A stretch of 64,000 bases of DNA from Stygiolobus caldivivus (GTDB lineage Archaea; Thermoproteota; Thermoprotei_A; Sulfolobales; Sulfolobaceae), in contig NZ_AP024597.1 in assembly GCF_019704315.1 (NCBI RefSeq), positions 1,116,001-1,180,000 of the forward strand, in the 5' to 3' direction. Below are positions 1-64,000 of this stretch, in pieces. The notes under the pieces were generated by a model. The model was not told the origin of the DNA. It did not search any database and saw only the letters and a program-made list of their open reading frames with translations. Position numbers and translations under genes: made by a program. Positions within the stretch are counted from its first letter, which is position 1. The number at the start of each line of letters is the position of its first letter.

Positions 1-6
1 TTATCC

Positions 7-1707
7 ATGGCTGTAATGGTGGATTCTTTAGGACGTAAAGGAGTAACGTTGATAGCCTCCACCCTAATAGTGTCTTACCTTCTCCCGCTCTTATACGTTT
101 TATTTACAGACCCCGGTATAGCCCGATACGTAGCGGAATTGACAGCCGTCCTATCAGTCCCGGGGCTCATACCCGGCTTAATGGTCAGTTATAAGGGTAA
201 CAGTACTAAAGAGGGGATATTAAAAAGGCTAGCTATCTCGCTCACCCTATTTAACATTATAGCAAACATGGTTATTGAGGGCTTTACGGGTATCACGTTC
301 CCTGATTTTGTCCTTCTTAACTCGATGTTTATTACGGCTGGGCTCTCCGTTAAGCAAGCGGCAGCGTCTCCTATACTAGTACCAGCCCAACAAACTCGAT
401 ACCGACAAGCCCGACCCCGTGCCACGGGTCAACCCCGACAAGTAAGGGGTAACCCGCAGAAAGCGACGGTGATATTGGGGTTGCCCCCTAACTGTGTGAC
501 TGTAGCATACGTAAACGGGACTAGTTTTGTCCCTGTCGTCGACCCCCAATATGGCCCCGTGCTCGAGTTCAACACCGACACCTTAATAACTTTAGTCCCT
601 ACTGTGTGCCAAGGTGTAACTTATACCCCTGTCCGGACTTCCGTGAGGGCTGAGGTAGGTAAAGTCACAATAGTCAACTACATCCCTTTGACACCTGGCT
701 CGCAACCTACCCCCCAACCACGTACTAGCCTAACGACTCCGTCTAAAGTCCTCGGGATAAGGAGCTTAAACGACTGGGACCCGCAAATATGGGTAAACCG
801 TAGGCTTTCAGTATACCAAGTAAAAAAGGTGATAGGGGAAGGGGGGAACGGCTACGTGTTAAAGGGCGAAGTGAACGGGAAAAACGTAGCCATAAAGGTG
901 TTCAAACTCTACGGCGGTACACCCGACGAGTACTTCAATGAACTCGCGAGCGAGGCCTCAAACTTGATAAACCTCTCCAGACACTCGAACATCGTGAAGA
1001 TCTACGCCGTTGATGCAGACTCTTTTATCATCAGTGATATACTGAAGGGTAACCTGAACTTGTACTTGTCCAACCCGCCTATGATAGTCATGGAGTTAAT
1101 GGAAGGGGGGACTCTTAAGGACATCTTGGAGGACGACAACTTCTTCTACAGCTCTATGTGGAAGCGGGCAGTACTAAGGGCTATTTGTGAAGTAGCCACG
1201 GCCTTGGACTACATACATTCTCAGGGCTTTGTCCACATGGACGTAAAGCCGCAGAACATCTTCCTCGACTCCAAGCCCAAAGACCCGTATAGCTTAGGTT
1301 CAGTACACTTTAAACTAGGGGACTTGGGGAGCGCGGTAAGGGTAAACGGCAGGATCAAGCAGGTAACACCTGAATATGCTCCGCCCGACGTGTTCAGGGG
1401 TACAGCAAGCCAAGACCTCGACATATTTGCACTGGGGATGACCGCTTACGTCCTGTTAAGCCGTAAGATAGGCAGGCCGGACTTAGACGAGATGAACGAC
1501 GCTTTAGACTGTTATATTAGGAAAGACATGGCGTGTGTGAGAGATAAGGTGGAAAAGGCTAAGGTAAAGTTAATGTGGTGGAACTTTAATATAGACCCTT
1601 CGGTGGACGTTATAATAAGGTCCATGGTCTCGGTAGACCCCGGTAAGAGACCGAGGGCGAGGGATGTAGTAAGTATGATAAAGGGACTCGACCCGACTAT
1701 CTGTTAA
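7..1707 (+). CDS. Membrane-anchored Ser/Thr protein kinase (paralog 1)
   Basis: A eukaryotic-type protein kinase. The N-terminal ~115 residues hold several hydrophobic segments (about 12-34, 43-60, 75-110). A small beta-rich domain with two cysteines follows (about 150-230), then the kinase domain (about 260-566). Visible kinase elements are the glycine loop GEGGNG at 277-282, the ATP lysine in VAIK at K297, the catalytic loop HMDVKPQN at H410-N417 (D412 catalytic), DLG at 439-441 in place of DFG, and EYAPP in the activation segment. Two other kinases in this window (52827 and 55388) share the domain, including a C-x7-C pair in the C-lobe. It ends with Cys, as does the 52827 kinase. All residues needed for activity are present, so an active kinase is likely; its substrates are unknown. 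Confidence 0.9.
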   Translation: MAVMVDSLGRKGVTLIASTLIVSYLLPLLYVLFTDPGIARYVAELTAVLSVPGLIPGLMVSYKGNSTKEGILKRLAISLTLFNIIANMVIEGFTGITFPDFVLLNSMFITAGLSVKQAAASPILVPAQQTRYRQARPRATGQPRQVRGNPQKATVILGLPPNCVTVAYVNGTSFVPVVDPQYGPVLEFNTDTLITLVPTVCQGVTYTPVRTSVRAEVGKVTIVNYIPLTPGSQPTPQPRTSLTTPSKVLGIRSLNDWDPQIWVNRRLSVYQVKKVIGEGGNGYVLKGEVNGKNVAIKVFKLYGGTPDEYFNELASEASNLINLSRHSNIVKIYAVDADSFIISDILKGNLNLYLSNPPMIVMELMEGGTLKDILEDDNFFYSSMWKRAVLRAICEVATALDYIHSQGFVHMDVKPQNIFLDSKPKDPYSLGSVHFKLGDLGSAVRVNGRIKQVTPEYAPPDVFRGTASQDLDIFALGMTAYVLLSRKIGRPDLDEMNDALDCYIRKDMACVRDKVEKAKVKLMWWNFNIDPSVDVIIRSMVSVDPGKRPRARDVVSMIKGLDPTIC

Positions 1708-1847
1708 GAGTTTTTACGTCCGCGATACTAAAACTTTATACCTTTCACTATAAACTCGGTCAATCTATAGAGAGCGTAGTACCTCTAACTTTAACATACC
1801 CCTTTAGGGGGTCTGTATTACTCAGGCCTGACTAATATGTTTTATAT

Positions 1848-2169
1848 AAGAGTTCTCAGACAGTCATAAAATTTAATAAGTGTTTGTAATATTATATCAA
1901 ATTAACATCAATATGTTTAACCGCGCTTGAACGGACGTAATTTAGGGCTGTCTTCTGGTCAGGGACACGCGACGATAAGTGACCGTGCTCCTTTAGGTGA
2001 CCGTATAAAGGGGCCATGAGCACTGCAGATAAATGCTTCTAAAGTATTGTTTGCTCTGCACACCGTTATGTTTTTCCCGCGAGTAGTATTAGAAAGGATA
2101 GTCTTTATGAATACCGCGATATTTTTACAACTACTTATCGAATTTGATGACTGTTTGAGGACACTCCCC
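1848..2169. mobile_element. MITE-like element related to the IS1-like element at 7560
   Basis: About 320 bases bounded by inverted ends. The left end (1848-1900) reads like the left end of the IS1-like element at 7560 (CAGACAGTCATAAAATTTAA, then AAGTGTTTGTAATATTATATC). The right end (about 2100-2169) carries the inverted version, ending GACTGTTTGAGGACACTCCC. No transposase lies inside. A sister element sits at 16876-17268. The ends have diverged, so this is an old, probably immobile copy. Confidence 0.6.
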
Positions 2170-2339
2170 TTATACAATGCGTTAAACAGTCCACAGCACC
2201 TTTCCCTATTTGTAAGATCTGTGATAGCGTGTGCACCTAGTTAACAAATAAAAAATGTGGGCGTAAGGACTTTACGTAAAACGTCACCTGAGTTTCACCA
2301 AACGAAAACTTTTAAATAGCCGTATGTGGAAATTCGTTC

Positions 2340-3533
2340 ATGGTAAAAGTCTGCCCAAGGTGCGGTACAATAAACGACGACTTGAGTACGGTGTGTGTGA
2401 GGTGTGGCTATCAGTTCCCACCCCTATCGTACAACCCTTACACACCGCCTTTTGGTAAGAAAAAGAGTAAAGCACCGATAATAGCGGCACTCGTCTTAGT
2501 AATACTCATAGCGTCGGTAGGTGGCTACTTATATTACAGCGGTTTCTTATATCAAAAAGGGGTGTCAGCACCAGCAGTGCCGAGTTACGTCTTACCCAAT
2601 AGCTTAGACGCGTATAACGCCCTTACTGATGCTTTGGGCAATAACTACAGAGTCACGCTCTTGAACGGGACAAGTGGTAGCGGTTTCCTAGTCTTCGGCA
2701 CCGTTAACGACCCGACGACCTTCATTAACTACAGTTACTTATACTACATAGAGAAAGGGGATTTCGTGAAGGTCTTTCCACCGGGGAGTAAGGAGTACCT
2801 GCCATACGACTTAGCTGTCCTCAGGCTCGTCCCTGCAAAGTACCACGTGGCGACTGCAGTGTTAATGAACACTACCGGGCTTCACTATACTGGGGGTAAT
2901 TATACCGTGATGTTAATAGGGACTTTCTCCCACGGCAGTTCGGTCTACATACCGGATTACCCCGCAGACGGGTTTACTGTAATGATGTTCATAACCCCGC
3001 CTAAAACACCGGTAAACGAGAGTACCAACTATACATTTGAGGGGCTGAACGTGGGTATGGAGGGCTGGCATGTAAAACTGACCGGTGAGATATACTACCC
3101 GTATTCGACGACCCCGTATATTGTAGTCCAGTGGGAGCCATACTGGCACGAGGCTAACGACAGCTGGACTACAGGTGAGTTTAACGTCTGGGTAGTAAAC
3201 CCCTCACCTAACGGTACGGTGAGCGAGAGTAATATCAACATGTTGGTCGGTGGTGGAGGGAACGGTTCGATCACTGGCTTAAAACCGGGGGACTTGATAG
3301 AGGTGGAAGCGAATTACGACGGTTACGATAACACGCTTTATGCTAAGGCGGTGGACTTAAACACGTCGAGTGTAATAACGCTGAAGTTGCCTCTGTACTC
3401 TAACTTCACGGTGCCTAAACCCGGTTATTACTGGACTGAGGTTAACGCGGGTACTGGTAACTCTTACTGGAACTGGGGGATAGTGTACTTGAGCGTGTTC
3501 AATAACGTATATGTGAACATAGAAAGGGAGTAA
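2340..3533 (+). CDS. Zinc-ribbon membrane protein with large outer domain
   Basis: Four cysteines in C-x2-C-x10-C-x2-C spacing (C5, C8, C19, C22) form a zinc ribbon at the N-terminus. A Pro/Tyr linker, a lysine cluster and one transmembrane segment (about 45-65) follow. The remaining ~330 residues are rich in Asn, Tyr, Thr and Gly with many N-x-S/T sequons, as expected for an S-layer-side glycosylated domain. A TATA-like TTTAAATA at 2311-2318 lies about 26 bases ahead of the ATG, which supports this start and a leaderless transcript. The same N-terminal layout occurs in the protein at 29371-30300. It lies 630 bases after a kinase gene. Function unknown. Confidence 0.75.
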   Translation: MVKVCPRCGTINDDLSTVCVRCGYQFPPLSYNPYTPPFGKKKSKAPIIAALVLVILIASVGGYLYYSGFLYQKGVSAPAVPSYVLPNSLDAYNALTDALGNNYRVTLLNGTSGSGFLVFGTVNDPTTFINYSYLYYIEKGDFVKVFPPGSKEYLPYDLAVLRLVPAKYHVATAVLMNTTGLHYTGGNYTVMLIGTFSHGSSVYIPDYPADGFTVMMFITPPKTPVNESTNYTFEGLNVGMEGWHVKLTGEIYYPYSTTPYIVVQWEPYWHEANDSWTTGEFNVWVVNPSPNGTVSESNINMLVGGGGNGSITGLKPGDLIEVEANYDGYDNTLYAKAVDLNTSSVITLKLPLYSNFTVPKPGYYWTEVNAGTGNSYWNWGIVYLSVFNNVYVNIERE

Positions 3534-4411
3534 TTTTTTAATATGTAACACCAATGCCCTATACTTATTATTGAAAAAAAAAAAAGGAAACCAAGATATT
3601 ATGATAGTAAGGAGGGGGGTACTATTAGTTACGTTCTTCGCGTTTCTTCCAATCAAAGTTGGGGACTATATGGGATCCTTCCGAAACCTTGATATCACCT
3701 GAACGGATGAAGGAAATATTCACGCTCACGGTTTCCCTCAACTTTTACATGATAATGTACAGTCATTTTCGTTTACCCTGCTTACCTAGCTTTCGGGGGA
3801 ACTCCTTTCTTGAGAGACTTTATGGTACTTCGTCTACGGGTCTACATTAGAAGACGTGATACACAAGATACCGGACTTAAGGCTACCCTACTCGTGTGCC
3901 TGGTTCTACCGGGTTTCTACCACGGATAACACTTATTAAGATATTGTGTAGCCGATTACTACACTAAACATTTATGTGAATACTTATACTTAATCTTGTG
4001 TTAAACGCTCAAGGGTCTCAAACTCCTGATCGTGAAATATGTAATAGTCCAATCTAATTAGTAAAAACATGTTATACGTAAGGTTTTTACGTAAAGGGCT
4101 ATACGGGGTACCTATAGATGACGTAATAGGAGCGATGTTATTAGTAGTGATCCGGAGACCCGTGAGTATAGGAGACTTAACGCCAGTACACCTCTATGTT
4201 GCAGACCCTCGTCAACGGATAAATAAGGAGATTTCGCTCACGTTTGTGTAGGAGATGTAGGCGTTACTGTTGTTGGTCATCAATGATAAACCTTGTCCTT
4301 TAAGGTCTGACAAAGTATAACGGACATTCGTATAGACCCCCGCGGAGGGTAACTAAAAGTAAAGAGTAAGTTACGGCCTCAGGTAAACACCGTATAGGTA
4401 AAACCTTACCC
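3534..4411. other. Intergenic stretch, no supported gene
   Basis: I see no ORF with a credible start, length and composition. There is a run of 12 A near 3576. The stretch looks like degraded sequence ahead of the short repeat at 4412. Confidence 0.5.
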
Positions 4412-4502
4412 GGTCAGTTAACAAAAGGCAACAGTGCCGTTAGTGTAGGAGTGAAAATTTGCTAAAAAAGTGGGGGACGTCGCCTTTTGACCCCTGACAA
4501 AC
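4412..4502 (-). repeat. About 90-base MITE, family M90, copy 1
   Basis: Imperfect inverted repeat with ends AAAGGCAAC (4424-4432) and GTCGCCTTT (4479-4487), flanked outside by CAGTTAAC and GACCCCTGACAAAC. Reverse-complemented, it matches the copies at 14490-14581 and 20683-20759 along their whole length, including the internal GCGTAAGGTTAAA-like part. It is non-coding and able to form a hairpin. Confidence 0.65.
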
Positions 4503-4756
4503 TATAAGCGGAGCAAAGGACTCATAGCCCGTAGTTCGTCAGCATTTTACTTAGACCCTTACGAGGGCGTGTTTTTACTAATTAAACATGTAACATCTTA
4601 TACCTCATGAGTAAAAGCAATGGATTAGTGAGCGTTTAACGCAAATTAAGTGAAAGTTTCCTCATAAACACTCATGGTAATACTTAGCCCACGGTTTTTC
4701 AGTGAATGTTACACGGTGGACTAGACGTGTGTGCGGTCAGTCCCGTCAAAAACCTT

Positions 4757-4846
4757 AAACTTGTCAGTAAAGTGACAAGTTTGACATAAGAGTTGTTAAA
4801 TAAATGACAAAATTTAAATAAAACTTGTCAATAAAATGACAAGTGT
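4757..4846 (+). promoter_or_regulatory. TATA box bracketed by two 26-base palindromes
   Basis: Palindrome 1 (4757-4782) has arms AAACTTGTCA and TGACAAGTTT around 6 bases. Palindrome 2 (4821-4846) repeats the same arms with one mismatch at the last positions. A TATA-like AATTTAAATAAA (about 4811-4822) lies between them, and an extra half-site TGACAA sits at 4805-4810. Centres are 64 bases apart. Palindrome 2 covers the expected transcription start and the GTG start of the downstream ATPase gene, the usual place for an archaeal repressor operator. Confidence 0.75.
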
Positions 4847-6144
4847 CACTCATATCACAAATGAGTTTCCAAAACCCGTGGTGGGCGGACAAGGGAAAGA
4901 TATATGACGACGGTCACGTAAGAAAAGTACTTTCATCAAACCCCCGTTTTTTAGTCCCGCCTATCGGGGAGAGTTCGTTAATCTTAGGCCCTAGACAAGT
5001 AGGAAAGACCACATACCTCAAGGTCACTATAATGAACCTACTGGAGCGGGGAGTTGAGCCCACGAAAGTTTTCTTCTTTTCATGTGACGCGTTAAAGACA
5101 AAGGAAGACTTAGTCTCCCTCTTATCACAGTACCGTTCGTTAATAAACAGTGAAGGTGGGTTTATATTTCTTGACGAAGTGACATTCGTGGAGGACTGGA
5201 ACGTAGGCTTACTCCACTTATTTAACGCGGGGTACTTCAGGGACACTGTAGTTTATGTAAGCGGTTCGGCCTCGGTATCGCTGAAGAAAGAGACATTACC
5301 GGGCAGGCCTATAAGGAAGTTAGTATATTACCCCCTGAACTTCCGCGTGTTCTTCAACACGTTCTATAAGAGACTGAACGCCCCTACACTGTCCCCCTCA
5401 GACGTAAAGGGGTTCTTTAACGCCTCTGCCAAGTTAGCCCCCTACTTATCCGAGCTGAATAGGGGGCTCCTCGATTACGTAAAGAGAGGGGGTTTCTTAG
5501 CTACGGCTTATACGGACGGTGACCCGTTAAACAGCTTATACGAGGTATACAAGGACGCAGTGCTTAGCGACATGGCGAAGTTGGGCAAGAACGAGAGGGC
5601 CTTCAGGGAGGTGGTGGAAAAAGTCATAGACTTTTACGGTAGTAGGGTGTCTGAGAACACTATAGCAAAAGAGACCGGAATAGGGTCACATAACACGGTA
5701 GCCTCCTATCTGTCCTTAGCAGAGGACTTATTCGTCCTCAGGGCCTTTTACAAAGTAGAGGATAAGGGGGTCAATTACCGCTCATTCAAGAAGGTGTACT
5801 TCACCGACCCGTTCATATACCGCGTTATGAAAAGGTATACTAAAGGTGAGGGGGGAATCGAAGAGGGCGAAGTGCCTAGGGTGATCGAAGGGGTTGTAGG
5901 CGAACACTTGGCTAGGGAACTTAGCAGTGTTGGGTACACTTTCTTTAAAGGGGGTAAGGAGGTAGACTTCGTCATCGGGGACATAGGGGTAGAAGTTAAG
6001 TGGGGCAGAGGAGACGTGAGAGACCTGAGGACTAGTAAGGGGTACGTCCTATCCCTAGACGATTTCAGGATAGAAGGCGGAAAAGCTGTGGTCCCGGTGT
6101 CGGTCTTCCTCTACCTCATATCGTCAGAGAAGGTGTTCTATTAG
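4843..6144 (+). CDS. Archaeal P-loop ATPase with DUF4143-type C-terminal domain
   Basis: Belongs to the large archaeal/bacterial ATPase family that joins an AAA-type ATPase, a winged-helix part and a DUF4143-type, nuclease-like domain. Visible motifs are NPWW at 11-14, Walker A GPRQVGKT (49-56, K55), Walker B FIFLDEV (about 107-113), and near the C-terminus EVDF...VEVK, the E-x-K pattern of PD-(D/E)XK folds. The GTG at 4843 sits about 27 bases after the TATA-like box and would be leaderless; an ATG at 4861 (MSFQNPWW) is the alternative if palindrome 2 is purely operator. A second family member at 57758 has the same promoter layout with a different palindrome. The cellular role of this family is not established. 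Confidence 0.8.
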   Translation: MSLISQMSFQNPWWADKGKIYDDGHVRKVLSSNPRFLVPPIGESSLILGPRQVGKTTYLKVTIMNLLERGVEPTKVFFFSCDALKTKEDLVSLLSQYRSLINSEGGFIFLDEVTFVEDWNVGLLHLFNAGYFRDTVVYVSGSASVSLKKETLPGRPIRKLVYYPLNFRVFFNTFYKRLNAPTLSPSDVKGFFNASAKLAPYLSELNRGLLDYVKRGGFLATAYTDGDPLNSLYEVYKDAVLSDMAKLGKNERAFREVVEKVIDFYGSRVSENTIAKETGIGSHNTVASYLSLAEDLFVLRAFYKVEDKGVNYRSFKKVYFTDPFIYRVMKRYTKGEGGIEEGEVPRVIEGVVGEHLARELSSVGYTFFKGGKEVDFVIGDIGVEVKWGRGDVRDLRTSKGYVLSLDDFRIEGGKAVVPVSVFLYLISSEKVFY

Positions 6145-6484
6145 GCAGTGTTACGGCAGTAATTTTATATAGGTGGGGTTGCGTCAAGGCTACAAAACGG
6201 GACTTGTATTATACTTACCATAACGGGTCACAAGTATTAGCCCGTCACGATGTTCACTGCCTTCCATAACAGTGGGCTAAAACTCCCTATAACGTGTATT
6301 ATTTACGTGTATGTGGACAGTGTAGGAAAAATAAAAATAATATAATCCTTAATTTATTAAACATTTTTCAAAAACTCCAAGCTAATAGTAAAAATAATTT
6401 AACGGGGTTTGTGGACTCACAGTTATAATCTTTTCAATAGCTTTTAACAGAGCTATTACATGGATTGTCCTCAGAGAAGACCTC
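6145..6484. other. AT-rich intergenic stretch
   Basis: No gene seen. TATA-like stretches near 6425 and 6443 may serve the PaREP1 gene downstream. Confidence 0.4.
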
Positions 6485-7000
6485 GTGTTAGGTTTAATAA
6501 CCTCGTTTTTCAGTAATGTAGTTGTGGAAGAGATAATAAAGAGGGCTAAGGAAAAGGGTATTGATATAGAGGACGTCCTCCTGAGAGAGATAGCTAAGAA
6601 CGACCCTCAAGAAGGGGTTAAATTGAGGTTGGAAATCGCGGAAAGTTACATGAACGAAGCTTACGATTATTTGAAGAAGGGTGACCCAGTTCAAGCTTCT
6701 GAAAAGGCTTACAAGGTCGCTGAAGAGGTAGTTAGAGCGTTAGCTGAAAAGTTTAAAACAGACGAATACAGGCAAGCGTCGGCTGAAGGTAGGTGGTACA
6801 CATACTTACTAGCCAGTGCGACTAACGAGTTGTCAAAGAGGTTCGGTGATTGGGTCGCAGAAGGTTGGAACGCGGGGTACGTATTACACGTATGGGGTTT
6901 CCATGAGGGTAAACTGAGCGTGGACAAGATCACAGTAAACATGGAAAAAGTAAAGAAAATGTTGGAAAAAGCGAAGAGTGTGCTATACCAAGGCCTATAA
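6485..7000 (+). CDS. PaREP1-family protein
   Basis: Matches the archaeal PaREP1 family, alpha-helical proteins related to HEPN domains, often in many copies and of unknown role. The core GDPVQASEKAYKVAEE (about residues 67-82) and the distal WGFHEG are nearly identical to the paralog at 61710-62180. The first possible start is GTG at 6485. The paralog begins with MEELIRRAEE, which aligns with VEEIIKRAKE here, so the GTG at 6524 may be the true start, giving about 158 residues. It stands alone, with an ATPase gene upstream and transposon remains downstream. Confidence 0.75.
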   Translation: MLGLITSFFSNVVVEEIIKRAKEKGIDIEDVLLREIAKNDPQEGVKLRLEIAESYMNEAYDYLKKGDPVQASEKAYKVAEEVVRALAEKFKTDEYRQASAEGRWYTYLLASATNELSKRFGDWVAEGWNAGYVLHVWGFHEGKLSVDKITVNMEKVKKMLEKAKSVLYQGL

Positions 7001-7368
7001 TAAAGGGCAAGAGTATTGTGGCATGAGACGTACTCTCCTTGTGGGAAGGAGGACGAGGTCTTGCTTATAGGGTCTGACAAAGTGTAACTATGTGTATATT
7101 TAATGGCCTATGTTTAATTAATAGTCGTGGTCTCACCGTATGTAGGTGGATAGAAATCGCAAAGGGGGAACATTACCGCTCACGCCTTTATCGTAAATTG
7201 AAACATCCTCTATGGAATTAGTATAATTTAATGTATAAATAATAAAATATACATTAATTACTTTATTAATTAAAGTTACGGCCTCTCATTACCGTCCTAC
7301 AAGCGTTTTGGTATTAATCAGCGGTTATTCCACTCTTGATTAGTAATTTACCCTAGACCCCAAAATCA
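7001..7368. other. Intergenic stretch with weak repeat similarity
   Basis: No gene seen. Positions 7218-7262 (AATTAGTATAATTTAATG, then TATAAATAATA) resemble the middle of the dispersed repeat found at 16976, 24063 and 59144, perhaps a truncated copy. The stretch is very AT-rich, so the similarity may be chance. Confidence 0.3.
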
Positions 7369-7559
7369 TCACCCTGAATTTAATTCAAATGAATTTAAAA
7401 GTATGTTCAAGAATTGAATTGAATATTCAATCAAATCATTAATATTATCCAACAAGAGCAGCCTGAAGGACTCCCTACTTGTCCTCCCCTTTGCGAGTAT
7501 TAGGTAAAGGGTGTAGACGAGCATTGCTAGGACGAAGATGAAGAAGCGGAAGACCCAAC
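7369..7559 (-). pseudogene. C-terminal fragment of a transposase
   Basis: The complementary strand from 7559 down to a TGA at 7369-7371 is open. It encodes WVFRFFIFVLAMLVYTLYLI followed by a polar tail, the hydrophobic end typical of DDE transposases (IS4/IS5-like), where the end usually reads F-x-x-F-x-L-A-x-L-V-Y. It is cut off exactly where the IS1-like element starts at 7560, so that element probably inserted into an older transposase gene. Family assignment is uncertain. Confidence 0.45.
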
Positions 7560-8397
7560 GGGAGTGTTCTCAAACAGTCATGAAATTCGATAAGTGTTTG
7601 TAATATTATATCAGTTTACTCCTAATATACTGTACGCCCTCCAAGTAAGCCCCGTTTAACGGAGTCTTCTCCCTTGAATAAACTACCGGGTACATGACAT
7701 TCAACAAGGCAAGGCTATACTCGACTATCTACACACCCTTGTTAACAGCCCTCGTGTCCCTTGTCGACCTAGCCAGGTGGGCCCTACAGTAAGAATGATA
7801 ACTCTCCACAGTATAAGTGTACCTCTTACCCACTACGTGGTCGTACTCGGTAAACCGAGTGACCATCAGTGTAGTATACCCTACTCTCGGGTAGGGGGTC
7901 CCATAGGTAGCTGAAAGCCCTAAAACCCCTATCACCCGTGATAGAGGAGGGCACACCTGCTAACGTGTTCCATACCCGCAAGTCCTCCCTCTTTCGCCCA
8001 CGCTTGGCCCCCACGTAAGTCCAACTCTCGTCAAGTACTGTGGTTTTTGCCGTGAAATCCTCCAGTCGTTCTTGTAAGAGTAGTAGGTAAGCATACGCTT
8101 CTACCCCTTTCCTCCTTATGAGGCTGTGTATTGTAGTTAACGGTTTTCTTTCGACTGCTGTCTCCCTCATGCTCACCCAGTCCGTGTACTCTTTCAATAC
8201 CCTCTCCTTTTGCTCTTTACCCACCTTGTGGTTAGTAGCCTGGTAGGACGTCTTCCCGCGGGTTTTGTACTTGTGTTTTCCCTCTAGCTGATCGTCCTTT
8301 ACTACTCTGTTTGACTTGCAAGAGGGGTACGGTGGTCTTTCTTGGCGGGGACTGACGTTCACCTTTGGTTCCTGACAGAATATAGTTTGTGTAACTA
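7560..8397 (-). mobile_element. Decayed IS1-like insertion sequence
   Basis: A terminal repeat starting GGGAGTGTTCTCAAACAGTC lies at 7560-7579, next to the 3' side of the transposase. The inverted partner seen at the right ends of the MITEs at 2169 and 17268 is not found after 8362, so the element is truncated on that side. The transposase inside is frameshifted. The element is probably immobile, but its end sequence links it to the two MITEs. Confidence 0.65.
7729..8362 (-). pseudogene. IS1-family transposase, frameshifted
   Basis: Two overlapping frames on the complementary strand join into one IS1-family transposase of about 210 residues. The first frame (8362 to about 7855) carries the N-terminal zinc-finger region in degraded form (PPYPSCKSNRVVK, with missing cysteines), then DESWTYVGAKRGRK and LPESRVYYTDGHSVY, the catalytic-core pattern of Sulfolobales IS1 elements. 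The second frame (to 7729) continues with EYDHVVGKRYTYTVESYHSY and RAHLARSTRDTRAVN. IS1 elements can use programmed frameshifting, but the lost cysteines and missing terminal repeat argue for decay. Confidence 0.75.
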
Positions 8398-9111
8398 TTA
8401 ACGTAACAGGCTTACCGAAACGAAATAAGATATAGCTAGTATTGCTAGAAAAGCCATGTCCTTCCTCGAGCCCTTTCTACCTAATTCCTTAATCTCCTTA
8501 GGGGACTTTAACTTCTCCCCTGGCTTTAAATACCTTATCGTAGGCTCAATTAGGGTTAAGAACAGTAGGGGAGTCCTCATACCTATGAACAACATTAACA
8601 GTAGCGAGGTGAGCCAACTGACTTGTACAACCCTCTTGTCCAATTTCCTGAAAGGTATTTTATACTCGACGTAAATTGCACCGTTAAAGATGTAAAGTAA
8701 CCAATAGAGGGACGGGATGAGGAACAGCGGGTTATTTACAAACGTCCCCCAGACCATTGATAACGAGGCCTCAAACGCAGTGCCCACCACGTTTCCCCAC
8801 ATCGTTAATTTAGTGAAGTAAAGTAGGAAGGTGAGGACTAGGAGTGAGGCCGGTATTAAGATATAAATGTTTGGTTTCATAAAGACGTATGGCAAGAGTG
8901 CAGGTATAATGAGGACGACGTCTTTATATCCCAGCTTTAGCGACATGACCCTAGGTTGCACGTACTCCATTACAGGTAAAGTGTAAGCTATTATCGGTAC
9001 CAGTACTAGAGCCCTCAGTGCGTCGACTTTCACGAAAGGTATAAGGGAGACTACGTAAGAGGCTACTCCCAGAAAGTAAAGTGCGTGGTTCCTAACCCTA
9101 CTCTTACTCAT
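8398..9111 (-). CDS. Membrane protein, YwiC-like
   Basis: 237 residues with about seven or eight hydrophobic segments. It ends in a charged KSPKEIKELGRK loop before a last membrane helix, resembling the C-terminal part of YwiC-like proteins (R-x-L-x-x-K-x-I-x-x-L-G pattern). Its start overlaps the stop of the upstream gene by four bases (ATGA), so the two are co-transcribed and translationally coupled. In bacteria YwiC is found near nitrate-respiration genes; with the NnrS-like partner this hints at a role in nitrogen-oxide handling. The family call is tentative. Confidence 0.5.
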   Translation of the reverse strand: MSKSRVRNHALYFLGVASYVVSLIPFVKVDALRALVLVPIIAYTLPVMEYVQPRVMSLKLGYKDVVLIIPALLPYVFMKPNIYILIPASLLVLTFLLYFTKLTMWGNVVGTAFEASLSMVWGTFVNNPLFLIPSLYWLLYIFNGAIYVEYKIPFRKLDKRVVQVSWLTSLLLMLFIGMRTPLLFLTLIEPTIRYLKPGEKLKSPKEIKELGRKGSRKDMAFLAILAISYFVSVSLLR

Positions 9112-10136
9112 TTAAACATCACCTGCCTTAAGGTAAGTAGGAAGAAGGAAAGGATCCCTATTCCTTGTAATGGAGCAGACAGCAAGAAAACCGGTGAGGA
9201 GACGCCAAAATCGTAAAGTAGCCTCATCACTAACCCGGTGTTAAGTAAGAAAAACGGGATATATGACGGCCTTACGGAGACCCTCTTCTGGAAGGCGTTG
9301 ATGAACAAGTCCATTAAGACTACGTCGACACCGAAGACCGTGTTGAAGAGGAAGCCCACTGCAATTGAGTGGATGAAAACGTCGTAGTTTGAAATGAAGA
9401 CTGAACCGAGCAGGAAGTAAATCCACGCCGTCACCAAGTGTATTATAGGGTACTTCCTCCCTTTCGCTTTATAGAGCCCCGAGGCGTGGAATGAGAGCGC
9501 CCAAGCTAGGAGCATTAAGGCACCTTGCTCGAACCCCACCCCTAAGACTAGAAATATGAAGGCTAAAACGTTCTCCCAGCCGGATACCCTAACTCTTGTA
9601 ACTAGCGATACGTCCCTGGTCATTACTGCAAATACCATACTTGTCGGGAACAGTAGGTTCAAGTACGGGATTGTGTATCCTAACCCGATCTGGGTTGAGA
9701 GGACGAAGATTGTGGCTATCAGCGAGTAGAAAAGTAACCAGTTATATACTGTCGGTTCAAGTCCCAACCTCGACCTTTCTAAGTACACGCGAGAGTAATA
9801 GAGTAAAATTGCCATTGCGATGAGGACAAAGACGAGCCCCAGTTCTTGATTATAGAAAAACGAGGTTACCCCTAGGACTAGGAGTACTAAATAAAACCCT
9901 ATTAAACCGTTACTCGCAATTTTTCCGCTCCATTCCGCACTTAAGGCTACTAAAACCTCATTTCCTATTAGTGAGCCAAAGAAGCCGTATATCATTATAA
10001 ACCAGTGTGCTGGGAATATGTTACTCGTCGGGTCAATGGGGAATCCTTGCATTTCCATGAACTCAAATACTGCTGGTATACCTCCAAGTAATAGGAGGGC
10101 TATCCCCGAAACCATTAAGAGTAACGGCATCCTCAT
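9108..10136 (-). CDS. Polytopic membrane protein, NnrS-like
   Basis: About 342 residues and roughly twelve transmembrane segments. PAHWFIMIYGFFGSLIGNEV near the N-terminus and FIHSIAVGFLFNTVFGVDV later resemble the two-fold H-x(n)-G-F motifs of NnrS and related haem/copper membrane proteins tied to nitric-oxide stress. An upstream in-frame GTG at 10175 exists, but a TATA-like CTATATTAAA (about 10160-10169) lies 27 bases ahead of the ATG at 10136, so I chose that ATG as a leaderless start. It is the first gene of a two-gene operon with 8398-9111. The NnrS relation is inferred from motif pattern only. Confidence 0.55.
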   Translation of the reverse strand: MRMPLLLMVSGIALLLLGGIPAVFEFMEMQGFPIDPTSNIFPAHWFIMIYGFFGSLIGNEVLVALSAEWSGKIASNGLIGFYLVLLVLGVTSFFYNQELGLVFVLIAMAILLYYSRVYLERSRLGLEPTVYNWLLFYSLIATIFVLSTQIGLGYTIPYLNLLFPTSMVFAVMTRDVSLVTRVRVSGWENVLAFIFLVLGVGFEQGALMLLAWALSFHASGLYKAKGRKYPIIHLVTAWIYFLLGSVFISNYDVFIHSIAVGFLFNTVFGVDVVLMDLFINAFQKRVSVRPSYIPFFLLNTGLVMRLLYDFGVSSPVFLLSAPLQGIGILSFFLLTLRQVMFK

Positions 10137-10157
10137 ATGTATTAAACTCGAATAAAG

Positions 10158-10170
10158 AGGTTTAATATAG
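10158..10170 (-). promoter_or_regulatory. TATA-like promoter of the NnrS-like operon
   Basis: On the complementary strand CTATATTAAACC is centred about 27 bases ahead of the ATG at 10136, the normal spacing for a leaderless Sulfolobales transcript. Confidence 0.5.
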
Positions 10171-10175
10171 TACAC

Positions 10176-10639
10176 CTAAAGTATTAGGGAGTCCGACCTC
10201 ATACCGAAGGTCTTGTTCACAAGTCTGTGGTTTACCGCTCTCGGCATCGCGACCGCCACATACCCTCAGTAAGCTGACCGGACGTCCGGTCTCTCGTCAA
10301 AAAGAAGCCTCTTTATTCTTGGCTCTGGTGTACACAATGATGCACAGCTAGATGCGAGGACACACCTACCACCGTCTGCCCGAGGCCTGTAAGCGTGGTT
10401 TTTACAAATTAAGCTTCCCGCTCTTACATAAAGAAGTTGACGAGAACCGTTTTGAAGGGGTTTAGCTTCATAGGGATTTCATAACGTTTCGTATCAACCC
10501 TCAGCCCTTGGACTCCATCAGAGTCACGGGGCATTGCCCCACTCATCCCCTCCGCCCCTTTGGCGGGATAACCCACACCCGCGGGATATCAAGGACGTGG
10601 GCGTAAATCCATTCAGTCATTATAATGTCCTTGAAGGGT
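10176..10639. other. Intergenic stretch with GC-rich inverted segments
   Basis: No intact gene. Positions 10530-10605 hold short GC-rich complementary words (GGGGCATTGCCCC; CCACACCCGCGGG; GACGTGGGCG) unlike the AT-rich surroundings, as in the structured 3' ends of IS200/IS605-type elements. I cannot confirm a transposon end. Confidence 0.3.
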
Positions 10640-11254
10640 TTACCCTACTTTGTCCAAGTAGTATTTGACTACTTTTCTCAGTGCTTTTCGTAATATTTCC
10701 TCTAAAGTTGGTGGTGAAATATTCAACTTATTAGCGAGTTCGGTTAAAGTTATACCCCTCTCGTCGTCAAAGTAACCCAGCTTATAAGCCAATTTTAATA
10801 TCTCCATCTGCCTCTCAGTCAATTCGTTACTGCTTATCTCGTCGGTGTTTATTACTGTGACCTTAATCCCTTGGTTAGTGAGCTTTGACAGAAAATCCTT
10901 TAACGATTGAGTGTTAGGGACTAACAAGGTGTATAGCAAAGTCTTCTCTTTCACTACTTTTATCTTCTCTATCACTACATCTGAAGTATAAAGTACTCTA
11001 CACACTGCACACCCGTTAGTCCTGACCCATATCTTGCTGTCTGTCAGCCTTAATACTTTAACGTTAGATGACTTGAGCTTAAACGCGTCCTCGTTCTTGA
11101 CCTTCGACTCGAATAGGAGCACGTGGTCGGTCACACTTTCCCTTAATTTAACGTTCTCTACACTCGCCTTAAGCCCCATTACGGTTATGAGCTTCATTAC
11201 CTCGCAAGGGTGATCTTCAATCAACATCGTGACTCTAAAAGGTAACTTGGGCAT
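10640..11254 (-). CDS. HTH transcription regulator (bacterio-opsin-activator type)
   Basis: 204 residues. The last ~55 residues form the HTH_10-type helix-turn-helix: [20 protein letters not shown], then [20 protein letters not shown]. The first ~145 residues are a ligand- or signal-binding part with three cysteines (HPCE near residue 16 and GCAVC near 82-86), which could bind a metal or sense redox state or NO. The stop of the DUF488 gene is five bases upstream, so the two form an operon. The position beside NnrS-like and hemerythrin genes makes a nitrosative-stress regulator a reasonable inference. Confidence 0.75.
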
Positions 11255-11259
11255 ACAGA

Positions 11260-11613
11260 CTACTCGTCATCTCGGTTTAATATTTTATCTATAAATTCCT
11301 TTAGGGCAACCGCGTTATTGTAAGGGGACTTAGAGGCGTAAAGTAACGTTACGTCCTCACCCTTCTTGATCAACTGCAATAAAATATCTAGCTTGGGGTT
11401 CTTGCTGAGCTCCTCGAAATACCTCCTCTTGAACTCCTCCCACTTGTCGGGGTCGTGGCCGAACCACGTCCTTAATTCTTCACTAGGGGCTATGTCTTTA
11501 AGCCAAACGTCAACTTTGTCCTTTTTAATGCCCCTCGGCCATAACCTATCTACTAATATCCTGACCCCGTCGCCCTTTTCTACCGGATCGTAAACCCTCT
11601 TTACTTTTATCAT
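11260..11613 (-). CDS. DUF488-family protein
   Basis: A small soluble protein of the DUF488 family (VYDP near the start, [20 protein letters not shown], and [16 protein letters not shown]; then a TLLYASK stretch). The family's biochemical role is unknown; homologs often neighbour hemerythrin or stress genes. An in-frame ATG at 11634 exists, but the family normally begins about two residues before K-R-V-Y-D, so the ATG at 11613 is preferred (117 residues). A TATA-like CTATAAAAA near 11676-11685 on the same strand would serve the DUF488-regulator operon. Confidence 0.8.
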
Positions 11614-11640
11614 GAGTTTTAATCCCCTCTTCATGTAATA

Positions 11641-11833
11641 AAACTAAAACACCTAATAGGTAAGGTCTCATCTACAGTTTTTTATAGTAGTCAAGGATGG
11701 AGTTAAAGGTAATGACCTATCCGTACCGGTTATAAGTAGGTTAACCCATGCGACTACCCTAATTTAGTCCACGTTTGGTTGTGGTCGTATTTACTATGCG
11801 CTATAATTCAATACTCGGAAAAACTCACTGTGT
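11641..11833. promoter_or_regulatory. Promoter region of the DUF488-regulator operon
   Basis: Short intergenic region between the hemerythrin 3' end and the DUF488 5' end. It holds a TATA-like CTATAAAAA on the complementary strand at about 11676-11685; no other gene is visible. Confidence 0.35.
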
Positions 11834-12274
11834 TCATTCAATATACAAGTCGTATTCGCTCAACCCAGTAAATTCGGAATACCCCTCAAATTTTTTCATA
11901 TCGTTTATGATGTCCTTTAAAATTTCACGTCCCAGTTGGTTGGGAAATATTTTCTCTTCGTTAAGGTTGTGGTCGATGACTATACGGATATACCTTTCAG
12001 CCCAATCCCTCCTCCTTTCTTTTAACACCGAGCCCCCGTATTTTTCGATGAGTAGGTGGTCGTTAGATAGGGGTTTAACGTTTATCCCCATCTTCTCCAA
12101 GACCGGGAACACGTATTTATCCTCTATTTTCGCGTGCCAGTTGACGATAAAGTAGTGAGTAGTCCTCAGCATCTCCCAGCCAGTCTCTGAACTTAAGCAG
12201 TCCTTAATTACCTGAAACCTAACTCTGAGGACTGCATGCTCGAATTTGAGTAATGAGATAGGGTCGGTTATCAT
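11834..12274 (-). CDS. Hemerythrin-like HHE domain protein
   Basis: 146 residues, all-helical. Metal-ligand pattern of HHE/hemerythrin proteins: H in KFEHAVLR near residue 13, HYFIVNWHAKIEDKYVFPVLE with H and E about residues 41-60, DHLLIEKYG, and DHNLNEEKIFPNQL. It would bind a di-iron centre for O2 or NO sensing or iron-sulfur repair. A TATA-like AT-rich box on the complementary strand near 12300-12312 gives normal promoter spacing. Likely functional partner of the neighbouring HTH regulator, DUF488 and NnrS-like genes. Confidence 0.85.
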   Translation of the reverse strand: MITDPISLLKFEHAVLRVRFQVIKDCLSSETGWEMLRTTHYFIVNWHAKIEDKYVFPVLEKMGINVKPLSNDHLLIEKYGGSVLKERRRDWAERYIRIVIDHNLNEEKIFPNQLGREILKDIINDMKKFEGYSEFTGLSEYDLYIE

Positions 12275-12648
<374 letters not shown>

Positions 12649-12816
12649 CATGTTCACTGACGATATGCCTATTCGTCCCGTAATTGGGGTATAATACTCG
12701 TCTTTTCTTCACTGAAAATGAGAGTACTACAAGTACTTAAAGAGGAAGTGAGTTATGAACTCCGTAGTCGGTGGGCTATATACATTTTTTTTACCTTGCC
12801 TAACGTTATAATTAAT

Positions 12817-14031
12817 ATGAGAGTCGCGATAGAGAACTTCGGCCCTATAAGGAGTGCAAACTTTGAGTTATGTGATACTACGATAGTTATTGGCCCTAAC
12901 GCTTCTGGTAAATCCTTCATCTCCACCCTCCTTTATTCAGTCCTTAGGGCCGTATCACCTTCCATAAGAGAGATACGTGGAGGTTATGAGGTCGAGCCGG
13001 AAGCAAAACTGAGTTCATATCTTAAAGCCATAAATGAGGCATTATCGGAAGACTTAAAGGGTTGGTTGGAAATACTTTTCGGCGTAAAATATAAAGAGCT
13101 TATCTCGTACGACAGTAAAGAGGCCAAGGTATCTTTTACTAGCCCAATAGGGGGTCTAGAGATAAAGATGAGTGAAAAATTCGAGGCTAAAATAGTGTTA
13201 AACAAGGACTTTAAAGTGGTAACTAACGTCATTGAAATGGATAACTTTCCCGCTAACCGACTCAAGATTAGTTCTGAGATCGATATAGAGAATGAGGAAA
13301 TCGAAGTAAATGTGTATACTAGAAAAAAGTCGGAGATGTCAGATATAAGTACTGGGTCAGTTTTATCAGAGTTAGTTAATTATCTAGGTGAGTTATTATT
13401 TGGGGACTATATCCCAGTAGTCATGCTACCTACTGAAAGGAACTTGGTCGTAGTTAATTTGTTAAGCTACTTGAACGCTAGTGTTTTGTCAAACACGGCC
13501 TCTGACAAGCCGGTAATTAGGTATTTTATCGGAGACTTACTGTTCGAGATGGAAATGTTGAGGGGTAAGGAATTTTCTCTAAAAATGGGTCATATAGACT
13601 TAAGGTATAAGGTCTTGGAGCCTTTCGTCCTTGAGATTTACGAAAAAGGGCATAAAGTGCCCGTTTCACTCCTCTCTTCCGGGTATTCACAAGTTATCCC
13701 CATTGACATTATGGCAAGCGAAAGTGAGTTTATAATGATAGAGGAACCCGAGCTTAACCTTCACGCAGGGGCACAGAGAGATATGGCGGACTACCTCAGC
13801 AACTTGGTACAGAGAGGCAAGAAGCTCTTTCTCACTACGCACAGTGACATATTTACCGTTCAGATGGCTGTAAACCACGTAAGGAATGGTAAGGACAAAC
13901 CTTTCAAGATATACTTGCTCAATAACGGGACTATGGAAGAGGTTGAGTATACGGAAAAGGGTGACGTAGAGTCAATACCTACTATTACAGATGTGATAAG
14001 GGAACAGATAAAGGAGATTTACGGTGAATAA
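12817..14031 (+). CDS. SMC/RecF-type AAA ATPase of a defence-like pair
   Basis: An ABC-class P-loop ATPase of the AAA_15/AAA_21 (OLD-like) type, about 404 residues. It has Walker A GPNASGKS (26-33), a signature-like LLSSGYSQV (about 285-293), Walker B FIMIEEPELNLH (about 305-316, E309-E310) and the H-loop TTHSD with H342. An upstream in-frame ATG at 12718 adds 33 residues that do not look like the family; a TATA-like CTATATACAT (12776-12785) about 35 bases ahead of the ATG at 12817 supports the shorter form, which starts right at the typical MRVAIENFGPI. The stop overlaps the next gene by eight bases. Such ATPases usually control a partner nuclease in anti-phage systems. Confidence 0.85.
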   Translation: MRVAIENFGPIRSANFELCDTTIVIGPNASGKSFISTLLYSVLRAVSPSIREIRGGYEVEPEAKLSSYLKAINEALSEDLKGWLEILFGVKYKELISYDSKEAKVSFTSPIGGLEIKMSEKFEAKIVLNKDFKVVTNVIEMDNFPANRLKISSEIDIENEEIEVNVYTRKKSEMSDISTGSVLSELVNYLGELLFGDYIPVVMLPTERNLVVVNLLSYLNASVLSNTASDKPVIRYFIGDLLFEMEMLRGKEFSLKMGHIDLRYKVLEPFVLEIYEKGHKVPVSLLSSGYSQVIPIDIMASESEFIMIEEPELNLHAGAQRDMADYLSNLVQRGKKLFLTTHSDIFTVQMAVNHVRNGKDKPFKIYLLNNGTMEEVEYTEKGDVESIPTITDVIREQIKEIYGE

Positions 14032-14405
14032 GTTGGAGGAATTTGCGTGTTTAGATTACGACAAAGCGTGTGAGGGTAATATGCCCAAGGCTGACAGCAT
14101 ATGCTTTCATATACATGACTGCAATAAAGTAACTGTATACGTAGTTGAGAGGAAAGAGAGGTTAGACCCGAGTTCAGGTAAGTTTGATGACGCAGTATCT
14201 CAAGTCGAGAATACTACACACACTTTATCTAACCTCTGCAGTAGTGTGGAGTGTAAAAAAGTACTCGTATGCGAGTATATTACAGCCCTTAACGTCAGAA
14301 AGGAAAAGTTTGCCTCATATAATTGAATACAAAAAGATCAAATCGAAAGGGAGCCTGAGCATAGTTGAGAGGATATCGAAATACGTGTTTGAGAACAAAC
14401 GGTAA
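14024..14405 (+). pseudogene. Small PD-(D/E)XK-like partner, frameshifted near its end
   Basis: Starts with GTG eight bases inside the ATPase gene, so it is translationally coupled. The first frame runs to a TGA at 14324-14326 (100 residues). It holds D-C-N-K-V-T-V-Y-V-V-E-R-K (about residues 32-44), a D...E-x-K pattern with a following Q-V-E, as in PD-(D/E)XK nucleases. From about 14300 the neighbouring frame continues smoothly (SLPHIIEYKKIKSKGS to ENKR, stop 14403-14405), in a run AGAAAGGAAAAG, so a single-base slip probably split a protein of about 127 residues. The slip could be a sequencing error, recoding or inactivation. The nuclease call is inferred from the motif only. Confidence 0.55.
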
Positions 14406-14489
14406 AGGAGTACGTATATACGTCAAAGGGGATATGAAACGCTAGTCTGAGGAAAGCCTTCATAAACACCGTATTTTACCGATAATTTA

Positions 14490-14581
14490 CTTTGTCAGGG
14501 GTCAAAGGGCAACGCCCACCTCTTACTTAACAGATTTTTTAACCTTACGCTAATGGTGCCGTTGCCCTTTATTAACTGATC
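14490..14581 (+). repeat. M90 MITE, copy 2 (best preserved)
   Basis: Perfect 11-base inverted ends AAAGGGCAACG (14504-14514) and CGTTGCCCTTT (14560-14570), flanked by ACTTTGTCAGGGGTC on the left and ATTAACTGATC on the right. The interior is AACCTTACGCTAATGGTG. Copies at 4412-4502 (inverted) and 20683-20759. Confidence 0.75.
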
Positions 14582-14649
14582 AGGTATTATATCCCCATGT
14601 CCTAAACAAATTTATATATTTTTAAAATTACGGAAATAAACAAAGATAA

Positions 14650-15220
14650 AGCCTTACCTGGGGGGACGTAATAAGCCTAATAGCGTCCCTCATAATCCTA
14701 GTCGGGCTCATAATACTCGACATAAAAGGGGCCAGATACGCACTTTCAATGCCCTTTTTGGCCATAATGTGGGCTGTCGGGATTTTAGCTATACCTCCCT
14801 TCATTTCCTACCACAAGTCGCGACTGGGGAAGCCTTTTCTCATGGACTACTTCGCTGTTTCCGCGATAGTGACAACGCTTTTAGGCCTTGTCTTGGCTTC
14901 ACTAGGGGATAAAGGTATGGCCTCTGTTATTAACACCCCAACGAATCAGGTGGTAGCTAATACAGCGGGGGGCGGGGTTAAGGCACCTTTCGGTATTACC
15001 TATGACTCCTATGATAGTTATGTGTACGTGGCGAACTTATGCTCTGGATATCTGTTATTAACCCCTCAATTGACAAAGTTATAGGGAGCTTAGCGATAGG
15101 TACCGTGTCATGCGGAATCACCTTTGACCCCATAACGGCTACTTATATTTGACTAACCCTTATTCTAATACAGTCAGCGTTATTGGAGCGACGAAAGTTA
15201 CTGTTATCCACGGAGGAGAC
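14650..15220 (+). pseudogene. Broken membrane-anchored YVTN-type beta-propeller gene
   Basis: A hydrophobic region (SLIASLIILVGLIILDIKGA, then two more membrane segments) is followed by beta-propeller blades of the YVTN type: VINTPTNQVVANT, then GITYDSYDSYVYVAN. After 15050 the reading frame changes: ISVINPSIDKVIGSLAIGT, then GITFDPITATY, is in one frame and NPYSNTVSVIG in another. At least two frameshifts and an early stop break the gene, and no good start codon precedes 14749. Intact relatives are secreted surface proteins in Sulfolobales. Confidence 0.65.
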
Positions 15221-15330
15221 AGTCAGCGTATTGTAATTCGGGGGTCAACTGAACCGAACTCGCTCTCTGACACCGTAATACTTTAAAGTAACAAGGTAAA
15301 GCTTTTTAAAGAAGAAATAGGTAAGATCTT

Positions 15331-16563
15331 ATGGCTTGCGATCATGTGAAATTGGTAGACACTGTATACGGACGTTCACTTTACATTAACGATGTAGAAA
15401 AGTTCGCGGAAAAGGACGAGTACGTCTATTATGAATCGCTAGTGCACCCAGTCATGGACTTAACGGGCCCGAAGACAGTCTTAATAGTCAACGGCGGTGA
15501 CGGTATGGCATTAAAGGAAGTGCTGAAGTGGGAAAGTATAGAAAAGGTATATATAGTGGAGCCCGACCAGTGCGTCCTCGAGTTAGGGAAGGGCGTGTTG
15601 TCATACCTGAACAATTCCTCCATTTCAGACCCGAGAGTAGAAGTAGTGGTAGACGACCCTACAAAGTTCCTCTCAAAGGAGGGGCCTAAGTTCGACGTAA
15701 TAATAGTGGACTACGGGAGTACTAATTTAAACAAGGAGTTCTACAAGACCGCTGTGTACACGGCCAAAAAGGCCTTAGTGGTCGCGGGAGATGACCGCGC
15801 ACTGAGAGGGGTTTTACAACCTATAACCGATCAGGAATCAAATAAAGTACGGAACTACAATTACATGATCACTTACTTCGCTGACGTCCCGAGTAAGGGG
15901 AAGGTCAACTTCACATTGGTCTCGAAGGAGGGCTTCCACGGGTTCAGGAGTCTACCCCGCGACTTGTGGTTCGTGGACGAAAACTTCATAAGGTCTATAG
16001 CCTGGTGCTTACCTAAACACGGGGAACCGGTTATGATGCCGGGAGAGAACGTTATAGAGTCCTTCCACGTCATGGTCCGTATCGAAGGGTTGAACACCGT
16101 GACTAGGGGTACCCTTTATATAACTAATAAGAGGATTATATATGAGGACTTTGCGGCTTGTAGGAGTATCTACCCGGAGAAGCTGGAAATAATACAGAGC
16201 GGGTCTATAATAGGGCTCATCTTTACCTTACTGTTCCCACTCGGGATCCCGTTAGCCTTAGTGTTAGCCTTTCACGCCTTCTACGCACTGATCGGCGTGG
16301 GTTTAGTCTTTGCCCCCGTTACTGCAGTAGGCGTCTTCCTTTACTCTTTAGGCTCGGGCTTGTTTACAGTGATCAACGACACCGTAAAAGTGTCTGATAA
16401 CTCGCTTAAAATCTACAAAGCTATAGTTTACAACTTTAACGTCAACGTAAAGTACCCTACAAAAAAGACTTTTAATATAAAACTTATAGCCAATATAACC
16501 CTCATAGCCCTCTTAGCGGTCTTCGTTATTTCCGTGGTCTTGGTCCTCCTCGGGTTAGCGTAA
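15331..16563 (+). CDS. Spermidine-synthase-like methyltransferase fold fused to a membrane PH-like domain
   Basis: Residues 1-225 follow spermidine synthase: YVYYESLVHPVMDL (31-44), the nucleotide-binding NGGDG (54-58) with E77 after the next strand, and D127 in VIIVDYGS. The usual T-D-P after that Asp is replaced by Gly-Ser-Thr, so activity as an aminopropyltransferase is doubtful. Residues about 230-375 resemble a bacterial PH/GRAM-like domain (TRGTLYITNKRIIYED) interrupted by a hydrophobic hairpin (about 288-345), and a last transmembrane segment lies at about 385-410. I do not know this fusion from the literature. TATA-like TTTTTAAAG (15302-15310) is about 25 bases ahead of the ATG, giving a leaderless start. 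Confidence 0.75.
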   Translation: MACDHVKLVDTVYGRSLYINDVEKFAEKDEYVYYESLVHPVMDLTGPKTVLIVNGGDGMALKEVLKWESIEKVYIVEPDQCVLELGKGVLSYLNNSSISDPRVEVVVDDPTKFLSKEGPKFDVIIVDYGSTNLNKEFYKTAVYTAKKALVVAGDDRALRGVLQPITDQESNKVRNYNYMITYFADVPSKGKVNFTLVSKEGFHGFRSLPRDLWFVDENFIRSIAWCLPKHGEPVMMPGENVIESFHVMVRIEGLNTVTRGTLYITNKRIIYEDFAACRSIYPEKLEIIQSGSIIGLIFTLLFPLGIPLALVLAFHAFYALIGVGLVFAPVTAVGVFLYSLGSGLFTVINDTVKVSDNSLKIYKAIVYNFNVNVKYPTKKTFNIKLIANITLIALLAVFVISVVLVLLGLA

Positions 16564-16569
16564 TTTACT

Positions 16570-16875
16570 CTGCGAGGGAGAGCTATTGCCTTTTCGTCAA
16601 CGACCCTTTCAGCTGGAGAGAACGATTTAAAACTACAAAACCTTATCTCTTTGAGGGTGGTAATAGCAACCTCTCATCCACAATTTCACAATGGTACGCT
16701 CTCTTCCTATTCTCCCAGCTCTCCTTTATAATCTCCCCGGTTTACGGCGTGACCGTGTTTGCTAAAGGTTTTTTCGGCAGGGTTGTAGGTAGCCTCGTCT
16801 CCGGTCATGTAGGTGACGAAGTAGAGAGAGGGGTGTCACTGTTCCTAACCTCCCTTATTTTAGACCTCTCCCATG
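16570..16875 (+). pseudogene. Remnant of an MFS transporter gene
   Basis: Read in changing frames, the strand gives SQWYALFLFSQLSF, VYGVTVFAKGFFGRVVGSL and GHVGDEVERGVSLFLTSL, which align with residues about 38-95 of the intact transporter at 46452-47624 (SQWYAFFLLSQLSL, YGVLVFALGFVGRILGSV, GYIGDKVDRKLSLTL). It is cut at 16876 by a MITE. No start codon and no downstream half. Confidence 0.7.
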
Positions 16876-17268
16876 GGGTGTCCTCAAACAGTCACGAAAT
16901 CCGATAATTTCTTGAATATTATACCAGCTTGTTTCCTAATGTTCTCTACCCCCTTCATGAGTTTCACGGGCCCTTTGTGGATTGTAATTATCTCCCTTAA
17001 ATTAATACAATTAGCGGGCAAATAATGCGTACACAAAGGTTATTCCGTATAAACTAAATTATGTACCCTCACTTAACGCTTTTACACATACTACGTATTA
17101 ATATCGCTGAGTGTATATTTAGTGTGATGACCTCACTATACTTAGACAAATGGTAACCATAATGATCCCGTGGAAAAACTTGGTTCACATCAGGAATAGA
17201 TTTTTATGAATACAGTGATATTTTTACAAATACTTATCGAATTTGATGGCTGTTTGAGGGCACTCCCG
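16876..17268. mobile_element. MITE-like element with IS1-type ends, inserted in the MFS remnant
   Basis: About 390 bases. Left end GGGTGTCCTCAAACAGTCAC (from 16876), right end ATTTGATGGCTGTTTGAGGG then CACTCCC (to 17267). The ends match those of the IS1-like element at 7560 and the MITE at 1848. The interior holds one copy (16976-17152) of the dispersed repeat also found at 24063 and 59144. Confidence 0.65.
16976..17152 (+). repeat. Dispersed AT-rich repeat R175, copy A
   Basis: Shares a conserved head (TTTGTGGATTGTAATTATCTCC), a middle (AAATTAATACAATTAGCGGG) and a tail (GTGTATATTTAGTGTGATGA, then CCTCACTATACTTAGACAAA) with the stretches at 24063-24238 and 59144-59287. Non-coding. Confidence 0.5.
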
Positions 17269-17471
17269 CTATAGTTGCCTCCCTATCGTGTAAAGCCCGT
17301 TCCCGGGTCTAGGTGCTAAACAAGTGACTATGTGTAAACCTTGTCTTTCCGGATCCTTCAGTTTTTAGGCCTTGAATTGATAAATTACATCCGAAATCAA
17401 GGGCTAATTTGAAAGTAGGGTGGGGTCGGCTCTAATAAAAAATTGGACAAGTTGGGTAAAGATTTTTACCT
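17269..17471. other. Short intergenic debris between MITE and VapB remnant
   Basis: No feature recognised. Confidence 0.3.
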
Positions 17472-17730
17472 ATGAATTCCCACTTATAAGTATAGAGGTA
17501 AAGTTTGCCGACTCGAAAGGTAGGGTTTACTTAGGTAAATAATATGCTAATAAAAAGGTTTACATCGTCGACTTAGGCGGAGTTATAGTCTTAACTCCAT
17601 ATACTGCATTTGCTGAAGGGTTAGGAAAAATGAAGAGCCCAGAGGACTTAATAGAATTTCTCAAGTCAATATCGCCAAAGGAGGTAAAGGACGCGTTTGG
17701 GGGGCTGTATGGATGGAGATGAAGTCATAA
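17472..17730 (+). pseudogene. vapB: Remnant of a VapB-type antitoxin gene
   Basis: Translates to IEVKFADSKGRVYLGK, then ANKKVYIVDLGGVIVLTPYT and SPEDLIEFLKSISPKEVKDAF, closely matching the intact antitoxin at 26639-26878 (EVKTADSKGRVYLGKWYANK and following). In-frame stops replace the Trp-Tyr after GK, and another stop lies near the start. Confidence 0.75.
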
Positions 17731-18081
17731 CAAGTGCTAGTGCATTTACACCGAAATAGAGTAGAAAAGGGAAAGTTAGTGTAGTAACACTAATAGAAAT
17801 CACGGAATGGTCTCTTAGAAACTACAACGAGTATAGTAAAAAAGGTGAGGGGGCTAGGGCTTTAGGTTATTTGAACCTTATAGTATCACTTCCGACTACA
17901 GTAGACGAAGTAATTAAGATAAAAGGGGATGAGATAAAAGACTTGGTTTATTACGTCGTAGAAAAAAGTTTGGGACATGTAGACGCTTACCTCGCAGTTT
18001 AAGGGGCTTAAGACGCCCATAGTCACGAGAGATAAGGGTTTCGAAAGGGTTAAGGACGAAATGAAAACCATAGACCCGTGA
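17713..18081 (+). pseudogene. vapC: Remnant of a VapC PIN-domain toxin gene
   Basis: Overlaps the VapB remnant in the same way as the intact pair at 26283-26878. It reads GDEVITSASAFTPK, stop, SRKGKVSVVTLIEITEWSL, GARALGYLNLIVSLPTTVDE, GDEIKDLVYYVVEKSLGHVD, AYLAV, then stops and shifts. Compared with the intact copy, the first PIN-domain Asp-Thr-Ser and the central helix are recognisable, but stops at about 17757 and 18000 destroy it. Confidence 0.75.
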
Positions 18082-18490
18082 CACAAAAAACCTCCTGCTG
18101 GGCTAACTATAGGGAGCCCAGTCCGAAATCACGGACTCCCATTAATTTATAAAATATCCTGAGAGGGGATAAGCGTATATGACGATGTTACTACTCGCCT
18201 TCATGGGCTCATCTTCATAAAAAGGTTATTGTTAAACCCGTGTGCATTAGGCTGGGGACAGCGTTTATGTACTTACTACCCATAATGGGGCACCTTAGAA
18301 CCCCCTAAAGTCCCCAGATCCTCGGCGGTTTTTATACGGCAGAGTGGTACGGTATTATAGCCCTTGTACCTCCTACCGTTTTCGCAAGTGGAATAGGCAC
18401 CATGATGTATAACTGCTGTTCACACTTTGTATAATTCTATACCAAGTTGACTAAATTGCCTTCCACGACTTACGTGGCGTGTAAGAATAT
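18082..18490. other. Intergenic stretch, nothing recognised
   Basis: No gene or repeat recognised up to the promoter of the next VapB gene. Confidence 0.4.
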
Positions 18491-18519
18491 TTTTATATTA
18501 GTCTTACTCATTTCAAATT

Positions 18520-18762
18520 ATGAAGACTAAAATACGTGTCGGTAAGAAGCTCACAATCCATATCCCCAAGGCTGTAGCTGAAGAACTCAGCATCAAGGAA
18601 GGCGACGTCTTATCCTTAAACGTCAAGGGTAATAAGATAATTTTAGAGCACAACGACGCTATACTGCTTTCATTAAAGGGTAAGAAGTTCGCCAAGGTCA
18701 CAATAGACGAGGTAGAAAAGATAAGCGAAGAGGAACAGGGTAAGTATGAGGATCCTTATTGA
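18520..18762 (+). CDS. vapB: AbrB/SpoVT-type VapB antitoxin
   Basis: 80 residues. The N-terminal swapped-hairpin AbrB fold is visible as IRVGKKLTIHIPKAVAEEL then GDVLSLNVKGNKIIL; the acidic C-terminal tail would wrap the toxin. TATA-like TTTTATATTA (18491-18500) is about 25 bases ahead of the ATG, a leaderless start. The last 17 bases overlap the toxin gene. It should bind its own promoter and neutralise the PIN toxin. Confidence 0.85.
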   Translation: MKTKIRVGKKLTIHIPKAVAEELSIKEGDVLSLNVKGNKIILEHNDAILLSLKGKKFAKVTIDEVEKISEEEQGKYEDPY

Positions 18763-19150
18763 TACTAGTTTTATACTCCCACCCCTGGGCATAGACGTAG
18801 GCGAAAGAGTACTGGACCTCATAAGGGAGTTTTATGGACATGAGGTCTACTTTACGGAGCTGTCCTTACTTGAAGCGATGTGGGTGCTCAAGAGGCTGGT
18901 AAAACAAGGGGTCAGAGTGGACTTCAGTACAGTTAGAGCCGGGTTGAAAAGCATAAATAAGACTTATCACCCGCTGAAAATACCCGCAAGGGCTTATATA
19001 AACGCCCTGAACGATAAGAGACATAATGACCTCATAGACCTAGTCCTTTACTATACAGCAAAAGCCTACGGCCTTAAGCTACTCTCTTTAGACGAAAAGT
19101 TAAAAGAGATCGATAAGGACGGGGTTATTATACAAAGCCTAAGTAAATAA
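18746..19150 (+). CDS. vapC: VapC PIN-domain ribonuclease toxin
   Basis: 134 residues with the PIN fold. The first acidic residue is in ILIDTSFILPP (D5), a Glu in ELSLLEAMW is near residue 44, and the later acidic pair is in DKRHNDLIDLVLYYTAK (about 91-107) and SLDEKL. It starts inside the antitoxin gene, so both are co-translated. PIN toxins of this type cut RNA; the exact target cannot be read from the sequence. It is a different subfamily from the pair at 26283. Confidence 0.85.
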   Translation: MRILIDTSFILPPLGIDVGERVLDLIREFYGHEVYFTELSLLEAMWVLKRLVKQGVRVDFSTVRAGLKSINKTYHPLKIPARAYINALNDKRHNDLIDLVLYYTAKAYGLKLLSLDEKLKEIDKDGVIIQSLSK

Positions 19151-19670
19151 ACGTCGTTATACCTTGGGGCCTCTCCCTCCCACCAGTAGGCTTTACACTG
19201 ATAGAAAACACGTGGGCGGTGTCTAATTAATATCAGGCCCCTCAAAGCCTTTATTATGATAGTTCGTGGCTGAGGCCTAATCACGTTTTAGTAAGACCCT
19301 TAACGTCGACACGTTTTCACCAACCGGAGAGGTTGTTACATAATTTACGGTAGGGGTCGGGTTCCCTTAAGTGTTTAACTTCGAAGTATAGTGCTCAGGT
19401 AAGCGTCCAAGTTAATGTCTACTGTCAACTCCCCATAAACGTGCAGATTCATGAGGACCCGGAGAACTTAGGGGAAACCTAGATAGGAAAGCCCCAGAAG
19501 TGATAACGACCACGACAAACACTAAATACATTGGTAGTATAAGAAGCAGGAAGTAAACACGTATTAGAAACGCACGCCTTGTACGTTATATAGAAAGGTT
19601 TAAAATGTTTACTACAAAATTTCTCAATTTTGTTTTACCTGATTTAATGACAAGAAAATTTAAAACGAGT
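19151..19670. other. Intergenic stretch, nothing recognised
   Basis: About 520 bases without a convincing gene between convergent VapC and PaREP-like genes. Confidence 0.4.
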
Positions 19671-20204
19671 TTAAACCTCATTCAATTTCCTCTTTATCTT
19701 CTCTAAAAGTTCCTTTTCTTCATCATTAAGTTTCATCGAACTTATTAACTCAACTTCAGCCCTCATCAACTCCTTCATAGAGGTCATAGCCTCATCCCTA
19801 GTGTGGAAAGGGCTTATATCTTCGTCGAGGCCGTTATATGCGTATCTATATACCCCTAACATTGCAGTAGTAAGTGTAACAAGCCCTTTAAAGCCAAGGT
19901 CTTCAAGGCCTTTAGATATACCTACTAACCCGGTCGTGGGTGCTGAATAACCTATCCTCAAATACCACTTTATTTCTTCCTCTTTCCCTTCTTTCCTCTT
20001 CTTTTCAATTATCTTATTAAAATTAGAGACTACAATTGAGCTTAATAACGCTTTCCATGAGAGGAATAACTTGCTCGCAGAGTTCCTGCTATACCCCTCT
20101 TTAAGCATTTCAATACTCAAGTAAAGTTCCTGCAAGGACTCGAGCAACCTCAGCCCGGAATACTTATCCGGTTCCTTAATGAATTTAGGTAACTGAGACT
20201 CCAT
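19671..20204 (-). CDS. PaREP1/PaREP8-like helical protein, copy 1
   Basis: 177 residues, mostly helical. It shares a pattern with the protein at 23188-23724: LLESLQELYLSIEMLKEGYS, RNSASKLFLSWKALLSSIVV, a Lys/Glu-rich middle, a stretch starting AP-T-T, and Y-A-Y-N-G-L-D followed by a histidine or tyrosine. The pattern fits the archaeal PaREP family of HEPN-like folds, role unknown. On the complementary strand a TATA-like CTTATTAAC (about 20228-20237) gives leaderless spacing. Confidence 0.6.
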   Translation of the reverse strand: MESQLPKFIKEPDKYSGLRLLESLQELYLSIEMLKEGYSRNSASKLFLSWKALLSSIVVSNFNKIIEKKRKEGKEEEIKWYLRIGYSAPTTGLVGISKGLEDLGFKGLVTLTTAMLGVYRYAYNGLDEDISPFHTRDEAMTSMKELMRAEVELISSMKLNDEEKELLEKIKRKLNEV

Positions 20205-20329
20205 AATTTACATTTAGTCAACGTGTTAATAAGTGTTGCCAGGTCTCCAACTTCCGGCTCCGGGTTTTGCTAGTTCGGTGGCTATAATACAGCTTTTGGA
20301 CATTACAATAGAACTTATTATGACCAATG

Positions 20330-20560
20330 CGTTAATTGTCGTAGTTCTACCTTACAAAAGGTCGAAAGCTTCGCCCCTTAGGGCTGTGAGAGAGTCGGTT
20401 TAGTACTCTACCGCTTTTTCCTTTGTCACTTATAAACCCGACCACCTACAGCCCTTCTTTTCCACGTCTCCCTTAAGCCTTCGGGTAGTCCGCTCCTTCC
20501 CATCGCGAATGTCAGCCCAAATACCGGCACAGTTCATGGTAACACCCTTTCGACCATTTT
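20330..20560 (-). pseudogene. Decayed coding remnant, perhaps a transposase
   Basis: The complementary strand, read across two frameshifts and stops, gives GLPEGLRETWKRRAVGGRVY, then VTKEKAVEY, stop, TDSLTALRGEAFDLL. The composition and continuity are protein-like and resemble IS transposase cores, but I cannot fix the family. Confidence 0.35.
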
Positions 20561-20682
20561 TTACCGACCTTATCATAACACCAGAAAAGTCCCACCCTCC
20601 CTTATTCTCGTGACTAGGAGCTTATACGCCCCTCCCGAAACCGTGATAGCCCTTACCGTGTTTAAACTAATGTTTTTTATTT

Positions 20683-20759
20683 CGTAAGGGGTCAAAGGGC
20701 TATGCCCGCCTCTTTTTTTAACCTTACGCTAGAGGTACCGTTGCCCTTTATTAACTGAA
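20683..20759 (+). repeat. M90 MITE, copy 3
   Basis: GGGGTCAAAGGGCTATGCCC (20688-20707) to CGTTGCCCTTTATTAACTGA (20739-20758), with the shared interior TTTTTAACCTTACGCTAGAG. Same orientation as the copy at 14490; the left arm has two mismatches. Confidence 0.7.
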
Positions 20760-20870
20760 CGGGTACAACACGTCGTCGTCTAGTTTTGACCTCACGGACT
20801 ACACAAGCCCACGAGTCCCTGGTTTTTCGACGGGGAAAACTATTTCACGGCCTGGCACAACACTAACTTA

Positions 20871-21365
20871 ATGAATGTCAGGTTACCTAAAAGGGTCGTT
20901 TACTCAGACAACACTTCTGAGGTTTTAGCTAAGGACTATGTAAAAGCTGAGGGGAATTTGAGGCTTTTCACTAAAGACGTCCAAAAGTTTTTGAGGGACT
21001 TGAAAAGTAGAGGCTTTAAAGAGACAGCCCTAGAAATTAGGAAGGGGGAGAGCTACTCCCTGACTAAGAGGATAGGGGTCTGGGAAGTACATGTCAGGAT
21101 ATACCCCGACGGGTTTGTGGACCCCCACCTCGAAGTGAGTAGGGAGTATTTCCAACACCTGAATTCCCCTTCAGTCTCATTCGCTTACGAACTCATGTTG
21201 ATGTTCCCTTACTTAGAGCTATACAACCACGGTAAAAGGGTCGTGAGAGTAGAAGGTGTTTATGAGGAAAAATTGTCCCCACCATCGCACCTAGTCCCAT
21301 GGAAACCGGTGACTATTCCGTGTGTGGCCTACCTCATACTTAAGGTGGTCCAAAGAGCCTATTAA
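20871..21365 (+). CDS. Conserved-looking hypothetical protein
   Basis: 164 residues, soluble, with alternating beta and helix and a normal amino-acid composition. The middle (EVHVRIYPDGFVDPHLEVSR) and the C-terminal YLELYNHGKRVVRVEGVYEE look like a compact alpha/beta domain. I do not recognise a family. It is flanked by debris and a HEPN/MNT pair, so it may be accessory. Start ATG 20871; no clear TATA box at the usual spacing. Confidence 0.5.
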   Translation: MNVRLPKRVVYSDNTSEVLAKDYVKAEGNLRLFTKDVQKFLRDLKSRGFKETALEIRKGESYSLTKRIGVWEVHVRIYPDGFVDPHLEVSREYFQHLNSPSVSFAYELMLMFPYLELYNHGKRVVRVEGVYEEKLSPPSHLVPWKPVTIPCVAYLILKVVQRAY

Positions 21366-21903
21366 TTCTCAAATTTTAATACTGTTATTTTACTCAGTTG
21401 GGTGGGAACGTGAGCGACCCTGTACTAAAGGGCAATTCCCCCGTCATATACGAAAGGGGTACGTGCTTTAAATTAGGAGCACTGTCCTTTACAAACTGAC
21501 CGAGTGAAAGCTAGTCCCGGTTCAGGACACGGTGAAGTTAACGGACTCACTCGACGTCTAGATGAGGTCGTGTTGATCTCTAAAGCCGCAAGGAGTATAA
21601 AACCGTAGAGTAGTACGCCTTGGTGTAGGGCGAGCACATCATAGCAATGATGAGGATAGGGGCACCTCAGGGGCTCGACTGATCGGTAAATTATAAGGAC
21701 TAGCAGAGTGAGATTTTCAATGCCGCTTGAAAATAAAAGTTATACCTAGTTATACAACGTACAAACGGGTCTCCAAAGTCCCTCAGTACGTCAGGGAGGA
21801 TCACGTTGCCCTTTAAAATTTCGGAGGTATAATAAGCGTTAGCAGTGAAGAAAGAAAAAATAGCAAATGCTTACCCGTGACCGTACAAGTAAGTCCCTTC
21901 GTA
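21366..21903. other. Intergenic stretch with a possible degraded M90 copy
   Basis: Positions 21426-21502 (AAAGGGCAATTCCCC ... GTCCTTTACAAACTGACC) resemble the ends of the M90 MITE but are heavily changed. Nothing else recognised. Confidence 0.3.
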
Positions 21904-21936
21904 AACCTTTTTATCACTTTATGCTAACTTACTAAT

Positions 21937-22320
21937 ATGAGTAGTTACGACGAGGTAAACAGGCTGCTGAGGAGGGCTGAGAAATTTAGGAAAGATGCAA
22001 TTAGTTCTTGTAGTGAAGGTTATTATGATATCGCTTGCTTCTATGCAGAACAAGCTGTACAGCTCAGGATTAAGGCGTACATGTTAAAAAACTTAGGGTT
22101 CATGCCGAGGGTCCACGACGTTAGGGACTTACTTTCAACTATATATAAATATACGAATGATGAGAGGGTGAGGGAGTTCGTAAATAGGAATAGGAGTAGC
22201 CTTAAAGACCTCGAAGAGGGGTACACTGAAACGAGGTACGGCACCACGGAATACACTGAGGAGGACGCCAAGGAGTGTTTAAATATAATGGAAGAGTTGT
22301 TTAATTTAGTCGTGGTATGA
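21937..22320 (+). CDS. HEPN-domain protein of a HEPN/MNT pair (module 1)
   Basis: 127 residues, helical HEPN fold: LLRRAEKFRKDAI, then YYDIACFYAEQAVQLRIKAY, VHDVRDLL and a C-terminal Y-T-E-T-R-Y-G. The usual HEPN ribonuclease motif R-x4-6-H is not present. The TATA-like CCTTTTTATC (about 21905-21914) is about 27 bases ahead of the ATG. The stop overlaps the nucleotidyltransferase start by four bases (ATGA). Known pairs of this kind act as toxin (HEPN) and antitoxin that AMPylates it (MNT). Confidence 0.8.
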   Translation: MSSYDEVNRLLRRAEKFRKDAISSCSEGYYDIACFYAEQAVQLRIKAYMLKNLGFMPRVHDVRDLLSTIYKYTNDERVREFVNRNRSSLKDLEEGYTETRYGTTEYTEEDAKECLNIMEELFNLVVV

Positions 22321-22703
22321 ACCTTGAACCTTACATAGAGTTCGTTAAAGAGAAGATGGAAATCCTCTCAAGTTTCCCCCGCATGTCCCCCCTGATATAT
22401 CAGGCGGTCAAAAAGGCCCTTGAGGTCTACGACGTCAAAGGTGAGGTATATTTCTTCGGTTCAATAATAGAGGGGAAGTTTACGGTGGCGAGTGACATCG
22501 ACGTCGCGGTCTTAGTAGATAAAATACCGGAAAAAAGGAAGGAGGTCGTCCACAAAGTGTTCGAAATTCTGGAAAGTAATGGGTTACCTTGGTGGTTTCC
22601 GTTAGAAATCCACTTCTTCACCCCCTCACTGTTTGAAGCATTTAAGAAGGGAGGTGCCAATTTCGTTAAAGCAGAGGATTACCTTAAAAATAACACGCAG
22701 TGA
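22317..22703 (+). CDS. Minimal nucleotidyltransferase (MNT) of module 1
   Basis: 128 residues. Contains the DNA-polymerase-beta-like nucleotidyltransferase signature FFGSIIEGKFTVASDIDVAV, i.e. G-S-x(n)-D-x-D, with a third acidic residue in LEIHF. It is expected to transfer AMP to its HEPN partner encoded just upstream. Translationally coupled by an ATGA overlap. Confidence 0.85.
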   Translation: MNLEPYIEFVKEKMEILSSFPRMSPLIYQAVKKALEVYDVKGEVYFFGSIIEGKFTVASDIDVAVLVDKIPEKRKEVVHKVFEILESNGLPWWFPLEIHFFTPSLFEAFKKGGANFVKAEDYLKNNTQ

Positions 22704-22859
22704 GTCGTATTTTCTACACAGGTCGAGTTGACGTGAACCCCCTGTCCTTAACATTACTAGGCCCCCTCGTTATGTTGGGCAACAAAGGAGTTAAGACTTA
22801 ACAGTCGATGGCAAATTCGAAGTAGCCACACACTACTGTACGGACTGGCAGACCGTGCA

Positions 22860-23140
22860 GGGGTCAATACCAATAACGCGATAGGATTGGCGCCTATCCT
22901 CGGGACTAATTATCTAAATTTAAAGGGAGACGACGGGCTCATACAGTACGTGTCCTCCGAGGTCGACGACTACGTCTCAAAACTGTTGTCCTCCCCCACG
23001 TCAATGAGACTGTGGACTATGGACAAGTCGCGATCAAGCCCGTCGTACCGATGGCCGTCTGTCCGTTGCCTTACGTGGTGTGAACGTGACGTACCACTTG
23101 GAGCTGAGGTCTAGAGCCCCCGTGTAAACCCTGACTGAGC
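22860..23140 (+). pseudogene. Frameshifted remnant of a surface-type protein
   Basis: One frame gives AIGLAPILGTNYLNLKGDDG, LIQYVSSEVDDYVSKLLSSP. From about 22998 another frame continues VNETVDYGQVAIKPVVPMAV, CPLPYVV, stop, VNVTYHLELRSRAPV. The N-x-T sequons and composition suggest an exported protein. No family recognised. Confidence 0.35.
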
Positions 23141-23187
23141 GAACACTACATCAAGTATTTATTAAGAAGTTCAGAGAGGTAGTAGTT

Positions 23188-23724
23188 ATGGAAAAGGACC
23201 TTTATATTGTTGACCGAGATTATGTCGAGGCCAGGCTAATTGAGAGTTTATCGGACCTATTTCTTTCCCTTACTTTATGGAAGGAAGGATATACTAGGAA
23301 CTCTGCAGGGAAGGCTTTCAGCGCAGTGAGGGCGTTGCTCAGTGCCCTAATAGTCGTTAATGAAGACAAACTGCTGAACTTAGCAAAAGACGATAAGGAA
23401 AAAGAGTGGGTTAAGAAAAAAGCCCATACAGTCCCTACACATAGCATGTACGCCTTAGCACATATGCTAAAAGAGGCTGGGATTAACGTCCTGGACCTAG
23501 TCAACTATGCGTTAAACCTCCATGAATACCAGTATAACGGTTTTGAGCCCGGGTTTAGTAGGTACAGTAGGAGGGAGGACGTACTAAAGGACTTGCTCAC
23601 GGTGGTAATGGGGACAAAAAGGGCTATTAACACGTATTTTCCGGAGTTTGAGGTAAAAGAGGTCTCAGAGAAAATTGATTCACTGCTTAACCAGTTTATG
23701 ATGTCGGGAAACTATAGGGGCTAA
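23188..23724 (+). CDS. PaREP1/PaREP8-like helical protein, copy 2
   Basis: 178 residues, relative of the protein at 19671-20204: RLIESLSDLFLSLTLWKEGY, TRNSAGKAFSAVRALLSALI, then KKKAHTVPTHSM and LHEYQYNGFEPGFSRYSRRE. HEPN-like helical family of unknown role, common in crenarchaea. TATA-like AGTATTTATTAAG (about 23154-23166) is about 27 bases ahead of the ATG. Confidence 0.65.
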   Translation: MEKDLYIVDRDYVEARLIESLSDLFLSLTLWKEGYTRNSAGKAFSAVRALLSALIVVNEDKLLNLAKDDKEKEWVKKKAHTVPTHSMYALAHMLKEAGINVLDLVNYALNLHEYQYNGFEPGFSRYSRREDVLKDLLTVVMGTKRAINTYFPEFEVKEVSEKIDSLLNQFMMSGNYRG

Positions 23725-24485
23725 ACACCCGGACGAACAAAGGAATGGGTGCAAGTTAGTTGACTCCGGGTAAGGGGACCATAAGGGCAAATGGCCTCCT
23801 TTACAATACACAGTAAAGAAAGTTTTATTTTTATAGTTGTGTAGTAACATGTGTTAATAACGAGGTAAGTTTACTGCCGTCCTGCACGGCCTCACCCCCC
23901 GGCGAAGACCTAACTTTTCCGGCCCCAAAACCCAATAAGTTAAAGAGGTTGTTAACCTTTTGTGTTTTTATTTTTACAAATATAGTATCAATATAGAAAT
24001 AATATTATATGTATAGACATCAATAGTGAGGGAACTCGTCCGAGGCCTCCCACGTGCCCTTTGTAGACTGTAATTTTCTCCACGAAATCGGTGCAATTCA
24101 GTATACGAAATGATATGGTGTACGTGGGGTTACCCTGAGCATCCGTGTCATGACCTCCCTTGTTATACGCTTTACACACAGTATGTACCATGTTGTCAAG
24201 TGTATATTTAATGTGATAATTTGCATTACAGATAAGGAGTCATAAAAGGGCCGTGAAAGACACCCTTCTTTCAGTTATTTTGGCCTAAGTTAAAAAGCCC
24301 CTTGGAGCTCTCAACACACCCTATTATAAAAGTCACGTCATGTTACTCCTTTTACAGTTTAGACTTTGGGACAGCTGTTGGGGGAATGGAATTATCTATA
24401 AATAGAATTACTATGTCATTTAGCTCTCTAAGGCTTAGCACATTTTAACCCTTGTGTAGGGTGTGTGTTGGGGACAGAAAAGCGT
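23725..24485. other. Intergenic stretch holding an R175 repeat
   Basis: No gene recognised. The dispersed repeat at 24063-24238 is the only recognisable element; the part from 23960 to 24010 is very AT-rich. Confidence 0.45.
24063..24238 (+). repeat. Dispersed repeat R175, copy B
   Basis: Head GTAGACTGTAATTTTCTCCA and tail CAAGTGTATATTTAATGTGA match copies A and C; the middle is more diverged. Not flanked by the IS1-type ends seen around copy A. Confidence 0.45.
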
Positions 24486-25571
24486 CTAATTCACCCTTCT
24501 GGTTATGACCAGCAACCCTATCAAGTTTCCTAAAGACTGTAATATAAAAGGCAAGTACGGGTTAACGTCAAAAAGGGACCCGACTATAAGGTCACTCGGC
24601 AAGGACAGTACCCCGGATATTAGCAAAAACACGCTGTATGCTGTGACGTAATTACTCTTATTAATTTGGTAAAACAACGCTTGCGAAGAGGGTATGGACA
24701 TCGACGAGGTCAAAGACCAAAAGAGGAACGCTATTATCGAGGACACCCCGCGGGAGACCGAAAATAACAGCATCGACACAGAACCTATGACCACGGCTAG
24801 GGTAAAGACCCTCATGACACCTAAACGGTCTGCTAAATGCCCGAAGTAGAACGCCAGCGAGTTCTCCCCTAAAACCCTAATAGAGTAAAGGAGCCCGACC
24901 TCACTTAACGTCAGCCCGATGACCTGTTGGGAAAAGATAGGGACGATGAAAGAGTCGACCGTGACTAATAAAGAGAAAAGGGTAAACACAATAGCCGAAA
25001 ATACCGAAGAGAAGTTCATAGAGGGTGTTTCCTCTACCTTTTTCTCGTCTAGGACTAACGCCCTGGTTACAGTGGCTATAAAAGTCGTCACTGATGTGGC
25101 GAGTATTAAAAGCCTGTCAACTCCCGTTATTGCGCCTAACAGTGGAGAAAATACCGCAGGTAGACCGGCAATCGTCATGAACCAGCCCATGTTCGTGGCT
25201 TGTTTGTCCCCCTTCATTATCAAGTACTGCCTTGAGGTGTTTGAGAGCGGGTGGCCTACCCCTAAATCTATTATAAAGCCCGAGGGTGTGAATAGCGGGG
25301 AGAAGGTGTATATCATGAGGGCTGAGACCGACCTGATGACCCCTCCTAAAACTAACCCCTCCTTCGGGCCGAGCTTAAGTATCATTTTCCTCGCTATGAG
25401 GGAGAAAGCGGAGGAAAGCAACGTAGCTACGCCGTAAAACGTCCCTATTGTGACCGGGGAAAACCCGAGTTGCTTAAAGATGAGGGGCAAAAAGAATACC
25501 CACGACGCGGTGAAGAAAGTAGGTATCGCGGAGGTAAGGCCTAAGACCAGCGTGGTCCTTGAAGGTAGCAT
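24486..25571 (-). CDS. MFS transporter
   Basis: About 361 residues with roughly twelve membrane segments and MFS features: a G-x-x-x-G rich first helix pair (FTASWVFFLPLIFKQLGFSP), loop RKMILKLGPKEGLVLGG between helices 2 and 3, and the central repeat FGHLADRLGVMRVF (loop 8-9, D-R-x-G-R-like). An upstream in-frame ATG at 25649 exists, but the TATA-like GTTTATAACC (about 25592-25601, complementary strand) lies 26 bases ahead of the ATG at 25571, which I chose. Substrate unknown; closest by look to drug/sugar exporters. Confidence 0.8.
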   Translation of the reverse strand: MLPSRTTLVLGLTSAIPTFFTASWVFFLPLIFKQLGFSPVTIGTFYGVATLLSSAFSLIARKMILKLGPKEGLVLGGVIRSVSALMIYTFSPLFTPSGFIIDLGVGHPLSNTSRQYLIMKGDKQATNMGWFMTIAGLPAVFSPLLGAITGVDRLLILATSVTTFIATVTRALVLDEKKVEETPSMNFSSVFSAIVFTLFSLLVTVDSFIVPIFSQQVIGLTLSEVGLLYSIRVLGENSLAFYFGHLADRLGVMRVFTLAVVIGSVSMLLFSVSRGVSSIIAFLFWSLTSSMSIPSSQALFYQINKSNYVTAYSVFLLISGVLSLPSDLIVGSLFDVNPYLPFILQSLGNLIGLLVITRRVN

Positions 25572-25740
25572 GACATTATTTAGTCCTGAGCGGTTATAAA
25601 CCTTGAAGGGGTCTGAGATTCCCGGAATGAGTTTGTATAGGACTCTCACTCCTTAGGCTCTACCGAATTCGTGGGGGACAAATTAGGTGTTGTGGTTTAA
25701 GTAAAGTAGTATACACGATACTAGAGGAGCTTTCTGACCT

Positions 25741-26075
25741 CCTCCCTGTCCTAAAGGGCGAGGGTTCCCCTAGGGCGGATCATAGGTTTGCGGTTCACCG
25801 CCTTCATCTTCATCACTTCATTGCTGGTGGAGTTTACCTACCCCGCTCCATTCGTCCAGTGGTAGACCACAGGCTGGGCCTTCAGCCCGTTACCCCTATC
25901 CCTCACCAATAGTTGACCCCTACTCTTGATCCTTAGGGACTCAGGGATATGTAGTCCTGTGCGGGACACTCATTTTTGCTATGCCCACAAGGTGGGCTTC
26001 CCCGCACTTTATTAACAGTTTTAAGCTAAGATTAAAAAGCATTACCCCGCCCTAAAGGGCGAGACTTTCCTACCC
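25741..26075 (-). mobile_element. Right-end remnant of a TnpB-type (IS200/IS605 or IS607) element
   Basis: GC-rich palindromic words typical of these ends: CTAAAGGGCGAG at 25751 and GCCCTAAAGGGCGAGACTTTC at about 26048-26069, plus GGCTGGGCCTTCAGCC near 25872. The stretch between includes the TnpB C-terminal fragment. A similar end word (AAAGGGCGAGACTTTC) occurs at 44237-44252. Confidence 0.6.
25751..25950 (-). pseudogene. TnpB C-terminal fragment with an in-frame stop
   Basis: The complementary strand encodes RDRGNGLKAQPVVYHWTNGA, G, TAG stop, VNSTSNEVMKMKAVNRKPMI, RPRGTLAL, stop at 25751. This is the characteristic tail of Sulfolobus TnpB proteins (NGLKAQPVV, KAVNRKPM). The catalytic part is absent. 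Confidence 0.7.
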
Positions 26076-26282
26076 TTTGTCAAAAGACCTTTATATTTCA
26101 TGCTTATCAGGAAAAACTCCTTTAATTCTCTTACTACGGTCTGTAATGGTAAGTAGCATTAAACGTCGGAGAGGGATGGCCCCGAAAAACTGAAAGGGAC
26201 TACCTAAGTTACAGTGGGGTTTGCACACAACGTCATTAAAGGTCTTATATCAGGCGTCCTTGCCACTATTGGACCGTTTATT
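26076..26282. other. Short intergenic debris
   Basis: No feature recognised between the TnpB remnant and the VapC stop. Confidence 0.3.
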
Positions 26283-26660
26283 TCATGGGTCTATAATTTC
26301 TATCTGGTCCTTAACCCTTTCAAAGTCTTTATCTGTAGTAACTAAGGGCATCTTAAATTTCTTACTTAAAACTACGAGGTAAGCGTCGGCGGGGTCTAAG
26401 TCCTTTTCTACTACAAAATATACTAAGTCCCTTATTTCGTCACTTTTTACCTCCACTACCTCGTCTACGGTTAACGGAAGTGAGGTTATAAGGTTGAGGT
26501 AACCTAGAGCCCTCAGTTTCTCTCCTTTTTTACTGTATTCCATGTATTTTTTTAATGCCCAGTCTATAAATTCTATTAGCGTTATTACGCTCACTTTCCC
26601 TTTCCTAGTCTTCTTGGATATAAACGCGCTCGTATCTATTAAGATTTCGTCTTTTCCCAA
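26283..26660 (-). CDS. vapC: VapC PIN-domain toxin
   Basis: 125 residues. PIN features: ILIDTSAFI (D8), an acidic residue in ITLIEFIDW, and AYLVVLSKKFKMPLVTTDKD with the late acidic residues (about 99-118). A degraded copy of this toxin and its antitoxin lies at 17472-18081. The gene begins 22 bases inside the antitoxin gene. Likely an RNA-cleaving toxin. Confidence 0.85.
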   Translation of the reverse strand: MGKDEILIDTSAFISKKTRKGKVSVITLIEFIDWALKKYMEYSKKGEKLRALGYLNLITSLPLTVDEVVEVKSDEIRDLVYFVVEKDLDPADAYLVVLSKKFKMPLVTTDKDFERVKDQIEIIDP

Positions 26661-26878
26661 ACCGCTTCCCTAAACGCTTCCTTTAGCTCTTTTGGTGATA
26701 TTGACCTAAGGAACTCCGTCAATTCTTCCATGTCCTTCACCCTCTCTAGTTCCTCCGCAAATGCGGTATATGGAGTCAGGACTATAACTCCACCTAGGTC
26801 TACTACATAGACCTGCTTATTGGCATACCACTTACCTAGGTAGACTCTCCCCTTTGAGTCCGCTGTCTTAACTTCCAT
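26639..26878 (-). CDS. vapB: AbrB-type VapB antitoxin
   Basis: 79 residues from the ATG at 26878: MEVKTADSKGRVYLGKWYAN, then VYVVDLGGVIVLTPYTAFAE and a helical tail ending KEAFREAVWEKT. A further upstream ATG at 26896 is only ~12 bases from the TATA-like GGTTTAAAT (about 26902-26910, complementary strand), whereas 26878 is 28 bases away, so the shorter form is chosen. It overlaps the toxin gene by 22 bases. Confidence 0.85.
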   Translation of the reverse strand: MEVKTADSKGRVYLGKWYANKQVYVVDLGGVIVLTPYTAFAEELERVKDMEELTEFLRSISPKELKEAFREAVWEKTKS

Positions 26879-26896
26879 AGGTATTAGTGGGAACAC

Positions 26897-27422
26897 ATAG
26901 ATTTAAACCTTTCCCACCCTCAGGCTGGGTAGCTTTCTCAAAATGTTTAAGTGAATACGTTTTCTCTGGATCGGCGTGCTATTGAACTTTGTTGGGTCCC
27001 AAAAAAGAGCCCCTCACAGATTGCTTTATAAATGCGTCCGCTTTACATGGGAGTACCCCCCTGTTAATTGACCGAGTATAAGCACTTTACAAAGGGTTTG
27101 GGGGTCCTCGAGTATTAAACGCAAAATATAGCGACCACGTTATTGTTTGGAGTAATACGTTCTACTGTAACTTTTTTTTTAAAAAATCTGAACTGATATC
27201 GGTAGACCGGACAGTTGGGCCCTCAATAGTAGCCATCATATAATATATTTCTAGATCCTAGTTGTGAAAAGAGGCCGTACTGGGTTTTCAAACAAGCAGA
27301 ATACTCAGGCCTGAGGCTTTCCCTCTATTACCAAGGCTTTGTACGTGTTTTTCTATTCAGAATGAGCGGAAAGGGGTTTGTCCTGTTTTCAAATTAAAGA
27401 AAAATAATCAAGAAAAGTAAAG
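26897..27422. other. Intergenic stretch, nothing recognised
   Basis: Divergent region between the VapBC operon and the PH-like protein gene. Besides the two promoters no feature was recognised. Confidence 0.4.
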
Positions 27423-27432
27423 CTTATAAATG
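27423..27432 (+). promoter_or_regulatory. TATA-like box of the PH-like protein gene
   Basis: CTTATAAATG centred about 27 bases ahead of the ATG at 27454; this spacing decides that start over the in-frame ATG at 27430. Confidence 0.5.
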
Positions 27433-27453
27433 TATTATATTCTATTTATATCC

Positions 27454-27894
27454 ATGCAATTAGAACCCGGAGAACAAGTAATTTGGAGTGAATTTCCTAT
27501 GAGCAGATACAGAAGGAATGCCACAATAGGGCTCTCCATCCTCGGCGTAATATTCCTGCTAACGGTAATCTTCGCCTTTTTAGGTGTGATGTTCATAGTT
27601 ATAGGTTTAGTAATGTACTTCCTGCTGAGGTCTGCTAACCAATACGTGGTCACCAACAGGAGGGCAATGCACCTTAAGTTCGGAAAAGTAGTAAGGGAAG
27701 TCCCCCTTAATACGCCTAACCTCCAAGTGTCCCTCGTAAACCCGCAGTACATCGAGACCAGGTTAGCAGGACAGCACGTCGTACAAGACGTGATATTCCT
27801 ACAGAACGGTATGGAGTTACTGAGGTTCAGTAAGGTACATAAAGGAGACGAGTTGATAGCGAGACTGAGGAGCATGGGTTTCGTGTCGGCATGA
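27454..27894 (+). CDS. Membrane protein with bacterial PH-like domain
   Basis: About 146 residues. LEPGEQVIWSEFPMSRYR at the start, two membrane segments (about 24-62), then NQYVVTNRRAMHLKFGKVVR, the beta-strand signature of bPH_2/DUF304-type domains, ending with FSKVHKGDELIARLRSMGF. Such proteins sit in the membrane with the PH-like part in the cytoplasm; function unknown. A related T-N-x-R pattern (LYITNKRIIYE) occurs in the fusion protein at 15331. Confidence 0.75.
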   Translation: MQLEPGEQVIWSEFPMSRYRRNATIGLSILGVIFLLTVIFAFLGVMFIVIGLVMYFLLRSANQYVVTNRRAMHLKFGKVVREVPLNTPNLQVSLVNPQYIETRLAGQHVVQDVIFLQNGMELLRFSKVHKGDELIARLRSMGFVSA

Positions 27895-28305
27895 CTTTCT
27901 GCGGAAAGTAGATGAGGGCCTTCTATAAGTAAAGTCCTTATTTTCATACTGTCGATAAGCCAGTAGGTCTTTTTTACCACCCGTCCGCTTACCCACCCGC
28001 CTATACTTACCGCCCTCACAGTCCCCACATATTTCATAACAGTACACTACGTATTATTGCCACCTTGGGTTAAGGGCCTCGTTTGCAAGCGTAAGCCCTT
28101 ATTGAGACGTAAGTCCAGATTATTCACGGTTAAAGGCGAGGCTCGCGTTCATATCATCGAAAAACCGCGAACATAAATTACCCTAAACACTTAAGCCTAT
28201 GTTTGTACCCTATTTTATGTTAAATGTTTGAGGACTAGGAGCTCAGGCCATGAATTGTGTAATGGTAATAACTAATTAGCAAAAAAAGTGTCAGACATAG
28301 TGGTT
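27895..28305. other. Intergenic stretch, nothing recognised
   Basis: Between convergent PH-like and MNT genes. Tail end of transcription for both is expected here; no other feature seen. Confidence 0.35.
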
Positions 28306-28794
28306 TTACGTTACCTGTTTATCGTAATGTCCGCTATCACTCCCCCTTAACGATCCTCGGCTTATACATTTCCTTATCGTCCTACCTACTATAAACCTCC
28401 CGTAGGGCAGGATTAACACCGCGTTGTACTTCCTAACTTCACCCGCAAACTCTTCCAGCTTCCTGAAAGCGTTTATCTTATCGTATGTTATACAGTACGC
28501 GATGGAGACCCCCATCATGACCGTCCCGAGTGTTAAGTTGTCTTCGAACTCTGTTTCGTCCATTACCGTGGTGTCGAGCACTACGCCAGTCTCCTTCAAG
28601 AAGGAAATCCTCTCTCTCGAAAAGTCCTTCTTACCGCCTTTCCTGACCACTACGATGACGTCTACGTCCGAGTCGTCCCTATACTTACCTATGACCCTAC
28701 TACCGAAAAAGATTATGGCCAAGACGTCGTCGTTTAATAACATCCTCGTAGCCAAGCTAAATAACTCCATATTTTCGGAGGAAAGACTCAGCAA
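28306..28794 (-). CDS. Minimal nucleotidyltransferase of HEPN/MNT module 2
   Basis: 162 residues. AIIFFGSRVIGKYRDDSDVD is the G-S-x(n)-D-x-D nucleotidyltransferase signature, and VVLDTTVMDETEF carries the third acidic residue. The start lies 38 bases inside the upstream HEPN gene. Longer than module 1 by a C-terminal extension (FIVGRTIRKCISRGSLRG). Confidence 0.8.
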   Translation of the reverse strand: MLSLSSENMELFSLATRMLLNDDVLAIIFFGSRVIGKYRDDSDVDVIVVVRKGGKKDFSRERISFLKETGVVLDTTVMDETEFEDNLTLGTVMMGVSIAYCITYDKINAFRKLEEFAGEVRKYNAVLILPYGRFIVGRTIRKCISRGSLRGSDSGHYDKQVT

Positions 28795-29185
28795 CCTTGA
28801 GCACCTCCTCTGAGTACTCTATTCCCTTTTTACACATCTCCTCCGTCACCACCTCCTCCGGTGTCTTCACGTCAAAGCCGTTCAGGACCGGGTACCTTGA
28901 TGTAGTCCATGCCCCGGATAGGTAGTCTAAAGCTTCTAAGACCTTGTCAAGGTCATTTCCCAGCTCTTGTAAGTGGGCTGATGCCTCGGCTATTACGTCG
29001 TGTTCCTCCTTATACACTAATTTTACTTCGAGCATAGCTATAACGCCCTTCTCTACCGACTGTTGGGAATAGAAGAAACACTCAGGGTAGTCCTTAGCCT
29101 CATAGGCTTGTCTAGCCCTCTGGTGGTCCTTAACGGCGACTGAGTAAAAGGCCTTGGCAAACTCTCTGTATTTCCTTGGTATCAT
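28757..29185 (-). CDS. HEPN-domain protein of module 2
   Basis: 142 residues: AFYSVAVKDHQRARQAYEAK, YPECFFYSQQSVEKGVIAML and a C-terminal W-T-T-S-R-Y-P. HEPN fold without the R-x4-6-H ribonuclease motif. TATA-like TTTTTTATAT (about 29204-29213, complementary strand) about 24 bases ahead of the start. First gene of the pair, as in modules 1 and 4. Confidence 0.8.
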   Translation of the reverse strand: MIPRKYREFAKAFYSVAVKDHQRARQAYEAKDYPECFFYSQQSVEKGVIAMLEVKLVYKEEHDVIAEASAHLQELGNDLDKVLEALDYLSGAWTTSRYPVLNGFDVKTPEEVVTEEMCKKGIEYSEEVLKVAESFLRKYGVI

Positions 29186-29370
29186 CCCCTAGATAATTAT
29201 GAATGGATATAAAAAAGGTTAATGAATTGGTTAAGCTTACCGGAGGGAGTCGTGAGAGAGGAGAGGGAGGAAGATAATATACATTTATTATACATGATAT
29301 ACAGAAAAATAAAATTAATAAGAAAATAAAGATATAGAATAAAGAGAAAGAAAAAACATTTTATTTGGGT

Positions 29371-30300
29371 CTACAGACTACCCTCTACCTCCGAAGCTAT
29401 GCCTTGTGCTTGGGACAGAGTAGGTGGTACGTTGATCATTATGATACCTATCTCCTCGTTTGTCGACACTTCGCCGTAAGTGCCTATGGCGGTGATGTTG
29501 ATAAACCCTAGCTGTGAGGCGAAGCCTGATATTGGAGTAGTAGAGAGGAAGGTCTGGTTAGTAGTGGACACGAAGTAATAGTCGAACCCGTTAGACGAAC
29601 CTACCTGGAAGTTAATGCCGTATTTAGAGGCGTTAGCGGAGATAGAAGAGATGAAACTAGAGAACGTCGAGTTCTGCATGATATAGTTGGTGAAGTTGTA
29701 AACGTAACAAGCGGGGTTAGGTGTTGTATTATAATAGACTCCTACACCTATTATTAACGTATTCTGCCCGTTGACTGTACCGTTGGCTACTACAAAGTCT
29801 ACCTTAGTTGGGTAGACTGTGAAGGAGGGCATAAACCGGTAGTTACCCCCGCTTGGCTGGAACGTGCTATAGCTTAGGACACCGAGGTACTGCGATGAGA
29901 GGTCAGAATAACTTACGGTCTCCTTCTTGCCGTTTAATAGTGTCACGTTATACAGCCCGTTACCTATGTAGACGGCAACCCCGGTACTGTTTTTCATTAC
30001 CGACCAAGAGCCCCCGAAGTCTTGCTGTGCTGTTGTCCCCACCGCAGATAAGGCTGTTGCTGACGGGGCGCCTAGGGCGAAAAGTACGATAAGGACTAGG
30101 ACTACGGCGATTACAGCACCTAAAAGCCCACCTATTACCTTAAAGTCGAACCCCTTATTGGGGGGTTGACCTTGAGGAGGTTGCGGTGTGGCTGCAGTTG
30201 TAGGTTGGTACCAGATAGGCCTGAGGGGTGAGCCGCATTTTTGACAGAACTGGTATTCGTCCGGGTAGTCTATCCCACACTTATCACAGTGTTTGGTCAT
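29371..30300 (-). CDS. Zinc-ribbon membrane protein with outer domain
   Basis: About 309 residues from the ATG at 30300. C5, C8, C19 and C22 give the same C-x2-C-x10-C-x2-C ribbon as the protein at 2340. A Pro/Gln linker (PTTAATPQPPQGQPPNKG) and one transmembrane helix (about 49-73) follow, then a Thr/Asn/Ser-rich outer domain with N-x-S/T sequons. The upstream ATG at 30324 would add eight residues ahead of the ribbon and is less likely. Function unknown; the two proteins share architecture, not obvious outer-domain sequence. Confidence 0.7.
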   Translation of the reverse strand: MTKHCDKCGIDYPDEYQFCQKCGSPLRPIWYQPTTAATPQPPQGQPPNKGFDFKVIGGLLGAVIAVVLVLIVLFALGAPSATALSAVGTTAQQDFGGSWSVMKNSTGVAVYIGNGLYNVTLLNGKKETVSYSDLSSQYLGVLSYSTFQPSGGNYRFMPSFTVYPTKVDFVVANGTVNGQNTLIIGVGVYYNTTPNPACYVYNFTNYIMQNSTFSSFISSISANASKYGINFQVGSSNGFDYYFVSTTNQTFLSTTPISGFASQLGFINITAIGTYGEVSTNEEIGIIMINVPPTLSQAQGIASEVEGSL

Positions 30301-30483
30301 TGAATAATATAGAATTCCACTCATTATTAAGTTTTATTGTAAGGGAAAGGAGTTAGTTTGTGTATAAGAACGGAAGGAGTTTTACCGTTTATGATAGGGA
30401 CAAGTTGTCTTTAGGACTTGATATGCCCATAACTCGTGGCAGTGCCCCTGACGGTGGAGGCGTTAGGGAAAATTTTATATACT

Positions 30484-30548
30484 ATTGTTGTAATTCCTTT
30501 TTAGGGTAACCCTAAATGAAAGATTTTGAAAAAGACAATTGTTGTAAT
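30484..30548 (+). promoter_or_regulatory. Operator-like palindrome and direct repeats at a DsrE-operon start
   Basis: TTTAGGGT-a-ACCCTAAA (30500-30516) is a perfect palindrome whose last base is the A of the start codon at 30516. It lies about 25-40 bases after a TATA-like TTTTATATAC (about 30474-30483), i.e. over the expected transcription start. A direct repeat ATTGTTGTAAT at 30484-30494 and 30538-30548 flanks it. Confidence 0.6.
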
Positions 30549-30887
30549 GTAAAGAGGACTACAGCCGCGGACTTCCTAATGAAGCCCATGTATTCGACAA
30601 ATAAAGTAATAGGGTATAAAGTAAAGTCAATAATGACCAACAGAGGTATCATACAAGTCCTCTGGAAAAAAGAGGGAGATAAACTGGACCTAAGGTATAG
30701 GGGAGTGAACTGCCTGACGAGCAAAGTAGCGTTGGAAGCGCTGTGTGAGTGGGTGTGTAACGGAGAAGTTAAAGGACCTGAAGAAGCCGTTAAGAAGCTC
30801 CAACAAATTAGGGGGTATAAGGTAAACGACGAAGTGGTAGACCTAGTATATAAAGTATTTGAAGCGATAGAAGGGGAAGGGCATTGA
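30516..30887 (+). CDS. Hypothetical protein, first gene of a DsrE-like operon
   Basis: 123 residues. Soluble, with cysteines at C9-C10 (NCCNVK), C70 (VNCLTSK) and in EALCEWVC. I do not recognise the family; the cysteine content and the DsrE-like partner suggest sulfur or metal chemistry. Its stop overlaps the next start by four bases (ATTGA: start TTG at 30884). Confidence 0.6.
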   Translation: MKDFEKDNCCNVKRTTAADFLMKPMYSTNKVIGYKVKSIMTNRGIIQVLWKKEGDKLDLRYRGVNCLTSKVALEALCEWVCNGEVKGPEEAVKKLQQIRGYKVNDEVVDLVYKVFEAIEGEGH

Positions 30888-31216
30888 AAAGAGTAGCCTA
30901 CTTGGCCCTGACTAACTTAGCACAGTACATCTTAGTCAACATGGTAATACCCCAGGTAGAGCAGGGAGTGCACGGAGTAGAGGTCAAGGGGATATTTTTC
31001 ATCCACGATAACGTGTACATGTTGGTAAAAGGCACAGATACGGCTGACAGGCTGGCTAAATTACACAGAGAGAAGGAGATATACTTACAAGCTTGCGACC
31101 AATGTACGTACATGAGGAACTTAGCCGGGTCTTTAATCGAAGAGGCCAAGGTGGGTTGTTTCCCTGACTTTTATAAGGAGGTCGCCGACAAGGTAGACGC
31201 GTTCGTGACAATATAA
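30884..31216 (+). CDS. DsrE/F-like protein
   Basis: 110 residues with a DsrE-like fold pattern: GIFFIHDNVYMLVKGTDTAD, LYKLH-like helix, EIYLQACDQCTYMRNLA with C-D-Q-C near residue 70, and KVGCFPDFYKEVADKVDAFV. DsrE-type proteins carry sulfur on a conserved cysteine or act as subunits of sulfur-relay complexes. Start is a TTG overlapping the upstream stop, so coupled translation is likely. A second DsrE-like gene is at 42762. Confidence 0.6.
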   Translation: MKRVAYLALTNLAQYILVNMVIPQVEQGVHGVEVKGIFFIHDNVYMLVKGTDTADRLAKLHREKEIYLQACDQCTYMRNLAGSLIEEAKVGCFPDFYKEVADKVDAFVTI

Positions 31217-31494
31217 AAGGAAAAGGCGTTTTAAAGCCATGTACCCCTTTTCTCCATCCCATCCCTCTTTTTTGTGTTTCAGGTAAAAAAGGGTCAAGTT
31301 GTGGCCCCAAGTGTCTCGTTTAGGTCTACGGGCAGCTTATTTCGCCTCTAGTCCTAGGTGGAGGAAGACATAACCCCTAATGAGTTCCCTGAGACCTTGT
31401 CGGGAAGGAAACGGAAAGGCTCAGAAGGAGGTCAAATGGGAAAAAAGAAGGGGACAAAAAAAAAGGAAGAGAAATTAAGTGAACAGCTTTTTCC
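31217..31494. other. Intergenic stretch between convergent genes
   Basis: Purine-rich 3' region near 31440-31480 (A/G-rich, runs of A) may end transcription; nothing else recognised. Confidence 0.35.
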
Positions 31495-31887
31495 CTAATA
31501 ACTCATGCTTTCAGCTAACATAAGTGATAAGGCTTTACTCAGCTCCCTGATCGACAAGACCCCTACACACTTACCGTCCTTTTCCACCACGAGGTGCCTT
31601 ATGTTGTTCCTCATCATCATGTCATAAGCGTCGTAGACGCTCTTGTGGTAGTCGATCTTTATGATGTTTTTACTTGCGATCTCATAAGCCGGGTAGTCGT
31701 AGCTTAGGCCTTTGCTTACAGCCTTGACTATGTCCTTCTCTGTCACTATCCCCACTATCTTATCGTCTTCCTTTAAGACTACAGAGCTTACAGCGTTCTC
31801 TTCCATTACCTTAGCTACTTCCCTTATACTCGAGCTGTGAGAAAGGGACACTAACTCTTTTTCACCCACCAATTGGCCTACAATCAT
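31495..31887 (-). CDS. Tandem CBS-domain protein
   Basis: 130 residues made of two CBS motifs: SIREVAKVMEENAVSSVVLK with IVGIVTEKDIVKAV, and SVYDAYDMMMRNNIRHLVVE with CVGVLSIRELSKAL. CBS pairs bind adenosyl nucleotides and regulate partners. It lies 76 bases after the FixX gene on the same strand and may respond to energy state in the ETF pathway; this link is positional only. Confidence 0.9.
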   Translation of the reverse strand: MIVGQLVGEKELVSLSHSSSIREVAKVMEENAVSSVVLKEDDKIVGIVTEKDIVKAVSKGLSYDYPAYEIASKNIIKIDYHKSVYDAYDMMMRNNIRHLVVEKDGKCVGVLSIRELSKALSLMLAESMSY

Positions 31888-31962
31888 AATATATATTATC
31901 GAAACATAAGATATTAAATTTTACTTTACAAAAAACATTAGATAATAAAAGATAGCTTACCT

Positions 31963-32244
31963 TTATCCGTACCTCAGAGCGATACCCAACCCGTACCTCG
32001 GGTATTTCCATATAATGTTATTAAACGGGCAGACTATTTTACAAGCACCGCACTCCACACAGTTCTCATATGAGACCACCAGTCTGTCCTTGACAAAAGA
32101 GTACACGTTAGCGGGGCACACTCCTATACAAGGGCTACCGTATTCCTCATTACACCTCTTACAGAGCTCCTGGTCCTTGACCATTAAGTGGGGCTGTTCG
32201 TCCCTCTTATACCTTAAAGTGTATAACCTTTCCTCTATCCTCAT
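31963..32244 (-). CDS. fixX: FixX-type ferredoxin-like protein
   Basis: 93 residues. Two cysteine groups: C28, C31, C39, C43 (C-x2-C-x7-C-x3-C-P) and C62, C65, C68, C72 (C-V-E-C-G-A-C-x3-C-P). The C-terminal W-K-Y-P-R-Y-G-L-G-I is typical of FixX. It would pass electrons from FixC/ETF to quinone or another acceptor. Start ATG 32244 overlaps the FixC stop by four bases; the longer in-frame ATG at 32289 would reach far into fixC. Confidence 0.85.
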   Translation of the reverse strand: MRIEERLYTLRYKRDEQPHLMVKDQELCKRCNEEYGSPCIGVCPANVYSFVKDRLVVSYENCVECGACKIVCPFNNIIWKYPRYGLGIALRYG

Positions 32245-33398
32245 CCTACCACCCCTAACCCTAAGGTCAAGTGCCTTAACATAGCCCATAAGTTAGACTT
32301 ATAGTACTTGAGCTTCGATAAGTCACCGCTACTCCACCCCTCAAAGAGGTCTACAATGAGGTTAACATAGAACTTGAAGTTCTCCTCCTTTAACAATTCC
32401 TTCACTAACGTCCTCGACCTCACTATCCTCGAGACCTCCTCCTCTTGGAGTAACGCCCTTTCGTAACCCTCACACTGCCCTAAGTTTTCAGAAGCCAAGT
32501 AGCCCGAGGCTATGGCAGGCCCTATACCGTTAAAGGTCAACGGGTCTACCAAGCCTATCGCGTCCCCCGTCACGTATACCCTCTGGTTACACGCCTTAAA
32601 GGACGGGAAGCCGTTTTCTGGTATTACCTTAGCTGAGTACTCCCTTAAAGAAGAGCCTTTGACCAGCTCAGACAAGCTAGACCTAAACGAGTCTAAGACT
32701 TCATACGGCTTCAACCCCTTTACGTTACTCAGGGGGACGCCTACTCCTAGTGACACGGAGTCCTTATATGTGTAGACGAAACCTGCAAACGGTATAGGGT
32801 TATCGCTTATCACACGCCACGCCTCTCCGTCATCGCCCTGAAGGCCAAACCTCTTGTTCACTTCGTCCCTAGTCATGGAATATACCTCTTTTAGCCCTAA
32901 CACGGCCTCTTCAGGCTTGAGTTCCCTCCTCATACCTAAGCTCATGGAGAGTAACGCGTTAGCACCTTCACTTAGGATGACGTAATCTGCCTCAACTCCT
33001 CCCCTCTCAGTTATGACCTTATTACCCTCCACGCCGGTCACTGTAGTCTTGGTCACTAATAAAGCCCCTGCTTGTTCGGCCTTTTGGGCGAGCCATTTGT
33101 CAAACTTAAGCCTTGAGACCGTGTATAACTTGTCCCTAGGCCTTATCCTCAGCTCGACGGAATTAGCCTTTGTGGAAAACACCAGCTTAACGCTCTTGAC
33201 CACTTTCTCGAAGGGCAGGCCGTCAATGTCGACAAACCTTGATATGTCTGACTCCCTTATCATAGCGCCTGACACGTTCTTAGAACCGGGCTCCGGCCCC
33301 CTCTCTACCAATAACGTCTTATAGCCCTTCTTTGCAGAGTTCAGGGCTGCTACGGAACCCGAACACCCGGCCCCCACTACTACCACGTCGAACTTCAT
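32241..33398 (-). CDS. fixC: FixC-type electron-transfer flavoprotein dehydrogenase
   Basis: 385 residues. FAD-binding VVVVGAGCSGSVAALNSAKK at the N-terminus (GxGxxG) and RVYVTGDAIGLVDPLTFNGI, the late FAD-contact motif of the geranylgeranyl-reductase/FixC family. With FixX and the fused ETF it forms an ETF:quinone oxidoreductase-like or bifurcating complex, probably taking electrons from acyl-CoA dehydrogenation. Start overlaps the upstream ETF stop by four bases. Confidence 0.9.
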   Translation of the reverse strand: MKFDVVVVGAGCSGSVAALNSAKKGYKTLLVERGPEPGSKNVSGAMIRESDISRFVDIDGLPFEKVVKSVKLVFSTKANSVELRIRPRDKLYTVSRLKFDKWLAQKAEQAGALLVTKTTVTGVEGNKVITERGGVEADYVILSEGANALLSMSLGMRRELKPEEAVLGLKEVYSMTRDEVNKRFGLQGDDGEAWRVISDNPIPFAGFVYTYKDSVSLGVGVPLSNVKGLKPYEVLDSFRSSLSELVKGSSLREYSAKVIPENGFPSFKACNQRVYVTGDAIGLVDPLTFNGIGPAIASGYLASENLGQCEGYERALLQEEEVSRIVRSRTLVKELLKEENFKFYVNLIVDLFEGWSSGDLSKLKYYKSNLWAMLRHLTLGLGVVG

Positions 33399-35206
33399 GG
33401 AGTGACACCTCCCCTCTCTTTTATCACCCTGATCAAGTCGGGCACGACTTCAAATATGTCCCCGACCACCCCGTAGTCACAGTTCTTAAATATTTGCGCT
33501 TCCGGGTCTATGTTGACTGCAATGACCCTCCTCGCCCCTGAGATACCTACTAAGTGCTGTACGGCACCGGATATACCTAGTGCGATGTACAGTTTGGGCC
33601 TTATGCTCGTCCCGGTCTGTCCTATCTGCCTGTCCTTAGGGTACCAGCCCATGTCAGCTAGGGGCTTACTCACGCCCACTACGCCGTGGAGGACCCCCGC
33701 TAACTCCTCCGCCAGCTTTATGTTTTCAGGTGACTTTATCCCCCTACCTACACCGACGACTATGTCGGCCTCTGCTAACAAGTTGTGTCTCTCCAGTTTG
33801 GAACGGGACTTCACGTTATACCAGCTACCCTGCACGTCGACCTTCTCTACTACTACCTCATCACCTCCCTTTAACCTCGTAGGGTAAAACACTCCTCCCC
33901 TGACGGTCACCATTATGGGCCTGCGGTTAGGACAGATTATGGTACTCATCTCCTTGCCCCCGAAATCAGGTCTTATAGATAGGAGCCCCACTTTCTCGTC
34001 CACTTGGAAGTCCACACAGTCAGCTATTAAACCCGTATCTACTTCTATAGCTACTGTTGAGGCCAATTCCCTGGAGTTCTTGGTGCCCGGGAAGAGGACT
34101 ACCTCAGGCCTATACTTCTTTATGACATTTGACAAGGCTTTAGTGTAAACGTCGTTCACGTAATAGTCATACCCCGTGACTTTAACGTGGTAGACCTTAT
34201 CAAAGCCGAACTCGAAGGCCTGTCTGACTACCCCTTCGACGTCATCCCCTACGGTTACTCCCGCTAACTTGACGTCCATAGAGTCCGCTATCCTCCTCCC
34301 CTCAGAGGCAATTTCCCATGAGACCCTGTTGACCTCCTCCCCAAGGTGGTCTATGTAGACCCACACCTCGCCTTTAGCTTTGTATTTAGGTGCAGGCCTA
34401 GTGTATTCGTACTTCACCTCGTTTACCTCGTTCAGTGACTTGACTATCTTACCGTACAGCCATTCCCCGGCGTCGTTACCCCTATATAACTCGGCGTTCC
34501 TGGTCTTCGGTGGAGGGCTCACTTTTATGACACGCGTGGGGGAACCTGCTAAGCCGACCTTGTCGGGCTCAGCCCTTATGTCGTCCTTAGTGAGCTTCAC
34601 CACTTTAGCCCACTTTGCCCTGATCAGGTCGTCTATTGTAGGCTGTCTGGGCTTATTTATGGTCTCCATTACCGTGAAGACTGACGGGAGGGGCGTCTCT
34701 ACTACTTCCTGCTCTTCCTCCGTAGTCCTCACTACTGTAGCCTTCCCGTCCGATACCTCCCTGATCTCGCTTACGTAACCTACTACGGGTATCCCTAACC
34801 ACTTCGCTGTCTGTGGCCCTACTTGCTCGGTCTCACCGTCTACGGCCCTCCTCCCGAACAAGTATATGTCTGCCTTCCCTATTTTCTCGATTGCCCTAAA
34901 GAGTGTGTAAGAAGTAGCCCACGTGTCAGCTCCTGCCATTGCCCTGTCCGTTATTAAGTACGCTTCATCAGCGCCCATCGCTATTGCTTCCTTCAGGGAA
35001 GCTTCAGCTTGGGGCGGGCCCATTGTTAATACCGTTACTTTTCCTCCGTACCTCTCCTTTAACCTAACACCTTCCTCGATCGCGTGTAAGTCTGGCGGGT
35101 TGATCACGGAAGGTACTCCTTCCCTGACGAGGTTGTTTGTCACCGGATCTATCCTCAAATCGTCAGCGTCAGGGACTTGTTTTATAGAGACAATGATCCT
35201 GACCAT
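33395..35206 (-). CDS. etfBA: Electron-transfer flavoprotein, beta and alpha subunits fused
   Basis: About 603 residues. Residues 1-250 are the EtfB part (IVSIKQVPDADDLRIDPVTN, then VLTMGPPQAEASLKEAIAMG, ADEAYLITDRAMAGADTWAT). Residues about 270-603 are EtfA with the FAD-binding C-terminal YIALGISGAVQHLVGISGAR and ...VIAVNIDPEAQIF. A single-chain fusion is known from several Thermoproteota. ATG at 35206 (MVRIIVSIKQ) is better than the ATG at 35221. First gene of an ATGA-coupled operon with fixC and fixX. Confidence 0.9.
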   Translation of the reverse strand: MVRIIVSIKQVPDADDLRIDPVTNNLVREGVPSVINPPDLHAIEEGVRLKERYGGKVTVLTMGPPQAEASLKEAIAMGADEAYLITDRAMAGADTWATSYTLFRAIEKIGKADIYLFGRRAVDGETEQVGPQTAKWLGIPVVGYVSEIREVSDGKATVVRTTEEEQEVVETPLPSVFTVMETINKPRQPTIDDLIRAKWAKVVKLTKDDIRAEPDKVGLAGSPTRVIKVSPPPKTRNAELYRGNDAGEWLYGKIVKSLNEVNEVKYEYTRPAPKYKAKGEVWVYIDHLGEEVNRVSWEIASEGRRIADSMDVKLAGVTVGDDVEGVVRQAFEFGFDKVYHVKVTGYDYYVNDVYTKALSNVIKKYRPEVVLFPGTKNSRELASTVAIEVDTGLIADCVDFQVDEKVGLLSIRPDFGGKEMSTIICPNRRPIMVTVRGGVFYPTRLKGGDEVVVEKVDVQGSWYNVKSRSKLERHNLLAEADIVVGVGRGIKSPENIKLAEELAGVLHGVVGVSKPLADMGWYPKDRQIGQTGTSIRPKLYIALGISGAVQHLVGISGARRVIAVNIDPEAQIFKNCDYGVVGDIFEVVPDLIRVIKERGGVTP

Positions 35207-35221
35207 TTTCTCTCTATACAT

Positions 35222-35672
35222 TATAATCGCAATTATTGTATTTAAATTTATATTGGACGAATTTAAAACTTAATAGTAATATATAAACGCAGGTCTGGTA
35301 CAAGGGTAACGCGGTATTCCTTACGCTACCCTGAGGGGTGTCACAGCCCTCCGTACTATACGCAGTTAAACCGTTCACTGAAGGGCTTAACGGGGGTAGT
35401 GGATTTTGTCAGTAACCGGGTAAAGCTGTATAAAACCTCTTGGGTTCACCTAAAACCCTTGCGTTGACGTGTTTTTACCGATTACATGTGTGCCATCGCG
35501 TACTCCACGGTCGGAAATTAAGAGTTTTGACTACTAACATAAGGTCGTGTATAAGTATTCACGTAAATATTTAGGGTAATACGCTGATACACGATCTTTC
35601 CGATAAATCCTGCTGTATCGAGCCGTGGACTCATCGCAACATTATTTACCCCTCAAGACCACTTTATTCCTA
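35222..35672. other. Divergent intergenic stretch
   Basis: Holds the AT-rich ETF promoter region (35225-35290) on the complementary strand. The remainder up to the MNT start shows no gene. Confidence 0.4.
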
Positions 35673-36164
35673 ATGTTAAAGGAGCCCTACGCTACTTTGC
35701 TCAACAAGATGGTAAAAATATTGGAAGAGGAGTTCGGGGACGACCTCGTCTCTGTGGTACTCTACGGTAGCGTGGCTAGGGGGGACAACAGGAGAGATAG
35801 TGACGTTGACTTATTGGTAGTGATAAAGGGCCTACCTAAGGACAGTATGTTGAAGAGGATAAGGCTATTTGAGACTAAGGTAGAGGACCGGTTAGGCTTA
35901 GAGGAGCTGTGGAGTAAGGGGTATTATATTTCCCTTTCTCCTGTTTTAAAGACACCGGAGGAGGCAGAGAAGTTCTCTCCCCTCTATTTAGACATGGTGT
36001 ACGACGCTATAATACTCTACGACAAAGACCTATTTTTCACCAGAATATTGCAGAAGTTAAGGGAGAGGCTAGAAGAACTGGGGGCTGAAAGGGTGAAGAT
36101 GGGTAAGAGGTGGTACTGGGTGCTAAAGAAAGGCTCGAAGTTCGGTGAGACTGTTGAACTTTGA
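35673..36164 (+). CDS. Minimal nucleotidyltransferase of HEPN/MNT module 3
   Basis: About 163 residues from the ATG at 35673. SVVLYGSVARGDNRRDSDVD is the nucleotidyltransferase signature. The C-terminal half is longer than in modules 1 and 4 (FFTRILQKLRERLEELGAER). An in-frame GTG at 35625 is the alternative start. Here the MNT gene precedes the HEPN gene, the reverse of the other three modules, with a 20-base overlap. Confidence 0.8.
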   Translation: MLKEPYATLLNKMVKILEEEFGDDLVSVVLYGSVARGDNRRDSDVDLLVVIKGLPKDSMLKRIRLFETKVEDRLGLEELWSKGYYISLSPVLKTPEEAEKFSPLYLDMVYDAIILYDKDLFFTRILQKLRERLEELGAERVKMGKRWYWVLKKGSKFGETVEL

Positions 36165-36585
36165 CACTATAGCGTATTCGTATATCTCGCAGGCAGAGGA
36201 GAGGGTAGTGCTGGCTAAGCTGGAGTATGAGAGGAAGAAGTATAATATCACGGTAAGGCTTTGCCAAGAAGCTGTCGGGTTGGCTCTTAAGGCTTGCCTA
36301 CGTTTAGTCAATATCGAACCGCCCAAATTTCACGACGTAGGGCCACTGCTCAAGGCCAATGCTGAAAAGTTCCCTGAATGGTTTAGACAAAAAATAGACG
36401 TTTTTGCGTCTTATTCAAGGTCTTTGCGCAAAGAGAGGGAACTGTCAATGTACGGCGACGAGGAGACTGGTACTCCGCCTGAAATGCTGTACTCCGACTA
36501 CGACGCCCAGCAGTCCGTCAAGATGGCGGAGGAAGTCTTAGACTACTCTAAAAAACTTTATGAGGAAAAGGAGAACAAACAGTGA
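36145..36585 (+). CDS. HEPN-domain protein of module 3
   Basis: 146 residues: YISQAEERVVLAKLEYERKK, YNITVRLCQEAVGLALKACL, FHDVGPLL and a C-terminal tail YDAQQSVKMAEEVLDYSKKL. HEPN fold; the only His is in the FHD after helix 2 and no R-x4-6-H motif is present. Starts inside the MNT gene. Confidence 0.75.
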   Translation: MRLLNFDTIAYSYISQAEERVVLAKLEYERKKYNITVRLCQEAVGLALKACLRLVNIEPPKFHDVGPLLKANAEKFPEWFRQKIDVFASYSRSLRKERELSMYGDEETGTPPEMLYSDYDAQQSVKMAEEVLDYSKKLYEEKENKQ

Positions 36586-36838
36586 GGTAGTTCTGGCGCC
36601 GTAATCCTTACACTTTTATTTCGACGGTTTTACCTTAAATGCGACCGGCAATAGGGCTGGACCGCATAACCTTACCCGGTTTACGACCGTCTTAAGGCGG
36701 AGCTAAAAAGTCCTCCAAACGCATTTGTACTTTTACACGCATGTCCTCTCAGTGGCACCGTAACGGTCGTAGTGCTTGGAAAGAGTACGATACCACATCA
36801 CGTAAAAACATAAATACTTCTATACATACCACTACTCA

Positions 36839-38032
36839 ATGGTTATTTCGGCTAAGGTAGAGTTCAGCCATAGGTACTCCTTTACCTCACCAATAAGGGC
36901 CGTTTTCAGGGCGATAATTGTACCCGAAAAACTGGCAAAGGCTACCGGTTTCCACTACATAATCTTACTGGATAACTCTCTCTCAATGAAAGGGAAAAAA
37001 ATTGACACGGCAAAGAACGGGGTAATAGAGTTGCTCAACAGGATCCCTGATGGTAACTACGTTACTCTCATTACCTTTTCAGATTACGTCAGAGTGTTGG
37101 GGGAGTTTACAGACCCGCGTCTCTTGATCCCGTTAGTGAGGGACGTAAGCGTGGAAGGAGGCACATCACTGTACAAGGCCCTGAAAAAGGCAATAAACAT
37201 AGCGGGTAAGTACGACGCACCGGGCTATATCATACTCTTAACGGACGGTCAGCCCACAGACGTGCCCCCTCTCAACTCCGTGGCTAACTTGACCGGTAGA
37301 AATTACCTCATCTACTACAAGATGTTCAGGGACAAGGTACTGAGGTATTTCGATGCGCTAACCATACCCCCGGGGTTTAAGGTGATATCGTTCGGTATAG
37401 GGGACGACTATATCGAAGAGATACTTAAGCTTTTAGCCGACAAGACAGGGGGTGTGGTAAACCACATCAACTACCCTAGTGAAGTAGTAAACGTACTACC
37501 CCAGTTTGTGGTCTCCAACGTAGGGGCCAAGAACGTCACTGTCACCATAGCCTCGGAGTCCCCCGTCAGGTTATTAAACTACCCTGGGCCGCCAGTAAGG
37601 CTGGGGGCTATTGAGGGCGTAGTAAAAATACTCGGAGAACTGACAGTCCCACCTCAATATAACGGGATAGTGATGGTAGTGAGTGTAGAATATGAAGACC
37701 CGGTGACCGGTAAGAAAGACTCAATTACTCGGGAGGTCGCCATAAGCCCCACTAACGACCAAAACACTTTCCTGAGAGGGGTGAACAACGACTTGTTGAG
37801 TGAATACCAATATTACTCCCTGATGCAAAAACTAGTGTCTGACCTGAACACAAACGACCTTACGGGTGCGACTAAGGCACTACAGCAGATGCAACAAATT
37901 GCCCAACAGACGAGGAAGACCAACCTCATTGAAACTACCCGAAAGTTACAGCAGACTTTGGGAGGAAACAGCGACCTGAACAGAGCTTCGAAAGAAGTAA
38001 CCAGCGAAGTCACGAAGAAGTTGAGGTCGTGA
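36839..38032 (+). CDS. VWA-domain protein
   Basis: 397 residues. The von Willebrand A domain (about 38-245) has a complete metal-binding MIDAS: D45-x-S47-x-S49 in LLDNSLSMKG, Thr in EGGTSLY (about residue 111), and Asp in ILLTDGQPTD (about 137). A beta-sandwich part follows, then a Gln-rich helical tail (ATKALQQMQQIAQQTRKTNL). TATA-like CATAAATACT (about 36809-36818) is ~26 bases ahead of the ATG. Such proteins scaffold complexes and often work with protein kinases; here that is only suggested by the kinases elsewhere in the window. Confidence 0.85.
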   Translation: MVISAKVEFSHRYSFTSPIRAVFRAIIVPEKLAKATGFHYIILLDNSLSMKGKKIDTAKNGVIELLNRIPDGNYVTLITFSDYVRVLGEFTDPRLLIPLVRDVSVEGGTSLYKALKKAINIAGKYDAPGYIILLTDGQPTDVPPLNSVANLTGRNYLIYYKMFRDKVLRYFDALTIPPGFKVISFGIGDDYIEEILKLLADKTGGVVNHINYPSEVVNVLPQFVVSNVGAKNVTVTIASESPVRLLNYPGPPVRLGAIEGVVKILGELTVPPQYNGIVMVVSVEYEDPVTGKKDSITREVAISPTNDQNTFLRGVNNDLLSEYQYYSLMQKLVSDLNTNDLTGATKALQQMQQIAQQTRKTNLIETTRKLQQTLGGNSDLNRASKEVTSEVTKKLRS

Positions 38033-38450
38033 CGGGAAAGGTGAGTGACCTCGTCAGCTGTGACTTACAATGGTGTTTGCGTGGGGCTTATGCCCGGTCA
38101 GTTCGTAAAGGACGACAGGTGCTTTAGCCTAAAGTATACACATTCGCTGTGAATGCGATGAAGGGCTTGCCCCCTTAGCGCTTGACTAAGTATAAGTGAC
38201 GGGGAATTGTTTTGCATACCTTACTTCAATGGTCTACTCGTGGATAGGCCCCCAAACACCTCGAGAACTCCTTGGGGCGTGCACGTTAGGCAGTACCAGC
38301 TACCAGAGGGCACAGTACGAGAAAGTGCGGTTAACAGACCTCACCAATAGGCATACCGAGCCTTGTTTAGCTCTAAATGTCCCTGACTCGCTAGACGTGA
38401 ATGCCTTACAACGAGGTGTAGTACCGCCTCTGTTAAGTCAGAGAATAATA
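38033..38450. other. Intergenic stretch, nothing recognised
   Basis: The frame of the HEPN gene stays open back to 38196, but composition and lack of family similarity suggest that part is not translated. Confidence 0.4.
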
Positions 38451-38864
38451 ATGGGTGACAAGACATACGCTGATGACCCATTAACACATAATATACTGGT
38501 GACCACATCTTATCTTATGAGCTTCCTCTTAAACAACGCTAAGACCTTCTTACACGACGCTAAAAGGGATTTCGAAGAGGGCATTTGGAACCTCTCAGTG
38601 TTCCACTCAGAACAAGCACTCCAGCTCTGTATCAAATATAAGCTTTATACTCACTTAGGTGATTTTCCTAAGACCCATAACCTTAAGGAGTTAATAACCG
38701 ACCTAAAGAAATTCGAACCGGTAGAGGTCGACGAGCTAATGCTGGACTTCTTAACCCAGTCCTATATTTCCTCACGTTACCTCCCTTACACCTTCTCAAA
38801 AGAAAGTGCCGAAAAAGCATTAAAGTTCGTGGAGGACTTAATGAGGTGGCTAAAATGTCTATAG
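38451..38864 (+). CDS. HEPN-domain protein of module 4
   Basis: About 137 residues from the ATG at 38451: LLNNAKTFLHDAKRDFEEGI, WNLSVFHSEQALQLCIKYKL, THNLKELI, and a C-terminal S-Y-I-S-S-R-Y-L-P. HEPN fold of the archaeal type; no R-x4-6-H motif. An ATG at about 38517 (MSFLLNNAK) is also possible. Overlaps the MNT start. Confidence 0.75.
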   Translation: MGDKTYADDPLTHNILVTTSYLMSFLLNNAKTFLHDAKRDFEEGIWNLSVFHSEQALQLCIKYKLYTHLGDFPKTHNLKELITDLKKFEPVEVDELMLDFLTQSYISSRYLPYTFSKESAEKALKFVEDLMRWLKCL

Positions 38865-39196
38865 TCGACATCCTCGAGGATAACATGAGGGCTAGGCAAA
38901 AGTACCTAAAAGACGTCGACAATTATCTGAAAAAGATAAAAGAAGTAGCTACGAGTATCGACCCGCACGCTAGGGTAATACTCTTCGGAAGTTACGTCAG
39001 GGGGGACTTCAGACCGGACAGTGACATTGACGTCCTAGTTATTACTGATGTGAAGGACGAGTGGGACAGGCTCAAGGTCTACCATGAGGTCAATAAAGCT
39101 ATTGGTAACCCGAACCCCTTTGAGGTCCACGTGGTGAACGAAAAGGAGTACAAGGAGTGGTATTCGAAGTTTATCGACGTGTACCGAGAGGTGTGA
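38846..39196 (+). CDS. Minimal nucleotidyltransferase of module 4
   Basis: 116 residues. ARVILFGSYVRGDFRPDSDI, then DVLVIT, is a textbook G-S-x-x-R-G-x(n)-S-D-x-D nucleotidyltransferase signature; FEVHVVNEKEY holds the third acidic residue. The ATG at 38855 (MSIVDILEDN) is an alternative start. It should modify or neutralise the HEPN partner. Confidence 0.85.
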   Translation: MAKMSIVDILEDNMRARQKYLKDVDNYLKKIKEVATSIDPHARVILFGSYVRGDFRPDSDIDVLVITDVKDEWDRLKVYHEVNKAIGNPNPFEVHVVNEKEYKEWYSKFIDVYREV

Positions 39197-39608
39197 AAAT
39201 AACGTGGTGTGGCCCTGATTTCTTTCACGCTATGTAAGGTGCTTCGTAGGTCACAGTTTACTCTTTCGGTAAAAAGTCGCACGACCTGAACGAAGTGTTT
39301 TTCTACCTATAACACACACGATGGCGTGTTATTGCACATCCAGTTATGGGATAGTGCCGTAAATGGCTAAAAAATTAGATATGCAGTAGGACAGTACCTC
39401 GCCCTTCAGCCCCTGACTAGGTGCATGTTAGTGCGACTACTGTTAGGGTTTTAAGTCTTCACTTGTAGCATAAAGCGGGGTATTACCATGAGTGTTTAGG
39501 GAAACTTACCCTTGTCATTCAATAAACACTTCACGTTGTAGTCCTGAGCAAAAAGAGCCCGTGTCGAGAAGGACATGAGCCTTTTAGTGGCCTTTTCGGG
39601 GACAGTCC
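39197..39608. other. Intergenic stretch, nothing recognised
   Basis: Between convergent MNT and cpsA genes, about 410 bases with no supported feature. Confidence 0.4.
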
Positions 39609-40790
39609 CTATTTCTTATTCGTAAAAGTTATCGCCAAGGCTGCGTGGGCTAGGGCCCCCAGTTTTAACACGCTCTCGTCTATACAGAACCTCGAACTGT
39701 GGTTGGGGTAAACACAGCCCGATACCTCGTCTCTAGCCCCCAAAAAGATGTATGTCCCCTTAGCCTTCTGTAGGAACCGTGAAAAGTCCTCAGCCCCTAA
39801 CACCGGTTCCGTCTCCTCCACCTTGGAGATGTCGCTTAGGACTTTCATTACCTCCTCCGTGACCTCCGGGTCGTTAACAGTGATGGGGTAGACGTCTTGG
39901 ACGAACTCGACCTTACACTCAGCGTTATAGATACCGCAGATGGACTCTACTATTTTCTCCATATAACTCAACGCCTTTTTCCTAACCCCTTCATCCAGGC
40001 TCCTTATAGTCCCTTCCATTACCGCGTCGTCGGGGATTATATTGTCCTTTGTCCCTGAATGGATCGAGGTGATGGAGATCACGAATGGTTGTACCGGGTC
40101 TATTTGTCTCGAGGGGATCCCGTAGATAGCGTTAGCTATCAGGAGTGATATGTATATTGGGTCTACGGTTTCATGGGGGGCTGAACCGTGGCCCCCTTTC
40201 CCGTGCACCCTGATTTTAAACGCGTCCGGAGTAGCCATGAGTGGCCCTTTCCTTGTCGCAAACACACCTGCAGGGTATTTTGTAAAGACGTGTAACCCGA
40301 ACACGTAGTCCACCCCGTCCATGACCCCCGCTTCGATCATGGGTTTAGCACCGCCCAGTCCTCCGTCCTCTTCAGCAGGTTGGAATAGGAACCTCACTTC
40401 CCCTGAGAGCATGTCCTTATTCTTCACCAAGAGCATAGCCGCACCGAGTAGCATGGCTACGTGTGCGTCGTGACCGCAAGCGTGCATCACCCCCTTTACC
40501 TTAGACTTATAGGGTAAGTCGGTCATCTCTTCCACCGGGAGGGCGTCCATATCGGCCCTCAGCGCTACGACTTTACCCGGCTTCGAGGCCCTTAAAGTCC
40601 CGACTACCGCTGTGGGTAGTCCCACACCTACTTTAACTTCCAACCCTAGTTCCCTGAGTGTATCAGCTACCAGCTTTGCCGTGTTATACTCCTTGTAAGA
40701 CAGTTCAGGGTATTCGTGTATTTTCCTCCTGATCTGGACTATTTTATCTTCGACCTCAAGTGCGTCCTTTTTTAGCTTTTCTAAGTCCAT
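39609..40790 (-). CDS. cpsA: M20-family aminoacylase/carboxypeptidase, CpsA-type
   Basis: 393 residues, the length of Sulfolobus CpsA. Zinc/catalytic residues of family M20: H103 in HACGHD (103-108) with D79-like LRADMDALP just before, E140-E141 in PAEEDGG, and a late His in VYPNHSSRF. It removes acyl groups from amino acids or trims C-terminal residues in the cytoplasm. The ATG is three bases after the stop of a 35-codon membrane peptide gene that has the promoter, so cpsA is probably its second cistron. Confidence 0.9.
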   Translation of the reverse strand: MDLEKLKKDALEVEDKIVQIRRKIHEYPELSYKEYNTAKLVADTLRELGLEVKVGVGLPTAVVGTLRASKPGKVVALRADMDALPVEEMTDLPYKSKVKGVMHACGHDAHVAMLLGAAMLLVKNKDMLSGEVRFLFQPAEEDGGLGGAKPMIEAGVMDGVDYVFGLHVFTKYPAGVFATRKGPLMATPDAFKIRVHGKGGHGSAPHETVDPIYISLLIANAIYGIPSRQIDPVQPFVISITSIHSGTKDNIIPDDAVMEGTIRSLDEGVRKKALSYMEKIVESICGIYNAECKVEFVQDVYPITVNDPEVTEEVMKVLSDISKVEETEPVLGAEDFSRFLQKAKGTYIFLGARDEVSGCVYPNHSSRFCIDESVLKLGALAHAALAITFTNKK

Positions 40791-40793
40791 ATA

Positions 40794-40901
40794 TTATCTT
40801 TTTCTTTTCCTCCTTTTTAAACTCCTAGCTAAAAGGAACGATACAGAGAGGGCGAACAGGAGGACTGAGACCGTAGCCAAGGATTGGTGGACGAGCCCCA
40901 T
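40794..40901 (-). CDS. 35-residue single-span membrane peptide ahead of cpsA
   Basis: Complementary strand from ATG at 40901 to TAA at 40794-40796. It reads MGLVHQSLATVSVLLFALSV then SFLLARSLKRRKRKR: one hydrophobic helix (about 8-26) followed by a strongly basic tail, a normal positive-inside membrane anchor. A TATA-like TTTATATTTC (about 40922-40931) lies 25-26 bases ahead, the leaderless spacing, while cpsA itself has none at its own start. The stop is three bases ahead of the cpsA ATG. Too short for ordinary gene callers; no family known to me. Confidence 0.65.
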   Translation of the reverse strand: MGLVHQSLATVSVLLFALSVSFLLARSLKRRKRKR

Positions 40902-40920
40902 CCGTTGTTATTAAGTTACG

Positions 40921-40932
40921 AAATATAAAAAC
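40921..40932 (-). promoter_or_regulatory. TATA-like promoter of the membrane-peptide/cpsA operon
   Basis: TTTTATATTTC on the complementary strand, centred ~25 bases ahead of the ATG at 40901 and ~135 bases ahead of cpsA. Confidence 0.55.
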
Positions 40933-41636
40933 ATATATATACACTACATGAAGTATTTCCGCTACGGGAAGCCGTCATTGGGCTGTCGGTACATTTACGG
41001 GATTTTAGGTGTCCGGTAGTTAACATCTGTGTCCTCCGAGACGAGGAGTAATTGGGAGACCGTTCTGCCCGAGATAAGTGCTGATAATTACGGTGATACG
41101 GCCCATCACACACTCTATGTAGAGTTAAACAACCGGTATGGGTATTAAAACCCTTAGGTGACATAACCTGTGGGGCCCTAAAGGTATTATATGGAAACCC
41201 CACGTCAGGTTAAACCTCCGTGTGATGACCTTAAGTCCGGCTGTAGTGGGGTGGAAAGCCGTCCTCCTATACCACTCCTTTCCTTTCTTGTCCCACCGGC
41301 ACTTTTTCCGAGGCCAACTACTGTAAGCGACGGCTTTCCCATGAGGCCTCACCAGCTGAGCCCTGAGTGGGCCTTCTTTGAGTAATTTTTAGGGGGCAGT
41401 TTATCGAGGCCCTTAATCACCCCTATTTTTACTTAACGTACCTCTGCCTCTTCGTTGGCGGAATTTTTACACGACCAATAAGTAGGCTCCACATGCTTCG
41501 CCTCTAACAGACTTGGGTTTGCAACCGTGGGAGTTGAGGTTTTAACGCGAGGTGTCCCGTCCGTGAGGCAGGGGTAGTTCACAGAGTGGGTTATACTCTC
41601 AGCGGCGGTTACTGAAAGGTCTTTACGAGAGGGTTT
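40933..41636. other. Intergenic stretch with an 87-base hairpin
   Basis: Apart from the inverted repeat at 41253-41339, no gene or element recognised. Confidence 0.4.
41253..41339. repeat. Perfect 11-base inverted repeat around 65 bases
   Basis: GGAAAGCCGTC (41253-41263) pairs with GACGGCTTTCC (41329-41339). Size and layout resemble a small MITE or a structured RNA; no second copy seen in this window. Confidence 0.5.
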
Positions 41637-42314
41637 TTAGATACGTTCAGCCTCGCCTTCAAACGAGGACATAAAGTCGAGGACTAGTTGTGCGTCAGTC
41701 TCATATAGCTTTTCGTAATCTATCCAGTCCCTCCCCCTACAGTTAGCGAGGATGACTAAGGAGGCCGACCTGACCTTCTTAAGGCGTGAGACCAAAAAGA
41801 GGGTCCCCGTCTCCATGTCTACGGCGTCGTCACTGCTTATGTGCGATTCTGCGTAAAAGTCGTCGCTCTGGAATACAGAACCGTAGATCACATTCCTCCT
41901 CCTCTGCTTCAGGAAACTGTACAGCTTGTAAGCCATTTCCAAGTCCGGGTAGAGGGAGAGCGAGGTGTCACCCCTCGACCTCTGGTATAGGGAGCTATAG
42001 ACGTGGTGTGATACGCCGACCGGTATCAGGTATTTACCCACGTTACTGCATTCCGTAGCTCCAGCTGTACCGTACCTGAGGACTATTCTTGCCCCGTACT
42101 GTATTAATTCTTCAAGGATCAGTGCTAGGGACGGCCCTCCTACACCGTGTGAGGCTATAGCTATCGGTGAGCCCCCGTAAATCCCGATATAGACTGAATA
42201 GCCCCGCCTTTTCACGGACTTCACTGTCGTCATGTACTTAGAAATTAACTCGGCGATTTCGGGCTCCTCTACTAGGATTACTTTTTCAGGGACTTTCTCA
42301 TTTAAGACCAACAT
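41637..42314 (-). CDS. Nucleoside phosphorylase (PNP/uridine phosphorylase family)
   Basis: 225 residues. Family signature in order: IGIYGGSPIAIASHGVGGPS (about 44-63, phosphate and ribose loop), VLRYGTAGA (about 79-87) and the ribose-binding DAVDMETGTLFLVSRL (about 163-178, D-M-E). It cleaves a nucleoside with phosphate to base and ribose-1-phosphate in purine or pyrimidine salvage. TATA-like CTTAAAAATA (about 42337-42346, complementary strand) gives leaderless spacing. Slightly short for the family, and base specificity cannot be read. Confidence 0.8.
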   Translation of the reverse strand: MLVLNEKVPEKVILVEEPEIAELISKYMTTVKSVKRRGYSVYIGIYGGSPIAIASHGVGGPSLALILEELIQYGARIVLRYGTAGATECSNVGKYLIPVGVSHHVYSSLYQRSRGDTSLSLYPDLEMAYKLYSFLKQRRRNVIYGSVFQSDDFYAESHISSDDAVDMETGTLFLVSRLKKVRSASLVILANCRGRDWIDYEKLYETDAQLVLDFMSSFEGEAERI

Positions 42315-42761
42315 AATATTTTTTTACTTTGTGAGTATTTTTAAGGTTTCGTAGGTACGCGACGACTCGTAGGTCAACTCTTCGGCTTGGCTACTAATAT
42401 ACTCTGTCAGACACTATAGGGCGAGACCTCGTCTTCCTGCCCGGAAGACGTGTACGTTTTATACCAAAGTCCTCTCGCCCATATTAGCTTACCGATATAA
42501 TAGCAAAATGTATTAAACGTCTTATTGGAAAGAATACCAGAGGTTTTAGGGGTTTTAGGTAAAGTGTTGAAACGAACCCCTCTACGATAACACATTATGT
42601 TATGGTGAAGCCGTGGGTGATGAACGACGTGTGTAGGCCTCGTCCTAAGGAAACTATGTCCACTATAAACATTAAACACGGCCCTAACTACTCCTACACT
42701 GTCTAAGGTATTATACCGGGTCTAACTCCCCTTACCGTATATGTCCGGAGGGGGTCATCGC
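42315..42761. other. Intergenic stretch, nothing certain
   Basis: A GC-rich word near 42419-42440 (AGGGCGAGACCTCGTC) resembles TnpB-type element ends, but no fragment of a transposase was seen. Confidence 0.3.
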
Positions 42762-43094
42762 CTATAGTTTTAGGTAGATCCAGCCCTCCTTCTGTCTCCT
42801 AACTATTTCCCCTACTCCTGAAGTAACTACTTTTACACCTCTAGGTAGAGAGTCTTCGCTTATCCCCTGAGCTTTTAACGAATTACGACACGCGACTACT
42901 TTTACTCTTTCACGGTCTAGGAGGGGCCTAACACTTTCCGCTGACGTCGTGGCAACTATTGCTGACTGGTGAAATACCACCTCGACCTCTTCCAGTTCCT
43001 CTCCTAAGTCGTTCACTAGGTTTACCACTGACTTGACAGCTTGTGCTACCTTATCACTGTCAGATACTTGGACCACCACCTTCACGCGATCCAC
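42762..43094 (-). CDS. DsrE-like protein
   Basis: 110 residues with a DsrE-superfamily pattern: KVVVQVSDSDKVAQAVKSVV, NLVNDLGEELEEVEVVFHQS, VVACRNSLKAQGI with C84-like Cys, and GVKVVTSGVGEIVRRQKEGW. Such proteins handle sulfur or act in redox complexes. Its start lies 13 bases inside the upstream binding-protein gene, so the two are coupled. Confidence 0.65.
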   Translation of the reverse strand: MDRVKVVVQVSDSDKVAQAVKSVVNLVNDLGEELEEVEVVFHQSAIVATTSAESVRPLLDRERVKVVACRNSLKAQGISEDSLPRGVKVVTSGVGEIVRRQKEGWIYLKL

Positions 43095-43810
43095 CTAAAA
43101 CCGTATTTTGTATAGATCTCTTTTACCTTTTCAGACCTCAGGAGCGAAAAAGCCTTCTCGGCAGTTTCGGTGTGTTCTCTCATGAGCCCGAAAGTTAGCC
43201 TGCCCTCCTTGTTGGGAGAAGGGACAGAATATTTGAACCCCCAGTAGAGGGCCTCGGTAAGCCATACCACACCGGCGTCTATTTCATTATTCTTCAACAT
43301 CTCAGGTATTTCCCTATGGTGTACCTTAGTGAGGTATACTCCTCTTGTCAACTCTTCATAATTACCGCAGGCCTCTTCATATATCTCTTTAAATAATTGT
43401 CCTATTCCCTCAGTAATAGGGTTGGGTATTGCGACCTTTAGACCCTTTAAAGAGCACCAACCGGTTATCTCCACCTTCTCCTTATTATATACTATTGCAA
43501 TAGAGTTACTGACGTAGTCGAAAGCCTTTACTACGTCTAGTTCCTTGACCATTGAAGGCGGAAGGGAAACCAGCTCGGGCTTAAAATCTATTACCAAGTT
43601 ACCGACTTTTATCGGGTTACCTTTTGAGTGTTCTTTTACTATGCCCGGGGGGAGTGTTTCGACATACGCCGAGATACCGTTTTTGCTTAAGAGGTCTAAA
43701 AGTTCCGGGACTACAAACCACTGGTTCCCGGCCATAAAGACCTTTAAACCTTGTGCGTTGCCCCATAGGTCGTGTAGTACGTTAAACCCCTGAAGGGTTA
43801 TATCTATCAT
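43082..43810 (-). CDS. ModA-like substrate-binding protein without signal peptide
   Basis: About 242 residues. The fold pattern is that of type 2 periplasmic binding proteins for oxyanions: LKVFMAGNQWFVVPELLDLL, IVYNKEKVEITGWCSLKGLK, VAIPNPITEGIGQLFKEIYE and IDAGVVWLTEALYW. No signal peptide, lipobox or membrane segment is seen, so it should act in the cytoplasm. An in-frame ATG at 43831 is only ~12 bases from the TATA-like TTTTATATAT (about 43833-43843); the ATG at 43810 (MIDITLQGF) is 28 bases away and is chosen. Coupled to a DsrE-like gene, it may sense or deliver an oxyanion. Confidence 0.65.
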   Translation of the reverse strand: MIDITLQGFNVLHDLWGNAQGLKVFMAGNQWFVVPELLDLLSKNGISAYVETLPPGIVKEHSKGNPIKVGNLVIDFKPELVSLPPSMVKELDVVKAFDYVSNSIAIVYNKEKVEITGWCSLKGLKVAIPNPITEGIGQLFKEIYEEACGNYEELTRGVYLTKVHHREIPEMLKNNEIDAGVVWLTEALYWGFKYSVPSPNKEGRLTFGLMREHTETAEKAFSLLRSEKVKEIYTKYGFRWIA

Positions 43811-43831
43811 AAGTTGAGAAAAAATTGCCAT

Positions 43832-44261
43832 AATATATAAAACTTACCTAGGGAAATGAGGTGGGGGGCACGAGGTGTTGGAGACAGTTTTCCACGGGGG
43901 TTGAAGAACGGGGGGGGGGGTAGTACACAGGTCACTAGCGCCGTGTATAATAATCCGGTGTTAAGGAATCGCTTTTAGCAAAGGCCAGACTCCCTCCCCA
44001 CACTGGAAGGGTGAGGGTGTTCAGTAATAGACCTTTCTGTTGAATCTGAAACATAGTACCAGCTAAGGTCACCACGTGGTCCCTTTCAACCTATATGTGT
44101 TCACGTCCGGAACGGTTCACCGTCCCCCATAGGTTCGGGGCTACATTTGAGGGTCAGTCGAGAGGCCTAGAGGACTCCCCCGAAGAGGACGTTTAACCGT
44201 TACGTCTAGTCCCTTAAATAGGGTGCGAAGCACCATAAAGGGCGAGACTTTCAATCTTTTG
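43832..44261. other. Intergenic stretch with a G11 run and a possible TnpB-element end
   Basis: Eleven G in a row at 43910-43920. At 44237-44252 AAAGGGCGAGACTTTC matches the end word of the TnpB remnant at 26054-26069, and GGGTGCGAAGCACC at 44221-44234 can form a hairpin. No transposase fragment found. Confidence 0.4.
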
Positions 44262-44297
44262 TAAACTATTTAGTAATATTTAGTAATAAATAGTTTA
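44262..44297. promoter_or_regulatory. Inverted repeat in the promoter of the phosphate-type MFS gene
   Basis: TAAACTATTTA (44262-44272) and TAAATAGTTTA (44287-44297) are perfect inverted arms. The 14 bases between extend a direct repeat TTTAGTAATA TTTAGTAATA. The right arm runs into TTTATATTC, a TATA-like element, so a bound protein would control the gene at 44339. Confidence 0.55.
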
Positions 44298-44338
44298 TAT
44301 TCAAAATTCTTAAAAAACATGAGACCTATAAGACACTT

Positions 44339-45721
44339 ATGAAGTTAAGTGATGTCTTCAAACCCGTAGACGATAAAAAGTTCGATATGTTCCACATAAA
44401 AGCTTTGTTTACTACCGGGATGGGAGTATTTACAGACGGCTACCTATTGTCTTCCATTAGCCTGGTACTGCTGGACGTCTTAAAGACCTTTAATATAACC
44501 AAGAGTAGTCCGCTCTATACTTTCTGGTTAGGCGTCCTAGCAGGGACAGTGTTTATAGGTGCTGCTTTAGGCGCAATAGTCTTCGGTATCCTCTCCAATA
44601 AGGGTAGGAAGACGTTTTATGGTGTAGACGTCGCCTTAATGACCGTAGGTGCACTTTTACAAGCGTTTGTTACGTCTCCAGCAGAGCTGGCTGTAGTCAG
44701 GTTCCTGGTGGGGATAGGTACTGGGGCAGACTATGTGCTCTCGCCCCTGATAATGGCAGAGCACTCAAACGCGAAGGACAGGGGGAAGCTAATAGCGGTG
44801 GGCTTCGGGCTCATGTGGAGCTTGGGAGCAGTTACGGCGTCGCTCTTGTACTTAGCGCTCTCTCCCATAGTCAACTATGACCTACTGTGGAGGGTCATCC
44901 TCGCGGCTGGTGCTGTCCCCGCAGCGTCGGTGATATACTTGAGGAGGAAGGTACCTGAGACACCACGCTACTTATTAAGGATAAAAGGTGATAATACCCA
45001 CTTTACTAGGGTAGTGAAAGAGGTCACTGGTAAGGAGGTTAACGTCCAAGGTAAATTGAAGGACTGTAACCCTATGACCCTTTATTTAAGGACAGCGGGT
45101 AGGGTCTTCGCTGTAGCGGCGATATTATGGTTCCTCTACGACTTAACGGGTTATGCTAACGGGCTCTTCGGCCCTACTCTGATAGCAAGGTCTATAGGGA
45201 TATATAACCCGGCGATATTTTCCTTAATAATCGCGGCCGTCTTTGGCTTCCCCGGTAAGGCTTTCGGTATAGCCCAAGTAGATAGGATGGGTAGAAAGTT
45301 CCTCCAAGCAGTAGGGTCTCTGGGTGAAGGTGTGTTCTTGGCAGCATTTGCTTTACTGTTACCCAGCGAGCCGTATTTACCAGCCGGCCTCTTACTGTTG
45401 ATATACGGGTTGCACGAGTTTATGGGTAGCTTCGGGCCCGGTATAATTAGCACAGCAGGTATGTTAGGAGTGGAACTGGCACCGACTAAAGTAAGGGGGA
45501 TAGTACAAGCTATAACGGTCGCCTCTGGTAGGACGGGTGCGGCAATCGCTTCGTTTGTGTTCCCGGTGCTATTCATTTCAGTAAGTAAAGAGGTAGCGAT
45601 GATGTTCTTTGCAGTATTGATGTTTATCGCTACTGCGTTAACATGGTTCGGGGTACCTGAAACTAAAGGGAAACCGCTGGAAGAAGTAAGCGAAGAAGAG
45701 AGAGTCACTGTGAGCAGTTAG
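44339..45721 (+). CDS. MFS transporter, sugar/phosphate:H+ symporter type
   Basis: 460 residues, twelve membrane segments. The sequence follows the PHS-like/sugar-porter branch: MGVFTDGYLLSSISLVLL (TM1), GILSNKGRKTFYGVDV (loop 2-3, G-R-K), VVRFLVGIGTGADYVLSPLI with R and G-I-G-x-G-x-D (TM4), then a central loop of ~40 residues, DRMGRKFLQAVGS (loop 8-9) and an end VPETKGKPLEEVSEEE, the classic PETKG motif. Substrate is probably phosphate or an organic acid. Confidence 0.85.
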   Translation: MKLSDVFKPVDDKKFDMFHIKALFTTGMGVFTDGYLLSSISLVLLDVLKTFNITKSSPLYTFWLGVLAGTVFIGAALGAIVFGILSNKGRKTFYGVDVALMTVGALLQAFVTSPAELAVVRFLVGIGTGADYVLSPLIMAEHSNAKDRGKLIAVGFGLMWSLGAVTASLLYLALSPIVNYDLLWRVILAAGAVPAASVIYLRRKVPETPRYLLRIKGDNTHFTRVVKEVTGKEVNVQGKLKDCNPMTLYLRTAGRVFAVAAILWFLYDLTGYANGLFGPTLIARSIGIYNPAIFSLIIAAVFGFPGKAFGIAQVDRMGRKFLQAVGSLGEGVFLAAFALLLPSEPYLPAGLLLLIYGLHEFMGSFGPGIISTAGMLGVELAPTKVRGIVQAITVASGRTGAAIASFVFPVLFISVSKEVAMMFFAVLMFIATALTWFGVPETKGKPLEEVSEEERVTVSS

Positions 45722-46451
45722 AGAGGAGAGAGGCTACCTCTAAAATTAATTAAGAAAAAAAGAAAGAAAGAAGAGGAGGAAGAAGGAAAGATAAATGTGA
45801 AGTTTTTTATTTAAAAAAGAGAAAAGACGGGGGGTTGTATTTTTCTTTTTATTTGTCCTTTATCTTCACCTCGCCTTTTTTCCCACAGCTGCACCGTGAC
45901 ATCGTATTAAAAAACGCATCATTAGTAGGGCATTACCCTCGAATGAAAAGTCGAGCTTACACACTATTTTCTATCTGACTTTGGGTTCCTCTAAGCCATA
46001 ATGGGGGGGGGGGACACATGTACCTAACCGTGTCGGAGCTTGTAATTTGTGCCATATGGACACATCTGTTAAGTCAAAGAGGGTTGCCTCCGCATTTGTT
46101 ATGAAAAATAGCCATGAACCGAGTCAAATTAAACTTTCCTTAAGCCGGACTCTCAACGACAGTCTCTCCGAAGACGAGCCAATACTTTAAGACGACGTCT
46201 CTTAAACTACCCTTCGTAACTATGAAAATGTAGACTCCTCGGTCGTCTCACATCCCCTTTACATAAAACACGTAATTAACATTGTCACGATATTAAACAT
46301 TATAGCCACGGGGAAAAAGGACATGAGGGTTTACGGGGAACACTGCCTCTGACCTCCGTAACATCCGGCTTCAGTATTAAGCGATGGATATGCGGGCCAA
46401 TTTCACGCCCTCTGATGTCTCGCTTTATGGGCTTAAATGGCGCACTGACAC
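45722..46451. other. Intergenic stretch with a second G11 run
   Basis: Purine-rich start (45723-45800), eleven G in a row at 46003-46013. No gene of adequate length; the region looks like non-coding debris. Confidence 0.4.
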
Positions 46452-47624
46452 GTGACCAGACTCCGCCTCGTCTTGTTACCCGCCGTATTTCCGTTGCCTG
46501 AGCTTATTAACCGCTATTTATGTTTATACTTTGTGAAGACCGTTTTAGGAAACGTGTTGTTGACCGTCTCACAGTGGTACGCTTTCTTCCTCCTCTCACA
46601 GTTGTCCTTATTCCTCTACCCTCCCCAATACGGGGTACTGGTCTTTGCTCTGGGTTTCGTAGGGAGAATCCTGGGTAGTGTCCTCTTCGGGTATATAGGT
46701 GATAAAGTAGACAGGAAGCTGTCGTTAACCCTCACCACTGTGGTCTTGGCCCTCTCGTCGGTAATGGTAATACTCTACTATACATACCCCACTACCCTCG
46801 CTTTCAGGCTCTTACAAGGCCTGAGCCTGGGCGGTGAGTGGGGTGGTGCGAGCACAGTTGTAATAGAGGCGTACAGCGAGTCCAGACTCAGGGGGTTTTT
46901 CGCTTCACTAGTACAGTTAGCCGTCCCTATCTCGGTGATACTCTCCTCTTTTTCCCTCTTCCTCCTCTCCTTCTACTCCCTTTCGGACTGGAGGTTCTGT
47001 TTGGTCTTTCCCGTAGTCCTCTCTATATTCTCCACGTTATTTATAAAGGACGTAAAAAGCGTGAAGGGTGGTACCGGTATCCCCATAATTAACGCTATAA
47101 GGGATGACTGGAAAGACATCGTTAAAGCAATAGGTATAAAAGTTAGTGAAAGTGCTAACTTTTACATATTCACTTCCTTTGTGTTCTCAGAGCCCGTCGG
47201 GACTAATGAGGTCTCTACGTTAGTGGCGATCGCGGTCGCTATCCAGTTACTCCTCCTACCCCTCTTCGGTTACCTAAGCGATGTCTTAGGCAGGAAGTCC
47301 GTCGTGTTTTTAGGGGCAGCCCTAATGGCCCTCGGTTCTTTTCTCTTCTCTTCAAACCTCACTCTGGGAGAGGTAGTCCTCTCCATATCGGACGCTTCGC
47401 TCTACGCACCGCAGTCCTCAATATTCACCGAGCTCTTCAACAGGGAATACCGTTTCACTGCGTCTAACTTCTCTTACCAAGTGGCGAGCCTTTTGGGGGG
47501 TACGTTAGCTCCCGTGGTACTTAGGTTAAGCGGTTACGGGGTATTGCAAGTGTCCTTACCCTACGTGGTAGTCACAGTTGTGAGTTTGACCCTTATAAAA
47601 GAGACTAAGGGTAAGAGGATCTGA
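46452..47624 (+). CDS. MFS transporter (metabolite:H+ symporter-like)
   Basis: 390 residues, about twelve membrane segments. MFS motifs: GYIGDKVDRKLSLTLTTV (loop 2-3, G-x-x-x-D-x-x-x-R), RLLQGLSLGGEWGGASTVVI (TM4, the G-G-E-W-G-G motif of the MHS branch), GYLSDVLGRKSVVFLGAA (loop 8-9). A decayed copy of its first part lies at 16570-16875. GTG start; the usual MHS N-terminus is somewhat longer, so the protein is compact. Confidence 0.8.
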   Translation: MTRLRLVLLPAVFPLPELINRYLCLYFVKTVLGNVLLTVSQWYAFFLLSQLSLFLYPPQYGVLVFALGFVGRILGSVLFGYIGDKVDRKLSLTLTTVVLALSSVMVILYYTYPTTLAFRLLQGLSLGGEWGGASTVVIEAYSESRLRGFFASLVQLAVPISVILSSFSLFLLSFYSLSDWRFCLVFPVVLSIFSTLFIKDVKSVKGGTGIPIINAIRDDWKDIVKAIGIKVSESANFYIFTSFVFSEPVGTNEVSTLVAIAVAIQLLLLPLFGYLSDVLGRKSVVFLGAALMALGSFLFSSNLTLGEVVLSISDASLYAPQSSIFTELFNREYRFTASNFSYQVASLLGGTLAPVVLRLSGYGVLQVSLPYVVVTVVSLTLIKETKGKRI

Positions 47625-48052
47625 GGGGGTATTACGCACCTCCCATGTTAAATGAGGGCAGTTTAACGCTTAGCGTCTACTTAAAAACCCTCGCAGTAGT
47701 AGTCGAGTATTTACAAAACGGAGTTTAAGGGGGAGGGGTGGGAAGCCCCGCTGAGGGGATAAACAGTTTATATTAATTGCCGCTTTGCGATATACCTTTC
47801 AGCGGTGTTAATGACGCTCCTCCCTGGTTCCACTGATGGCTTAATGTGGGTGTCAGAGGGGACTCACTCCCCTCCCTTAAGGGACTGGATGTTATGGGTG
47901 AAAGCCCCTCTCCTTTCAGGCAGGTAGCGGTACTCCGCCACACTCGACCGCCTTATCTCCGAACCGGGGGCGGGGACAATGAACTCTCTGTGAGCCCTTC
48001 CTAGACGTGGAGGGGTCAGATGGCTAGTAAAGACACTAGCAATTGGCCTACC
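47625..48052. other. GC-richer intergenic stretch, possible old transposon end
   Basis: From 47740 to 48050 the composition is less AT-rich and shows short hairpin words (CTGAAAGGAGAGGGGCTTTC-type near 47900, CCTCACTCCCCTCCCTTAAG). This is compatible with a TnpB-type element end, but no protein fragment was confirmed. Confidence 0.25.
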
Positions 48053-49216
48053 TTACTGGCCCGCCCTTATGTCCTTTGTCGTGTCGGAGGATATTGTAAA
48101 TAACACTATGAATAGCATTAATGATGCAACACCTACATAAGTGTATGTAATCCCCACGAGAGTAGCTATTACCGATACCAAGACGCTACCTATGAATATC
48201 GAGAGCTGTGTTAAAACTGATTGTGTGATCGTGACGTTAATGTAAGCGTCTTTGCTGACGATGTATTGGTAGACAGAATTAATATGGACGAAAACGTAAG
48301 CTACTAGCACCGTCTGTAAGAAAGTTAGGACAGAAATAGGTATTATGTCGCCTCGGATGAAGGGGAACACGTATTCGATTAATATGGCGGGGAGCGATAA
48401 GAGCAGGAACTTCTTCGCGGTCTCTGACTTCCACTTCAGGGCAATAACGGCACCAATTATCTGGGCTAATATACTCACTATTAAGACAGTACTGATGTAC
48501 TCCGGGAAAGTCCCCTCATTTACATAAACGAGTTTAAGGAACAAAACAGACGACGCACCGGCTAAGCCTATAACTGGGTATATCCGTGTTTCCATGAACT
48601 TGAACACGCGGTTACTCTTTATGTATTGCGACCACACCTTCAAGGGATTAGTAGCGGAGAGGGTCATCTTAACGTCATTTAATTTTATGGACAGGAGTGC
48701 TACTACTAACAAAGGGGCTCCTATAATCGGTAGATAAGTCTTTGACAAGTACGCATTAAATAACCCCACCAGTACTAATGCGATGATAGAAGTGGCTGAA
48801 AAGGAGATTTCCCGGATAGAATTATAATCTATGAATTCACCATATTTGTCTAGTAAAGTCCTCGCATAATACCCTAATGACCTGAATACTGCTACAATTA
48901 GGAAGTCGTAAAGGGCTATTAAGGGGACCAGTCCTAAAGGTGTTAAGTCTAGACTTAAAGTGAAAATTATAAGGAAGGATAATATAGAGAATATTATTAC
49001 ATTAACCTTTACACTTTTGAGCCTTTTATAAATATAGGGCAGAGGTAGTGAGAGGACATTTGAGGCATTTAATAAAGTCAATATTAACGCCGAGAGTATC
49101 AGGTTTTTATAAACTAGGTAGGTATTTATTACGAAATAATACCCTATAAATACGTCTACGAAGCTAAGGAGAGTGACCAAAAGTATTACACTCCCTATTT
49201 CCTTAGGCATTTTCAT
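48053..49216 (-). CDS. Polytopic membrane protein of unknown function
   Basis: 387 residues with about eleven or twelve hydrophobic segments, a MFS-like length and layout, but no MFS signature that I can point to. It begins 18 bases after the truncated APEH-like ORF and has a Shine-Dalgarno-like AGGTGG about 8 bases ahead of its ATG, as internal operon genes do. It could therefore be transcribed from the APEH promoter copied to 49660-49723. Confidence 0.65.
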   Translation of the reverse strand: MKMPKEIGSVILLVTLLSFVDVFIGYYFVINTYLVYKNLILSALILTLLNASNVLSLPLPYIYKRLKSVKVNVIIFSILSFLIIFTLSLDLTPLGLVPLIALYDFLIVAVFRSLGYYARTLLDKYGEFIDYNSIREISFSATSIIALVLVGLFNAYLSKTYLPIIGAPLLVVALLSIKLNDVKMTLSATNPLKVWSQYIKSNRVFKFMETRIYPVIGLAGASSVLFLKLVYVNEGTFPEYISTVLIVSILAQIIGAVIALKWKSETAKKFLLLSLPAILIEYVFPFIRGDIIPISVLTFLQTVLVAYVFVHINSVYQYIVSKDAYINVTITQSVLTQLSIFIGSVLVSVIATLVGITYTYVGVASLMLFIVLFTISSDTTKDIRAGQ

Positions 49217-49234
49217 AATGAGACCACCTTGTGT

Positions 49235-49654
49235 TCAAACCTCATTACGTCTTTGATGTATAATATTTATGGAAAACCCGAGGGAAGTGGACTCGGCTGA
49301 CGACGCCGTGTACACTATAGTCTTTTCGTCATAAGCTATTGAGGTGACCCTCTTCCTCGGAGAAGAGACCTCAGACTCCTCCCCTTTTAAGTTAACAGTG
49401 TATACCGAGTGGACTTCTTTCCCTTTCTCGACGTCACGGGTAAACGGGACATAGTCCAATTGGGGTTTAGGGGACGCTACATCTATAACACTTTTAGCAA
49501 GGTTTTCAAGCTTGCCTCCCTTAAGTACTGATAAGTTAATTGTACCTTCAAGTGTAGTGATGAGTACCGGTGTCTCCTTGAGCTTCCCGATGACCTTATA
49601 GTAGTGGGTCTTAACTATCTCTTCTAGCCCTTTCACCAAATCTTTATAATCCAT
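49235..49654 (-). pseudogene. Truncated duplicate of the APEH gene 5' end
   Basis: The first 125 codons equal those of the intact gene at 59392 with one change (Met22 to Ile). After TSLGF the sequence diverges into an unrelated 14-residue tail ending at 49235. No catalytic domain remains. Promoter and start codon are part of the copied block, so a short protein could still be made. Confidence 0.9.
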
Positions 49655-49723
49655 ACTATACTGTCATTAAAGTAGACTAAATATTTTCCCTAAAAATCCC
49701 TTTAGTTTGTTAAAATTTACGGG
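49281..49723 (-). repeat. 443-base duplicated segment, inverted copy
   Basis: Reverse complement of 59323-59765 without gaps. I noticed one base difference (position matching 59457). It includes the TATA-like box and the start of the APEH gene. Outside both borders the sequences differ at once. Confidence 0.9.
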
Positions 49724-50173
49724 GAACTGAGAGGGAGTCAGTAAGGCACTCGTCGTAAATTGCCACTCTCTCCCGTCGTATAACCCGTGGGCGAGTAGTA
49801 AAGTATTGCGCAAATCCATTTAGATAAACTGCGTTACTAATCCCTTACTTTACGGCTTTGTACGGTACTATGTATAAATAACATGACGTATACCTAATTA
49901 TATATTATATTAGATATTACCTAACTATACTTTCAATTGTGATAAAATGAGGTCGTTTTTAGTGAGCAGCAGACTGGGTTTAGACTAAGGACTAACACGG
50001 GAATTACCCTATGTGCATATCTGCGTGTACCAATAACGTTTGCGGTAGGCATAACTCAAGGCAATGTTGTAATTTTCTCTTCTCATCTCAATTAATTCTT
50101 CAATAAACACAGCCATTTTATATAATTACAAGAAAGGTTTAAAATAGGTCTTGAGAAAGATCAGTGATCGGCA
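49724..50173. other. AT-rich intergenic stretch
   Basis: No gene. Very AT-rich at 49870-49930. TATA-like GGTTTAAAATAG at 50137-50148 serves the next gene. Confidence 0.4.
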
Positions 50174-50806
50174 ATGGAAAAGACCTTCCAGATGGACAAC
50201 GTAGATGTATATACGATACACGACAGGTTAGTGGGCGAGCTCCAAAATAACGGGTTCGAAATACATAGAGACGAACCCAGAGACAACGGTTTTAAGATAT
50301 TTGTAAGGAGGGGAGAAGAGCACGGGGAAGTAGAACTATTTAACGACTGGGGTACAGTAAGGCTGATAACCCACGGTGCACTGGAGTGGGAGCTGATGAA
50401 CATAGCCGAACCGGTAGTAAACCAGGGCACAGTTGCACCTTACCAACGGCCTGTGCAAACACCGCCTCAACTCACACAGCAACAGTCTCCGCCTATGCAG
50501 TACCCTCCTACACAGCAACCACCGTTTCCACAGCAACCTTACCAACCCCAACAACAGATCCAACGCCCACCTATGCCCCCTCAGGTACAGCCCCCACCGC
50601 AAGTCCCACAGACGTTACAGCCCCAAGTTCAGCAACCCTACCAACCTACCCCACAAGGAGGGAGCCCTGAACACACGCAGCTCGTAAACGTCTTGGTGCA
50701 GAGCGGTTACCAGATAGAAGTCAACACTGTTAACGGGCAGGTGTTCTTCATAAGGGGTAGAAAGGGCAACTACGTCATAGACATAGAAGGTAGGTCTCAA
50801 CCCTAA
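50174..50806 (+). CDS. Pro/Gln-rich two-domain protein
   Basis: 210 residues. An N-terminal ~85-residue alpha/beta domain (VYTIHDRLVGELQNNGFEIH, GFKIFVRRGEEHGEVELF) is joined by a ~75-residue linker made mainly of Pro and Gln to a short C-terminal beta part (LVNVLVQSGYQIEVNTVNGQ). The two ends resemble each other (L-x-x-x-G-[FY]-x-I ... F-x-x-R-x-G), so both may be copies of one small domain. Similar Pro/Gln linkers occur in the kinase at 52827 and the DUF973-like protein at 51270. Function unknown. Confidence 0.65.
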   Translation: MEKTFQMDNVDVYTIHDRLVGELQNNGFEIHRDEPRDNGFKIFVRRGEEHGEVELFNDWGTVRLITHGALEWELMNIAEPVVNQGTVAPYQRPVQTPPQLTQQQSPPMQYPPTQQPPFPQQPYQPQQQIQRPPMPPQVQPPPQVPQTLQPQVQQPYQPTPQGGSPEHTQLVNVLVQSGYQIEVNTVNGQVFFIRGRKGNYVIDIEGRSQP

Positions 50807-51235
50807 CCGTTTTTTCACCGTTTGTTTGAGGAGGATTTACGGGGGTTATTTGTATCTTCTCGGTAAGCTTAGGTTCTATTACGTTGATTTACGGTTAGTA
50901 TTACTCCGCGCAGTCTACGACATTTTATGTAAAATCGTCACGTCTGGTCTTTATTGAGTGTATGCGGTGTATTTTTCCGAAATGACAGTTATCCCCAAAC
51001 ACTTAACGTAAGATAAGTTATAAGTATTTTGAGGAAAGTGTTTAGGGTAAAAAACTCTCTGCCACGATTTTTCAACTCGGTGAAGGGGATTTCTTTCCTA
51101 ACACCACGACGATTAGGCCAGAGCAAATATTGAGTATAGAATTTCTTACCGACAGAATGTGATATAGAAACTTTCTCTGTTATAAACAGATTTTACTTAT
51201 AGATGACCAATGTTTAAAACCTAAATAAAACCCAA
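50807..51235. other. Intergenic stretch, nothing recognised
   Basis: About 430 bases without a gene; ends in the TATA-like TCTTTATAAATA ahead of the DUF973-like gene. Confidence 0.4.
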
Positions 51236-51269
51236 ATCTTTATAAATAAGCCCTCATCATACTACAATT

Positions 51270-52274
51270 ATGAGTAGTACAGAAATAGACGGGTTAAAAA
51301 AACTAAGAACGGGTAGTTTAATAATAATACTAGCACCTATCCTAATTCTGGTAGGAGTATTTGTTGGGCTAGGTAGTGCGTTAGCTGGTGCTGCTTCAGG
51401 GTCTGTTAGCGGCTCCGCAACGGGTGCTCTAGCAGGTGTGACGATAGTAGGAGTAGTCGCAATTGTGGGTATTGTATTGGAAATTTTTGCAATATATTTG
51501 ATAAGGAAAGGCTTCGGTATACTAAAGGCTTTTGACCCGCAGTTCGGTATCGGCGGCACTGGTGCATTGATAGCGCTAGTAGCTTCCATACTTCTGATAC
51601 TCGCCTTCATAGGTATTATAGCTTTGATATTACCGATGCTGTTTTTGGCACCAATAGCAGGTATACTCTATTTCATAGGAGTAATTATGATGGGTATAGG
51701 GTTCCACAGAGTAGGGGGTAAATACGACGATAACCTAGTGAGTATAGGTGGGATTTTACTGATATTCATACCGTTCATTGGCGCTATACTCAACGTCATA
51801 GGCTTGGGTAGGATAATAAACAAGTTAGGGGGAGGTTTTTCACCTTACAGTCAGACTTACCAGCCCCCTAGCGGGTACTCACAAGGTTATACGCAACAAC
51901 CTTACGGGCAACCCTATTATAACCCGGAGAGTACTACTCCACCAACTTACCCACCAACACAACCTAACTATCCTCCGCCTACGGGGCAACAGCCTACTTC
52001 TTTACCATACCAAACGGGTACGGGAAGGCTTTATAGTAACGGCGTTGCCGAACTCACTATATACTCTCCCTATAGAGTACAGGTTATCCAAGCTAGCATA
52101 GTAGGGACTAGCTATGCTACGAGCAGTATAACGCCAAATTACCTCGAAGTAGGTAATAATAATATAAGGATCTATTTCTCAATTGGGCCTGACCTTAAGC
52201 CTTACAACACGTACACGATACAGCTATATTTATCAACAGGGCAAGCAATAAGCGCACAAGTCACGTACTCTTAA
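51270..52274 (+). CDS. DUF973-like membrane protein with C-terminal beta domain
   Basis: 334 residues. Five or so hydrophobic segments (about 15-40, 50-75, 88-112, 118-150, 160-180) with Gly/Ala-rich helices as in Sulfolobales DUF973 proteins, which begin with a similar GL-x-x-L-R-x-G. A Tyr/Pro/Gln linker (about 195-248) leads to a beta-rich C-terminal domain (GRLYSNGVAELTIYSPYRVQ onward). TATA-like TTTATAAATA (51239-51248) is about 27 bases ahead of the ATG. Confidence 0.75.
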   Translation: MSSTEIDGLKKLRTGSLIIILAPILILVGVFVGLGSALAGAASGSVSGSATGALAGVTIVGVVAIVGIVLEIFAIYLIRKGFGILKAFDPQFGIGGTGALIALVASILLILAFIGIIALILPMLFLAPIAGILYFIGVIMMGIGFHRVGGKYDDNLVSIGGILLIFIPFIGAILNVIGLGRIINKLGGGFSPYSQTYQPPSGYSQGYTQQPYGQPYYNPESTTPPTYPPTQPNYPPPTGQQPTSLPYQTGTGRLYSNGVAELTIYSPYRVQVIQASIVGTSYATSSITPNYLEVGNNNIRIYFSIGPDLKPYNTYTIQLYLSTGQAISAQVTYS

Positions 52275-52826
52275 AGTGCTAAAAGTATTATAACTCTTTT
52301 TTTAAGCTGTTACCTGAGCTTTATTAATGGCGTGACCGCACAATACAGCGACTTGAGTTTTATCAGATGTAAACAACCTGCTAGGGACTTAAATTTTTAC
52401 TAAATTAACACAGAATTAACTTACGCGTGGTGTAGTATTTCCCATAACGCGATCACCGAGCTATAGAGTCCTCCACAGTACTTAAAGCATAATAAGCCCT
52501 TGTACCGTACCGTGGCCCTGAATAAGTTCATTTTCATGTCCAGTTAAGCTTAATAACGGCACTATGTTATTTCCCATAATGTCTTCAATAGGGTGTAAAT
52601 TTGTCCATTAACAAAATCTCTAGAGGGAAAAACGCTAAGAGGAGTTTTTATACGCCCTAATGTGAACAGAGATACACAAATACCATATTGACAACACTGT
52701 ACTGCTCCCACGAATTACATTATCCGAGAGGAAATATTTCAATTCCCAAAGGACACAACCCTATCGAACCGTTTGTAGATAAACTCTGGAATACCCGTAC
52801 GTAATCCTTATTTAAGTCCACGTGTA
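52275..52826. other. Intergenic stretch, nothing recognised
   Basis: About 550 bases without a gene. A TATA-like CCTTATTTAAG at 52806-52816 is only ~16 bases ahead of the kinase ATG, so the kinase start or promoter is uncertain. Confidence 0.4.
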
Positions 52827-54692
52827 ATGGATAGTGTGGGTAAAGGTATTTATATTCTGAACCTCTCCTTCACCGGGCTAATATATATTTTGTCCATGAG
52901 ACTTTCCGCCTCCCAACTTGTCCTCTCATCACTCTACCTCTTCAGCACGGTCGTGTTTACAGTACTCTACCTCAAGCAGAGCAGGGCTTCATCCTTCGTC
53001 CCGTTAATCACGTTTTTGTACTACCCCTTTTATGAATACTTTTATAGCGGACACGCCTCTACATCCATAATAATCCGTGAAATAGTGCTTTCCTTATTGG
53101 GGCTCATACCCTCCGTTTTAATCATTTATAGGGGCAGAGGAAAAGAAGTCGCTAACGTAATAGGCATCCTCCTAGTATCATTGTACCTCCCCTTTAGTAT
53201 ATTCCTTTGGTTATCGGCCCCGGCTTCCTTCCGACAGACCGTCGGGTCGTTGCTCCTAAACCCTTTATTTATACCCGCGAGTTTCTCGACCCTGAGGTCC
53301 CTAGGCTACGGCATACCGAGGAGCCAAAAATCTACACCTCAACACTACGCCGCCCAACCGCAATACACACCACAGCTCAGTTACCCCCAAGTACAGCAGT
53401 ACCCGAGCTACACGCAAATGCCCTACCAGCCCTCAAACACCGGCTCGCTTTCCGTAACTTTCATCTTTAGGGGCTTACCGGCCGGGTGTTACCCCGTAAT
53501 CCACGTAAACGGTAAGAGGTACCAGCCTAAAAAGTACTTCCAAGGAGATTACGTGTTCTACTTCCACGAGGGCTGTACTTGGAACGCTGGGGCAGTGACG
53601 TGTGGGGCGACCACGTATTTACCTGACAGACAGAGGGGTAAAGCCGATTTAGGTAGCTCCGTGATAATAACCTACAGACCTGCACCTCAAGGACACGGCC
53701 CTAGCCAGACCATACCTCAGTCCCCCTCAAGGCCCCTGACAAACAAGGGCCTGGGCAACTGGGACCCGAACGTGTGGGTGGGCCGCACTCTCTCAGTTTA
53801 TAACGTAAAGAAAGTCATAGGGGAGGGAGGTAACGGTTACGTCCTTAAGGCTAACTACTCAGGGAAGCAGTTGGCCATAAAAGTCCTTAAACTCTACGGC
53901 GGTAACCCCGAGGCCTTCTTCAAGGAACTGGCCACTGAGGCGTCTAACCTCGTAAACTTGTCCAACCACAAAAACATCGTGAAAGTCTACGCTGTAAAAG
54001 TCGACACTTTTGTCATTAACGAGGTATTAAGGGGGAGGGCTGACTTATACCTAAAGGACCCGCCGATGATAGTCATGGAGTTCATGAGCGGGGGTACGTT
54101 AAAGGACTTATTAGACGACGACATGTTCTACTATAGCTCCAAGTGGCAGAAGAGCGTGTTAAAGGCCGTGTGTGAAGTCGCACAAGCGCTGGACTACGTC
54201 CACTCCCAAGGTTTTGTACACATGGACGTGAAGCCGCAAAACATTTTCCTTAACGAAAAGCCCAAAGACCCTTCAGGTCTCGACAACGTCGAGTTTAAAC
54301 TTGGCGACCTCGGTAGTGCGGTGAGGGTGAACGGTGATGTAAAACAAGTGACCGTTGAATATTCCCCTCCTGAGGTCTACGTAGAGAAGGCCAAGCCCTA
54401 TTTCGATATCTATGCACTGGGTATGACTATGTACACCTTATTGACGAGGAAAATAGACAGGCCTGACTTGAACGAGATGGAGAGCGCCTTTAACTGTTAC
54501 GTAAAAAATGACATTGTCTGTGTAAAAGACGAGGTGATTATGGCTAAGGCGAAGCTGTCTCGCTGGGACGTGAGCGTAGACCCGCAAGTAGACAACTTGC
54601 TTAAGCTGATGCTCTCAGACGACCCGAGGAGGAGGCCTACAGCTAAAGAGGTAATCGACGCGATAAAAAGGGTAGACCCTACGTTATGTTAG
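52827..54692 (+). CDS. Membrane-anchored Ser/Thr protein kinase (paralog 2)
   Basis: 621 residues. Several membrane segments (about 8-170), a Gln/Pro/Tyr-rich linker (about 175-210), a small beta domain with three cysteines (GLPAGCYPVIHVNGKRY, then GCTWNAGAVTCGATTYLP) like that of the first kinase, then the kinase domain (about 310-621). The catalytic loop HMDVKPQN is at H465-N472, GEGGNG glycine loop near 332-337, DLG in place of DFG. C-x7-C in the C-lobe (NCYVKNDIVC) and a final Cys. Expected to signal from the membrane inward. Some uncertainty remains in the start because the best TATA box is too close. Confidence 0.9.
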   Translation: MDSVGKGIYILNLSFTGLIYILSMRLSASQLVLSSLYLFSTVVFTVLYLKQSRASSFVPLITFLYYPFYEYFYSGHASTSIIIREIVLSLLGLIPSVLIIYRGRGKEVANVIGILLVSLYLPFSIFLWLSAPASFRQTVGSLLLNPLFIPASFSTLRSLGYGIPRSQKSTPQHYAAQPQYTPQLSYPQVQQYPSYTQMPYQPSNTGSLSVTFIFRGLPAGCYPVIHVNGKRYQPKKYFQGDYVFYFHEGCTWNAGAVTCGATTYLPDRQRGKADLGSSVIITYRPAPQGHGPSQTIPQSPSRPLTNKGLGNWDPNVWVGRTLSVYNVKKVIGEGGNGYVLKANYSGKQLAIKVLKLYGGNPEAFFKELATEASNLVNLSNHKNIVKVYAVKVDTFVINEVLRGRADLYLKDPPMIVMEFMSGGTLKDLLDDDMFYYSSKWQKSVLKAVCEVAQALDYVHSQGFVHMDVKPQNIFLNEKPKDPSGLDNVEFKLGDLGSAVRVNGDVKQVTVEYSPPEVYVEKAKPYFDIYALGMTMYTLLTRKIDRPDLNEMESAFNCYVKNDIVCVKDEVIMAKAKLSRWDVSVDPQVDNLLKLMLSDDPRRRPTAKEVIDAIKRVDPTLC

Positions 54693-55349
54693 ACTCCCCC
54701 TTTTGTGAGACGCTCACGTTCTTAACGTTTAGCATGTGCAATAGGTTGGCTTGAAAACCCTTGTATACAATACGTTCCAGACGTTAAACGCTACACACGG
54801 CATTTACGAGAAAACCGTGGCGGGAGAGGAGAATCCCCTTAAAATATTCGTCTAAATTAACAGTTATTCAAAATCATGGCAGTTAAGTATTACCCTAAAC
54901 TCTTACGTTAATACCTACCTATTTTACGTAAAACTCAGAGAGTTTAAAGCCTTGACCGTAAAGAACGTTATATCATATACTTAAGCCAGTAAGAGCACCT
55001 CGATGCAAGGGCTTTACGTAGAGCACAGCGTCAATTATGCTAGGTCAGCCTATAATGGGTAACAGCAGCTTTAACCAACACGAGTCCCCGACGATAGGCG
55101 TGACCTTTAGTACTTGACTGAGTATAACATACTTCACCTGATGTTAAATGCATAATATTAAGGTTAAGACAGAAGACGTATACGTCATCTCCGCTAAATA
55201 AAAACATGCCGGACGTAATGGTATTACCCAAAACACCAGAATGACGTCCCGCCCGCCTCGATACACCCTCAAAAACGTTATTCGAGGCGACATAGGCACT
55301 TTAGGGGTGATCGCTTTGGTAAAGCTGGGTCATTGCCACGATAATACAA
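54693..55349. other. Intergenic stretch between two kinase genes
   Basis: About 650 bases with no gene recognised. The two kinase genes are not a tight operon. Confidence 0.4.
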
Positions 55350-55387
55350 TAATTTAATAGCCCGGCCGACCGTATTGATCATGTATA

Positions 55388-57217
55388 ATGGCGTCTATAA
55401 AGCCTTTCATTATCCAAGGGGTCCAGCTTTTCCGTTACGGTAACTACGAAAAGGCCCACGAACAGTTCCGCAACGCCACAGCCCTCTACCAGCAGAGCGA
55501 TGAGGCAAATTCCCCCGAAGGGGTTTACGTATACATCGACGCGATGAGGTGGAAGGGGGTCACAGAGGTCAAGCTGGGTAGGTACGACGAGGCCATAAGG
55601 ACTTTGAAGCAAGTCCTCGACAATACAAACGAGAAGCCCCCTGAGGTAGTCTATTACCTCTCCCTAGCAAGGTATTACTACTCATTCTTCCTAGACTATA
55701 AGACCTCGACACTTATGGCGGCATTAGAGGGACTTAAAAATATTAGGCCTATGGTAGACATGGCAAAAGTAACGGCCCTCAAGGCGTTAATACACACCGA
55801 GCTATGGGAGCTAAACGAAGCTGAGAGGCTGGTGGGCACAATCGGTCACGCAAACCCCTTGTCCCGCCTAGTCTGGGCCCACATATTCAGGTTCAGGAAC
55901 ATGTTTGACCAAGCACTGACAGATATAGACCCAATCGTACAGGCTGAGCCTTATAACGTGGACGCGCTGATCGAGAAAGGGCTTATATTGAAGGGGAAGG
56001 GGCTATACGGCGACGCGCTGCTCACGTTAGAAAGCGCGGTCAAGGTGGACAGATACAATACCTTGGCCATGCTGTTCATAGCAGAGGTCTTAGAGCTCCA
56101 GAAGAGGAGGAAAGACGCTATTATCGTCTATACTGCCATAGACAAAGTGGTCTATAGCCCCCTCGTGAAAACAAAGCTCTCGGGACTAATAATACCTCAG
56201 GTGAACTTACAGCCCCAATACGGCCAACTACCCCAAAGACAAGTCCAGAAGGCCCCCTCAAGGACCTTAGGCAAACTTAAACTCACTTCTTGGGACCCTA
56301 AAATATGGGTAGGGAGTACGTTCTCTGTGTATAAGGTGACCGACCTATTAGGGGAAGGGGGTAACGGGTACGTATTAAAGGGGGTAGGCCCAAACGGGGA
56401 AGAAGTGGCGATTAAGGTCCTGAAGGTACAGAGCGGAGTGGCTGACGACTACTTCGACACTTTGGTAGCTGAGGCGAATAACCTCACCTCGGTGTCCAAC
56501 GACCCGGACTTCGTTAAGATCTACGCTATCTACGTGGACAGACTGGTCTTGAACGGTATCCTCAGCGGTAACCTGGCATTATATACGATGAGCCCGCCCA
56601 TGATAGTGATGGAGCTCATGAAAGGGGGGACCCTCCATGACCTGCTCGAGGACGACGCCTTCTTTTACTCCTCAAGGTGGGTAAAGACGGTATATAGGGC
56701 TGTAGCTACTGTAGCCCGGGCACTTGCCCACATGCACTCAGCGGGCTACGTACACATGGACGTAAAACCCCACAACATATTTTTGACGAATAAGCCTAAG
56801 CACCCCGACCAGTTACCTACCGTCGACTTTAAGCTGGGCGACCTCGGTAGTGCGGTGAGGGTCGGGGGGAAGGTAACACAGCTTACTGTAGAGTACGCGC
56901 CCCCAGAAGTGTACTTAGGTACTGCCAAGCCCTATTTGGACGTCTTCGCTTTGGGCATGACCACCTATGTCCTCCTGACGAGGAAGATGGACAGGCCTGA
57001 CGTGCAGGAGATGAACGACGCGTTCGACTGTTACCTGAAAAACGATGCTTACTGTGTTAAAGATAAGGTAAGGCTCGCCCAAGAGAAGCTAAGGCAGTGG
57101 GACGTCAACGTCCCGGCAGAAGTAAAGCCTATCGTTAAGTCTATGCTGGACCCCGACCCCATAACGAGGCCTACTGCTAAAGAGGTTAGTGACGTCATGA
57201 CGAAGTTGGTAGCGTGA
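55388..57217 (+). CDS. Soluble Ser/Thr protein kinase with TPR-like repeats (paralog 3)
   Basis: 609 residues. The first ~270 residues are helical repeats of the tetratricopeptide type (FRYGNYEKAHEQFRNATALY, LGRYDEAIRTLKQVLDNTNE, LKGKGLYGDALLTLESAVKV). The kinase domain follows (about 305-609): GEGGNG glycine loop, catalytic loop HMDVKPHN at H456-N463, DLG for DFG, and the C-x7-C pair (DCYLKNDAYC). No membrane segment, unlike the two sisters. TATA-like TAATTTAATAG (about 55351-55361) is ~32 bases upstream. The TPR part suggests a protein-binding regulator or scaffold. Confidence 0.9.
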   Translation: MASIKPFIIQGVQLFRYGNYEKAHEQFRNATALYQQSDEANSPEGVYVYIDAMRWKGVTEVKLGRYDEAIRTLKQVLDNTNEKPPEVVYYLSLARYYYSFFLDYKTSTLMAALEGLKNIRPMVDMAKVTALKALIHTELWELNEAERLVGTIGHANPLSRLVWAHIFRFRNMFDQALTDIDPIVQAEPYNVDALIEKGLILKGKGLYGDALLTLESAVKVDRYNTLAMLFIAEVLELQKRRKDAIIVYTAIDKVVYSPLVKTKLSGLIIPQVNLQPQYGQLPQRQVQKAPSRTLGKLKLTSWDPKIWVGSTFSVYKVTDLLGEGGNGYVLKGVGPNGEEVAIKVLKVQSGVADDYFDTLVAEANNLTSVSNDPDFVKIYAIYVDRLVLNGILSGNLALYTMSPPMIVMELMKGGTLHDLLEDDAFFYSSRWVKTVYRAVATVARALAHMHSAGYVHMDVKPHNIFLTNKPKHPDQLPTVDFKLGDLGSAVRVGGKVTQLTVEYAPPEVYLGTAKPYLDVFALGMTTYVLLTRKMDRPDVQEMNDAFDCYLKNDAYCVKDKVRLAQEKLRQWDVNVPAEVKPIVKSMLDPDPITRPTAKEVSDVMTKLVA

Positions 57218-57684
57218 CGGGGTAAGGACTAGCTTCACGTCACAGCCTATTCAAGGCGTTTAGCCCGTAGTACTTCATAATATTCCATGTTAGTCCTCAC
57301 CCCTCTAGCTTCATTAAAGTCCCGTGGCTCTCCCCACTCTCTCCCCTAACGGGACGACCTTGGCTAACACTCGACCACAGGCGTTACGTTACGGTGAACT
57401 TAGAGGAATATATTCAGCGGTTTATCCACCCGTCTGAGGTGACAGAACCCCTCATGCTTGAAAGTCCTTTGAACTCGGGGGACGTGTGCTCACCCGGGGT
57501 AGGACTTAGACGTAAGGTGTGGGTCTCACCTATTTCACGAAAGGGTAGTAAGGGTAGCCTTATATTTTAACACACGGTTTATAGCCTCCCAAACCGTAAA
57601 GGGTCAGGAATGGTGTCACTAGCGTCGTCAAAGGGGCCACTCTTACTGTCCCCGGTCATCAGGCCTCTAAAGGCGGGACGTCAT
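57218..57684. other. Intergenic stretch, nothing recognised
   Basis: About 470 bases between the kinase and the second ATPase promoter; no gene seen. Confidence 0.4.
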
Positions 57685-57771
57685 AATTTGAGGTTTTTAT
57701 AGAAGAATTACCTCAAATTAGTTTAGGAGTATACTCCAAGATTTTATTATTCAGCTTATGGAGTATACTCC
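57685..57771 (+). promoter_or_regulatory. TATA box bracketed by two palindromes, with a third inverted repeat
   Basis: GGAGTATACTCC occurs at 57726-57737 and again at 57760-57771; both are perfect 12-base palindromes, centres 34 bases apart. TATA-like TTTTATTATTC (about 57742-57752) lies between them. Further up, AATTTGAGGT (57685-57694) pairs with ACCTCAAATT (57710-57719). The second palindrome overlaps the ATG at 57758 and ends just ahead of the ATG at 57773. Confidence 0.75.
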
Positions 57772-57772
57772 A

Positions 57773-58999
57773 ATGAATGTGGAAGAGGTCAAATCGGTGT
57801 TAAAAGAGCTGAGGGAAGAGGCGACCGAGCTCATCTCGAACGAGAGGATAATACTGAGGGAGGTCCCAGACCTCCTGTCCTTTCTGTCAATACCCAACGT
57901 GTTAGCAATACTGGGGGTGAGGAGGTCGGGTAAGTCTACCCTCTCCCTCTTATTACTCAGGGGGAAGGACTTCGCATACGTAAATTTCGACGACGAGAGG
58001 CTCAGGGGGCTCAAAGACCTCAGTAGGCTCGAGGAGGCGATATATTCCCTCTACGGAAACATAAACTACCTCTTATTCGACGAGGTACAGAACGTTAAGG
58101 GCTGGGAGCCTTTTGTGAGTAGGCTCAGGAGGGGAGGTAAGAGGGTGATAATAACCGGGAGTAACTCCAAGTTACTTTCCGGTGAGCTCGCCACATCACT
58201 TACGGGCAGACACGTGGACTATTTCCTGTTCCCCTTTTCGTTTAAGGAGTACCTCAGGTTTAACGGGGTAGTAACCGGAGACGTAATGACGACCAGGGAA
58301 AGGGCGTTAGTTAAGGGCTACTTAGAGAAGTACTTGGAGTTAGGGGGCTTCCCGGAAGCACTGATGTTGGGGAGCAGGGTAATGTTAAACAGCATCTATA
58401 ACGACATATTGTTTAGGGACGTCGTGTCCAGGCTCAAGGTAAAGAGGGTAGAGAGGTTTAAGGACTTTGCTTCGGCTGTCGTATCTCTGTACTCGTCAGA
58501 GGTGTCTATAAACAGGCTGGCTAAGATCATTAAAGTAGACTATAAGACTGCGGACGAGTGGTTTTCGGGTATCGTAGAGAGCTATTTAGTCCATATTGTA
58601 AAGAGGTATTCGGCGAAGGTAAGCTCTTTAGGTGAAAACAAGAAAGTATACGTCACAGACCCGGGGATCATCCACGAGGTAGTGGTAAAGAAGGACAAGG
58701 GGAGGATAATAGAGGACTTAGTCGCCGTCCACCTACTTAGGAAGAACCAATTTAAGGGAATATACTACGTAAAGGGGGAGGACTACGAAGTGGACTTTTA
58801 CGATGAGGTAAACGGCGAGTTAATACAAGTCACTTTCGATGACGAAATAAGGGACAGGAAAATCAGGGGGTTGGTAAAGGCTTCATCACTGCTCGGGATC
58901 GGGAGGCTGAAGGTCGTCACGTGGGACAGCGAGGGGGAGGTCAAAGTTGAAGGGAAAAAGGTGGAAATTGAGCCCCTCTGGAAGTTCTTACTACGGTAG
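57773..58999 (+). CDS. P-loop ATPase with DUF4143 domain (AAA_14 type)
   Basis: About 408 residues from the ATG at 57773. The ATG at 57758 lies inside a palindrome; the ATG at 57773 is ~26 bases after the TATA-like box and is preferred. Walker A GVRRSGKS (K54), Walker B YLLFDEVQNVKGWE, sensor-like IITGSNSKLLSGELATSLTG with R after it, the winged-helix region (EVSINRLAKIIKVDYKTADE), and the C-terminal DUF4143 nuclease-like end GEDYEVDFYDEVNGELIQV, where the usual E-x-K reads E-L-I-Q. Role unknown for the family; relative of the gene at 4843. Confidence 0.85.
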   Translation: MNVEEVKSVLKELREEATELISNERIILREVPDLLSFLSIPNVLAILGVRRSGKSTLSLLLLRGKDFAYVNFDDERLRGLKDLSRLEEAIYSLYGNINYLLFDEVQNVKGWEPFVSRLRRGGKRVIITGSNSKLLSGELATSLTGRHVDYFLFPFSFKEYLRFNGVVTGDVMTTRERALVKGYLEKYLELGGFPEALMLGSRVMLNSIYNDILFRDVVSRLKVKRVERFKDFASAVVSLYSSEVSINRLAKIIKVDYKTADEWFSGIVESYLVHIVKRYSAKVSSLGENKKVYVTDPGIIHEVVVKKDKGRIIEDLVAVHLLRKNQFKGIYYVKGEDYEVDFYDEVNGELIQVTFDDEIRDRKIRGLVKASSLLGIGRLKVVTWDSEGEVKVEGKKVEIEPLWKFLLR

Positions 59000-59322
59000 C
59001 TGTGACAATACCCGTTTCCCCTCTCCTCCCGATAATAGTGTTATAGTTCAAGAATATTCAGTTGATTTATTTATAATTTTTAACTTAATTAAATTATTTT
59101 TAAAAAGTGATAAACTTTGTCAAGGACTTTCACGGCTCCATTACGAATTGTAATTTTCTTTATTAAATTAATATAATTCGTGGATAAATAATATAGTATA
59201 CAGATATACCATTTTGCACATACTATTTATTAATTGTTTAAGTGTATGTTGAATGTTATAACCTCACCATAGTTAGACAAACATAAATCGCAACGGATCC
59301 GTGGGCAGCCTCGCCCTATTTT
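59000..59322. other. AT-rich intergenic stretch with repeat R175 copy C
   Basis: No gene. Repeat C occupies 59144-59287; the duplicated APEH block begins 36 bases after it. Confidence 0.45.
59144..59287 (+). repeat. Dispersed repeat R175, copy C
   Basis: Head ACGAATTGTAATTTTCTTTA, middle AAATTAATATAATTCGTGGA and tail CCTCACCATAGTTAGACAAA match copy A at 16976-17152; also related to copy B at 24063. Confidence 0.5.
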
Positions 59323-59765
59323 CCCGTAAATTTTAACAAACTAAAGGGATTTTTAGGGAAAATATTTAGTCTACTTTAATGACAGTATAGTATGGATTAT
59401 AAAGATTTGGTAAAAGGGCTAGAAGAGATAGTTAAGACCCACTACTATAAGGTCATGGGGAAGCTCAAGGAGACACCGGTACTCATCACTACACTTGAAG
59501 GTACAATTAACTTATCAGTACTTAAGGGAGGCAAGCTTGAAAACCTTGCTAAAAGTGTTATAGATGTAGCGTCCCCTAAACCCCAATTGGACTATGTCCC
59601 GTTTACCCGTGACGTCGAGAAAGGGAAAGAAGTCCACTCGGTATACACTGTTAACTTAAAAGGGGAGGAGTCTGAGGTCTCTTCTCCGAGGAAGAGGGTC
59701 ACCTCAATAGCTTATGACGAAAAGACTATAGTGTACACGGCGTCGTCAGCCGAGTCCACTTCCCT
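59323..59765 (+). repeat. 443-base duplicated segment, original copy
   Basis: Partner of 49281-49723 in inverted orientation. Contains the TATA-like AAAATATTTA (59358-59367), the ATG at 59392 and 125 codons of the APEH gene. Confidence 0.9.
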
Positions 59766-61092
59766 TTATGTAATAGAAGGGGGAAAGGAAAGGAAGCTCG
59801 CCGACGTTCCTCCTTTCTTATATATCTCTGACGTGGACGGGGAATATGTCGTGGGGGCAGAGGCTTTCAGAGGGGGGCTAAGGGCAAGTGAGATCGTCCT
59901 GTTTACCTTAGACGGTGAGGTCAAGTACGTGACACCTAAAGAGGGTAGTGTAAACTGGCTACCTTTAATTTACGGTGGTAAAGTTTACTTTACAAGCGAT
60001 TATGAGTTCTCAGGGGAAAGGAGCTGGATCTACAGTTACTCGTTAAAGGACGGGAATATTGAAAAAGTAGTCCTCAAAAACCTGGAGGAATTCCGCCCTA
60101 CAGACCTATATTACGACCCGTACACCCAACTGGTATTTGCTATGAAAGACGGGGAGACTAGGCTGTTTTTAGGTGACAAGATGCTGGACACTCCTGAGGG
60201 AGTAGTGAACGGTGCCACGGTAATCGGTGATGAAGTCTACTTCTCCCACTCTTCCCTGACTTCTCCACATAAAGTATATAAGTTAAGGGGCAACTCATTG
60301 GAAGTCGTAATAGACTCTAAGAGCCCTATAAGCGGTAAGGTGGACTTTGTAAAAGTCAAAAACGGTGATGTTGAAGTCCCTACGTTCATCATAACCCCTA
60401 ATAACGGTAAGAAAGAGGGGGTAGTTTACGTGCACGGCGGGCCCTGGTCTGAAATAGACAACTGCTGGGACAGATTTATCTCATCACTCTTGTACTTAGG
60501 TTATACGGTAATAGCCCCTAATTTCAGGGGGTCTACAGGCTACGGTAATAAGTTTATGCTCATGGACATAGGGGACGTGGGGGGCGGGGACTTGAGCGAC
60601 ATAGTTAAGGTCAGGGACTATGTCATCGAGAAAGGGATCGTAGATAAGGTGGGGGTCATGGGGTACAGCTACGGAGGTTATATGACCCTCCTTGCGGTAG
60701 GTAAGGAACCGGATAAATGGGAGTTCGGTGTCGCAGGTGCTGCTGTAGCTGACTGGGTGGAGATGTATGAGCTAGGTGACGATTTCTTCAAGGGCTTCAT
60801 AGACGTCCTCTTTAACGGACATAACGTAGACCTTATGAAAGACAGGTCGCCGGTAACTTATGTGGAGAAGGTCAAAGCACCCCTCTGTATTATACAATCG
60901 CAAAACGACACCAGGACTCCCGCGGTCCCGGTACTGAAGTACTGTTTAAGGTTACAAGAACTGGGGAAGAGGTACGAGTTGCACCTAATACCGGATATGG
61001 GCCACTTGATATACACAGTCTACGACATCGTCAACCTTATTTTCCCAGCAGCCTTGTTCCTGAAGAAGTTAGAGGACACTAAGGGCGGGTGA
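59392..61092 (+). CDS. apeH: Acylaminoacyl peptidase / prolyl-oligopeptidase family S9
   Basis: 566 residues. A beta-propeller-like N-terminal half (about 1-320) is followed by an alpha/beta-hydrolase domain. Catalytic triad: S426 in GYSYGGY, D506 in QNDTRTP, H538 in DMGHLIY; the oxyanion motif HGGPW is near residue 352. It releases acylated N-terminal residues or cleaves short peptides in the cytoplasm. The TATA-like AAAATATTTA about 28 bases ahead of the ATG makes a leaderless transcript likely. The first 443 bases of the locus, promoter included, are duplicated at 49281-49723. Confidence 0.9.
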   Translation: MDYKDLVKGLEEIVKTHYYKVMGKLKETPVLITTLEGTINLSVLKGGKLENLAKSVIDVASPKPQLDYVPFTRDVEKGKEVHSVYTVNLKGEESEVSSPRKRVTSIAYDEKTIVYTASSAESTSLYVIEGGKERKLADVPPFLYISDVDGEYVVGAEAFRGGLRASEIVLFTLDGEVKYVTPKEGSVNWLPLIYGGKVYFTSDYEFSGERSWIYSYSLKDGNIEKVVLKNLEEFRPTDLYYDPYTQLVFAMKDGETRLFLGDKMLDTPEGVVNGATVIGDEVYFSHSSLTSPHKVYKLRGNSLEVVIDSKSPISGKVDFVKVKNGDVEVPTFIITPNNGKKEGVVYVHGGPWSEIDNCWDRFISSLLYLGYTVIAPNFRGSTGYGNKFMLMDIGDVGGGDLSDIVKVRDYVIEKGIVDKVGVMGYSYGGYMTLLAVGKEPDKWEFGVAGAAVADWVEMYELGDDFFKGFIDVLFNGHNVDLMKDRSPVTYVEKVKAPLCIIQSQNDTRTPAVPVLKYCLRLQELGKRYELHLIPDMGHLIYTVYDIVNLIFPAALFLKKLEDTKGG

Positions 61093-61709
61093 CGTCACTC
61101 TGTGAATTATTTAGCCCACACGCTGAGGTAGTGCTCGCTAACAAAACCGACCATAAGCCTCTGTTTTAAGTCGGGTTAAAGCTTTTTTGATTGGCAATAG
61201 TTTAAAACGTACGCCTTGGGCGGGGGAGCCCGTGCGGTCCGGGTAATTATCGAATTCTCATATGTGACCATCCATAAGCATGCCCTGAGCCCGTAAGAGC
61301 CCGCGGAGGGGGCTCCTGGTAATGCACTGCACACTGATGCCTCTAAAAGGCTTATGTCTGTAACCGTGGGAGGGAGTTAAGGGCTAGGGTCACGCTCTCG
61401 GTCACGAACGGAGATAAGACGGTCTAGCAGTTATCCTAACTTTTCCTTAGTAACCCAAGATATTCACATTTATAGTAAAGTTTTTAGACTCACGTCGGTT
61501 TTATTGAAAGATATGAAATACCAGAAGGAGCTGAACACTGCTAAGGGCCAGCCCAACGGTCATGGAGCTCACCTACCTTAATGGATATGGACGATGTCCC
61601 CTCAAATTTGTTAGAAATCGTTTAGAAGATGCGTCATTCTGGTGAAAACCTATAAGACACGTTAGAGTAAAATAACTACTGACGGTGGAAATGAAAACGG
61701 ACAAAATGA
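61093..61709. other. Intergenic stretch, nothing recognised
   Basis: About 600 bases without a gene between convergent APEH and PaREP1 genes. Confidence 0.4.
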
Positions 61710-62180
61710 CTAGGTGTTGAGGGCCTTTTCAGCCTCCTCCAGCATTTTCCTCACCCTCTCTACCCGGCTTCGTATGTCGTTGATAGTCCACTTAGCCTCA
61801 TGGAACCCCCAGACGTGGAGGGCATAAGCCGAGTCCCAACCGGCCATGACCCAGTCCCCTACTACCTGGGAAAGCTTGGCCGCGGCAGAGCCCAACGAGT
61901 AGACGTACCACCTGCCTTCTTTTAACGCCTTTTGGTACTCTTCAAGGTTAAATTTCTCTGCTAAAGCTTTGACCAGTTCTTCAGCCACTTTGTAAGCTTT
62001 TTCTGATGCTTGTACCGGGTCACCTCCTTTTAAATACTTGTCACATTCAGCCATATACTTCCTAGCTACCTCAAGCCTTAGCCTGACCTCTTCTTTTGGA
62101 TCATTTTTGCTTATAAGGCCTATCAGTACATCTTCCACGTTTATCCCCATCTCTTCAGCCCTTCTTATTAGCTCTTCCAT
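61710..62180 (-). CDS. PaREP1-family protein, second copy
   Basis: 156 residues. MEELIRRAEEMGINVEDVLI at the start; GDPVQASEKAYKVAEELVKA in the core and HVWGFHEAKW near the end are almost those of the protein at 6485-7000. Helical, HEPN-related, role unknown. TATA-like AACTTTTATT (about 62205-62214, complementary strand) about 28 bases ahead of the ATG. Confidence 0.75.
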   Translation of the reverse strand: MEELIRRAEEMGINVEDVLIGLISKNDPKEEVRLRLEVARKYMAECDKYLKGGDPVQASEKAYKVAEELVKALAEKFNLEEYQKALKEGRWYVYSLGSAAAKLSQVVGDWVMAGWDSAYALHVWGFHEAKWTINDIRSRVERVRKMLEEAEKALNT

Positions 62181-62748
62181 AAATGATCCTTAATTGAGGG
62201 GGAATAAAAGTTAATTGCGTTGTACCCTTTGTGAGGTTTACGCAAAGCCCCTTGCCTCTAATATCAGTGTAGAAAAGCCTTAGGACGTATAGTGGCTCAG
62301 TCCTAAGTCAAAGTTATGAACACGTTAAAGGCACCTACGTTTTTTCTTTCGAAACACCTCTCGTTAAACACGTTCCCGTAAAGGTTCTTATACTCGGTCA
62401 TGGACTAGAGGACAGTGTCAACCCCCTTACTTAGCAAATTTTTCCCTAAATATAATAACAGAACTGTTCCCCCTTATTGGCCTGCCGGGTATAGAGCCTT
62501 ATCATAATACGTATACGGCAATTAGGACAGCGTCTACAAAGTAGGGCCTAACGAAACAGAAACATGTTTGACACCGTACTACATTGAAAAGGTACAACAC
62601 TCACGCCTAATCAAATAACGTAAATACTCGACACCGAGAGACACCTTAGGATCTAATCTGTACACGCAGACTGTAAACTACGGTCTTAGTGGACTTACTG
62701 GGCTAGAAGTCTCTGATCACGCTTATCGCACTGGAGACTTCATAGCCA
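62181..62748. other. Intergenic stretch, nothing recognised
   Basis: About 570 bases; only the PaREP1 promoter at its start can be supported. Confidence 0.4.
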
Positions 62749-63762
62749 TCAGACCGACGGTATAGAATAGACCCAGGGCACCGGCCTCTTAAAGGTCAGG
62801 TTTATTATCACGCTGAGGTCGTCCTTTTGTCCTACTAACACGGCAGGGTCTTCTTTATACTGTAACTTCCCGTTAATGATGTAGTAGTCCCACATGTAGC
62901 CGTGCTGGGAAGACGGTGCTAGTATTAGCGTGATATAGGGTTTAGTGGACTTCTCGTCGGGCGTTATTATCCCGTTTACAGCATAAGCAAACACCACTTC
63001 GGGGTATTGGTTATATATAGGTGGCAAGGGGACGTCATAGGGAGAGTAATAGACCAGTGAGAGGTTATACACGGACAGCGTCTCGTTAGGGAACTTCTGT
63101 AATGTACCGGGTTGGACTATGACTATCAGGTTACCGTCTACGGTCACTCCCCCGTCACTACCGTTGATCTCAAATGACTTAGCACTTATGGGGGTCAGGT
63201 TACCGTAGTCTGATACCGGGACGTTTACCTCCTTAGGCGGTGAACCGAAAGGTTTTTGTGACGTCACGAACTCCCACACACCGGTCGAAGTCACGTTCAA
63301 GAGGGCTAACACACCGTCGCCGTATAAGACGTGCTGTAATTGCCCCGGGTTGACGCCGACGAACGCGTCCCCGTTAAAACCGCCGTAACTCACGTTTTCT
63401 ACCGATAGAGTGGTGGGGCCGAAGACCACGAAAAACGGCTTTACACCCTTACTGAACAACTTCACCCCTTGTGTGTGACCGTCAACACTTAACGCAAAGC
63501 CTTTTGTACCTAACAACATAAGCGTGACGTTAAACGTAGTGTAGTTCTTCCCGTCTATCTGTGCGACAGTATTGGGGGGTATGACACATATTACGTTACC
63601 CAGCCATAGCACCGCGTAACCGTAAGGGTAGACGTACTTTGTCTCCTGAGCGGTCACGTCTAAATTACTTGTAGAGTTTACTTTAAAGGAGACTATGACA
63701 ACTAGTTCTAAAACTACTATGACTAACAAAATTATGGTAAGTATTGACGTTTTCTTAAACAT
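62749..63762 (-). CDS. Membrane-anchored surface protein
   Basis: 337 residues. One N-terminal transmembrane anchor (about 6-27, LTIILLVIVVLELVVIVSF) or uncleaved signal, then a long Thr/Asn/Val/Tyr-rich beta domain with several N-x-S/T sequons, as in glycosylated archaeal surface proteins. No family recognised. It resembles the outer domains of the zinc-ribbon proteins at 2340 and 29371 in composition only. Confidence 0.6.
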   Translation of the reverse strand: MFKKTSILTIILLVIVVLELVVIVSFKVNSTSNLDVTAQETKYVYPYGYAVLWLGNVICVIPPNTVAQIDGKNYTTFNVTLMLLGTKGFALSVDGHTQGVKLFSKGVKPFFVVFGPTTLSVENVSYGGFNGDAFVGVNPGQLQHVLYGDGVLALLNVTSTGVWEFVTSQKPFGSPPKEVNVPVSDYGNLTPISAKSFEINGSDGGVTVDGNLIVIVQPGTLQKFPNETLSVYNLSLVYYSPYDVPLPPIYNQYPEVVFAYAVNGIITPDEKSTKPYITLILAPSSQHGYMWDYYIINGKLQYKEDPAVLVGQKDDLSVIINLTFKRPVPWVYSIPSV

Positions 63763-64000
63763 ATATTAATTATAAAATAACTTGTTATTAAGTTTTATAC
63801 ATAAGTTTCACGCTATATCAGGCTTAGCGGGCGAGACACATGTCGACTTTACCCCCTGACTCCCGAGATAATGTATTATCTGGCCTCCGCAGTACTTGCC
63901 CATCAACCCAGTTACGGTGACTCCATTAACACCCTGACTGTAGCCAATGCCCTCCAGCTTTTTTCTCACTTAACAAGTTGGGTGATGGCGATGAGCGACT

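Follow-up and report, generated by a model that had tools for sequence, protein, structure and literature searches.

The window that we analysed, a stretch of 64,000 nucleotides, holds two ATPase genes of one family, one beginning at 4843 and the other, from its proposed start, at 57773 (Table 1). The two proteins share 27% identity over 339 aligned positions, in line with the kinship proposed for them in the initial annotation, and in both of them the AAA_14 (PF13173) and DUF4143 (PF13635) domains score above the curated Pfam cut-offs. In the 57773 protein these domains reach 1.6e-33 (115.9 bits) and 6.3e-15 (55.7 bits), respectively, and both proteins match the PADLOC HMM for the candidate defence system PDC-S01, the 57773 protein at 4.5e-91. 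No NCBIfam model scored above its cut-off, PHROGs gave no match, and no PDB relative was found by sequence. The AlphaFold2 model of the 57773 protein (pLDDT 92.9, 99 sequences) has the STAND core fold (NBD-helical-winged-helix), with similarity to SSO1545 and PABY2304 at Z ~16 and to NLR and CED-4 at Z 14–15. The C-terminal PD-(D/E)XK-like motif of this protein retains E314 and D341 and lacks the catalytic lysine, and most of its aligned relatives have Q-V-T/C/S/A at the same place. Because Q-V-T stands where (D/E)-x-K would be expected, nuclease activity in the 57773 clade appears doubtful. By sequence, the 4843 paralog has V-E-V-K-W at this motif.

Other features of the surroundings can be noted. 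Two successive protein-kinase genes (52827–54692 and 55388–57217, one with TPR repeats) lie directly 5' of the 57773 gene, and PaREP1 family genes are found a few hundred bases past the 4843 gene (6485–7000) and ~2.7 kb past the 57773 gene (61710–62180). A search of the whole window against Rfam gave no match to an RNA element.

Table 1 Features of the two ATPase loci and sites of the further paralogs. Positions refer to the window unless marked as genome positions.
Feature	Position	Strand	Basis or remark
Operator copy 1 of the 4843 paralog, TTGTCAGTAAAGTGACAA	4761–4778	.	18-bp unit
Operator copy 2 of the 4843 paralog, TTGTTAAATAAATGACAA	4793–4810	.	18-bp unit, degenerate
TATA-like ATTTAAAT of the 4843 promoter	4812–4819	+	sequence; between copies 2 and 3
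Operator copy 3 of the 4843 paralog, TTGTCAATAAAATGACAA	4825–4842	.	18-bp unit
AAA_14/DUF4143 ATPase gene, paralog	4843–6144	+	Pfam 70.9 and 43.7 bits; PDC-S01 2.4e-31
Inverted repeat TAATTTGAGGT (57684–57694) / ACCTCAAATTA (57710–57720)	57684–57720	.	11-bp arms, 15-nt loop
Operator copy 1, palindrome GGAGTATACTCC	57726–57737	.	repeat and genome-wide match count; ortholog counterpart GGAGTACACTCC
TATA-like box TTTATTAT	57743–57750	+	sequence, distance to ATG; between both GGAGTATACTCC copies
Operator copy 2, palindrome GGAGTATACTCC	57760–57771	.	ends 1 nt before ATG 57773
AAA_14 + winged helix + DUF4143 ATPase gene	57773–58999	+	408 aa from proposed leaderless start; Pfam, PADLOC
Helix-turn-helix, residues 246–269	58508–58579	+	AlphaFold2 model, pLDDT 92.9
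Recognition helix, residues 257–269	58541–58579	+	AlphaFold2 model; covariation windows starting 255–257 rank first
PD-(D/E)XK-like motif E314, D341, Q352-V-T	58712–58834	+	catalytic K position not K
Further paralog, site TTCACTATACTGCA	genome 1343316		spacing 34 bp
Further paralog, site CTGTCAA-TTTGACAG	genome 8815		spacing 33
Further paralog, site TGACTCATTTATGAGTCA	genome 1110993		spacing 33
Further paralog, site TGGTC-GACCA	genome 2503274		spacing 32; second copy degenerate
Further paralog with one stop codon, site TTTGTCACATATGACAAA	genome 2376763		spacing 33

The promoter of the 57773 gene carries the palindrome GGAGTATACTCC twice, 34 bp apart from start to start and on either side of a TATA-like box, just as had been described for it; the unit common to both copies is GGAGTATACTCCAA. 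In the 2.96-Mb genome the 12-mer has only these two exact occurrences, and allowing one mismatch adds seven scattered places, compared to five for a reversed control. The mechanically called reading frame starts at ATG 57758 and overlaps operator copy 2. Because the in-frame ATG at 57773 lies 26 nt from the centre of the TATA-like box, which is also the commonest such distance over 75 relatives, the transcript is likely leaderless and begins at 57773. In the nearest ortholog (L034, 81% identical) GGAGTACACTCC corresponds to copy 1. The initial annotation had also pointed to a 10-base inverted repeat just upstream. This repeat is present, with slightly longer arms, but it is absent upstream of L034; for this reason we dropped it, and it probably lies outside the operator system. 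The 4843 promoter has three 18-bp units of the form TTGTCAnTAAAnTGACAA with a period of 32 bp, two of them perfect and the middle one degenerate, and this site type was found in the genome at its own gene only.

In all, the genome contains seven paralogs, of which six are intact and one is interrupted by a stop codon. Every one has a repeated promoter site, and the sequences of these sites differ. When three of the five further operator types were searched genome-wide, they too were found at their own gene, bar one site with one mismatch to the TTCACTATACTGCA type. All five types checked in this way are thus essentially private, lying at their own promoter and nowhere else apart from near-matches at one mismatch. 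Among degraded gene copies, a single site is left at three loci (L190, L149 and L191) and two sites remain in the others. Pseudogene L190, which lies in the same genome (G000:C1:152750-154727), retains one GTTTTAGTATAGTAAAAC palindrome.

Short palindromes are frequent in AT-rich DNA, and it could be argued that such pairs arise by chance or from low-complexity AT-rich promoter sequence. However, a 16-mer repeat (13/16 matches) spaced by 31–34 bp occurs in 67 of the 105 Sulfolobaceae family upstreams, and any other distance bin of the same width of four holds only 0–3, while the same repeat was seen in 8/1480 and 25/1421 control pieces and in none of 27 promoters of the related ATPase family PF01637. 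A pair score combining repeat identity with palindromicity reached at least 27 in 38/104 family upstreams and in 0/298 upstreams of non-family genes in those genomes, and at a score of at least 26 there were 50 family cases, 48 of which were spaced by 31–34 bp. Spacing is furthermore constant within subfamilies: nearly all GVRRxGK proteins have 34 bp, GVKRxGK proteins 33 bp, and GPRQVGK proteins 31–32 or 34 bp. The shuffled, genomic and sister-family controls exclude a chance origin, which can hardly be entertained any longer, and the argument that coincidence was unlikely, first made from two cases, is borne out. Paired sites had been expected in most members of the family and this holds in Sulfolobaceae, where 76 of 95 intact genes have them with at least 12/16 matches at 31–34 bp, besides the 67/105 at the stricter 13/16.

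The layout, with repeated sites that are palindromic as a rule and lie ~33 bases apart, accompanies the gene across many phyla, and some members are plasmid-borne. Among homologs from other archaea and bacteria, 28/73 have the 16-mer repeat (13/16) at 31–34 bp; these members carry 2–4 copies at 32–33 bp, and in many of the bacterial ones the repeats are weakly palindromic or not palindromic at all. Repeats at 31–34 bp are absent from most of the distant members on viral contigs, where L279, L280, L289, L295, L298, L301, L302 and L303 instead have promoter repeats at 39–40 bp. Three loci (L094, L095 and L096), two from Thermoplasmatota and one from Methanosarcina, have in common the helix NTSK and, exactly or nearly, the repeat AGTATATTTTAGTAAAAT, and here gene and operator were possibly transferred jointly.

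The initial annotation had left it open whether each ATPase or a regulator belonging to it reads the operator. We found no conserved neighbour or partner regulator gene at 109 loci, where any one neighbour was common to at most five, and the conserved partner gene that characterizes a toxin-antitoxin or restriction-modification operon is missing by the same count. Because no regulator gene is conserved nearby, the ATPase itself is the most likely reader.

We also looked for the part of the protein that varies with the site. Group A comprises 27 Sulfolobaceae proteins with one palindrome frame, whose operators have a AGTATACT-like core in common and variable flanks; a change in one copy or arm tends to be matched in the other. 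When 404 five-residue windows were scanned without bias and with correction for overall divergence, residues 255–259 (VDYKT) were the best predictor of operator divergence (partial r 0.37–0.45), and these residues form the start of the recognition helix in the AlphaFold2 model. A second Sulfolobaceae set (n = 40), with other subfamilies, other sites and a k-mer metric, ranked residues 257–261 first and 256–260 second. The signal was weak in a 25-residue partial Mantel scan and clearer with 5-residue windows. The partial correlations are modest (0.2–0.45) and the sequences are related. Outside Sulfolobaceae the recognition helix did not stand out in the unbiased scan (rank 61 or worse), and our claim is limited for that reason. 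Within Sulfolobaceae, the palindrome sequence does track the winged-helix sequence, as had been predicted, and most strongly at the recognition helix in both sets.

It remains conceivable that the sites of each ATPase are read by a dedicated regulator whose gene lies at another locus, such as an Lrs14- or AbrB-like protein. Archaea are rich in small regulators and there are no measured data on DNA binding by the ATPases. We nevertheless consider such a regulator very unlikely, given that the operator tracks the recognition helix of the ATPase itself in two sets, that the layout follows the gene over many phyla, and that none of the 109 loci points to a conserved neighbour.

In Sulfolobaceae, particular residues at the tip of the recognition helix go together with particular half-sites: D-x-K-T with GGAGT, N-K-V-T with TATAGT, S-T-x-T with TTTAGT, S-I-N-T with TATCAGT, S-N-N-T with TGCAGT/TTCACT, S-H-N-T with TTGTCA, P-L-R-T with TTGACTCA, and G-K-E-T with GGTC. 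These residue classes were defined after inspection of the data, except for K-T, and the K-T link alone was then tested outside group A. There, GGA.T was present in both copies for 9 of the 14 K-T proteins compared to 2 of 93 others, and for 3/4 compared to 1/25 when one sequence was kept per 45%-identity cluster. The link spans proteins only 29–31% identical to the 57773 protein, namely the DVKT proteins L020 and L059 (the latter with one clear site copy) and, from a viral contig, the SNKT protein L279, with TTTGGAGTGTACTCCAAA. P-V-K-T proteins, which have TTTGTCA sites, are an exception. In L052, a SINT helix goes with a TTATCAGTATACTGATAA site as in L053/L148, to which it is 62–63% identical, unlike in the closer SNNT proteins (76%).

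Taken together, we think it probable that this family carries private paired operators that are read by its own STAND-type ATPase and that serve negative autoregulation. Because, in these thermophilic archaea, the sequence of the site follows the protein's own DNA-reading helix, self-repression through a private site is probable for each gene copy. The winged-helix domain of each STAND-type NTPase would read the site at its own promoter. Since the sites are palindromic, one palindrome would presumably be bound by a two-fold pair of subunits, and two or three sites would be bound together: a period of 31–34 bp, about three helical turns, places them on about one face of the helix and so suggests cooperative binding, both the physical binding and its cooperativity being inferences. 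Protein bound there would overlie the start site or border on the TATA/BRE region and so keep off TBP/TFB or RNA polymerase. At the 57773 gene binding should repress, given that the presumed start site lies within copy 2 and that copy 1 adjoins the TATA/BRE region. The joint change of recognition helix and operator would also insulate the paralogs of one genome from each other. A role of ATP is likewise inferred, as is the biological purpose, which could be to control the dosage of an ATPase with a predicted role in defence.

The position of the TATA box bears on the sign of this regulation. Of 75 promoters, 23 have it between the two best copies, 39 have both copies on its upstream side, and neither applies to the other 13. 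The proposal of a common promoter architecture with unrelated palindromes stands insofar as sites are paired and their sequences differ; bracketing of the TATA box, which we rejected as a universal rule, is only one of two layouts. With both copies immediately upstream of TATA/BRE (39/75 promoters), the protein might activate its own promoter instead, and because of that position activation is not excluded there. As a general account, however, positive autoregulation appears unlikely to us, as the 57773 gene and the 23 bracketed promoters have one copy downstream of TATA, over or beside the start site, where bound protein should block transcription. That the sites act by repression rather than activation is inferred from these positions.

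The ATPase could also bind its sites for another purpose. They might form an iteron- or ORB-like array that serves replication, partition or DNA targeting and merely coincides with the promoter. The STAND/AAA+ fold with its winged helix does resemble archaeal Orc (2fna Z 15.9, 1w5t Z 11.2), the repeats are helically phased, and plasmid-borne members exist. Yet there are usually just 2–4 copies, these lie at core promoters, and a chromosome holds several paralogs, and such an array seems highly improbable. The reading that we prefer, private operators for negative autoregulation by the ATPase, bears out for Sulfolobaceae the earlier suggestion of a paralog-specific autoregulation system, computationally and without binding or expression data: sites are paired in most members and track the recognition helix.

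We give only even chances to a broader proposal, in which PDC-S01 STAND ATPases in general would be self-regulated via helically phased tandem operators and a diversifying recognition-helix code, with many insulated paralogs per genome. Equally balanced is the code that it would use, with D/S-x-K-T reading GGA.T, S-H-N/Q-T reading TGTCA, and S-N/I-N-T reading T[GT]CA. If the STAND winged helix were the DNA reader, there could be a link between activation state and promoter occupancy. The mechanism of the family is unexplained in the literature that we searched, and a self-operator would be a direct handle on it, giving a natural ligand (the protein's own DNA site), a reporter of activity state and a prediction of specificity residues. 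If true, the family would represent a STAND switch with a DNA-reading winged helix, and would offer, for hot archaea, a set of naturally orthogonal repressor-operator pairs.

Among known systems, the closest is PDC-S01 itself, the PADLOC candidate single-gene defence system (AAA_14/DUF4143, COG1373) whose HMMs match both window proteins. Like them, it is a fusion of an ATPase and a PD-(D/E)XK-like domain; its family ranks with the most abundant of the defence genes predicted in prokaryotes, and antiviral activity awaits validation for most PDCs (PMC12988326). Among prokaryotic defence systems, PDC-S01 is predicted to come fourth in frequency. It differs in that no operator or regulation has been described for it in the literature searched, and we found no description of the regulation of DUF4143, COG1373, AAA_14 or PF13173 genes in a search that covered few subscription papers. 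The archaeal STAND ATPases SSO1545 (2fna) and PABY2304 (2qen) share the core of ATPase, helical and winged-helix domains over ~260 residues, whereas their sequence identity is only 16–17%; the related PF01637 family differs in having no 31–34 bp repeats. Orc1/Cdc6 proteins are AAA+ ATPases with a winged helix that bind origin recognition boxes near their own genes at paralog-specific sites. The ATPases described here would resemble them in these respects, the likeness to an initiator resting on fold similarity alone, and differ in that the sites form a promoter pair. Private-operator autoregulation is a known kind of mechanism; what appears undescribed is its use by a family of STAND ATPases whose helix and operator diversify together. 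Restriction-modification C proteins and toxin-antitoxin systems likewise use symmetrical, tandem, paralog-specific operators at their own promoters; in contrast to these, the system proposed here would be a single gene without a conserved partner, with the reader, the ATPase and a putative effector in one polypeptide.
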